NCBI GenBank assembly: GCA_937927755.1
Contig: CALBDB010000082.1
Location: forward strand, 1 to 35,718
Direction: 5' to 3'
DNA from: an uncultured Lysobacterales bacterium
GTDB taxonomy: Bacteria; Pseudomonadota; Gammaproteobacteria; Xanthomonadales; SZUA-36
Length of the DNA: 35,718 nucleotides
The notes beneath the pieces were generated by a model. That model was not told where the DNA came from, made no database searches, and saw only the letters and a program-made list of their open reading frames with translations. The position numbers and the translations under genes are program-made. The number at the start of each line of letters is the position of its first letter. Within the stretch, counting starts at the first letter, position 1. This document shows, in pieces, positions 1-35,718 of the stretch.

Positions 1-69
1 TTTGATATTGACCAGGGTATGTTGCTGCCGGACGGCAGGCTGGAAGTTCTGATGACCGCCAGTCTTTAA
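1..69 (+). CDS. C-terminal tail of an unidentified protein (partial)
   Basis: Frame 1 is open from the window edge to a TAA at 67-69 and gives 22 residues ending in LMTASL. The fragment is too short to recognise. It is called because the frame is open up to the edge and the next gene lies on the opposite strand, so this would be the convergent end of an upstream gene. It could equally be chance. Confidence 0.4.
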   Translation, partial: FDIDQGMLLPDGRLEVLMTASL

Positions 70-148
70 AACCTGTTCAGTGGTCGGGTTATGCCCGGAT
101 GACAGGCGTCACCCGGGTTGAAAACCAGGAAAGTGATAAACCGGACGA

Positions 149-514
149 TTATTTTTTGCGCTTGAACTTGTCCCAAAAAGTCTTCTTCACCAGGTCGGTG
201 AACTCGCCGGAATCGAGATATGTACCATGTCCGTTCGGGCATGACTCATAGGTGATATGCGGTTGTTCGGGGTCGGATTCATGCAGCATTGACTCATTGC
301 ACATCGGGCAATGATAATCCTTTATCGCATCGGCCTTCTTGCCAGCGGACTTATCCCCGGTGTCGATGATGTAATCTGCCATCCAGATATCGTTGCGAAG
401 ATCTCTCAGTTCATCAGGTTGAAACCACAGGCCGCCACAAGAAGTGCAGCGATCCACCTCGATCTGGTTATAAAATACGTGCTCCATTTCAGCCGAACAT
501 TTCGGACAATCCAT
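149..514 (-). CDS. Zinc-ribbon (zf-TFIIB type) small protein
   Basis: The product is 121 residues. It starts MDCPKC and carries a first Cys4 set (CPKC near residue 3, CTSC near residue 23 followed by GGLW) typical of the zf-TFIIB family. A second set follows (CPMC near 70, then a Cys about 20 residues later in ESCPNGHG), so two zinc ribbons are likely. The tail is lysine-rich (KFKRKK). I chose the ATG at 512-514 over longer starts because GAGGTGAG precedes it at good spacing and the longer forms lack family similarity. Proteins of this family are cytoplasmic and mostly uncharacterised; nucleic-acid or protein binding is possible but not shown. It lies about 110 bases downstream of the sulfotransferase on the same strand. 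Confidence 0.85.
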   Translation of the reverse strand: MDCPKCSAEMEHVFYNQIEVDRCTSCGGLWFQPDELRDLRNDIWMADYIIDTGDKSAGKKADAIKDYHCPMCNESMLHESDPEQPHITYESCPNGHGTYLDSGEFTDLVKKTFWDKFKRKK

Positions 515-623
515 AAATATCTCACCTCTTGTTGTAGTTGTCTGGAGGCATCGGTCAATGCCCCCTGCGTTACTCTTATTGTAGGTGCAAAAGTTGAAGA
601 GGGTCAATCCAAAGCTTGAGAGC

Positions 624-1334
624 TCAACGCTTCTTAAGCGCATCGGCAAAAGTATATCCAAAATTATCAATGTCTTTACGGTACAGGGTGCTGACGAATT
701 CACGGGTTTCGTCGTCATAAAAATCAACGTAATCGCGAAGATCGGCTTCGCCATTGCGGTGAATGAAGTTTCGAAGTTTTCGTCTGAGTTCGCGTGAAGT
801 CTTGTCGGATGAATTGATGTGAGACAGGCTTGAATTTTCAAATCCCAGGTGTTTGCAGACCTGTTCAAAATCCTGGTCCAGGCGTTCAAATTTACCGACG
901 AAATCAACCAACAGAGTGCCATCGCCGTCATACAGCATCTCCGTTTGCGGCATTATATGGCGGTACTTGTCATCCCAGCCGGGGGAGGGGAGTTTGTTCA
1001 TCACAAAATCCTTGAAGCTCTTGTGGCTGAGAAAACTTCTGTAGCGGTATTCGGACACCAGCCGCGCCCAGGGATTACGCACAAAGCTGAATTTATAGTA
1101 GCTGGTAAACTCTGCTTGCGTGATATGGCCGCACTGCACATATTCAGCGGCACTCAGGTGGGAAAGTTTCTCGGTGCCCCTGGCCGGATCGTCGTTGTCG
1201 ATTATTAATAAGCGGGCCCGGTCTGAATCATTTTCCCGGTCAAGGCCGAGCTTATTCATGAAATACATCTCGACACTGCGCCCGGCAGTTTTTGGGATAT
1301 GGACAAAAATACAGTTGAAGGCCCTGCAGATCAT
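624..1334 (-). CDS. Sulfotransferase family protein
   Basis: The product is 236 residues. It has the two PAPS-binding signatures of the Sulfotransfer_2 family: HIPKTAGRS at residues 12-20 (5'-phosphosulfate loop) and FVRNPWARL near 84-92 (3'-phosphate loop). By family knowledge it would move a sulfuryl group from PAPS to a carbohydrate or other acceptor; the acceptor cannot be told. No signal peptide or membrane segment is obvious, so it is probably cytoplasmic. Its ATG overlaps the stop of the upstream pirin gene by four bases (ATGA), so the two are very probably co-transcribed and translationally coupled. No PAPS-synthesis genes are in the window. Confidence 0.85.
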   Translation of the reverse strand: MICRAFNCIFVHIPKTAGRSVEMYFMNKLGLDRENDSDRARLLIIDNDDPARGTEKLSHLSAAEYVQCGHITQAEFTSYYKFSFVRNPWARLVSEYRYRSFLSHKSFKDFVMNKLPSPGWDDKYRHIMPQTEMLYDGDGTLLVDFVGKFERLDQDFEQVCKHLGFENSSLSHINSSDKTSRELRRKLRNFIHRNGEADLRDYVDFYDDETREFVSTLYRKDIDNFGYTFADALKKR

Positions 1335-2005
1335 ATTTCGTAGGCAAGAACCAGTTTGCTGTCTGTAACAGCCTTGAATTTGAAATCCCTGGTCTCGACA
1401 AGGTCGCCTTCGGTGACTGTTTCGCCACCACTTGAACCTTCACCAGCCGTCACGTAGGCGACGCTGCCACCAGGTTGTGTTATTTCATCGCCTTTTTCCA
1501 GGTTTGCGACGTCGATAACGGTTCGTGACGGAATCGTTTCGTCCTGCTCCGGCGATCCGCCATAAACCCTTGTCCTTCCCTTGCCGCTGGCACTGAATAC
1601 CTGGTAAGCAGGCTCCTCGTTTGCAGTTTCCGGTAATACCCACAACTGGAGCATTCGGTTCTTTTCGGGGTCCGGATTGATTTCATTATGGCGAAACCCT
1701 TCACCACCGGCACGCTGCACCTGGATATCATCAACCGTCAATTCCTGCCCGTGCTCCAGTGAGCCTTCGTGCTGAATACGGCCTTCGACCATTATTGAGA
1801 TCACATCAATCTCCCGATGTGCATGCATCCTGGTATCACCGTGAGGCAAAAACTGCGCGTCAGCCAGGTAAACAAGCCTGCCAATTCCGGAGGATGTGCC
1901 GGATTCCCTTTGATTGCGAAAAACCCTTGGACTCATCACCAGGCGGGTTTCGCGCAAGCCCGCGAAACCACCTCTACGTAAGTTATTACGTTTGATGATT
2001 TTCAT
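1331..2005 (-). CDS. Pirin family protein (bicupin)
   Basis: The product is 224 residues and matches the N-terminal cupin of pirins. PHGDTRMHAHREID at residues 54-67 gives H61 and H63, and GFRHNE gives H106 and E108. These four correspond to the usual iron ligands of pirin. The C-terminal half is the shorter second cupin. Bacterial pirins act as quercetin dioxygenases or as regulators of metabolic enzymes; which applies here is unknown. The ATG has TGGAGTT about seven bases upstream. The gene leads a two-gene unit with the overlapping sulfotransferase, an unusual pairing. Confidence 0.88.
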   Translation of the reverse strand: MKIIKRNNLRRGGFAGLRETRLVMSPRVFRNQRESGTSSGIGRLVYLADAQFLPHGDTRMHAHREIDVISIMVEGRIQHEGSLEHGQELTVDDIQVQRAGGEGFRHNEINPDPEKNRMLQLWVLPETANEEPAYQVFSASGKGRTRVYGGSPEQDETIPSRTVIDVANLEKGDEITQPGGSVAYVTAGEGSSGGETVTEGDLVETRDFKFKAVTDSKLVLAYEI

Positions 2006-2127
2006 ATTTCAACTCCAGATTTACTATTTGACAGGATTCGTACTGACAAGTCCCGGCCCTTCAGCTAGTGTAATACATCCTAACTTACTAAGATCAGTAG
2101 AGTATAAACCCGTGAGTAAAAATAAAA

Positions 2128-2249
2128 ATGATCAAGATCAGTAGAAGAAAATTACTTGAGCTTGGTGCAGGAGCAGGTTTTATCGCCGGAACTTGCCGGA
2201 TGCGGGCTTGCGACACGAGATCGAAGACTACATCACAACACTGTTGTAA
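2128..2249 (+). pseudogene. Remnant of a Tat-exported protein gene (internal deletion)
   Basis: An ATG at 2128 opens a reading frame starting MIKISRRKLLELGAGAG, a convincing twin-arginine signal peptide, but the frame then becomes meaningless and Cys/Arg-rich. A different frame from 2193 reads LPDAGLRHEIEDYITTLL followed by TAA at 2247-2249, which looks like an ordinary protein C-terminus. The likely history is loss of the whole middle of a Tat-dependent enzyme gene, leaving head and tail joined out of frame. The short repeat GCCGGA sits on both sides of the likely junction. The original enzyme cannot be named. A 12-base direct repeat (AAGATCAGTAGA) occurs at 2090-2101 and 2134-2145. Confidence 0.5.
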
Positions 2250-2292
2250 ACGGCCGGTTTTTATAATTTAAATTTAAGAGCAGAACGCGAAC

Positions 2293-4149
2293 ATGAAGTC
2301 CTGGGTCACGGTAGTTCTTTTTACATTGATTGCACGGATCGCCACACCGGTGCTTGCCTCAAGCCAATTCAATGATATTTCTGAAATTGAGTCGCTTCTT
2401 CCACCGCTTCAGGACTGGGCCGGCAAGAGTGAGTCGCTGATGGTTGCTGCCGATGACCCCTGGGTTACACCGGCAGAACGGTCAGGCCTGACAGAGACAC
2501 CGTCCTACGCTGAAACCACGGCCTGGCTGCGTAAGCTGGTCAGTGCGGCGCCTGAGTTGGAAATGGTTTCGATTGGTAGAAGTCTGCAGGGCAGGGATTT
2601 CTGGATGGTGATTGCCAGTGCTGACCGGGCTTTTACGGCACAGGCGCTTGAAGCGTCCGGAAAGCCGCTGCTGCTGGCGCATTCCGGGATACATTCCGGT
2701 GAAATAGACGGCAAGGACGCGGGCCTGATGCTACTGCGTGATATGACCGTGGCAGGCAAACGCAGGGAACTCCTGGCCGGGGCCAATTTCCTCTTCATAC
2801 CCATTTTGAATGTCGACGGTCACGAGCGCGTTTCGCCATTCAACCGTATCAACCAGCGCGGCCCTGCGGAAATGGGTTGGCGTACCAATGCGCGCAACCA
2901 GAACCTCAATCGTGATTTCACCAAGCTTGACACGCAGGGTGTGAGGGCGCTGGTTAACATACTGAACCATTGGAAACCCGATTTATACCTGGACCTTCAC
3001 GTCACCGACGGCGCCGACTACCAGTATGACATCACCTTTGGCGGGAATGGCCGCAACGGCTGGTCACCGGCCATAGGCAACTGGATCGAGGATGTCTATC
3101 GTCCGGCTATCGGGGCGGCCCTGGATGAATCCGGTCACGTGCCGGGTCCCTTGATATTTGCGGCCAATGGTATGGATATGAGAGACGGCTTTCTGAATTG
3201 GACCGCCGGCCCCCGGTTTTCGAATGGTTACGGTGACGCCATCCACCTGCCAACGGTGCTGGTCGAGAACCATTCCCTTAAACCTTACAAGCGCCGGGTA
3301 CTGGGCACCTATGTGCTGTTGGCGCAAACGCTGGAACTTGTCGCCAGGGAGAAAGACTCGTTACGGCTGGCAACAGCCGCGGACCGGCAGCGCCGGCCGG
3401 GCGCGATTCCACTCGGGTTCAAGCGCAGCGAGGCGCCTGAAACCGGCAAGGAGCTTTTCAGGGGGATCACCTCGGAACGCTACATCGGGGAGGCGTCCGG
3501 TGCTGAAGTGGTTCGCTGGACCGGCACACCGGTGAATGAGGCCATTGCAAAGATCCATTATACCCAGCCCAGCGCGATGGCCGATGTGCCGGTCGCTTAC
3601 ATGATTCCCGCTGCCTGGGCAGATGTGGTCGAACGCATTGCCCTGCACGGAATAGAGGTTGAGAAGTTGTCTGAACCGCTGGCCGCAAGCGCCCAGGTTT
3701 ATCGCCTGCCCGATGCCGGTATTGCAGAACCTTTGGACTGGACCCCGAACCCCTTCGAGGGGCATATTCGAATTGACCCGGGTAAACCGGTCAAGCAGTT
3801 GATAGATACGACATTCCCGGCAGGCAGTTACCGGATCAATACAGATCAGCCAAAGGGCGAATTACTGGTGCTGATGCTCGAACCGGAATCGCCGGATTCA
3901 TTTTTGCAATGGGGCTTTTTCCTGGAAATTTTCACGCGCACGGAATACGCAGAGGCCTACGTGCTGGAACCGCTAGCCATGAAGATGCTGGAAAGTGATA
4001 CGAAATTAAAGGCGCGTTTTGAAGAAAAACTGGCGAGCGATGAGGCATTTGCCAACAGCAGTTACGGACGGTTGATGTGGTTTTATGAGCAAACGCCGTT
4101 CTTTGACAATGAATATTTGCTTTATCCCGTCGCGAGGATAATGCGCTGA
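2293..4149 (+). CDS. M14-family zinc carboxypeptidase, secreted
   Basis: The product is 618 residues with a Sec signal peptide (MKSWVTVVLFTLIARIATPVLAS). The M14 fold is shown by HSGIHSGEIDGKD, giving the HxxE zinc pair H134/E137, then NVDGHER at 173-179, NLNRDF at 204-209 and H236 in DLHVTDG as third zinc ligand. E325 in VLVENHS is the likely catalytic glutamate. About 250 further residues follow the catalytic domain; in related proteins this part is a non-catalytic module. It probably trims peptides in the periplasm or outside the cell. It stands alone, with the OmpA-like gene 165 bases downstream. The ribosome site before the ATG is weak, so the start rests on the signal peptide. Confidence 0.88.
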   Translation: MKSWVTVVLFTLIARIATPVLASSQFNDISEIESLLPPLQDWAGKSESLMVAADDPWVTPAERSGLTETPSYAETTAWLRKLVSAAPELEMVSIGRSLQGRDFWMVIASADRAFTAQALEASGKPLLLAHSGIHSGEIDGKDAGLMLLRDMTVAGKRRELLAGANFLFIPILNVDGHERVSPFNRINQRGPAEMGWRTNARNQNLNRDFTKLDTQGVRALVNILNHWKPDLYLDLHVTDGADYQYDITFGGNGRNGWSPAIGNWIEDVYRPAIGAALDESGHVPGPLIFAANGMDMRDGFLNWTAGPRFSNGYGDAIHLPTVLVENHSLKPYKRRVLGTYVLLAQTLELVAREKDSLRLATAADRQRRPGAIPLGFKRSEAPETGKELFRGITSERYIGEASGAEVVRWTGTPVNEAIAKIHYTQPSAMADVPVAYMIPAAWADVVERIALHGIEVEKLSEPLAASAQVYRLPDAGIAEPLDWTPNPFEGHIRIDPGKPVKQLIDTTFPAGSYRINTDQPKGELLVLMLEPESPDSFLQWGFFLEIFTRTEYAEAYVLEPLAMKMLESDTKLKARFEEKLASDEAFANSSYGRLMWFYEQTPFFDNEYLLYPVARIMR

Positions 4150-4313
4150 AACCTGGATGCCCCGGACCTGTCGGGTCAGGATTACAAGCCACGGGGGCCA
4201 GCACCTTCAAGGGCTCGTTAAATAATTATTAAATGGGTGAGTTTATGGCGAGCGCTCATATATAATGTCTCCGGAATCCATGATTCAGCGCTAACCAACC
4301 GGAGGAAAATAAA

Positions 4314-5231
4314 GTGAAACAATATAGAACAGCCGTAATTTCAATCGTTCTGGCAGTGTTGCTGAGCGCCTGCGCGTCGGGCCCGGGCAAATCAGGCTGG
4401 TACGATCAGTGGGGGGCCTGTGCCGCAGCTGGTGCTGCAGCCGGTATAGCCGCTGGTGCGACGGATGATTTTGAGACCGCAATGGCAGGTGCAGCCGGTG
4501 GATTTGTCATCGGTGGTGCGATTTGCGGAATGCAGGATACCGATGCGGATGGCGTCAAGAATTACAAGGACGATTGCCGCGGATCAGTGGCCGGAGCCAT
4601 TGTTGACAGCCGTGGTTGTGAATTGGACAGCGATGGCGACGGCGTCGTTGACCGCCTGGATGAGTGCCCCGGAACACCGCCGGGTGTCGCAGTAAATGAG
4701 CGCGGATGTGAATACGACGACGATGGTGACGGCGTCCCCAATGACCGTGACCGTTGCCCCGGAACACCCGCCGGCGCCAAGGTAGACCAGTATGGTTGTG
4801 AATTGGACAGCGACGGTGATGGCGTTGTCGACAGCATGGACAAATGTCCAAATACGCCCAAAGGAACACCGGTTGACGCAACTGGTTGCGAGCTGGCACA
4901 GGACTTCAGGCTTGAAGGTGTCAGGTTTGAGTTTGATTCAGCCAAACTGACGGCCGACTCAATCGCGAAACTGGACACCGCAATCGAGATCTTGAAACGC
5001 AATGCCGATGACAAGATCGAAATTGCCGGACACACCGACAGCCAGGGTGATGCTGCATACAACCAGGGTCTGTCAGAGCGCCGCGCACAAGCTGTCGCCG
5101 ATTACCTTGTAGCCAATGGCGCCAATGCCAGCAACCTTTCTGTGAAAGGGTATGGCGAAAGCGAGCCTGTGGCAGACAATGGCACGGAGGCAGGCCGCGC
5201 AGCCAACCGCCGTGTTGAGTTAAGACACTAA
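4314..5231 (+). CDS. OmpA-family lipoprotein with thrombospondin type 3 repeats
   Basis: The product is 305 residues. The signal peptide ends in a lipobox (LLSAC, lipidated Cys20). A glycine-zipper-like Ala/Gly segment follows (about 34-70). Next come four calcium-binding type 3 repeats rich in DxDxDG (about 73-195), each ending in a conserved Cys. The OmpA C-terminal peptidoglycan-binding domain covers about 198-305, with the hallmark IAGHTDSQG and LSERRAQAV. Such proteins anchor the outer membrane to peptidoglycan. GGAGG lies about nine bases before the ATG, and TATAAT occurs at 4261-4266 as a candidate -10. The gene is single, and a strong terminator follows its stop. Confidence 0.92.
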   Translation: MKQYRTAVISIVLAVLLSACASGPGKSGWYDQWGACAAAGAAAGIAAGATDDFETAMAGAAGGFVIGGAICGMQDTDADGVKNYKDDCRGSVAGAIVDSRGCELDSDGDGVVDRLDECPGTPPGVAVNERGCEYDDDGDGVPNDRDRCPGTPAGAKVDQYGCELDSDGDGVVDSMDKCPNTPKGTPVDATGCELAQDFRLEGVRFEFDSAKLTADSIAKLDTAIEILKRNADDKIEIAGHTDSQGDAAYNQGLSERRAQAVADYLVANGANASNLSVKGYGESEPVADNGTEAGRAANRRVELRH

Positions 5232-5255
5232 ACGGCCAATTGCGAGCTTCGGAAC

Positions 5256-5290
5256 AAGGCCCGGCAGGCAAACCTGCCGGGCCTTTTTTT
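5256..5290 (+). terminator. Rho-independent terminator of the OmpA-like gene
   Basis: A perfect 13-bp stem (5256-5268 pairing with 5273-5285), GC-rich in the middle, encloses a CAAA loop and runs into a T tract ending at 5290. It lies 25 bases after the stop of the OmpA-like lipoprotein gene. Confidence 0.93.
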
Positions 5291-5313
5291 ATGCGGGAAG
5301 TGACTCTATTCCC

Positions 5314-5340
5314 TTTGTGGGAGGCGCGTCTCGCGGCGAT
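5314..5340 (+). repeat. REP-like element, copy 1
   Basis: The stretch reads TGTGGGAGGCGCG, then TCTCGCGGCGAT. This is the GTGGGAG...GCGAT pattern of gammaproteobacterial REP elements, with a short GC-rich hairpin (GCGCG/CGCG). It is inverted relative to copy 2 at 5592. No REP-associated transposase (RAYT) is seen in the window. The match is by recognition, not search. Confidence 0.6.
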
Positions 5341-5392
5341 CGGCCTTTCTGAGTAAATCCTGACTTTGCTTTTACACAATTCGGTGGGAGTT

Positions 5393-5480
5393 GGGTGTAG
5401 CTCCTGAGACCTTCGCCAACAGGACGTTGGCGGCAGAGCGTACACGGATGTATTTACAGCGTGTCTCAGGAGATATACCC
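5393..5480. repeat. Large intergenic stem-loop with nested hairpin
   Basis: The outer arms 5393-5410 and 5463-5480 pair over 18 positions with one mismatch and one wobble (core CTCCTGAGAC / GTCTCAGGAG). Nested inside is a perfect 7-bp hairpin, CGCCAAC-AGGAC-GTTGGCG (5414-5432). A related, shorter copy lies at 22896-22930, where the inner stem differs by a compensatory change while the AGGAC loop is kept. It is probably a dispersed gammaproteobacterial intergenic repeat. The rest of the 5291-5612 gap holds the two REP-like elements and no supported gene. Confidence 0.7.
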
Positions 5481-5591
5481 AGCTGCCGGCGAATCCACAC
5501 AGCAATCCACGGACTCGATTCGCTTCTTATTCAAATTGACCCAACCCCTGCTGCCAGTGTGTGCCGGGCTGGTAGGTTTGAAGAGCAAAAA

Positions 5592-5617
5592 ATCGCGGCG
5601 CGAGCACCGCTCCTACA
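5592..5617 (-). repeat. REP-like element, copy 2 (overlaps the MATE gene end)
   Basis: On the minus strand this reads TGTAGGAGCGG followed by TGCTCGCGCCGCGAT, a classic REP pattern of GTAGGAGCGG...CCGCGAT. It faces copy 1 at 5314-5340 in the opposite orientation. The TAG stop of the MATE gene (5613-5615) lies inside the element, so the repeat forms the 3' end of that gene. Confidence 0.75.
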
Positions 5618-6953
5618 GGGGTAGTTTTGATTCCAGCTTTGGGTACCAGACGGCCTGGGCGATACCCCGTGCAGCCATGAAAACCAGCACGGCTCCCCAC
5701 AGGCCCTGCAGTCCCCAACGGGCGCTCATTGGATTCAATACAAGGATGTAGACAGCAAATGCGATCGCCATCGTCACCATCATGGCCGCACCCGCCGTTG
5801 CGGCGATATAGACGCCGTCATATTGATAGCAGGCAACCGCAATCACCGGCAGGGCAATGATCATCGGCATCAGTTCCGCCACGTTCAGGCGGACCGATGA
5901 CAGGTCGGTCAGCATCGCGGTAATCGCGTTTCCGGCGAGCCAGAACAGAAGGGCGTAGACTGCGCTGGCAGCAAATGCCCAGATTCCCGTCAGGATGACC
6001 CAGCGGCGGAACACCGAGGCTTTGCCTTCACCCCAGGCAGAGCCTGCGAGCGCTTCGGTGGCATGGGCAAAACCGTCAAGCCCGAGCGCGATCAGCAGCA
6101 TGTACTGCATGATGACGTGACTGGCGGCCATCTCGACTTCACCCAGTTCACCGGCCACCCGCATGATCAGAGACAGGGCGGTCATCAGAAAGATGGTTCG
6201 GATAAATATGTAACCGTTAACAGCGATCAGCTTTGAAAACCCGGACCACAGCCAGGCGCGTGTGTTTCTCAAGCCGGCCAGCAATGCCTGGAAGCTTAAT
6301 ATCTGCACCAGAATCCACAAGCCAACAGCGACGGCCAGCCATTGTGCGACCAACGTTCCCCAGGCCACACCCGCGACGCCCATGCCCAACACAACAACAA
6401 AAATAACATTGAGTATTGCGTTGGTCGTGTTGAGCACCAGTTGCTGCACCAGGACAGCCCCAGTCTTCGCGAGGCCGAACAGAACGCCCGATGTGGCATA
6501 CACAACAAGGGTCGCCGGTGCAGCCCATATGCGGATGTGAAAATATTCAGTGGTCAACCTGGCTACGGATTCAGGCGGTGCGAGGGCTTTGATGGCCAGT
6601 AACAGGATAATCTCCTGCGCCAGTACCAATACCACGCCGAGCCCGAGGGCCAGGGCGATACTACGCCAAATTCCTGTTATCAACAGATGCGTATCATTTT
6701 TGCCATGCGCCTGCGCAATGATGCCAGTGGTGCCCATGCGCAGAAAGCCGAAGGCCCAGAAAATGAAGTTGAATATCACACTGCCAAGGCCAATTGCCGC
6801 CAGGAACGCGGGGTCGGGCAGGTGACCGATCGCCCAGGTGTCAACAAGGCCCACCAATGGCGCTGATGAGTTGGCCAGGATGGCTGGCAGCGCGATTGCA
6901 ACGATAGTCTTGTGTGGTTGCTCCAGTTGCCTGGAGGGTGCTGTTGCCTGCAT
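5613..6953 (-). CDS. MATE-family (DinF-like) multidrug efflux transporter
   Basis: The product is 446 residues with about twelve hydrophobic segments arranged as two halves, the usual MATE size and layout. The N-terminal half carries ALPAILANSSAPLVGLVDTWAIGHL, spread over the first helix and matching the conserved MATE/DinF start, followed by GTTGIIAQAHG. By family it exports organic cations or metabolites in exchange for Na+ or H+ across the inner membrane; the substrate is unknown. No accessory subunits are next to it. The last codons and the TAG stop lie within a REP-like element, which may have replaced the original 3' end. No strong ribosome site is visible before the ATG. Confidence 0.92.
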   Translation of the reverse strand: MQATAPSRQLEQPHKTIVAIALPAILANSSAPLVGLVDTWAIGHLPDPAFLAAIGLGSVIFNFIFWAFGFLRMGTTGIIAQAHGKNDTHLLITGIWRSIALALGLGVVLVLAQEIILLLAIKALAPPESVARLTTEYFHIRIWAAPATLVVYATSGVLFGLAKTGAVLVQQLVLNTTNAILNVIFVVVLGMGVAGVAWGTLVAQWLAVAVGLWILVQILSFQALLAGLRNTRAWLWSGFSKLIAVNGYIFIRTIFLMTALSLIMRVAGELGEVEMAASHVIMQYMLLIALGLDGFAHATEALAGSAWGEGKASVFRRWVILTGIWAFAASAVYALLFWLAGNAITAMLTDLSSVRLNVAELMPMIIALPVIAVACYQYDGVYIAATAGAAMMVTMAIAFAVYILVLNPMSARWGLQGLWGAVLVFMAARGIAQAVWYPKLESKLPL

Positions 6954-7090
6954 ATTGGGGTTCTTGTAGTGACGCAGTCGCTATAATAACGGGCTAAGCT
7001 TTGACGCGCGTGTAATTTTTCGTAATCAAATCACGTAAATTCCGGTCACTGAATCGTAATCAAGCAAAACCTGATACGGAGTGCTCCTAT

Positions 7091-8047
7091 ATGTTGATAA
7101 AACGGCCAGCTGATATCCCGCCTTCCGAGATTACGGACGAGTTCGTCTACCTGAACCGCAGGGAGCTATTAAAGGCGGCGGGTATTGCAACGGTGGGTGG
7201 ACTTGTCAGCCCGTCAATTCTGGCGGCCCCTGAAATGACCGGCAAGGAATTGCGGGATGTACAGAAAAGCCCTTTCAGCACGGACCAGCAACCAAATTCC
7301 TGGTCGGACATAACCACCTATAACAACTACTACGAGTTTGGCACGGGCAAGGAAGACCCGGCGGTCAATGCACGGAATTTCAATCCACGGCCCTGGGCGA
7401 TTGACGTAAGCGGGGAGTGTGATAAACCCGGCAGCTACGATTATGAGGACCTGGTGTCACCCCATACCCTGGAGGAGCGGATTTACCGTCTTCGTTGTGT
7501 TGAAGCCTGGTCCATGGTGATTCCCTGGGTGGGGATTCCTCTGGCAAGCATCATCAAGCAGTTTGAACCCAATTCACAAGCAAAGTATGTGCGCTTCAAA
7601 ACGCTGCACGACTCGAAGCGTATGCCCGGACAGCGGCGGCGTGTACTCGACTGGCCTTACGAAGAAGGTTTGACGATTGAAGAGGCCATGCACCCCCTGA
7701 CACTGATGGCGGTAGGCCTGTACGGACGAGAATTGCCAAATCAGAACGGTGCACCGATTCGGCTGATTGTGCCATGGAAGTACGGCTTCAAAAGCATCAA
7801 GGCGATTGCCGAGATCAGTTTTACCCGCAAGCGCCCGCGCAGCAGTTGGGAACGGGCCATCCCGTCGGAGTATGGGTTTTATGCCAATGTGAACCCCGAG
7901 GTTTCCCATCCGCGCTGGAGCCAGGCAAGGGAACGGCCGATCGGGGCAGGACTGTTTGCCAGCAAGAAACCGACCCTGATGTTCAACGGTTATGCTGACC
8001 AGGTTGCGTCCCTGTATACCGGGCTGGATTTGCGGAAGAATTTCTAG
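7091..8047 (+). CDS. msrP: Protein-methionine-sulfoxide reductase catalytic subunit MsrP
   Basis: The product is 318 residues, the usual MsrP (YedY) length. The Tat signal has the twin arginines at 23-24 in [11 protein letters not shown]. The molybdenum-ligand cysteine is C136 in [11 protein letters not shown], inside the sulfite-oxidase fold. MsrP repairs oxidised methionines in periplasmic proteins, using electrons passed from the quinone pool by MsrQ. The msrQ gene follows after nine bases, so the pair is an operon. ACGGAG lies upstream of the ATG. No regulator or two-component system adjoins it. Confidence 0.96.
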
Positions 8048-8056
8048 GCGCTAATC

Positions 8057-8674
8057 GTGACGCCCGGTTCGAAAGCATTCTACCGGCTGACCAAGCCGCT
8101 CGTGTTCCTGCTATGCCTGTTGCCCCTGAGCATGCTGTCATTGCAGGCATTTGAGTTGGCTGATATGAGCCTGGGTACGAACCCGGTCGAAAAGCTACTG
8201 CACGAATTCGGTCGATGGGGGCTGAAATTCCTGTTGCTGACGTTGACGGTTACGCCATTACGACGTTGGACGGGTTGGAACTGGCTTCTGAGATTCCGGC
8301 GCATGCTGGGTTTGTATGCCTTTTTTTATATCGTGCTTCATTTTCTTACCTACGCTGTGCTGGACCAGGGCCTGGAGTTCGCCCTTATTATCGAGGACGT
8401 GATCAAACGACCCTATATCACGCTGGGAATGATCGGATTTGTGCTGCTGATCCCGTTGGCGGTCACCTCGACCAGGGGCATGATGCGCAGGTTGGGCAAG
8501 CGCTGGGTGAAATTGCACCGGCTGGTTTACGTGATTGCCATCCTGGGTGCCTGGCATTTTTACTGGCAGGTAAAACTGGATACGCTCGAAGCACTGGTAT
8601 ACGCGATGGTGTTGGCTGCGCTTTTGGCGGTCCGGTTAGACAGATTGAAAAGTCTGTCAGGATTTCGCCATTAG
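8057..8674 (+). CDS. msrQ: Haem-binding membrane subunit MsrQ
   Basis: The product is 205 residues with a GTG start nine bases after msrP. It has about six transmembrane segments of the ferric-reductase-like fold. Histidines suited to haem b ligation are H49, H95 (VLHFLTY), H154 (KLHRLVY) and H167 (AWHFYW). MsrQ carries electrons from quinones across the inner membrane to MsrP. An in-frame ATG is not available near the start; the GTG keeps the first helix whole. Confidence 0.95.
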   Translation: MTPGSKAFYRLTKPLVFLLCLLPLSMLSLQAFELADMSLGTNPVEKLLHEFGRWGLKFLLLTLTVTPLRRWTGWNWLLRFRRMLGLYAFFYIVLHFLTYAVLDQGLEFALIIEDVIKRPYITLGMIGFVLLIPLAVTSTRGMMRRLGKRWVKLHRLVYVIAILGAWHFYWQVKLDTLEALVYAMVLAALLAVRLDRLKSLSGFRH

Positions 8675-8786
8675 CGTCTTTGCCCGTTTGTTGCGCAATA
8701 TCTTTCTAGCTCCTTCGGTCATCTGATACCATGCGGGCAGTGGGTTTCCGATCCTGAAATTCTCAATTAATCGCACAGAGGTCAAC

Positions 8787-10613
8787 ATGCGCGTATTCAA
8801 AAAGATCATGAAGTGGTTAGGACTTACACTGGCCGTTATTCTGGTGTTGGGGGGCGCTTTTCTCGCCCATAGCTGGTATTTCAAGCCTGTCAATATCAAT
8901 ATTTTCTTTGCCCGCGCATTTTTGCAGGTTGCACTGGAAAGCCCGGAAATGCTCAGTTCCCTTCATGTACTGGAGCAATTTGGTATCAAGGGTCACAACG
9001 CCAAACTGGATGATGAAAGCATGGCGGCGGGCGACCGCCTTTTCGACCACCTGAAAGAAAGCCATGAAATTCTTTTGAGTTATGAAGATGAAGATCTGTC
9101 CGAGGGGGACGTCATGTCCAAGCGGATTGCGCTGAACTTGATGGAATCATTGATCGAAGCGGAAAAATTCCGTTTTCACAATTACCCGGTCAACCAGTTG
9201 TTTGGTATACAGAACGGTTTTCCATCTTTCATGGAATCGACACACCAGGTTCACAGCGCCAGGGATGCGGAGGACTATATTTCCCGTTTGTCACAGGTCG
9301 ACCGTCAGTTCAGCCAGGTGCTTGAAGGCCTCCGCCATCGCGAAAGCCTGGGAATCCTGCCGCCCCAGTTCGTGGTCACAAAAGTGCTGGAGGAAATGCG
9401 CAATTTTGTAGCCACGCCGGCCGAGGAAGGTATCCTGATGGTTTCGCTGACCGACAAGATGAAAGAGGCGGAACTGGATGAGGATGAGCAGCAACGAATC
9501 GCACTCGAGGCCAGGGCGCAGATCGAAAATACCGTCTATCCTGCCTATGGAAAGTTGATAAGTTACTTTGAATCGCTGGATGACAGAGTCAGTGAGAACA
9601 ACGGTGTCTGGGCCTTGCCGGATGGTGACGAATTCTATCGGCTGGCTATGCGCTTATTTACCACGACCGGTTATTCACCGGATTATCTGCATGACTTCGG
9701 CCTGGCCGAAGTAGACCGCATTCAAACTGAAATACTGGTGATCCTCGAAGCAGAAGGCTGGGATACTTCAAATGGGTTTAATGTGGCAATAACAGAAATG
9801 GCCGAAGATCCTGGATTCTACTATTCAGATAGCGTGGAAGGGCGCGACCAGATTCTGGCTGACTACAAGGCCATCCTTGATGAGATATCTGTTGGGCTGG
9901 AACCATATTTTGATGTAATGCCCGAGGCGGGTGTCGAAGTGGAACGAATCCCCGAGTTCAAGGAAAAGACTTCCCCCGGGGCGTACTACCAACAGCCTGC
10001 GATGGACGGATCACGTCCCGGGGTGTTTTATGCAAACCTCTACGACATAAAGGCTACGCCGCGTTACGGGATGCGTACTTTGGCATATCATGAAGGTATA
10101 CCCGGGCATCACTTTCAACTCGCTATCCAGCAACAGCAGAAAGACCTGCCATTTTTCCGGCGAATTATTCCGTCTGTAGCCTATTCTGAGGGCTGGGCGT
10201 TATATGCGGAGCAACTGGCATGGGAGCTCGGGTTCCAGGAAGATCCATATGACAATATTGGCCGTCTGCAGGGTGAGTTATTCCGCGCCGTACGCCTGGT
10301 CGTGGATACCGGTATCCATTACAAACGCTGGAACCGTGAACAGGCCATCGAATACATGATTGAAAATACTGGAACCACGGAAAGCGACGTCGTTGCCGAG
10401 ATCGAACGTTACTTCGTTATGCCGGGGCAGGCCCTGGCTTACAAGGTCGGCATGACCAAGTTGCTGGAACTGCGCGACCTGGCGCGTGCCGAGCTGGGTG
10501 ACAAGTTTGATATTCGCGAGTTCCACAATGTCGTGTTAACCAACGGTTCAGTTCCGCTGGATATACTTGAAGACCTGGTGAAGCAGTATATTGCCGGCAA
10601 CAAACAGATATGA
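8787..10613 (+). CDS. DUF885 family metallopeptidase-like protein, membrane-anchored
   Basis: The product is 608 residues. One N-terminal hydrophobic segment (about 11-28) acts as signal anchor, so the bulk is outside the cytoplasm. The DUF885 signature is YHEGIPGHHFQL, with H435, E436, H441 and H442, an HExxxGHH zinc-site motif. It is followed by SVAYSEGWALYAE, whose glutamates suit a metal site. Members are probable zinc peptidases, but few have known substrates. A second member starts at 34059, with its motif at nearly the same residue number, so they are likely paralogues. GAGG lies upstream of the ATG. Confidence 0.87.
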   Translation: MRVFKKIMKWLGLTLAVILVLGGAFLAHSWYFKPVNINIFFARAFLQVALESPEMLSSLHVLEQFGIKGHNAKLDDESMAAGDRLFDHLKESHEILLSYEDEDLSEGDVMSKRIALNLMESLIEAEKFRFHNYPVNQLFGIQNGFPSFMESTHQVHSARDAEDYISRLSQVDRQFSQVLEGLRHRESLGILPPQFVVTKVLEEMRNFVATPAEEGILMVSLTDKMKEAELDEDEQQRIALEARAQIENTVYPAYGKLISYFESLDDRVSENNGVWALPDGDEFYRLAMRLFTTTGYSPDYLHDFGLAEVDRIQTEILVILEAEGWDTSNGFNVAITEMAEDPGFYYSDSVEGRDQILADYKAILDEISVGLEPYFDVMPEAGVEVERIPEFKEKTSPGAYYQQPAMDGSRPGVFYANLYDIKATPRYGMRTLAYHEGIPGHHFQLAIQQQQKDLPFFRRIIPSVAYSEGWALYAEQLAWELGFQEDPYDNIGRLQGELFRAVRLVVDTGIHYKRWNREQAIEYMIENTGTTESDVVAEIERYFVMPGQALAYKVGMTKLLELRDLARAELGDKFDIREFHNVVLTNGSVPLDILEDLVKQYIAGNKQI

Positions 10614-10692
10614 CCTGGAAACACGACGCATTCGATTTTCCTGATGGATGTTGAAACCGTGCTTCAGACCGATGGACCACAGGATGAAATTT

Positions 10693-13002
10693 ATGACTGA
10701 CATTATCAAACCAATATATCTATTAGCTATATCTGCAGTATTTATATTGTTTAATTCAACCAGCACCTCTGCCCAGGAAGCAGGTTGGCCCCGGGACGTG
10801 AAACTCGAATCGGGCGTATTGACCATCTACCAGCCGCAGGTGGATGACATGGATAATGACATTCTTCAATTCAGGGCAGCGGTTTCTTACAAGGCTGTCG
10901 CAAGCCCCGCGCCCGTGTTTGGGGCGGCATGGTTTCAGTCACGGGTTGAGATCGATCGCGAAGAGCGCATGGTAACTATTGTAACGCTTGAGGTTACAGA
11001 TACGCGTTTTCCCGAAGGTTCGGAAAATGTCAGGGCCGAGTTTGAACAGGTGATCAAAACAGGCTTGCCCACCTGGTCGATAGATTTTTCCCTGGATGAC
11101 CTGTTGACCTCATTGGAAGCATCCGAAGAACAGATCACCGCGGCCAACGACTTGAACATGGATCCGCCGTATATCTTCTACCGGGACAAGCCGGCTTTGT
11201 TGATCATGATTGATGGTGACCCGGTGCTGCGTGAAATTGAGAACTCACCTTACAAAGCAGTCATCAACACGCCCTATCCGTTAATCCTTGACCCCGGCAA
11301 GAGTACTTACTATCTTAACGCGGCCAAAGACGTGTGGTACCAGTCCGGCAAAGCCACGGGGCCTTACCGATACCTGGCGAAGCCCCCTGCCGATATTTCG
11401 AATATGGTAGACCAGTCGGAGATGGAGGTCAGCGATGAAGTGGTGACGGCCAGTAATGCACCGGAAGTTGTGGTTAGCACCAATCCGGCGGAACTGATAG
11501 TTACCGAGGGGGAAGCACAGTTCGAACCGTTGGTCGATGACTTGCTAGTGATTTCCAATTCTGCCTCGGACGTGTTTATGCATGTCAGCGGGCAGAGGTA
11601 TTTTATCGTGCTATCCGGACGCTGGTTCAATTCTGCGTCGATGGAAGGTCCCTGGGAGTACGTTAAATCAGATGGACTGCCGGCGGCGTTCCAGAATATT
11701 CCAGAAGATTCAAACCAGGCGGATTCGCGGGTGTATGTCGCAGGAACAGACGAGGCCCGTGAAGCAGTTATGGATGCGCAGATTCCACAAACAGCCGCAG
11801 TTAGCAAGGGCAGGGTGGATATAGAAGTAACTTACGATGGCGAGCCCCGTTTTGACAAGATCAAGGGCAGCAACCTGGAATATGCCGAGAACACCGCTTC
11901 GACGGTACTTAAATCAGGCAGAGAGTACTACCTGGTGGAAGATGCTGTCTGGTACGTGGGGCCTTCACCCGCAGGCCCTTGGGATGTTGCGGAAAGCAGA
12001 CCGGATGAGGTGGACTCCATTCCTCCGGAGAGCCCGGTATATAACGTCAAGTACGTATACATTTACGAAACTACGCCGGAGGTTGTTTATGTAGGATATA
12101 CACCCGGGTATACCGGAAGTTACGTTTACCACACAACCATCGTGTACGGCACTGGCTGGTACTACCGCCCCTGGGTATCTCCGTATTATTACTATCCACG
12201 CCAGGCAACCTGGGGATTCCATGTCACTTATAACCCATGGACAGGCTGGGGCTTCGGTTTGAGTTGGGGTTGGGGGCCATTCAGGATAGGTTTTCATTCC
12301 GGTGGTTACTGGCATCGTCATCACCATTGGCACCACCGCCACTATGGTGGTTGGGGGGCAGGCGGCTACCGTCCGCGGCCGGTTCACTATGGCAATAATA
12401 ATATAAATATCAACAATATAAATATAAATAACCCGAAAATATCGACCAGGGACAATAACCTTTATCGTGACAAGGGCCAGGCCGCCAGGGTCAGGGATAC
12501 CCGTGATACACCCATGAACCGGGAAGCGCGGGATCGTGTTGCTTCAGCCGACCGGAGTAAAGTATCTGACCGTGCGGCGAGCGTGAATACGGGTGCGGGA
12601 CGCGACCGGGCTGCGGACCTGGGCAGCCCCGGAAAACAAAACAACGTATTTACGGATAAGCAGGGCAATGTCTATCGCAATACCGAAAACGGTTGGCAAA
12701 AACGTGACAGCGGAGGCTGGTCAAATACGACGGGAACAGCCGGGACCGGAGCTGCCAGGCCTTCAGCCGGCACTGCGGCCGCACAACCAGCCACCCGGCC
12801 TGCAACCGGCCAATACCAGTCCCCTGGCGCGTCGACTAGACAGAGTCCGGCCTACAGGTCGTCAAATTCCGGCTACAACAAACCGTCAACCCTAGACCGG
12901 CAGGATTACTCCAGGCAGCGGTCTACAAGCCGTAATATGCAGTATTCACAACAACGAAATGCGCAACCACGCAGCCGGCCAAGTGGTGGCCGGCGCAGGT
13001 AA
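10693..13002 (+). CDS. Large secreted protein with WY/GPW repeats and a His/Trp/Gly-rich tail
   Basis: I chose the ATG at 10693 (769 residues) because AGGA precedes it by about eight bases and the signal peptide MTDIIKPIYLLAISAVFIL then begins properly, with likely cleavage after STSA. In-frame ATGs at 10648 and 10684 are alternatives. The body has three related modules, each ending in a pattern like YYL...VWY...GPW....P (genomic about 11305-11390, 11595-11665, 11925-11990). Then come a Tyr-rich stretch, a Gly/Trp/His segment with many HHxHH runs (about 12230-12370), an Asn/Ile low-complexity run and a long Arg/Ser/Gln-rich disordered tail. Relatives are annotated only loosely (carbohydrate-binding family V/XII names occur). 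Metal binding by the His run is possible. Function unknown. Confidence 0.8.
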   Translation: MTDIIKPIYLLAISAVFILFNSTSTSAQEAGWPRDVKLESGVLTIYQPQVDDMDNDILQFRAAVSYKAVASPAPVFGAAWFQSRVEIDREERMVTIVTLEVTDTRFPEGSENVRAEFEQVIKTGLPTWSIDFSLDDLLTSLEASEEQITAANDLNMDPPYIFYRDKPALLIMIDGDPVLREIENSPYKAVINTPYPLILDPGKSTYYLNAAKDVWYQSGKATGPYRYLAKPPADISNMVDQSEMEVSDEVVTASNAPEVVVSTNPAELIVTEGEAQFEPLVDDLLVISNSASDVFMHVSGQRYFIVLSGRWFNSASMEGPWEYVKSDGLPAAFQNIPEDSNQADSRVYVAGTDEAREAVMDAQIPQTAAVSKGRVDIEVTYDGEPRFDKIKGSNLEYAENTASTVLKSGREYYLVEDAVWYVGPSPAGPWDVAESRPDEVDSIPPESPVYNVKYVYIYETTPEVVYVGYTPGYTGSYVYHTTIVYGTGWYYRPWVSPYYYYPRQATWGFHVTYNPWTGWGFGLSWGWGPFRIGFHSGGYWHRHHHWHHRHYGGWGAGGYRPRPVHYGNNNININNININNPKISTRDNNLYRDKGQAARVRDTRDTPMNREARDRVASADRSKVSDRAASVNTGAGRDRAADLGSPGKQNNVFTDKQGNVYRNTENGWQKRDSGGWSNTTGTAGTGAARPSAGTAAAQPATRPATGQYQSPGASTRQSPAYRSSNSGYNKPSTLDRQDYSRQRSTSRNMQYSQQRNAQPRSRPSGGRRR

Positions 13003-13021
13003 CGGCTGATTGATGGTCAAG

Positions 13022-13048
13022 CGGGGTGCATCGCAGGTGTGCACCCCG
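13022..13048. terminator. Bidirectional terminator-like hairpin between convergent genes
   Basis: A perfect 9-bp stem (CGGGGTGCA at 13022-13030 pairing with TGCACCCCG at 13040-13048) lies between the convergent stops at 13002 and 13053. There is no T tract on either side, so termination strength is uncertain. Confidence 0.6.
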
Positions 13049-13052
13049 TCAC

Positions 13053-13799
13053 TCAGTAAATCCAGGGGTCGATTGCGAGGCCGTCAACCACCGCGCCGCT
13101 GCGTGCATCCAGAATGGCTGCAAACTGCCCGTTGGCAAGCATGGCCGGAACAAACTGCAGTAGGGTGATATCAACACCGTGTTTCCGGGCAAGTTTATCG
13201 ATTTTTTCTGTGGATTCCGGTCGGGCGTCACGCAGTGCGGTCAGGGGGCGAGCCGTTTCCAGGACAAGTTGCTGTTTTCCCCTGTAAGGGCTCCAGAATT
13301 CAGGGCGGTATTGCAGGTCGGGTTTACCTTCGAACATCACCTCCCGCAACAGCTTCTGCAAACCTTTCTCATCTTTTGGCATTTCTGCATGAAGCAGGAT
13401 GGGTCCGGCGAAGGGCTTGTCCAGGAATTCCGGGTTCGTGATGCTGGAGGTATCCACATCCCTTACCGAAAGCACGTCAAAGCGATCTAAAGCAAAAACC
13501 ATGAAGTATGGCCGGTTCAGGTAAACCGCGCGAACACCCCAGCCAACAGCCAGCAACTGGACAAGGATGATGATGACCAGGTCAAATGCCAGGGCGCGCT
13601 TGTCGGCCTTGTAGACCAGCCACGTCAGCGCGGGCCCGAGCAAGCCGGCGCTCAGGATCAATGCCAATGAAAATTTATCACTATGCCTGAACTGCAGGAA
13701 AGGATAGGGATACCAGGTAAACAGTATCAGGCTGCCAATGATTGTCAGTACCAACAGGCTTGGCAGCAGGTGTGTTAATGCAAGTCGTGATCTTCCCAT
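13053..13799 (-). CDS. tfpZ: TfpZ-like type IV pilin accessory protein
   Basis: The product is 248 residues. The N-terminal half has three to four transmembrane helices (LLPSLLVLTIIGSLILF, then FSLALILSAGLLGPALTW and LVIIILVQLLAVGWGV). The C-terminal half is soluble, with the family's YLNRPYFMVFALDRFDVLS pattern. TfpZ/FimB-type proteins help pilin assembly or stability at the inner membrane. No pilin gene lies next to it, so it is an orphan here. The downstream gene order on this strand is Bax-like gene, then this one, with about 60 bases between, so they may share a transcript. The symbol is by family resemblance. Confidence 0.75.
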   Translation of the reverse strand: MGRSRLALTHLLPSLLVLTIIGSLILFTWYPYPFLQFRHSDKFSLALILSAGLLGPALTWLVYKADKRALAFDLVIIILVQLLAVGWGVRAVYLNRPYFMVFALDRFDVLSVRDVDTSSITNPEFLDKPFAGPILLHAEMPKDEKGLQKLLREVMFEGKPDLQYRPEFWSPYRGKQQLVLETARPLTALRDARPESTEKIDKLARKHGVDITLLQFVPAMLANGQFAAILDARSGAVVDGLAIDPWIY

Positions 13800-13857
13800 T
13801 CAGGTTCTTTCCTATGTGGCAGTGAGCGGGCCGCCGGGACAGCGAACAGGCATCGGT

Positions 13858-15057
13858 TTATTCGCCCTGGAAGTAAATGGGTTCGCCCTGCAACAGGCGC
13901 AACTTGTCAGCCCTTTCAAGACGGTTGTAACTGATCGTGCCTTTTAACTCTTCGGTGTACTCCGTCCCGCGCTCTGAATAGGATATCAGCGTGTCTGCCA
14001 GGCTCTTGCCGTCCAGTACGATCCGGCCTTGCTGGTCGCCGCGTTGAGTGGCACGGACCTCCCTGAAATCTGCATAAGCATTGTGCGTATTGAGGTTCAT
14101 GATATAGGAGCGCACTGAATCGATGGGCTTATCAAATGACTTGATACCATAGTTTCCCATTCCCTCGCGTTGCTGTTTTGGTTTGACGGCATTTTTGCCC
14201 CAGTCCCATTGCCCAAACAGGGCATTGGCGGTATGTGCAAACCGGGATGTCGCGTAACCACTTTCATGGGCTGCCTGGGCCAGCGCCAGTGACGGCGGCA
14301 CCATGTCCACGCGCTTTAAAAGCTCCTGTAGTTGCTGCTCGTCGAGGGGCCCATCGGCATCGTTCTTGAGCACCCTGTAGCTTCGGGCCATTTCAGTCAG
14401 CCGCTGTGCCTGTTCATCGGTGAAACTGCCGTCGGCGCCACGTTCGTCGAGGATTGAAAGCAGGGCTGCGCGTTCACGCAGGACAGCGTCGTTTTCAAAC
14501 AGAACCAGGCTCAGCAAAACCCTGTAAAAAATGCTCTTCTTGTACTGAACGGTCAAATCATCCGACCATCCCTGTCTTATCCTTACGACCAGGACGGGTG
14601 GAATGGCGGCGGTTTCACCGGAATCTATCCTGTCACCGGTGTAACCCAACTGGTCAAAATACCAAAACAGGTAGTCCTTGCTGACGTTGGTGTACACGTC
14701 GTAGCCATCAGCGTCGATCAGTTCGGGCCTCGGTAAAGGTTCATCGGTCCGGTCAATGGATTGGCGCGCCAGGTCGAACTCTGACGTGGTCCCGGCTGCG
14801 GCTTTTGGTGCGCCGATGGTGGCGTGTATCTGGGCAACCTCGGAAAGCGCTTCATCCGGGTTTGTTGCCGGAGATTGCGCCGGTGCTTCAGCGCTAACAG
14901 GTTCCGGCGCCGCAGTCTCCTGCGCGGCAGTTTTGGCGCCCTGCTTTTCTTCTGCGCTTGACTGCTCATGGGCATAAAGCAGTGCAAAACCGATGGCGAT
15001 CAAAATTACAGCAATTAATGCCGCAATAAAATTATTGGATTTAAACTTGGATTTCAT
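13858..15057 (-). CDS. bax: Bax-like glucosaminidase domain protein
   Basis: From the ATG at 15055-15057 the product is 399 residues; a longer start at 15129 adds 24 residues before the membrane segment and is less likely. A single N-terminal helix (about 11-29) anchors it in the inner membrane. A 70-residue Ala/Glu/Pro-rich linker follows, then the Bax domain, with LAQAAHESGYATSRFA (E265 as candidate catalytic acid), ALFGQWDW and YGIKSFDKPIDSVRSYIMNLN split over about 50 residues. By family it is a peptidoglycan N-acetylglucosaminidase of the FlgJ-like group facing the periplasm. No flagellar or division genes adjoin it. Confidence 0.88.
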   Translation of the reverse strand: MKSKFKSNNFIAALIAVILIAIGFALLYAHEQSSAEEKQGAKTAAQETAAPEPVSAEAPAQSPATNPDEALSEVAQIHATIGAPKAAAGTTSEFDLARQSIDRTDEPLPRPELIDADGYDVYTNVSKDYLFWYFDQLGYTGDRIDSGETAAIPPVLVVRIRQGWSDDLTVQYKKSIFYRVLLSLVLFENDAVLRERAALLSILDERGADGSFTDEQAQRLTEMARSYRVLKNDADGPLDEQQLQELLKRVDMVPPSLALAQAAHESGYATSRFAHTANALFGQWDWGKNAVKPKQQREGMGNYGIKSFDKPIDSVRSYIMNLNTHNAYADFREVRATQRGDQQGRIVLDGKSLADTLISYSERGTEYTEELKGTISYNRLERADKLRLLQGEPIYFQGE

Positions 15058-15172
15058 AGCTAATAACCGGTTGTGGCAATGGTCATGTAGTATATCAGCG
15101 CTATTAATGAAATACCGTGGTATACACATTGTCGAACGTGAGTATTATTTATTTTTGATCGAGGGGAATCCC

Positions 15173-15835
15173 ATGACGAACAGGATACTGATTACCGGCG
15201 CCAACCGGGGTATTGGCCTGGAGTTGTGCCGCCAGCTAAAGGCGCGCGGGGATCAGCTTATCGCTGTCTGCCGGCGCGCAAGTGACGATCTGCGTGCAAT
15301 GGATCTGCGTGTGATCGAGGATGTAGACGTTGGCTCTGACGCGTCACTTGCCCGGTTGAAGGATCAACTGGCTAATGAGGGTCTCGACTGGCTGATCAAT
15401 AACGCCGGGATTTTGTCGGTTGAGTCACTCGACAGTCTTGATTTCGAGGCCATGGAGCAGCAGTTCAGGATCAATGCGCTTGGGCCATTGCGCGTCACTG
15501 CAGCATTACTGCCGAACTTGGCCCGAGGCGCGAGGGTTGGCATTATTACGAGCCGTATGGGGTCAATTGCCGACAACACATCAGGCGCTTATTACGGCTA
15601 CCGGATGTCAAAGGCTGCGGTGAACATGGCAGGTATGAGCCTGGCACGTGATTTACTGGAAAGGGGTATTGCCGTATCCCTGATTCACCCGGGGATGGTG
15701 GCCACCGACATGACCGGTGGCCAGGGTGTTTCACCCGTGCTGTCAGCCAGCGGAATCATCGCGCGCATGGATGCACTGGACATCTCTGATACGGGCAGTT
15801 TCTGGCATGCGCAAGGTGAGCGTTTGCCCTGGTAG
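15173..15835 (+). CDS. Short-chain dehydrogenase/reductase (SDR)
   Basis: The product is 220 residues from the ATG at 15173, preceded by GAGGGGA; longer frames upstream lack family similarity. The Rossmann cofactor motif TGANRGIG is at 8-15, NNAG at 76-79, and the catalytic YxxxK is Y143/K147 (YRMSK). The usual active-site serine is probably S127 or S131. It resembles the carbonyl-reductase-like SDRs with a short C-terminus. The substrate is unknown. It faces the PLP enzyme gene tail to tail, 28 bases apart. Confidence 0.92.
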   Translation: MTNRILITGANRGIGLELCRQLKARGDQLIAVCRRASDDLRAMDLRVIEDVDVGSDASLARLKDQLANEGLDWLINNAGILSVESLDSLDFEAMEQQFRINALGPLRVTAALLPNLARGARVGIITSRMGSIADNTSGAYYGYRMSKAAVNMAGMSLARDLLERGIAVSLIHPGMVATDMTGGQGVSPVLSASGIIARMDALDISDTGSFWHAQGERLPW

Positions 15836-15863
15836 CATCCGGTTCTCAACCCGGAAAAATGTT

Positions 15864-17105
15864 CTAGGCGATACGTTGAGCCGGTGATTGTCCCACCTGT
15901 TCCAATGCCCCGAGCAATTGCGCCCATCTTTGTTCGGTGGTTCCGGTGTAACCAATCGAAAGACGGATCAGTCCCGGCGAAATGTGAGCAGCAGTTTTGT
16001 CTTCATCCGTCATTTCACTTGACGTGCTGCTGCCGGAGCAGGACATCAACGTGTCGAAATAACCGAGGCTCACCGCTACAAAGCCAAAGTTGTGCTCATT
16101 CTGCAGTAGTTCCAGCAGTTCGTTGGCACGCTCTTCGGTTCCCATGTCGAGGGTCAAGATTCCACCGTAGCCGTATTCCGGGCAGTGTATTTCGCTCATC
16201 AGTTCGTGGTCTGGATGGTTGGGCAAGCCCGGGTAGTTGACGGCCATTCCCATCGCGTGTAGGCGTTCGGCAAAAATACGCGTGCGTTGCCCGTGTTCTG
16301 TCATCCGTATCGGCAGATGGGGTATGCGCAGGCTGATGTTGAAAGCGACCTGAGGATCCATGGTTGGTCCGAAAATCATCAGCATTCCGGTGTGCAGGTC
16401 CATCAGTTGCTCTATGAAGGCGGTATCGGCACACACGGCGCCCGCAATATAGTCGGACGCCCCGCTGATGAACTTGGTCATACTGTGCACGACGATGTCC
16501 GCTCCCAGCTTTTTCGGGCTCAGGATTAACGGCGTGAAGGTATTGTCCACCACCAGTTGCAGACCATGGCGTTTTGCAATCTTGCTAAGGGCAGGGATGT
16601 CGGCGATGCGCAGCGTGGGGTTGGCCATGCTCTCGGTATAGATGACACGGGTGCGTTCAGTTATGGCAGCCTCTACCACCGCGAGGTCTGTAATGTCTAC
16701 GAGCGTTGTATTGATGCCGGTCTTTCCCGGAAGCAGGTCATGCATCAGGGCATAAGTTCCGCCGTAGACCGCGTTTGAAGATACGATATGGTCACCGGTG
16801 TCACACAACTGCATCAACGTGGCTGAGATCGCAGACATGCCGCTGGCCGTGCAATATGCGGCCTCGGTTCCTTCCAGTGCGGCCAGTTGCTTCCCGAGGT
16901 TGTAAACCGTCGGGTTGAAGTGGCGTCCATACAGGTAACAGCCGCCATGGTCGGGGCCTTTTTTTCCGCCAAATATCTCCGGCATGATATCCGGATGCAT
17001 CACTGTGAAAGTAGTACTTGCCTCAACGGACATATTCACGCCGCCGTGTTCGCCAAATTCGTGGCGGGTATTGGCTAGGGTCTCAACAGGGTTTTGGTGC
17101 TTCAT
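15864..17105 (-). CDS. Cys/Met metabolism PLP-dependent enzyme (gamma-lyase-like)
   Basis: The product is 413 residues, the usual length of the cystathionine/methionine lyase family. YGRHFNPT (59-66) gives the phosphate-binding Tyr-Arg, ASGMSA is at 87-92, DNTF at 187-190, and the PLP lysine is K211 in SMTKFISG. The Tyr at 114 (NAVYGGT) matches the catalytic Tyr of methionine gamma-lyase. The Cys that marks true methionine gamma-lyases two residues later is Gly here. The substrate may therefore be cystathionine, homocysteine derivatives or another sulfur or gamma-substituted amino acid. It is divergent from an Lrp-type regulator 120 bases away, which probably controls it. Confidence 0.85.
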   Translation of the reverse strand: MKHQNPVETLANTRHEFGEHGGVNMSVEASTTFTVMHPDIMPEIFGGKKGPDHGGCYLYGRHFNPTVYNLGKQLAALEGTEAAYCTASGMSAISATLMQLCDTGDHIVSSNAVYGGTYALMHDLLPGKTGINTTLVDITDLAVVEAAITERTRVIYTESMANPTLRIADIPALSKIAKRHGLQLVVDNTFTPLILSPKKLGADIVVHSMTKFISGASDYIAGAVCADTAFIEQLMDLHTGMLMIFGPTMDPQVAFNISLRIPHLPIRMTEHGQRTRIFAERLHAMGMAVNYPGLPNHPDHELMSEIHCPEYGYGGILTLDMGTEERANELLELLQNEHNFGFVAVSLGYFDTLMSCSGSSTSSEMTDEDKTAAHISPGLIRLSIGYTGTTEQRWAQLLGALEQVGQSPAQRIA

Positions 17106-17177
17106 ATGGTTATCGCCAGTGGCGCCTCCCCATTTTGGGTTTATGAACTAATAGCTATTTGAAGTTCTGGCTATAGC

Positions 17178-17198
17178 GAATATTATAGAATAATATTC
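17178..17198. promoter_or_regulatory. Perfect AT-rich palindrome, probable Lrp-type operator
   Basis: GAATATTAT (17178-17186) and ATAATATTC (17190-17198) form a perfect 9+3+9 inverted repeat in the middle of the divergent PLP enzyme/Lrp intergenic region. Lrp/AsnC proteins bind AT-rich imperfect dyads, so this is the obvious site for the adjacent regulator. TGGCTATAGC abuts it at 17168-17177. Confidence 0.65.
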
Positions 17199-17239
17199 AT
17201 TAATAAATAGTTGTCACGAATTATATGCGGAATAGGCCC

Positions 17240-17716
17240 ATGAAAAAGACACTTGATCGAATCGACTACGAAATTTTGACTCTGTTACAAAAGAATGCTC
17301 GGATTTCCAACAAGGAGATTGCACGAAAGGTTGGCCTGGCTGCCTCGACCTGCCTGGTCCGCATACGGGTGCTGCAAACTGCCGGCGTGATTAGCGGTTT
17401 TCATGCGGAAATTGAGCCGGCGAGCCTGGGTGTCGGTATCCAGGCAATGATTGCTGTCCGGCTTATACGCCACTTCAAGCCGGATGTAGATGCGTTCCGC
17501 AGTCATGCGCTGGGATTACCCGAAGTGGTTCAGCTTTATCATGTCGCCGGGCCCATAGATTTCCTGGTGCATGTCTGGGCGCGCAATTCGAATCACTTGC
17601 GTGACCTGGCAATGACGGCGTTCACCTCGCGTGAAGAAGTCGCACATATTGAGACCGAACTGATCTTTGAGCACATTCGCAGCACCGAAGTGCCGTCTTT
17701 CACGGACACGGTTTGA
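17240..17716 (+). CDS. Lrp/AsnC family transcriptional regulator
   Basis: The product is 158 residues from the ATG at 17240 (163 from an in-frame ATG at 17225). The N-terminal winged helix-turn-helix is typical: LDRIDYEILTLLQKNARIS, then NKEIARKVGLAASTCLVRI, split around residue 23. The C-terminal RAM domain (about 65-150) would bind an amino acid ligand and form the octamer or dimer; it includes HVAGPIDFLVHVWA. It is divergent from the PLP enzyme, with a perfect palindrome between them, so it probably senses a sulfur or other amino acid and regulates that gene and itself. Neither candidate start has a strong ribosome site. Confidence 0.93.
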   Translation: MKKTLDRIDYEILTLLQKNARISNKEIARKVGLAASTCLVRIRVLQTAGVISGFHAEIEPASLGVGIQAMIAVRLIRHFKPDVDAFRSHALGLPEVVQLYHVAGPIDFLVHVWARNSNHLRDLAMTAFTSREEVAHIETELIFEHIRSTEVPSFTDTV

Positions 17717-17796
17717 ATTTCAGATACGTTTGTTGGCAGGTACTTTCCCTTGACTGATTTTTGTTTTGTGCAAAATGTGAATGTTTGATCTATACT

Positions 17797-18146
17797 CATA
17801 AGTGTTAAGGGGCAGAATAAATTCTGCTTGTAATAAAGATGGGGGGAACCTTCTTTAACCGTATGATCCTACTCGCTTAACTGGGGATCATATGAGCGTA
17901 TATCCCCGCATACAATAAGAATCGGTACAGCTTGAGGGTGGAGGACCTGAACGCTGATTGCCAACGATTGGCAAGGTTTCTACGGTTGAGTTTACCAACC
18001 GTAAAGCTTTTGACATGGAAAGTGGTTTCCGGATTTGCCGTAACCACAAAGTCTCCTGAAATTGATTCGATGATTGCCTGGAGAGGTAATCGGAATTGCA
18101 TGGTGGATTCCGCGTTGTCGGACCACGTTTAAGGAGATAAAAAAAA
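17797..18146 (+). ncRNA. Hairpin-rich untranslated leader (candidate structured RNA)
   Basis: This 430-base gap between stop 17716 and the small gene at 18147 contains several perfect or near-perfect hairpins: GCAGAA/TTCTGC near 17812-17826, AAAGA/TCTTT near 17835-17856, TATGATCC/GGATCATA at 17862-17892, TTGCCA/TGGCAA at 17958-17974, and TACGGTTG/CAACCGTA at 17981-18003. TATACT at 17791-17796 is a possible -10, with only a weak -35. It matches no riboswitch class I know. It may be a regulatory leader for the small membrane protein or an independent RNA. Boundaries are guesses. Confidence 0.4.
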
Positions 18147-18395
18147 ATGCTTGCACTCGTTACAATTTTTTTGACAACGTTTCTGATAGCTTTTGTTGCT
18201 GTCCACTTATACCGCGCCGTGGCGGGCTGGCAGGGTTTGAAACAGGCGGTAGTCGGCCGTGAAAACAAGGCAACAAGCACGACGCTCAAGGCTCAGATGG
18301 GTTTTATCACCTTGATGGGGCCCTCCCGAAAGAAAGCGAAGTCAGTCAGGCTTCGTAGCCCGAAAGATGGCATCAAGGCGCCGTGGGGTTGGTAG
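18147..18395 (+). CDS. Small single-span membrane protein ending in APWGW
   Basis: The product is 82 residues. An AAGGAG ribosome site lies at 18131-18136, eleven bases before the ATG and followed by an A-rich spacer; it is one of the best in the window. The first 22 residues form one hydrophobic helix (LVTIFLTTFLIAFVAVHLY). The rest is basic, with the C-terminus KDGIKAPWGW, which would lie in the cytoplasm by the positive-inside rule. I do not recognise the family. The strong ribosome site and clean membrane helix argue for a real gene. A hairpin-rich leader precedes it. Confidence 0.6.
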   Translation: MLALVTIFLTTFLIAFVAVHLYRAVAGWQGLKQAVVGRENKATSTTLKAQMGFITLMGPSRKKAKSVRLRSPKDGIKAPWGW

Positions 18396-18534
18396 GAACA
18401 ATAGGTTTTCCAGCGTGGACTGGAACACCACGTTGGAACTCTCGAGTAAGATAAAGAAAGCAAACACATTCCTTGTGTGCAAGCGGAAATTGGCGACACT
18501 TCCTTGTCCGTCACTCAAATGCGTTGGCAACATT

Positions 18535-18654
18535 AGCCAGTTTGGCACTTTGGCTATAGCCACTATGGCATTCTGTCTATAGCCAGTTTGGCATTTTGTC
18601 TATAGCCAGTTTGGCATTCTGTCTATAGCCAGTTTGGCATTTTGTCTATAGCCA
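18535..18654. repeat. Tandem array of five 23-bp repeats
   Basis: Five units of exactly 23 bp start at 18535, 18558, 18581, 18604 and 18627, with a partial sixth at 18650. The shared parts are AGCCAGTTTGGCATT and a TGTCTAT end. Each standard unit can form a small hairpin (GCCA-GTT-TGGC). The first junction makes a perfect 12-bp palindrome TGGCTATAGCCA (18551-18562). The 23-bp period is not a multiple of three, so it is unlikely to be coding. The rest of the 18396-18793 gap shows an AT-rich stretch (about 18650-18710) and no supported gene. Confidence 0.93.
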
Positions 18655-18793
18655 AATATGCATAGATAATAGGTTTATAAAACATATAGATATAGAATAA
18701 AAGGTATTTTAAATCTGGCCTGGAAATAGTAGGAATAAAGTCACTTATATTTTGTTGAACAGGCGGGTTTACGCCATACAATGGAGATGAATC

Positions 18794-19174
18794 ATGATTG
18801 GATATGTGACGGTGGGTACCAACGATCTTGAGACGGCAGCGGCTTTTTATGACGCATTGCTTGCGGAAATTGGAGCCAGCCGGTTCATGCAAGAGGAGAC
18901 ATTTGTTGCCTGGGCCGTTGCTCCCGACCAACCTGCTATTTCGGTATGCCTGCCCTGGGATGGCAATGCTGCGACCGTGGGCAATGGCACGATGATCGCC
19001 CTGAAAGTGGACTCCACCGACCTGGTTGATACGGTATATGCCAGGGCAATGGAATTGGGTGGTGCCGATGAAGGTCCTCCCGGTAAGCGAATGGACGGTT
19101 TTTATGCAGCCTATTTCAGAGACCTGGATGGCAACAAGCTGAATGCCTTTTGCCTTGAATCGGGCGACTCCTGA
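18794..19174 (+). CDS. VOC (glyoxalase/dioxygenase fold) family protein
   Basis: The product is 126 residues, a single VOC unit pair. It begins MIGYVTVGTNDLETAAAFYD, the common start of this family, and ends with YFRDLDGNKLNAFCLE, the usual DPDGN-type metal strand. Members act on small electrophiles, antibiotics or aromatic compounds using a metal; the reaction here is unknown. GGAG lies seven bases before the ATG. It sits just downstream of the 23-bp repeat array and converges with the kinase gene, with three bases between their ends. Confidence 0.88.
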   Translation: MIGYVTVGTNDLETAAAFYDALLAEIGASRFMQEETFVAWAVAPDQPAISVCLPWDGNAATVGNGTMIALKVDSTDLVDTVYARAMELGGADEGPPGKRMDGFYAAYFRDLDGNKLNAFCLESGDS

Positions 19175-19177
19175 AAC

Positions 19178-19828
19178 TCAACCGCTTGCCCCCGGACGCT
19201 TGAGCGTGGCGGGCAGCAATGCCTCGACACGTTCCATTACATCGAGACAGTCCACCATGTCGTTGATGTAATCGAGTTTGTCGGTTTCAAGGATAAGCAC
19301 CTCTCCGTACGGATAAGAAGCGAGCCACTTATCATACAGCTTTTCCAGCCTTTTCAGGTAGGCAAGCGGTATATCCCTTTCCATTGCGCGGCCGCGCATT
19401 CGGATACGTTTCCGCAGGGTTCGCATTGAACAACGCAGGTATATCATCAGGTCCGGGGGGCGAATAGCATCGAGTATTGTCTGGTAGAAACTCCAGTAAG
19501 TATCCCAGTCCCGGCCGGCAAAATTGCGCATATCGTGTAAGGCGGTGGCGAAAATTTCTGCATCCTCGTAGATGGTTCGGTCAAGGACGACAGTGCCCGG
19601 CACCTGCTCCAGTTGCTGGTGCATACGAAATTTGCTGCTCAGAAAATAAAGCTGGGAATGAAATGCCCAACGGTTCATGTCCTGGTAGAAGTCGGGCAGG
19701 TACGGATTTTCGTCATTGGGTTCGTAAAACGGTTGTATTCCGTAAGTCCGCGTCAGAAACTCAACCAGCGAAGACTTGCCGGAACCTATGTTTCCGGCTA
19801 TGGCAATGGTTCTTTGTGACTGGTTCAT
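19178..19828 (-). CDS. Deoxynucleoside kinase family protein
   Basis: The product is 216 residues. The P-loop is GNIGSGKSS (12-20), the substrate-side DRx motif is DRTIYED (83-89), and the lid is RIRMRGRAMERD (141-152). These place it with the dGK/dAK/dCK-type deoxynucleoside kinases, which phosphorylate deoxynucleosides with ATP for salvage in the cytoplasm. The preferred base cannot be told. Its ATG overlaps the TGA of the upstream decarboxylase gene by four bases, so it is very likely translated from the same transcript, an odd metabolic pairing. Confidence 0.9.
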   Translation of the reverse strand: MNQSQRTIAIAGNIGSGKSSLVEFLTRTYGIQPFYEPNDENPYLPDFYQDMNRWAFHSQLYFLSSKFRMHQQLEQVPGTVVLDRTIYEDAEIFATALHDMRNFAGRDWDTYWSFYQTILDAIRPPDLMIYLRCSMRTLRKRIRMRGRAMERDIPLAYLKRLEKLYDKWLASYPYGEVLILETDKLDYINDMVDCLDVMERVEALLPATLKRPGASG

Positions 19829-21300
19829 AATAATCTGTTGCCGAGTTCTACCACCACCTCTGCAAACTCTTCCACGTCCTTTTTGCGTGTTCGCCAGTTG
19901 GAAAACGCCGGCCTGAATATCGTTCGTTTTCCGATTCTGGAAGTGCCTGCCATGAATCGGCCATCGGCAATGACCACTTCCCCAAGCCGATGGTTCAAAC
20001 CGTCAAGCTCACCTTCACCAAGTCCGCCCGGGTTGAAGCGAAACGCCACGATATTCAATGGCACATCCGCCATCAATTCCAGCGAGTTATGCTGACGTAC
20101 CTGGTCTGCAAAGTGATTGGCGATATCCAGGCAGTGTTCAACGATACGGCGGTGACCTTCACGTCCATACGCCTTCAGCGTGGCCCATACTGCAAAACTC
20201 CTGGCTCGCCGGGAGCTTTCCGGCCCGATGGCTCCAAGTGTAGGCCGGGGATCGTTCTCTGATGGCAGGTAGTCGGCGGAATAACGAAATGCCCGCGCCA
20301 TCAGACCGATGTCCCTTACAAATGCATAACCCGAGTCAAATGGCACATTGAGCCACTTGTGCCCGTCAACGGTGACCGAGTCCGCGCGCTCAACGCCGTC
20401 CGCGAAATGAGCGACCCTGGGTGAAACCCTTGCAAACAGGCCAAAGGCGCCATCCACGTGTACCCAGCAATTATGATCGCGAGCCAGGTTTATCATGTCA
20501 TTGACGGGGTCAAATTCACCGGAGTTGACCTCACCGGCATTTACGATGACTACGGCGGGCTGTCCTTCCAGGTCTTCAAGTGCCTGTCGCATGGCGTCGA
20601 TATCCAGCCTGCCAAAATCATCGCGGCAAAATTGCTGCACATTGGATCTTCCAATTCCCTGTAATGCCAAGACCTTAAGTGTGCTGGCATGGACAAAACC
20701 AGAAGTCAGGACCGGCATTTGCGGTTTGCCTGCCATGCCTGTTTCCGAGACATCAAAGCCGTGCTGCTCCCCCCACCACTGGCGGGCAGAGGCCAGGCCG
20801 ACGAAATTGGCCATGGTCGCGCCCGTGACCATGATTCCTGACATGGATGAGGGTAGGCCAAAGAGTTCCTTGAGCCAGCTTAATGCCTGCAATTCCATCT
20901 GCACGCCGACCGGGGAGACCACCCAGGTATAGGTAACGGTCTCATAGGCTGTTGCCAACAGGTCAGCTGCCATTGAAGCCGGTGTGTTCCCGCCTATGAT
21001 GAAATGGAAACATTTCGGTCCGCCGGTATTTGCAGCAGCCTTTGCATTGATTTCGAGCAGTTTCTCGATGCTTTTTTGAGCCCCGCAACCGGTACCGGGT
21101 AATGGTTCTTGCAAAACTTCGAGGGCGGCATTGGCGCCTGTGGTGAGGGCAGGGCGATCATCCATTCCAAGAACGGCGTCCGCCAGCGCGGTATTCAGTT
21201 GGACCAGCAGGTCTTCAATCTCGGCCCGGAACAGCTCAGCGATGTCAGTGTCATCAGTGCTTTCACCGCTGACCGGAGTTGGCTTATGCTGCTCGCTCAT
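19825..21300 (-). CDS. Group II pyridoxal-dependent amino acid decarboxylase (1)
   Basis: The product is 491 residues, typical of the aromatic-amino-acid/glutamate/2,4-diaminobutyrate decarboxylase group. The PLP lysine is K315 in TVDGHKWLN, D283 in HVDGA binds the pyridine nitrogen, and H204 in FVHAST is the likely stacking histidine. Substrate cannot be assigned from sequence reading alone; aromatic amino acids are a good guess. It shares its 3' end with the kinase gene (ATGA overlap) and is divergent, 98 bases apart, from a second decarboxylase of the same fold. Confidence 0.9.
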   Translation of the reverse strand: MSEQHKPTPVSGESTDDTDIAELFRAEIEDLLVQLNTALADAVLGMDDRPALTTGANAALEVLQEPLPGTGCGAQKSIEKLLEINAKAAANTGGPKCFHFIIGGNTPASMAADLLATAYETVTYTWVVSPVGVQMELQALSWLKELFGLPSSMSGIMVTGATMANFVGLASARQWWGEQHGFDVSETGMAGKPQMPVLTSGFVHASTLKVLALQGIGRSNVQQFCRDDFGRLDIDAMRQALEDLEGQPAVVIVNAGEVNSGEFDPVNDMINLARDHNCWVHVDGAFGLFARVSPRVAHFADGVERADSVTVDGHKWLNVPFDSGYAFVRDIGLMARAFRYSADYLPSENDPRPTLGAIGPESSRRARSFAVWATLKAYGREGHRRIVEHCLDIANHFADQVRQHNSLELMADVPLNIVAFRFNPGGLGEGELDGLNHRLGEVVIADGRFMAGTSRIGKRTIFRPAFSNWRTRKKDVEEFAEVVVELGNRLL

Positions 21301-21397
21301 TCTGTATCCCTTTAGAGACCCAAGTCTGAAATAATGTGCTGATGATATATCTATGGATACCTATATTACAGAAGTCAATTCCTAGCAGGCTTAAAAA

Positions 21398-22849
21398 ATG
21401 TTGAACAGGATAAAAGAACTCGAAAACCGGGCGAATGGACTCGAACCATCCGCCGCTGTTCGTGAAATCATTACCCATCAGGCCAGGGACTTTGCCGAGT
21501 CTTTCCTGGAAAAACTACCGGAAATAAATACCTTCGAGCCCAACACGGGACAAAGCGAGTTTCTGGATGAGCCATTTTCCGAGGATGCTGGTGAGCTCCC
21601 CCGCCTGTTGGAAACACTGGAAACAGCGGTCCTTAAAGAAGGTATCCAGCCGGCATCAGGAGGTCACATGGGCTATATCCCCGGCGGGGGTATTTACCCT
21701 GCAGCCCTGGGTGATTTCCTGGCTGATGTCACCAACTGCTATTCCGGTGTCTCATTTGCATCGCCCGGTGGTGTGAGGATGGAGCAGCTCCTGGTCAAGT
21801 GGATGACCGGCCTCGTGGGTTTCCCTGCAAATTCGGGTGGTGACCTGACCTCCGGCGGAAGTGTGGCGAACCTGACCGCAATCGTGACGGCAAGGGAAAC
21901 CAAGAATATCAGGGCCAGGGATGTCGACAACAGCTGTATATACATGACCGCCGACGCCCATCATTGCCTGGACAAATCAATAAGGGCGGCAGGTCTCGCA
22001 GACTGTAAAAAGCGGCTGGTGCCGATGGATGAGCATTTTCGGATGGATGCGGTTGCTCTTGAGCAGTTGGTTATCGAGGACAAGACCTCGGGCTTGCGGC
22101 CGTGGCTTATCATTACATCGGCAGGCACAACCGACACCGGCGCCGTCGATCCGGTTGCGACCATCGCAGACCTGGCCAGGCAGCACGACCTCTGGCTGCA
22201 CGTCGATGCAGCCTACGGCGGGTTTTTCCTGTTGTGCGAAGAGGGCAGGCAGGTGTTGAAGGGTCTGGACAAGGCACATTCCATAGTGCTGGATCCGCAC
22301 AAGGGCATGTTTCTGCCATACGGCTCGGGCGCCGTACTGGTCAGGGACATAGAGTGGCTGGCACAGGCACATGGCTACCAGGCAGACTATATGCAGGATG
22401 CAAAAATTGCAGCGGAGGACTACTCGCCGGCAGATTTATCTCTCGAATTGACCCGGCCTTTCCGCGGTCTGCGTTTCTGGTTGCCATTAAAGCTGTTCGG
22501 CCTGGCCCCTTTTCGTGCAGCCCTTTCAGAAAAAATCCTGCTGGCCCGCTATTTTTATGAACAACTGGACTCAACTCCGGGTTGGGAGTTGGGCCCTTAC
22601 CCGGATTTGTCCGTAGTAGCCTTCCGATTCGTCCCCGGGCAGGGTGATGCTGATGCTTTCAACAAGCAAATCGTCGAAGCGGTCCAGGCCGATGGCAAAG
22701 TATTTATCAGTTCAACCCTGATTGACGGTGTGTTTTATCTGCGTCTGGCAGTCTTGCACTTCCGCACCCACCTGGCACAAGTGGACTACCTGTTACATCT
22801 ATTGAAGGGCCTGACCAATGAGTTGGGTACCCAATATGGAGAACAGTAG
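21398..22849 (+). CDS. Group II pyridoxal-dependent amino acid decarboxylase (2)
   Basis: The product is 483 residues. The PLP lysine is K302 in LDPHKGMFLPYG, the pyridine-binding Asp is D270 in LHVDAAYGG, and the stacking His is H188 or H189 in TADAHHCLD. It also has TSGGSVANL (151-159) and TSAGTTDTGAVDP (240-252), which are family hallmarks. It is clearly a different branch from the divergent decarboxylase upstream, with little visible identity outside motifs, so they probably act on different substrates. The product is likely an amine made in the cytoplasm. No transporter adjoins it. Confidence 0.9.
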   Translation: MLNRIKELENRANGLEPSAAVREIITHQARDFAESFLEKLPEINTFEPNTGQSEFLDEPFSEDAGELPRLLETLETAVLKEGIQPASGGHMGYIPGGGIYPAALGDFLADVTNCYSGVSFASPGGVRMEQLLVKWMTGLVGFPANSGGDLTSGGSVANLTAIVTARETKNIRARDVDNSCIYMTADAHHCLDKSIRAAGLADCKKRLVPMDEHFRMDAVALEQLVIEDKTSGLRPWLIITSAGTTDTGAVDPVATIADLARQHDLWLHVDAAYGGFFLLCEEGRQVLKGLDKAHSIVLDPHKGMFLPYGSGAVLVRDIEWLAQAHGYQADYMQDAKIAAEDYSPADLSLELTRPFRGLRFWLPLKLFGLAPFRAALSEKILLARYFYEQLDSTPGWELGPYPDLSVVAFRFVPGQGDADAFNKQIVEAVQADGKVFISSTLIDGVFYLRLAVLHFRTHLAQVDYLLHLLKGLTNELGTQYGEQ

Positions 22850-22895
22850 CGTCTACAGAATCTACTGAACTTAAGCCGGGATACACGTACTTCCT

Positions 22896-22930
22896 CTCGA
22901 GACCTTCGCGAGCAGGACGTTCGCGGCGCT
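22896..22930. repeat. Shorter copy of the stem-loop repeat found at 5393-5480
   Basis: The copy contains GAGACCTTCGC, then CGCGAGC (22907-22913), the same AGGAC loop, and GTTCGCG (22919-22925). Relative to copy 1 (CGCCAAC-AGGAC-GTTGGCG) one C-G pair has become G-C, so pairing is kept. The outer arms of copy 1 are missing. It lies between the second decarboxylase and the phosphatase gene. Confidence 0.65.
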
Positions 22931-23044
22931 CGGTTGTACTGTGCTTCCAGAACCCAAAGTTTGCATAGCTTTATATGTGTAAGAGTACAAGCTACAAATA
23001 TGTTTGCTATATTTATCAGGTAATAAGAAAAAAGAATACAGTTT

Positions 23045-24316
23045 ATGAATCATGAAGCACATCCAAACGAGATTACCCGCGAGTCGCTGGTAAGCATTCT
23101 CGAAATCATGCATCGACTGGCCGCGCCGGAAGCGATGCCCGAGTTATTGAGGGAAATTATCGAAGTGGGCAAGGTCGCTATCGTGGCCGAAACCGGTGTG
23201 TTGTGGTTGTTGGACAAAAATTCACAGCAACTTGTCAAGGTAGTGCCCGCCAGTGATAAACCGGAGCGGCTTGAATTCACAGAGGGCTGGGTAGGGAAAT
23301 GTGCTACTGATCTCACCATCAGTAATATCCACGAGTGCAGGGAGGACGAATTGTTTCTTGCTTACCCTGCGCATATTGCCGGAGGCGAAACCCGTTCCCT
23401 GTTAAATGTTCCAATCCTCGGGCTGGATGAGTCTCTATTGGGTGTGATGCAATGGCTGGGGGCTAAGACCGGCCAGTTTGATGAGCACGATGAGTGGGTT
23501 GGCCCTGCGCTGGCTGCACAGGCGGCGGTTGCCATCCAGCATTCATACATGACCGACGAGTTGCTCGCCAGCGCCGTACTGAGCCAGGAAGTGGCAGTGG
23601 CGCGTGAGATTCAGATGAGTACATTGCCCGACAGTATGCCCGTCGTGCCCGGCTATGACCTGCACGGATATTTTCAACCAACCGACCACACCGGGGGCGA
23701 TCTGTATGACCTGGTGATGCTGGACGAACGATTGTTCATGTTGCTCGGGGATGCTACCGGCCATGGTTTTGGGCCGGCCTTATCGGCCACGCAAATGCAG
23801 GCCATGTTGCGCGTTTCGTTCCGCCTTGGGGCTGATCTGGACCGTGCTTACATGCACGTCAATAACCAGCTTTCGGAAGACCTGCCGGACGACAGGTTCA
23901 TCACCGCGTTCATGGGCTTCCTGGATCCGGCCATACACGTCGTCAACTATCACTCGGGCGGACAGGGGCCAATATTGCATTTCCGTGCTGCAGACGAGTC
24001 CTGCGACTGGCACAAACCAACCAGTTTTCCCGTTGGCATCATGGATATCGATGATGGACAGCAAGCGGCTAATCTGTCGTTGGAGCCCGGTGACATACTT
24101 GCGCTGATTTCCGATGGCGTATACGAGTACAACAATGAGGAAGGTGAGGAATTTGGCGAAGGTCGTGTAGCAGGGATTTTCAAAACCCATCATCGGCTGC
24201 CAATGGCGGAATTGACGAACCGTTTGATCACATCTGTGCAACAGTTTGGGGGGGCTGCACCTCAGCAGGATGACATCACCCTGGTATTGGTTCGCCGCCA
24301 GCCAAATTCTTCCTAG
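23045..24316 (+). CDS. GAF domain / SpoIIE-type PP2C serine phosphatase (RsbU-like)
   Basis: The product is 423 residues. A GAF sensor domain fills about 15-170, and a PPM/SpoIIE phosphatase domain about 190-420. Metal-binding aspartates are present: D219 in TGGDLYD, D236 in LLGDATGHG, the Asp of LISDGVYE, and D409/D410 in DDITLVLV, so it should be active. By family it dephosphorylates a STAS anti-anti-sigma protein; the STAS gene two places downstream is the natural substrate. It has no membrane segment, so the GAF domain would sense a cytoplasmic small molecule or redox cue. It heads a three-gene partner-switching cassette. The ribosome site is poor. Confidence 0.93.
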   Translation: MNHEAHPNEITRESLVSILEIMHRLAAPEAMPELLREIIEVGKVAIVAETGVLWLLDKNSQQLVKVVPASDKPERLEFTEGWVGKCATDLTISNIHECREDELFLAYPAHIAGGETRSLLNVPILGLDESLLGVMQWLGAKTGQFDEHDEWVGPALAAQAAVAIQHSYMTDELLASAVLSQEVAVAREIQMSTLPDSMPVVPGYDLHGYFQPTDHTGGDLYDLVMLDERLFMLLGDATGHGFGPALSATQMQAMLRVSFRLGADLDRAYMHVNNQLSEDLPDDRFITAFMGFLDPAIHVVNYHSGGQGPILHFRAADESCDWHKPTSFPVGIMDIDDGQQAANLSLEPGDILALISDGVYEYNNEEGEEFGEGRVAGIFKTHHRLPMAELTNRLITSVQQFGGAAPQQDDITLVLVRRQPNSS

Positions 24317-24327
24317 ACGAGGTTAAA

Positions 24328-24729
24328 ATGGAACAAAAATTCACACGAAGCTTTGATGAACTGAAAAATATTGTCACAATGACGGAGGATTTTTTCAAAG
24401 AGGAGAAATTACCGCCGGGCTTGCGTAACGTGGTTGACCTTGCAACCGAAGAATTGTTTGTCAATATGGTTACCTACAATACCGAGTCGAGCGAGGATAT
24501 CCTTATACAAATGGTGCCGCACGATCATGGTGTCGAGGTCAGCCTGACCGACTATGATGTAGAACGATTTGATCCGACAGGCATTGGTCCGATTGATGTG
24601 AGCGCACCGTTGGATGAACGCACACCCGGGGGATTGGGCTTGTACCTGGTGCTGAAAATGGTCGATTCGATCAATTACGAATACCGCAACCGGCAAAGCA
24701 GGATTACCTTTGTTGTAGACAGGAAGTAA
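24328..24729 (+). CDS. RsbW-like ATP-binding anti-sigma/switch kinase (HATPase_c_2)
   Basis: The product is 133 residues, the usual length of RsbW-like serine kinases. The N box is ATEELFVNMVTYN and the G2 box is PGGLGLYLV. The G1 box reads TDYDVERFDP where relatives usually have a glycine (DDGxPFDP-like), here Val. This may lower ATP binding or kinase activity. It would bind and phosphorylate the STAS protein, or a sigma-like target. It starts 11 bases after the phosphatase stop (GAGG upstream) and ends four bases before the STAS gene, so all three are one operon. Confidence 0.92.
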   Translation: MEQKFTRSFDELKNIVTMTEDFFKEEKLPPGLRNVVDLATEELFVNMVTYNTESSEDILIQMVPHDHGVEVSLTDYDVERFDPTGIGPIDVSAPLDERTPGGLGLYLVLKMVDSINYEYRNRQSRITFVVDRK

Positions 24730-24733
24730 CCGG

Positions 24734-25030
24734 ATGTTTGAAATTGAAATCAGCGATGAAGGAAAGATCCTGGTAGAGGGCAGGCTGGATGCCGCACAGG
24801 CGGTCAAGGCCCAGGAATTTCTTGACAGGGTTGAGGGCCAATGCGTGTTGGATCTGGGCAAACTTGAATACATATCGAGCGCCGGACTGGGTGTTCTGTT
24901 GAAAACACACAAACGCCTGATGGGCTTTGGCAGCGGTATAAAGCTGATCAATGTCAATCACCACATCCACGATATATTTCGTTATTCGGGTTTCGATAAG
25001 CTTTTCGAGATCGTAGCAGCAGGCGACTAA
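24734..25030 (+). CDS. STAS domain anti-sigma factor antagonist
   Basis: The product is 98 residues, a single STAS domain. The phosphorylation site is S48 or S49 in LEYISSAGLGVLL. Its unphosphorylated form would bind the RsbW-like protein and release that protein's target; the SpoIIE phosphatase would reactivate it. It begins MFEIEISDEGK, with AGGAAG just before the ATG. The ECF sigma gene starts 71 bases later, so the operon may or may not continue. Confidence 0.94.
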   Translation: MFEIEISDEGKILVEGRLDAAQAVKAQEFLDRVEGQCVLDLGKLEYISSAGLGVLLKTHKRLMGFGSGIKLINVNHHIHDIFRYSGFDKLFEIVAAGD

Positions 25031-25073
25031 TATCATTTTAAAAATCCTGATGAAATTTTATTTCAGTCCGCAG

Positions 25074-25083
25074 CCAACTTTTT
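25074..25083 (+). promoter_or_regulatory. CCAACTTTTT element before the sigma gene (ECF -35-like)
   Basis: CCAACTTTTT carries the AAC core and T-rich tail of ECF -35 elements (compare GGAACTT of sigma-E). The same ten bases occur before the repeat-protein gene at 26463. Some 12-13 bases further is GTAGTTA, but this is already at the sigma gene's ATG, so a promoter here would give a nearly leaderless mRNA. An operator role is possible. Confidence 0.45.
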
Positions 25084-25101
25084 CCGCCCCGGGATGTAGT
25101 T

Positions 25102-25665
25102 ATGCATAAGGACAAGGATGCTGCCCTTGTAAACGGCTGCAAACAGGGCGATCGGCGTGCAATGTCACAGGTGATCAGCCAATACCAGCGCCCCGTTTAC
25201 AACGCAGCGTACCGGATCTTGGGAGATATGGACGATGCTGCTGATACCACTCAAGTTGTTTTTATCAAGGTATTTGAACACATCGCGGATTATGACCCGA
25301 AGTATAAATTCTTCAGTTGGGTTTACCGGATAGCGATCAATGAGTCTCTTAACCAGGTTAAGAAACGTCGTCCGCAAGAGCCTTTGGCTGATAGCCAAGC
25401 TTCGCCGTGGCCAGGTCCTGCTCAAGTGCTGGACACCAGGCGGACATGTAACCGGGTCCAGGCAGCGTTGATGCTATTGAACGAGGATTACAGAGCAGTG
25501 GTTGTACTAAAACATTTTTCAGGTTGCAGTTACAGGCAGATAGGCGAAATACTGCAATTACCAGAGAAAACGGTGAAATCCCGTTTGTACTCGGCTCGCC
25601 AGCTCATGAAGAAATCACTACAGGAAGATGGAAGTCAGGTTAACGGGGGTGGTAGTCATGAGTGA
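25102..25665 (+). CDS. ECF-type RNA polymerase sigma factor
   Basis: The product is 187 residues, typical for an ECF sigma. Region 2 covers about 20-90 (DMDDAADTTQVVFIKVFEHI, then KFFSWVYRIAINESLNQVKKR). Region 4 covers about 118-175, with the helix-turn-helix YRQIGEILQLPEKTVKSRLY. No region 3 is present. The next gene overlaps its end by eight bases and encodes a membrane anti-sigma, the standard pairing. Start choice: the ATG at 25102 has only a weak GGGAT upstream, and the next in-frame ATG would cut into region 2. It probably drives its own operon and the repeat-protein gene. Confidence 0.93.
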   Translation: MHKDKDAALVNGCKQGDRRAMSQVISQYQRPVYNAAYRILGDMDDAADTTQVVFIKVFEHIADYDPKYKFFSWVYRIAINESLNQVKKRRPQEPLADSQASPWPGPAQVLDTRRTCNRVQAALMLLNEDYRAVVVLKHFSGCSYRQIGEILQLPEKTVKSRLYSARQLMKKSLQEDGSQVNGGGSHE

Positions 25666-26446
25666 ACAGAATCGCATCGATCAACATACCCTGGATCTGC
25701 TTAACGGTGGCATTGATGGCGAGTTGAGTCCGGTGGAACAGCAGGAACTGGATGTGCTGCTGGCAGGTTCGGAAGAAGTCCGGGACATCAGAGATGAGTT
25801 GGAGGCGTTCTCGCGACTACTGGAGGATACTCCTGAAATAGAACCGCCTGCTTACTTGCAGGAATCAATTGAAAAACAGATCAGGTTGCCGGTGCCAGGT
25901 GAGGAGAAAAATCTAGGCGTTTTCAGCGCCTGGTTTTCTGCACATTGGCTGCGCACCGGTTTTGCGCTCGCTGCTGGTATCTTTTTGACGGTTGGCGTCT
26001 ATGAAATGGGTTCCGGGCCAACCAACACCATGGACTCAAACAAGATGGTGGGCACGGTGGTCAAGAGCCAGTCGCCGGGGCAGGGCAAACTGCTGGACAG
26101 TGTCCATGTTGTTACCGATACGTTGAATGGCCAGGTCGAACTTCGCAGAAATGACGATCTTTTTACGTTGGATGTGAAACTGGTCTCAGACGGGCCGACA
26201 GGGGTGAATGTTAATTTTGCCGATCGGGGCCTGGATTTCGAAGGAATTACCCGCGTACAGGAGAGTAACGATGTGGTTTCAGTGGTGGACGGCACCATAA
26301 AGGTCGCCAGCAGTGGCGAGCAGCACTATTCGCTGAAATTGCGACGAACTGCCGGTACAGCTGACCAGCAATCTATCCCATTGGATCTGGAATTTTTTGC
26401 AAATGAAACCCTGGTGCACCAGGCCGAGTTAAGTATTCCCAGGTAA
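25658..26446 (+). CDS. Membrane-bound anti-sigma factor for the adjacent ECF sigma
   Basis: From the ATG at 25658 the product is 262 residues. The N-terminal part (NGGIDGELSPVEQQELDVLL, about residues 15-34) matches the anti-sigma domain that grips ECF factors. It lacks the HxxxCxxC zinc motif. One transmembrane helix lies near 95-115 (TGFALAAGIFLTVGVYEMG). The remaining 145 residues would be outside the cytoplasm and beta-rich. Release of the sigma probably needs cleavage of this protein; a PrsW-family protease is encoded at 30711. The ORF overlaps the sigma gene by eight bases, which couples their translation. Confidence 0.85.
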   Translation: MSEQNRIDQHTLDLLNGGIDGELSPVEQQELDVLLAGSEEVRDIRDELEAFSRLLEDTPEIEPPAYLQESIEKQIRLPVPGEEKNLGVFSAWFSAHWLRTGFALAAGIFLTVGVYEMGSGPTNTMDSNKMVGTVVKSQSPGQGKLLDSVHVVTDTLNGQVELRRNDDLFTLDVKLVSDGPTGVNVNFADRGLDFEGITRVQESNDVVSVVDGTIKVASSGEQHYSLKLRRTAGTADQQSIPLDLEFFANETLVHQAELSIPR

Positions 26447-26462
26447 TTGTTTTCAAAAGCCG

Positions 26463-26472
26463 CCAACTTTTT
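26463..26472 (+). promoter_or_regulatory. CCAACTTTTT element before the repeat-protein gene (ECF -35-like)
   Basis: This is the same ten-base element as at 25074. Some 13 bases downstream, GTATTA (26485-26490) suits an ECF -10 at 16-17 bp spacing from the CCAACT part. The repeat-protein ATG is a further 55 bases away, a normal leader. An overlapping inverted repeat CCGCCA/TGGCGG (26460-26485) could also form a hairpin. Confidence 0.5.
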
Positions 26473-26545
26473 TGCGGAATGGCGGTATTACGATCATAGG
26501 CCCGCTGTGGTCTTGACGTGTTAATCATAAAGAGGAGCAAACATA

Positions 26546-27487
26546 ATGAGCATGAACAATCAGAAAACCTGGATGTTAATCCTTGGGTTGGCAGTCGTCG
26601 TTGGCGGTGTTGCCATCTTTAGTAATGATTTCCCATCAGGTGGTAACCAGGCTTCAGGAACGATTGTTCCCGCCGAGCGCTATCGTGGTGAGCAGATCAG
26701 CGCCAGCGATGTTGAACTCGGAGACGAAAGTGTCGCCCAGGTGATGCAAACCGACCTGTTCCAGAAGATCGTAAGCGACGCTTCATTTGCTGCCGCCCTC
26801 AATAGTGATGCATTCAGAGAGGCGATGGCCAGCGAAGCGTTCCGTTCCGCCATGAACAGCGAGGCTTTTCGTTCAGCGATGAACAGTGAAGCTTTCCGTT
26901 CTGCCATGAACAGTGAGGCCTTCCGTTCTGCCATGAACAGTGAGGCTTTCCGTTCTGCCATGAACAGTGAGGCCTTCCGTTCAGCCATGAACAGCGAGGC
27001 CTTCCGTACAGCGATGAACGCCGAGGCTTTCCGTTCAGCCATGAACAGCGAGGCTTTCCGTACAGCGATGAACAGCGAAGCATTTCGCACAGCGTTAGCC
27101 AGTGACAGTTTCCGCACGGCCATGGCCAACGATGCTGCGTTTGACGCGGCCCTGGCAAGTGATGCAGCACTTTCGTCGGCCATGGAGAATGAAGCATTCC
27201 GTACAGCGATGAACAGCGAAGCGTTCCGTTCAGCGATGAACAGCGAGGCTTTCCGTTCAGCGATGAACAGCGAAGCGTTCCGTTCAGCGATGAACAGCGA
27301 GGCCTTCCGGTCGGCGATGAACAGTGAAGCCTTTCGTACAGCGATGAACAGTGAGGCTTTCCGTTCAGCGATGAACAGTGAAGCATTCCGAACGGCGATG
27401 GCTAGCGACAGCTTCCGTTCAGCGATGGCCAGTGACAGCTTCCGCACGGCCATGGCCAACGAGGCACTCAGGAACGCATCACAGTAG
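26546..27487 (+). CDS. Membrane-anchored protein of about 26 nonapeptide repeats
   Basis: The product is 313 residues. AGAGGAG at 26531 is a strong ribosome site. Residues 9-26 form one hydrophobic helix (signal anchor). A short linker is followed by tandem units from about residue 77 to the end, mostly SEAFRSAMN or SEAFRTAMN. Three units have ten residues (SDASFAAALN, NDAAFDAALA, SDAALSSAME) and split the array into two blocks. The repeat part has no Cys, Trp, Gly or Pro and balances Glu and Arg. Codons differ between units while residues stay fixed (AGC/AGT, GAA/GAG, GCG/GCC/GCT), which suggests selection on the protein. I know no such family. It is probably helical and extracytoplasmic, under control of the upstream ECF sigma. 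Confidence 0.9.
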   Translation: MSMNNQKTWMLILGLAVVVGGVAIFSNDFPSGGNQASGTIVPAERYRGEQISASDVELGDESVAQVMQTDLFQKIVSDASFAAALNSDAFREAMASEAFRSAMNSEAFRSAMNSEAFRSAMNSEAFRSAMNSEAFRSAMNSEAFRSAMNSEAFRTAMNAEAFRSAMNSEAFRTAMNSEAFRTALASDSFRTAMANDAAFDAALASDAALSSAMENEAFRTAMNSEAFRSAMNSEAFRSAMNSEAFRSAMNSEAFRSAMNSEAFRTAMNSEAFRSAMNSEAFRTAMASDSFRSAMASDSFRTAMANEALRNASQ

Positions 27488-27547
27488 TATCGTTGGGGGG
27501 GAAGAGGACTTATCGTTAGAGACCACAAAGCGATAACAAGGTCCAGA

Positions 27548-27580
27548 AAAACCGCCTGCCGCCTGGCAGGCGGTTTTTTT
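27548..27580 (+). terminator. Rho-independent terminator after the repeat-protein gene
   Basis: A 13-bp stem (AAAACCGCCTGCC at 27548-27560 pairing with 27565-27577) with a GCCT loop is followed by a T tract ending at 27580. It lies 60 bases after the stop, so the repeat-protein transcript ends here. Confidence 0.93.
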
Positions 27581-27705
27581 ATGCATGACAAAAAAGTATG
27601 GAACCTGTCGCATAAGGCAACAAACAGTAGTCCAGATTTAAAAAGCAGGGATACCAATTACATAGTATGCTAATAAAAACAATACGATCGACTGGGAGGT
27701 GTGGG

Positions 27706-29034
27706 GTGCGTGCCAGAGTTTTCCTGACTGCTCTTTTTTGCAGTGTCATGCAGGCGCAGGTTGCTGCAGCACCATTTGAAATTGATTTCGTGGAAACAGA
27801 CGATCTGTTGCTGATCTACCAGGATCCATTCCAGACTTACCTGGTGCCTCATATGTCAAAGAGTTTTCATAACTCGGTCGAGTTCCAACGATACCTGTTC
27901 AACTGGACTCCCCATGAGAAAACCACCGTTATCCTGACAGATTTCAGCGACTATGGAAACGCAGGAGCCAGTGTATCACCGCGCAATGCAGTCTCAGTTT
28001 ATATTGCACCATCCAACCGCACCCTGGAAACCTTACCGGGCAATGAAAGAACGTTCATGATTATGAACCACGAGATGACCCACGTGGCGACCATGGATGT
28101 TGCAAACAGCCATGACCTGAAATGGCGACGCTTTTTCGGCGGTAAACCAAGGCAGACCGATCGGCATCCTGAATCGATCCTGTACAACTACCTTGCAACA
28201 CCCCGTCTCAGCGCACCACGCTGGTACCAGGAGGGCTCAGCTGTCTTTGTAGAGACCTGGATGTCGGGCGGCGTCGGCCGCGCACAGGGCGCCTACGATG
28301 AAATGGTATTTCGATCCATGGTCAGGGATGACGCCCATTTCTACAGTAACCTCGGGATCGTTGCCGAGGGCAGCAGTATCGATTTCCAGGGCACGGTGAA
28401 CGCGTATCTTTACGGAACACGCTTTATGAGTTACCTGGCATATGAGTATTCACCCGAACAACTGGTCGAGTGGCTTAAACGGGATGAGGATAGTGAACGG
28501 TACTATGCATCACAGTTTTCAAAGGTGTTCGGCTTGCCGCTTGAAGAAGCTTGGGACCAGTGGATCGGTTTTGAGCATGAATTTCAGCGAAGCAATCTTA
28601 CTGCGATCCGTGAACATGAACTGACAGCTACACGGTCACTTGCCTCAGGTGCCTTGGGGTCGATATCGCGTTCATTCGTTGACGAGGAAGACGGTGTGAT
28701 GATTGGCGCCTTTCGTTACCCGGGGGTGGTTGCCCATATTGGTATCATGTCACTGGCGGACGGAAGCATTGAGCACGTTACGGACATCAAGGGACCCAAG
28801 GTGTACCCAGTGACATCACCAGCCTACGATCCCGCCTCAAAGACACTTTTTTATACCGATGACAACCATGCATACCGGGACCTGATGGCTGTCGATGTGC
28901 AAACCGGTAAAAAACGCATGCTGATCAAGGATGCGCGAATCGGCGACCTGGCTTTCAATGAGGCGGACGGGTCAGTCTGGGGCCTGCGTCATCTCAATGG
29001 CTATGTGTCACTGGTCAGAATCCCACCCCCCTAG
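27706..29034 (+). CDS. Secreted HEXXH metallopeptidase, N-terminal part (ends at an in-frame TAG)
   Basis: The GTG at 27706 is preferred over an ATG at 27667: GGGAGG lies six bases before it, and it gives a clean signal peptide (MRARVFLTALFCSVMQ, then AQVAA). The product is 442 residues. H122/E123/H126 form HEMTH, and EGSAVFVE further on supplies the likely third ligand, so this is a gluzincin of the peptidase MA-like type. From about 300 on the repeats look like a TolB/WD40-like propeller (HIGIMSLADGSIEHVTDIKG; TLFYTDDNHAYRDLMAVD). The frame stops at TAG 29032-29034 but continues in the same frame to 30648, so this is probably the first part of one 980-codon gene. Confidence 0.8.
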   Translation: MRARVFLTALFCSVMQAQVAAAPFEIDFVETDDLLLIYQDPFQTYLVPHMSKSFHNSVEFQRYLFNWTPHEKTTVILTDFSDYGNAGASVSPRNAVSVYIAPSNRTLETLPGNERTFMIMNHEMTHVATMDVANSHDLKWRRFFGGKPRQTDRHPESILYNYLATPRLSAPRWYQEGSAVFVETWMSGGVGRAQGAYDEMVFRSMVRDDAHFYSNLGIVAEGSSIDFQGTVNAYLYGTRFMSYLAYEYSPEQLVEWLKRDEDSERYYASQFSKVFGLPLEEAWDQWIGFEHEFQRSNLTAIREHELTATRSLASGALGSISRSFVDEEDGVMIGAFRYPGVVAHIGIMSLADGSIEHVTDIKGPKVYPVTSPAYDPASKTLFYTDDNHAYRDLMAVDVQTGKKRMLIKDARIGDLAFNEADGSVWGLRHLNGYVSLVRIPPP

Positions 29035-29085
29035 GACGAGTGGAACCAGGTACACACCTGGCTCTATGGTCAGGTCGCCTATGAA

Positions 29086-30648
29086 ATGGATGTTTCAAAA
29101 GATGGCACGATGCTGTCGCTGTCACTCGGGGAAATTGACGCAACACAATACCTGAGGGTGTATCACATCGATGACCTGTTACAGCAGAAGATTGAGCCGG
29201 TTGCGGAGTACAACTTTATTACCTCGGCGCCCGAAGGTTTCGTGTTTTCAGCAGATGGGCGCTACCTGTTTGGAAGTTCATTCTTGACCGGGGTATCCAA
29301 TATTTTCCGGTTTGAGATAGAAACGGGTGACATGGAAGCGGTCAGCAACGCAGAGACCGGGTTTTTCCGCCCGATACCACGTGATGACGGTTCGCTGGTC
29401 GTCTTCGAATTCAGTGGCAAGGGCTTTATTCCATCCGTCATTGACCCGGTGCCTCTCGAAGATCTCAGCGCCACCGTGTTCCTGGGCAACGAAATCGTCA
29501 AGAAACACCCGGTCGTCAGGGACTGGAACGTGGTCAGTACGCTTGCAGACGTCGATCATGACGGCAAGATCATCAAGCAGGGCAAGTACCGGCCGTATCG
29601 TGAGTTGGGGTACGAATCGGGCTATCCGATCATAGAGGGCTACCGGGATTCAATGGCTATCGGCTGGGCGATGAAACTCCAGGATCCGGCACAGTTGAAC
29701 AGCCTCGATATCAGTGCATCCTATTCACCGGACAGCAGCCTGGATTCATCAGAAAGACTGCATTTCAGCGCCGAGTACACGACGTTGAACTGGCATGCGC
29801 GATATTGGCATAACGATGCGGATTTTTATGACCTGTTTGGTCCGACAAAACGCAGCCGAAAAGGTGATGCTTTTATACTGGGATACGAAAAGGCACTGAT
29901 TTTTGACCAGCCAAGGGTGTTGGATTTTTCCGCAGACCTGGCTTATTACACAGGTCTGGACACATTACCGGGCAACCAGAACATACCTACATTTTTCTAC
30001 GAGGACATCCTGCATGGGCAGCTTGAACTCAACTACACAAATACCCGTAAATCCATGGGTGCAGTGGACCACGAAAAAGGCTGGCGGTGGGACCTGGTGG
30101 CGAGCGCCGATCATGCCAACAACGAAACCATACCCAAACTCAGGGCCGGTCTTGATTTTGGCTTTGCGCTGCCATGGAAGCATTCTTCGATATGGTTTTA
30201 TAATTCCGCAGGCACTGCTGACGGAAAACGGCTGAATACTCTGACCAATTTCTATTTTGGCGGGTTTGGCAACAACTACGTGGATGACGGAGAGGTTAAA
30301 CGTTACCGCAAGTTCTATTCCATGCCGGGTTTCGAGATCGATGCAATCGGCGCACGCGATTTTGCCAAATCCGTGGCTGAATGGAATCTGCCACCCATAC
30401 GATTTGAATCGGTGGGCACACCGGGCTTTTTCCTCAGTTGGGTGCGTCCTGCAATTTTCGCGGCTACCATGGTCACCGATCCTGGTGAGAGTTTTGAACG
30501 TACGTTCTCCAGTATCGGTTTTCAGCTCGATTTGCATTTCACGCTGGTTCACAGGCTGCCCATGACCCTCTCTGTTGGATACGCCGCCGGTTACCAGGAC
30601 AGCACGAAACTCGACGATGAGATCATGTTGTCGCTGAAAATATTGTGA
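29086..30648 (+). CDS. Propeller/beta-barrel C-terminal part of the HEXXH metallopeptidase gene
   Basis: This frame is the in-frame continuation after the TAG at 29032; residues DEWNQVHTWLYGQVAYEMD bridge 29035 to the first ATG at 29086. Its first part completes a beta-propeller (AEYNFITSAPEGFVFSADG, then YLFGSSFLTGVSNIF). The last 330 residues are rich in aromatic alternating strands and end SLKIL, suggesting an outer-membrane beta-barrel. It has no signal peptide and no good ribosome site of its own, so it is unlikely to work alone. Taken together the two parts suggest a secreted protease joined to a barrel, inactivated or rescued by readthrough. Confidence 0.75.
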   Translation: MDVSKDGTMLSLSLGEIDATQYLRVYHIDDLLQQKIEPVAEYNFITSAPEGFVFSADGRYLFGSSFLTGVSNIFRFEIETGDMEAVSNAETGFFRPIPRDDGSLVVFEFSGKGFIPSVIDPVPLEDLSATVFLGNEIVKKHPVVRDWNVVSTLADVDHDGKIIKQGKYRPYRELGYESGYPIIEGYRDSMAIGWAMKLQDPAQLNSLDISASYSPDSSLDSSERLHFSAEYTTLNWHARYWHNDADFYDLFGPTKRSRKGDAFILGYEKALIFDQPRVLDFSADLAYYTGLDTLPGNQNIPTFFYEDILHGQLELNYTNTRKSMGAVDHEKGWRWDLVASADHANNETIPKLRAGLDFGFALPWKHSSIWFYNSAGTADGKRLNTLTNFYFGGFGNNYVDDGEVKRYRKFYSMPGFEIDAIGARDFAKSVAEWNLPPIRFESVGTPGFFLSWVRPAIFAATMVTDPGESFERTFSSIGFQLDLHFTLVHRLPMTLSVGYAAGYQDSTKLDDEIMLSLKIL

Positions 30649-30710
30649 AAGGCCGGTCAAATCGCACACAATAGGGGCCGATAAACCCCACGGAGTGTAA
30701 TTAGCGGTTT

Positions 30711-31721
30711 ATGTGGACCGATTTACTAACCAGGGCGCCGGTCGGACTGTTGCCGGTACTGATTTTTTTGCTCATTCTTTTATACATGGACAGTTACAAG
30801 CTGGTCGGCTTGCGCACCGTGCTATGGGTCATCCTTGCCGGCGCAATCTTGCCGATTGCCGGTTACTGGCTGAACGGCTACGCGCTTGAGTCGCTGGATT
30901 GGGATTTCAGTACCTATTCCCGTTATGCGGCTCCCGTCATTGAAGAGGGCCTGAAAGCTTGCGTGATGATCTTTTTGTTCAGGACCCACAGGATCGGTTT
31001 CCTGGTTGACTCTGCGATCATGGGGTTCGCCGTCGGTGCGGGCTTTGGGGTGGTCGAGAATTTTTACTACCTGTACCTGGCTGCCGATGCCCATATCGCG
31101 GTGTGGGTGGTGCGTGGTTTTGGGACCGCGATCATGCATGGCGGCGTGATGGCACTGTTCGGCGTTATGGCCCAGACCCTGACCGAGCGCAGTATGAAGA
31201 TCAACCCATTGCTGTATCTGCCTGGCTTTATTGTCGCAATCACAATCCACTCGCTGTTTAACCATTTTCCCGGCACCCCCATCCTGACAACGCTTGGAAC
31301 ACTGCTTATCCTGCCGCCGGTTTTGTTCGTCGTATTCCAGCGAAGTGCGCGGTCCATGCACGAGTGGCTTGAAGTTGATTTTGACGAGGATGCGTTATTG
31401 CTTGAGCAGATCAATTCAGGTGAGTTTACGGAATCAAAGATCGGTCGTTTCCTCAGTGATCTGAAACAGAAGTTCTCCGGTCCGGTGGTTGTCGATATGC
31501 TCTGCTATCTGCGTCTGTACACGGAACTGGCCTTGCGGGCCAAGGGTGTGCTGATGATGCGTGAAAATGGTCTCGACGTCCCAGTGGGTGAGCGCACCAG
31601 GGCCAAGTTTGAAGAGATGCGATACCTTGAGAAAAGCATCGGTAAAACGGGCTGCCTGGCAATGAGCCCGTTTTTACAGATGACCCGCAAGGACCTGTGG
31701 CAACTGTATATCCTTGAATAA
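30711..31721 (+). CDS. PrsW-family intramembrane metalloprotease
   Basis: The product is 336 residues with about seven transmembrane helices in the first 210. The PrsW/CAAX-like motifs are present: E78/E79 in APVIEEGLK, E116/N117 in GFGVVENFYY, H143 in TAIMHGG, and H180/H185 in HSLFNH. The last 120 residues form a cytoplasmic tail not found in short PrsW proteins. In Bacillus subtilis PrsW starts cleavage of the anti-sigma RsiW, so this enzyme may act on the anti-sigma encoded at 25658; that link is inference. It follows the barrel gene by 62 bases. A GGAG lies rather far (about 15 bases) from the ATG. Confidence 0.9.
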   Translation: MWTDLLTRAPVGLLPVLIFLLILLYMDSYKLVGLRTVLWVILAGAILPIAGYWLNGYALESLDWDFSTYSRYAAPVIEEGLKACVMIFLFRTHRIGFLVDSAIMGFAVGAGFGVVENFYYLYLAADAHIAVWVVRGFGTAIMHGGVMALFGVMAQTLTERSMKINPLLYLPGFIVAITIHSLFNHFPGTPILTTLGTLLILPPVLFVVFQRSARSMHEWLEVDFDEDALLLEQINSGEFTESKIGRFLSDLKQKFSGPVVVDMLCYLRLYTELALRAKGVLMMRENGLDVPVGERTRAKFEEMRYLEKSIGKTGCLAMSPFLQMTRKDLWQLYILE

Positions 31722-31752
31722 AGGCCGGCCTGGCATCAACCAGGCCAGCCTT
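31721..31752. terminator. Bidirectional terminator between the PrsW-like and peroxiredoxin genes
   Basis: Arms AAGGCCGGCCTGG (31721-31733) and CCAGGCCAGCCTT (31740-31752) pair over 13 positions with one mismatch and a six-base loop. It lies between the convergent stops at 31721 and 31771. Confidence 0.8.
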
Positions 31753-31770
31753 GCAGGTCTGAATCCAGCC

Positions 31771-32298
31771 CTAACTTGTGGACTTGATGTAATTCAACAT
31801 TGTTTCCGCATCGCTGACCTCGAACGGGTCGGTGGGACAATTGTCCTGTTTGCCGGCCTCGCTGAAGATCTTCTTGATTTCACCGTCGTCGACCAGCATG
31901 GAGTAACGCCATGAGCGCAAGCCAAAACCGAGGTTGTCCTTGCGGACCAGCATACCCATCATACGGCTGAAGTCGCCACTGCCGTCCGGCAACAGTTTGA
32001 CATTATCGACACCCTGGTGGATGCCCCACTGGAACATGGTAAAGGCATCGTTGACGCTCAGGCAGTAGACTTCGTCAATGCCGGCGTCACGCATTTCCTG
32101 GTAGTGCATCTCGTAGCCGGGCAGGTGTGTGCTGGAACAGGTCGGTGTAAAAGCGCCCGGCAGCGCAAATACAACTATTTTCTTGCCTGCGAATATTTCG
32201 TCAGAAGCAGCATCCTGCCAGCGAAACGGGTTCGTGCCCTCGACGCTTTCGTCGCGGACGCGAGTTTTAAATGTAACCTGGGGTACCTTGTGTGTCAT
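31771..32298 (-). CDS. Prx5-type peroxiredoxin
   Basis: The product is 175 residues. The peroxidatic cysteine is C54 in PGAFTPTCSSTHLPGY, the classic Prx5/AhpE-like thioredoxin-fold motif. It reduces hydrogen peroxide and organic peroxides in the cytoplasm. Prx5 relatives in other bacteria are fused to a glutaredoxin that recycles them with glutathione; here the fused glutaredoxin is missing but one is present in the upstream cysteine synthase fusion. GGAG lies about eight bases before the ATG. The 119-base gap before it contains GGTGA-ATCGC-TCACC (32331-32345), a possible hairpin. Confidence 0.93.
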   Translation of the reverse strand: MTHKVPQVTFKTRVRDESVEGTNPFRWQDAASDEIFAGKKIVVFALPGAFTPTCSSTHLPGYEMHYQEMRDAGIDEVYCLSVNDAFTMFQWGIHQGVDNVKLLPDGSGDFSRMMGMLVRKDNLGFGLRSWRYSMLVDDGEIKKIFSEAGKQDNCPTDPFEVSDAETMLNYIKSTS

Positions 32299-32417
32299 TT
32301 TGTAATCTCCATTGGCTAAAAAACAGGGTAGGTGAATCGCTCACCATGACTAATTTCCGGAGATTATGAATCTTCACGGGTGATAAGTTAAATCAATTAT
32401 ATTTATCCTGGCGATAG

Positions 32418-33923
32418 TCAACGCTTATGCAACCAGCCGGGTAATAAAGAGGCCGGTTCGAAATCTTCCGGCATCTCTTTCATGCTGATGTCATGCTCGG
32501 CCAGCATGCGATTCAACTCGCCGCTGCTGTAAGCAGAAAACAGGTCCGTGGCGCCGCCGATGTGTTTGCCGCCAATATATATCTGCGGAATGGTGGGTGA
32601 CCCCAATTGGTCCAGCAACACTGCCCGTATCTTTCCGCCGAGATCGTCCTCCTGGAATTTGACGGAGTCCAGGTCCAGGGCCTGGTAAGGGATATCGAGT
32701 TTGGCGAAGAGCTTGCGTACTGACCAGCAAAACTCACACCACTCAAGTGCAAAGAATGCTATGGGCTGTGCAGCGTCCGAGGTCACCTGTTTGACAAATT
32801 CAAGTGCCTGCTCATCCAGCGCCGGGGCAGTTTCGTCCTGCTCTGACGGCTTGGGCGCCTGTTTGCCGGTGGTCGCTGCATCGAAGCGATAATTGGGCGT
32901 GGACCGGGATATCTCCAGTTCGTCTTCACTCATCTCTACCGCTATGTCATCGAACAAGGGTGTGGAAAGGTAACGTTCACCGGTATCAGGCAACATGCAC
33001 AGGATATGACTGCCAGCGGGTGCGCTGTTTGCAATATCCATGGCGGCGGTGAATGTTGCGCCACCGGATACACCACAGAAGATACCTTCCTTTTGAGCCA
33101 GTTCTTTCGTGAAATTCAGTGCCTTGTCACCGGCGATTGGAACGATCCGGTCAACCGTGCCGGCTGCAAGTGCGTCCTCGGTCAACTTGGGGATAAAGTC
33201 AGGTGACCAGCCCTGGACAAGATGTGGTCGGAAATTCGGGTGACTTTCAACAGGGCTGCCATCGTCCTCCCTGGCCTGTGGTATACCGCTTCCCAGCAAC
33301 TGTGCATTATCCGGTTCGCAAACGATGATCTGCGTATTCGGGCTTTTTGCTTTTAGCACACGGCTGGTGCCTTTAAGTGTGCCACCGGTGCCAAACCCCG
33401 TAACGAAATAGTCGAGTTGCCCATCCTTGAATGTGGCCAGGATTTCTTCTGCAGTGGTACGCGTGTGGGCATCGGCATTGGCCTCATTTTCGAACTGCCG
33501 GACCAGGAACCAGTCATGTGCTTTCGCGAGCTCAACCGCCTTGGCCAACATGCCGCTGCCTTTCAGTTCCGCAGGTGTTAAGACGACTTTCGCACCTAGA
33601 AAGCGGAGTATTTTCCGCCGCTCAAGACTAAAGCTTTCAGCCATGGTCAGCACCAGCGGGTAACCCTTGACTGCGCAAACCATCGCCAGGCCGATCCCGG
33701 TATTACCGCTGGTTGCTTCGATAACCGTTTGTCCGGGTTTCAATTGACCGCTGGCTTCTGCAGCCTCGATGGTCGAAATTGCCATCCGGTCCTTGACCGA
33801 GCCCATAGGGTTGAAGGCTTCCGCCTTCACGTACATATTTATGCCCTGTGGCGCTAACTTATTGATTTTAATGACCGGTGTGTCGCCGATGGTGCCGAGG
33901 ATATTTGCGAATATTGTTGTCAT
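32418..33923 (-). CDS. cysK: Cysteine synthase fused to a C-terminal glutaredoxin domain
   Basis: The product is 501 residues; ordinary CysK has about 310. Residues 1-325 are cysteine synthase: PLP lysine K44 in NPMGSVKDR, TSGNTG at 71-76, GTGGT near 178-182, GVSGGAT near 284-290. A hydrophilic linker of about 60 residues follows (331-385). Then comes a glutaredoxin domain with C396-E-F-C399 and TIPQIYIGGKHIGG. The enzyme makes L-cysteine from O-acetylserine and sulfide; the glutaredoxin part could protect the enzyme, bring in reduced sulfur, or recycle the Prx5 peroxiredoxin encoded 119 bases downstream on the same strand. The symbol applies to the first domain only. Confidence 0.9.
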   Translation of the reverse strand: MTTIFANILGTIGDTPVIKINKLAPQGINMYVKAEAFNPMGSVKDRMAISTIEAAEASGQLKPGQTVIEATSGNTGIGLAMVCAVKGYPLVLTMAESFSLERRKILRFLGAKVVLTPAELKGSGMLAKAVELAKAHDWFLVRQFENEANADAHTRTTAEEILATFKDGQLDYFVTGFGTGGTLKGTSRVLKAKSPNTQIIVCEPDNAQLLGSGIPQAREDDGSPVESHPNFRPHLVQGWSPDFIPKLTEDALAAGTVDRIVPIAGDKALNFTKELAQKEGIFCGVSGGATFTAAMDIANSAPAGSHILCMLPDTGERYLSTPLFDDIAVEMSEDELEISRSTPNYRFDAATTGKQAPKPSEQDETAPALDEQALEFVKQVTSDAAQPIAFFALEWCEFCWSVRKLFAKLDIPYQALDLDSVKFQEDDLGGKIRAVLLDQLGSPTIPQIYIGGKHIGGATDLFSAYSSGELNRMLAEHDISMKEMPEDFEPASLLPGWLHKR

Positions 33924-34058
33924 ATAGCTGTGCGTCTCATGTGAATTGAATGTGGGTTAACAGAAAGTATAGTCGCTGAATGGAGTTTAGTGATTAAACA
34001 AGTTCGTCAACGGCTGTACAATGCACCGCTCGGACAACTAACCGGTACACACATTCTT

Positions 34059-35718
34059 ATGAGAAAAATAATTGTTATTTCGCTTTTGCTGTTGGGTTTT
34101 TCCTCCACATCTTTTGCTGACTACCAGGATGAAATCGCGGCAGTCAGAACCCGTGTGCAGGCATTTGCTGAAAGCGATGCAGGTTTGAGCGATTCGGAGC
34201 GTTTCCAGGAAATTATCAAACTGACCTATGACTATGCCATGCTCACTTACCCTGAGTTCGCGACATTCCTCGGTGATCCACGGGGGCAGGATCGCTGGTC
34301 AGACCAGTCAGAGACGGCCACCAAACAGCGTGAGCAGGACGATAAAACCCTGCTGGCAGCGCTGGAAAACATCGATCGCGAAGCGCTCTCGGCGACCGAA
34401 AAGGTCAACTATGACCTGTTATACGATGGGCGGAAACGCGATATCGAAGGGCATCAGTTCCCCGATGAATTCATGGCCTTGAACCAGATGGGGGGTGTGC
34501 AGCAGGATATTGCCCGGATGATGGCAATCAGCCAGCCAAAAAATGCAGCCGACTATTCAAACATGGTAGCCCGCCTGGAAACTGTGCATGAAGTCGTCGA
34601 TCAAACTATTGCCTGGATGCGTAAAGGCATGGAAGTCGGTGTGACACCGCCAGCGGTCACATTGCGGGAGGTGCCCCAGCAAATACGCAACCAATTGGTG
34701 GATGAGGCGAATCAGAGTCCGTTGCTGGGGGCATTTCAGAGATTTCCGGCAACTGTTGATGCCCTTCAGCAGGAATCCCTGAAGAAGCAGGCAGAAGCCG
34801 CGTTTAGCGGGAAAATCGCACCTGCTTTTGAAAAGCTGCTGGCATTTGTGGAGAACGAGTATATTCCTGCGGCACGCACAAGTATTGCCATGCGTGACCT
34901 GCCCGATGGTGTAGCCTGGTACGCTTATAACGTCAGGGAAAGCACTACAACCGACCTGACACCGGAGCAGATTCATCAAATCGGCCTGTCCGAGGTAAAG
35001 CGTATCCGGGCCGAGATGGATGTCATTATCGAATCGACCGGCTTTGAAGGTTCATTTGAAGATTTCCTGGAATTTCTGCGCACCGATCCGCAGTTTTATC
35101 ACGAGACCAAGGAGGGCTTGTTACGTGAGTACCGCGATATCGCGAAACGCGCTGACCCGGAGTTGATGAAACTGTTTGGCAAATTGCCACGCACTCCGTA
35201 CGGGATTGTCCCCGTGCCGGACTATGCAGAGAAATCCCAGACCACAGCTTATTACCAGCGTGGTTCCGTCGAGGCAGGGCGCCCCGGCAATTTCTTTGCA
35301 AACACCTATGCACTCGACACGCGCCCGCGCTGGGAGATGGAGGCCCTGACCCTGCACGAAGCAGTGCCTGGACATCACCTGCAGCTGGCGTTACAGGACG
35401 AACTGGAAGAGATGCCATGGTTCAGAAGGGTAGGTGGCTATACGGCCTTTATCGAGGGCTGGGGTCTGTACTCGGAAAGCCTCGGTGTCGAGATGGGATT
35501 CTACCAGGACCCCTATTCCAAATTCGGACAACTGACTTATGAGATGTGGCGTGCCATCCGCCTGGTCGTGGACACCGGCATGCATCATCTTGGCTGGAGC
35601 CGTCAGCAGGCCATCGATTACTTTATGCAGAATGCAGGAAAGCAGGAGCACGATGTCATCGTAGAAGTTGACCGTTACATCGTCTGGCCCGGACAGGCGC
35701 TGGCCTACAAGATCGGTG
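34059..35718 (+). CDS. Second DUF885 family metallopeptidase-like protein (3' end cut by window)
   Basis: The ATG at 34059 begins a signal peptide (MRKIIVISLLLLGFSSTSFA), and the frame stays open to the window edge for 553 codons. The DUF885 motif LHEAVPGHHLQLAL gives H433, E434, H439 and H440, and GYTAFIEGWGLYSE follows. The likely length is about 600 residues, so roughly 50 are missing. It is secreted or periplasmic, unlike the first copy at 8787, which keeps a non-cleaved anchor. It is divergent from the cysteine synthase fusion, with 135 bases between them. Substrate unknown. Confidence 0.88.
   Translation, partial: MRKIIVISLLLLGFSSTSFADYQDEIAAVRTRVQAFAESDAGLSDSERFQEIIKLTYDYAMLTYPEFATFLGDPRGQDRWSDQSETATKQREQDDKTLLAALENIDREALSATEKVNYDLLYDGRKRDIEGHQFPDEFMALNQMGGVQQDIARMMAISQPKNAADYSNMVARLETVHEVVDQTIAWMRKGMEVGVTPPAVTLREVPQQIRNQLVDEANQSPLLGAFQRFPATVDALQQESLKKQAEAAFSGKIAPAFEKLLAFVENEYIPAARTSIAMRDLPDGVAWYAYNVRESTTTDLTPEQIHQIGLSEVKRIRAEMDVIIESTGFEGSFEDFLEFLRTDPQFYHETKEGLLREYRDIAKRADPELMKLFGKLPRTPYGIVPVPDYAEKSQTTAYYQRGSVEAGRPGNFFANTYALDTRPRWEMEALTLHEAVPGHHLQLALQDELEEMPWFRRVGGYTAFIEGWGLYSESLGVEMGFYQDPYSKFGQLTYEMWRAIRLVVDTGMHHLGWSRQQAIDYFMQNAGKQEHDVIVEVDRYIVWPGQALAYKIG

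Follow-up and report, generated by a model that had tools for sequence, protein, structure and literature searches.

The window, that is, the whole stretch of 35,718 nucleotides from an uncultured Lysobacterales bacterium that was analysed, contains a gene for an anchored tandem-repeat protein (REP) within a series of stress-regulator and envelope genes on the forward strand (Table 1). The gene order PP2C-RsbW-STAS-ECF sigma-anti-sigma-REP-OMP-PrsW was found to be syntenic in gammaproteobacteria wherever the contigs allow, and REP-OMP-PrsW was kept in the loci of alphaproteobacterial metagenome-assembled genomes (MAGs), with no recognisable sigma or anti-sigma gene upstream. On the basis of these alphaproteobacterial loci, REP was rejected as a sigma-specific part. 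The anti-sigma factor adjoining the ECF sigma factor was assigned by a match to NF052375 (1e-6, under the cut-off of that model), a transmembrane helix (TM) and conserved synteny, and among the flanking genes it shows the lowest conservation. The PrsW motifs EE..K, EN, MH and H..N are invariant in 14 loci, and OMP carries an invariant NHExxH motif with an EG motif downstream, a propeller and a barrel-like C-terminus. In the window, OMP is split by an in-frame TAG (29032-29034) into ORFs at 27667-29034 and 29086-30648, and it is one uninterrupted frame of about 1000 aa in 13 relatives. Conserved readthrough or selenocysteine at this stop was rejected because the relatives carry a sense codon there, and by this comparison the TAG is a lesion or an assembly error limited to the window genome. 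A strong terminator comparable to that of the window is placed behind REP in 14 of the 14 loci examined, alphaproteobacteria included, and REP is therefore probably produced in excess over OMP or transcribed separately.

Table 1. Positions in the window of the REP gene, of the parts of its product and of the neighbouring genes
Feature	Position	Strand	Basis
GAF-SpoIIE-type PP2C phosphatase	23045..24316	+	Pfam, synteny
RsbW-like HATPase_c_2 kinase	24328..24729	+	Pfam, synteny
STAS anti-anti-sigma	24734..25030	+	Pfam, synteny
ECF sigma factor	25102..25665	+	Sigma70_r2 1e-15, r4_2 3e-14; synteny
Membrane anti-sigma factor, GT[IMV] motif after TM	25628..26446	+	weak HMM match
GAGGAG ribosome-binding site, 8 nt 5' of ATG	26532..26537	+	sequence
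REP, anchored tandem-repeat protein, 313 aa	26546..27487	+	open frame
Single transmembrane helix, residues 8-26; basic residue on N-terminal side only	26567..26623	+	hydropathy
Conserved neck ASGTIVPAERYRGEQIS, residues 36-52	26651..26701	+	homologue comparison
Linker DVELGDESVAQVMQTDLFQ.. joining neck to array	26702..26773	+	
Array-opening ten-residue unit SDASFAAALN	26774..26803	+	
Block 1, 12 nine-residue units	26804..27127	+	
Two ten-residue units NDAAFDAALA SDAALSSAME	27128..27187	+	
Block 2, 11 nine-residue units, last one degenerate	27188..27484	+	
Intrinsic terminator 3' of REP	27551..27581	+	
OMP: predicted HExxH metallopeptidase, beta-propeller, outer-membrane barrel	27667..30648	+	
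PrsW-family intramembrane protease	30711..31721	+	PF13367 8e-16

The locus has the features of a PrsW-controlled ECF system, namely an ECF sigma factor, an adjoining transmembrane anti-sigma factor and a PrsW with conserved glutamate/histidine motifs, and it resembles the SigW-RsiW-PrsW system of site-1 anti-sigma proteolysis in Bacillus subtilis (PMC10202637) in holding an ECF sigma factor, a membrane anti-sigma factor and a PrsW-family protease together. It differs from that system by the addition of PP2C-RsbW-STAS and by the REP-OMP module between anti-sigma and PrsW, which is absent in three genomes (G005, G019 and G027).

Anatomy of the repeat array

The original prediction of about 26 units after a signal anchor was borne out: the array runs to the C-terminus and was counted as 23 nine-residue and three ten-residue units, the latter at residues 77-86, 195-204 and 205-214. 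A 27-bp array was detected by TRF at 26822-27427 in REP (score 473) and the autocorrelation of the protein at lag 9 gave an identity of 0.72; the periodicity is far beyond chance. All three ten-residue units had been taken as dividers of the array into two blocks, and this holds for the adjacent pair, which separates the blocks of 12 and 11 units, whereas the third opens the array. Ten-residue units like the adjacent pair recur mid-array in G003, G004, G028 and G022. REP has one TM, at the N-terminus and in a positive-inside orientation, in agreement with the anchored envelope protein that had been proposed.

An antisense ORF of 325 aa (window 26680-27657, minus strand) spans the REP array, and long antisense frames also lie opposite other arrays, e.g. 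505 aa at L007. These frames are probably a by-product of the repeat codon pattern.

Constant anchor and neck with changing tails

Homologues of REP were found in 16 of 61 relatives. Across the order, 16 of 399 genomes gave clear cases, and outside it homologues occur in alphaproteobacterial MAGs and one betaproteobacterial MAG; plasmids were searched and none was found there. G019 and G027 were discarded as carriers, their weak profile matches having turned out to be unrelated proteins. Common to all homologues are the TM, 8 to 11 residues and then GTI[VM]PAERYR..QI...DV.LGD, in which the neck residues G38, T39, I40, A43, R45 and Q50 are invariant among 14 homologues. The repeat units are nine residues long in SEAFRSAMN (window), SDAFRSAMA, SDAFQDALR, SDAFRDALR, SDAFRNALQ, NADFANALA, NDANFRSAL, NPLFAEAMS and RDPAFSGLL, ten in NPQAFAAMAS, HPQAFAAMAQ and NAQAFEALAR, and shorter in SNLNDNVR, TNGGGLS, SNAA and SDK (eight, seven, four and three residues, respectively). 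Most lineages share the pattern [S/N/D][D/E/P]xFxxA[LM]x, and three unrelated units occur within one genus (the window, G003 and G004; G006; G001). As judged from these alignments, the family is defined by the anchor and neck, an exchangeable tail and a conserved sigma/anti-sigma/OMP/PrsW locus, the nonapeptide being the version of the window lineage only. The literature searches yielded no account of either the repeat or the locus.

A GT[IMV]-type motif resembling the REP neck follows the TM of the anti-sigma factor in nearly all of 15 loci, and the TM and motif were aligned weakly between the REP and anti-sigma profiles (hhalign probability 7-32%). In the betaproteobacterial locus L048 (5844-6884), the anti-sigma N-terminal domain continues in frame into REP with no stop between, and at the REP start there is an ATG preceded by a GAGGGG sequence; an anti-sigma/REP fusion is possible there. 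The likeness of the two necks and the arrangement in L048 suggest that a common protease, PrsW, may recognise both the anti-sigma factor and REP.

A second locus in G040 (L084, G040:C104, 1-1898) encodes, besides STAS and PrsW, a protein whose TM is similar and in which a SGTLGGAQK neck is followed by a non-repeat tail (contig cut).

Selection on the units and their predicted fold

The units had been predicted to be old and under purifying selection rather than freshly duplicated. The computed dN/dS gave the expected excess of synonymous changes, with pS of 0.67, pN of 0.16 and dN/dS of about 0.11 for the 23 nine-mers and pN of 0.05 and dN/dS of 0.04 for 17 core units, values to be read with dS near saturation and with units that are not independent. 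When codons were shuffled among residues of the same kind, the pS of the array became 0.70, close to the actual 0.63, and the synonymous sites are therefore near saturation. By these sequence measures purifying selection acts on the array, which is of great age in relation to synonymous change, and dN/dS was below 1 (0.016-0.33) in every array where it was computable. Ser at unit position 1 is encoded by AGY in 20 of 20 cases and Ser at position 6 by TCN in 13 of 13, as compared with 163 AGY and 249 TCN in 16 other window ORFs (Fisher p about 2e-9); although both classes are common in the window, each position uses one class only, and the units thus descend from a common founder. For Ser at position 1, the window and G040 use AGY codons, and G028 and G022 use TCN. 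Because such signatures differ between arrays, the arrays have been re-founded in separate lineages and then held uniform in protein. A change of unit across a whole array that leaves no homogeneous DNA is most simply explained by amplification of a founder and a long period of purifying selection thereafter.

These results bear on the reading of the tail as a bulk spacer or stalk, which needs only length, solubility and repetitiveness and is rebuilt freely from any founder unit; such a tail would act as an arm, entropic or of stacked helices, by which something is positioned or the periplasm is filled. The unlimited variation in composition and unit length (3 to 10 residues) beside a conserved neck, the near absence of Cys, Trp, Tyr and His from most tails and the tail length of about 75 to 510 residues are all in its favour; it is nevertheless considered rather unlikely, as the uniformity of the unit within each protein despite saturated synonymous change goes beyond the needs of a spacer and most lineages converge on the shared unit pattern. 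Periscope Proteins and the stalks of fibrillar adhesins also combine a conserved anchor with a repeat region that varies between relatives, and the Periscope stalks consist of folded domains in tandem and in varying copy number (PMC8201768). REP differs from them in that the unit itself is replaced, and its synonymously saturated units of 3-10 residues are not highly similar tandem domains.

For the fold, the original prediction had left two options, one continuous helix or a short capped helix in each unit. AlphaFold2 (AF2) was run on REP and placed in each unit one separate helix of about seven residues followed by a two-residue turn, with a mean pLDDT of 53 overall and about 62 in the array for the window protein (8-row alignment) and about 85 for L010 (single sequence), although AF2 can be over-regular on perfect repeats. 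Independently of AF2, a continuous amphipathic helix is disfavoured because of the ten-residue units in the array and the Pro at position 2 of homologue units (DPAF, NPLF). The continuous helix was rejected on these grounds and on the AF2 break in every unit, and the favoured model has a single short, N-capped helix in each unit.

The expectation that the repeat belongs to no described family stood: no curated family fitted it in profile searches, and Foldseek of the REP models against solved and viral structures gave no match at E<=0.001. The TAL/BAT-type and designed alpha-repeat proteins are built of two-helix units of 30 or more residues. The likeness of the helical-repeat model to such extendable proteins (8g8i, 4cj9) is weak (E 0.003-0.14), and the TM-scores of 0.19-0.26 do not make a match. 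Pfam matches to Med31, DUF826 and others, and PDB matches to Spt5, protein A and a phage tail fibre, were rejected as repeat or low-complexity artefacts or as too weak.

The tail may also be imagined as an STI1-like holdase, in which short helices capped by NP or DP form hydrophobic grooves for unfolded envelope proteins. The short capped helices of the AF2 models fit this, as do matches above the cut-off to STI1-HOP_DP (PF17830) in L010 (5e-17) and L009 (3e-11) and to XPC-binding in L072 (3e-9), and the STI1/DP domains of Hop/Sti1, ubiquilin and the Rad23 XPC-binding domain likewise have short N/D-P-capped helices with hydrophobic residues spaced by about 4 (PMC13083928). However, unit-permuted control arrays scored up to 4e-17 against unrelated Pfam families and 6e-16 against STI1, one of them better against STI1 than its source, and membership of the REP family in STI1 was rejected because the controls equalled the homologue scores, which are inflated by repetition. 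Window REP gave no PF17830 match at E<=1, no STI1 structure was among the Foldseek matches listed for its low-confidence model, some tails are non-helical, and in REP, unlike in STI1/DP domains, a bacterial membrane anchor bears a long and uniform array of periodic units. A holdase is improbable on this evidence.

Association with OMP and the proposed role

REP and OMP occur together in 14 genomes and OMP was never found without REP; in the two genomes with REP only, the contigs end inside REP. The regulatory genes and PrsW are present and REP and OMP are both absent in G019, G027 and G005, the last of which belongs to the window genus and has sigma, anti-sigma and PrsW. The empty site in G005 (L097, 9929-10183) retains matches to the REP-OMP terminator and to the final codons of OMP at its 3' end, and since the terminator lies between REP and OMP, these scars point to two separate deletions and the loss of both partners. 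Such co-loss, together with the conserved locus and terminator, the dN/dS well below 1 in every computable array and the retention of long open arrays in gamma- and alphaproteobacteria, speaks against a functionless low-complexity expansion that a small membrane protein tolerates at its C-terminus. Slippage makes arrays easily and unit identity is unconstrained between lineages, as neutral expansion would have it, yet this account is disfavoured and held to be very improbable.

In the congener G001, the neck is 81% identical to that of the window and 37% to that of the alphaproteobacterial L042, while the 41 residues after the neck are 37% identical to the window and 68% to L042 (permutation p about 1e-5); the same test was not significant for the controls G003 and G004. 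The exchange point is near residue 53 of REP, in the linker, and the junction lies inside one contig. By sequence, G001 REP is best described as a chimera of a genus-like neck and an alphaproteobacterial-like tail. In columns 100-200 of its peptidase region, G001 OMP is nearer to alphaproteobacteria (77-78% against 61-68%); the barrel is genus-like, and PrsW is 86% identical to that of the window as against 47% to those of alphaproteobacteria. It thus seems that a tract spanning the tail and the OMP peptidase domain was replaced. As the tail and the OMP start are adjacent on the DNA, this fits co-adaptation of tail and OMP without proving it, and a single recombination tract of no functional significance could account for the joint exchange.

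It is tentatively proposed, as a possibility that we would not yet call probable, that REP is a membrane-anchored periplasmic repeat arm which forms a functional pair with OMP as an accessory module of the ECF-sigma/anti-sigma/PrsW envelope-response locus. REP would sit in the inner membrane with its N-terminus in and its C-terminus out, and the tail would be a replaceable, multivalent repeat arm in the periplasm, formed in the window species by 26 short N-capped helices in a chain, with one helix to each unit. PrsW may bind the conserved neck and perhaps cleave it, as it may do with the similar neck of the anti-sigma factor, and the tail would meet OMP as a ligand, a substrate or a tether across the periplasm and be swapped or rebuilt as the OMP peptidase domain or the environment changes. 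Counted against this arm model are the SDK, SNAA and TNGGGLS tails, which cannot share a fold or a binding surface with helical tails, the weak similarity of the anti-sigma neck and the low AF2 confidence. As a more doubtful generalisation, REP might represent a new class of envelope proteins, in which a conserved anchor and neck carry an interchangeable arm (helical 9/10-mers or non-helical 3-8-mers) that is co-adapted with OMP, is renewed by tail exchange and re-amplification, and reports to the ECF sigma factor via PrsW.

Two proteases and a sigma/anti-sigma system in one locus, units that are uniform within a protein and differ between congeners, and an anti-sigma factor that is less conserved than the other flanking genes would also suit a tandem peptide precursor, cut by OMP or PrsW into numerous copies of a short, species-specific signal peptide that is sensed via the anti-sigma factor. 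The changes between species, however, preserve the helix-packing pattern and not a cut site, no cleavage residue is conserved, the units within an array vary (S/T, E/D, N/A, 9 or 10 residues) and SDK and SNAA would be poor signals, so that such a precursor is judged quite unlikely.

The analysis separates a conserved anchor, neck, locus and partner gene from a repeat that is replaced wholesale, and raises the question of the part played by a repetitive tail whose sequence is free between species and uniform within each. The question is testable as one genus includes loci that retain the REP-OMP pair, loci that have lost it and loci in which the tail has been exchanged. If the favoured fold is true, an array of one helix per nine residues would be among the smallest alpha-helical repeats.

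Upstream of the locus, a divergent gene pair like PLP-dependent group II decarboxylases was observed (window 19825-21300, minus strand, and 21398-22849, plus strand), the second gene of which keeps its place beside PP2C in several relatives. An intergenic 23-bp tandem repeat, TAGCCAGTTTGGCATTTTGTCTA, is located at 18534-18654 of the window in 5.3 copies that are 89% identical.
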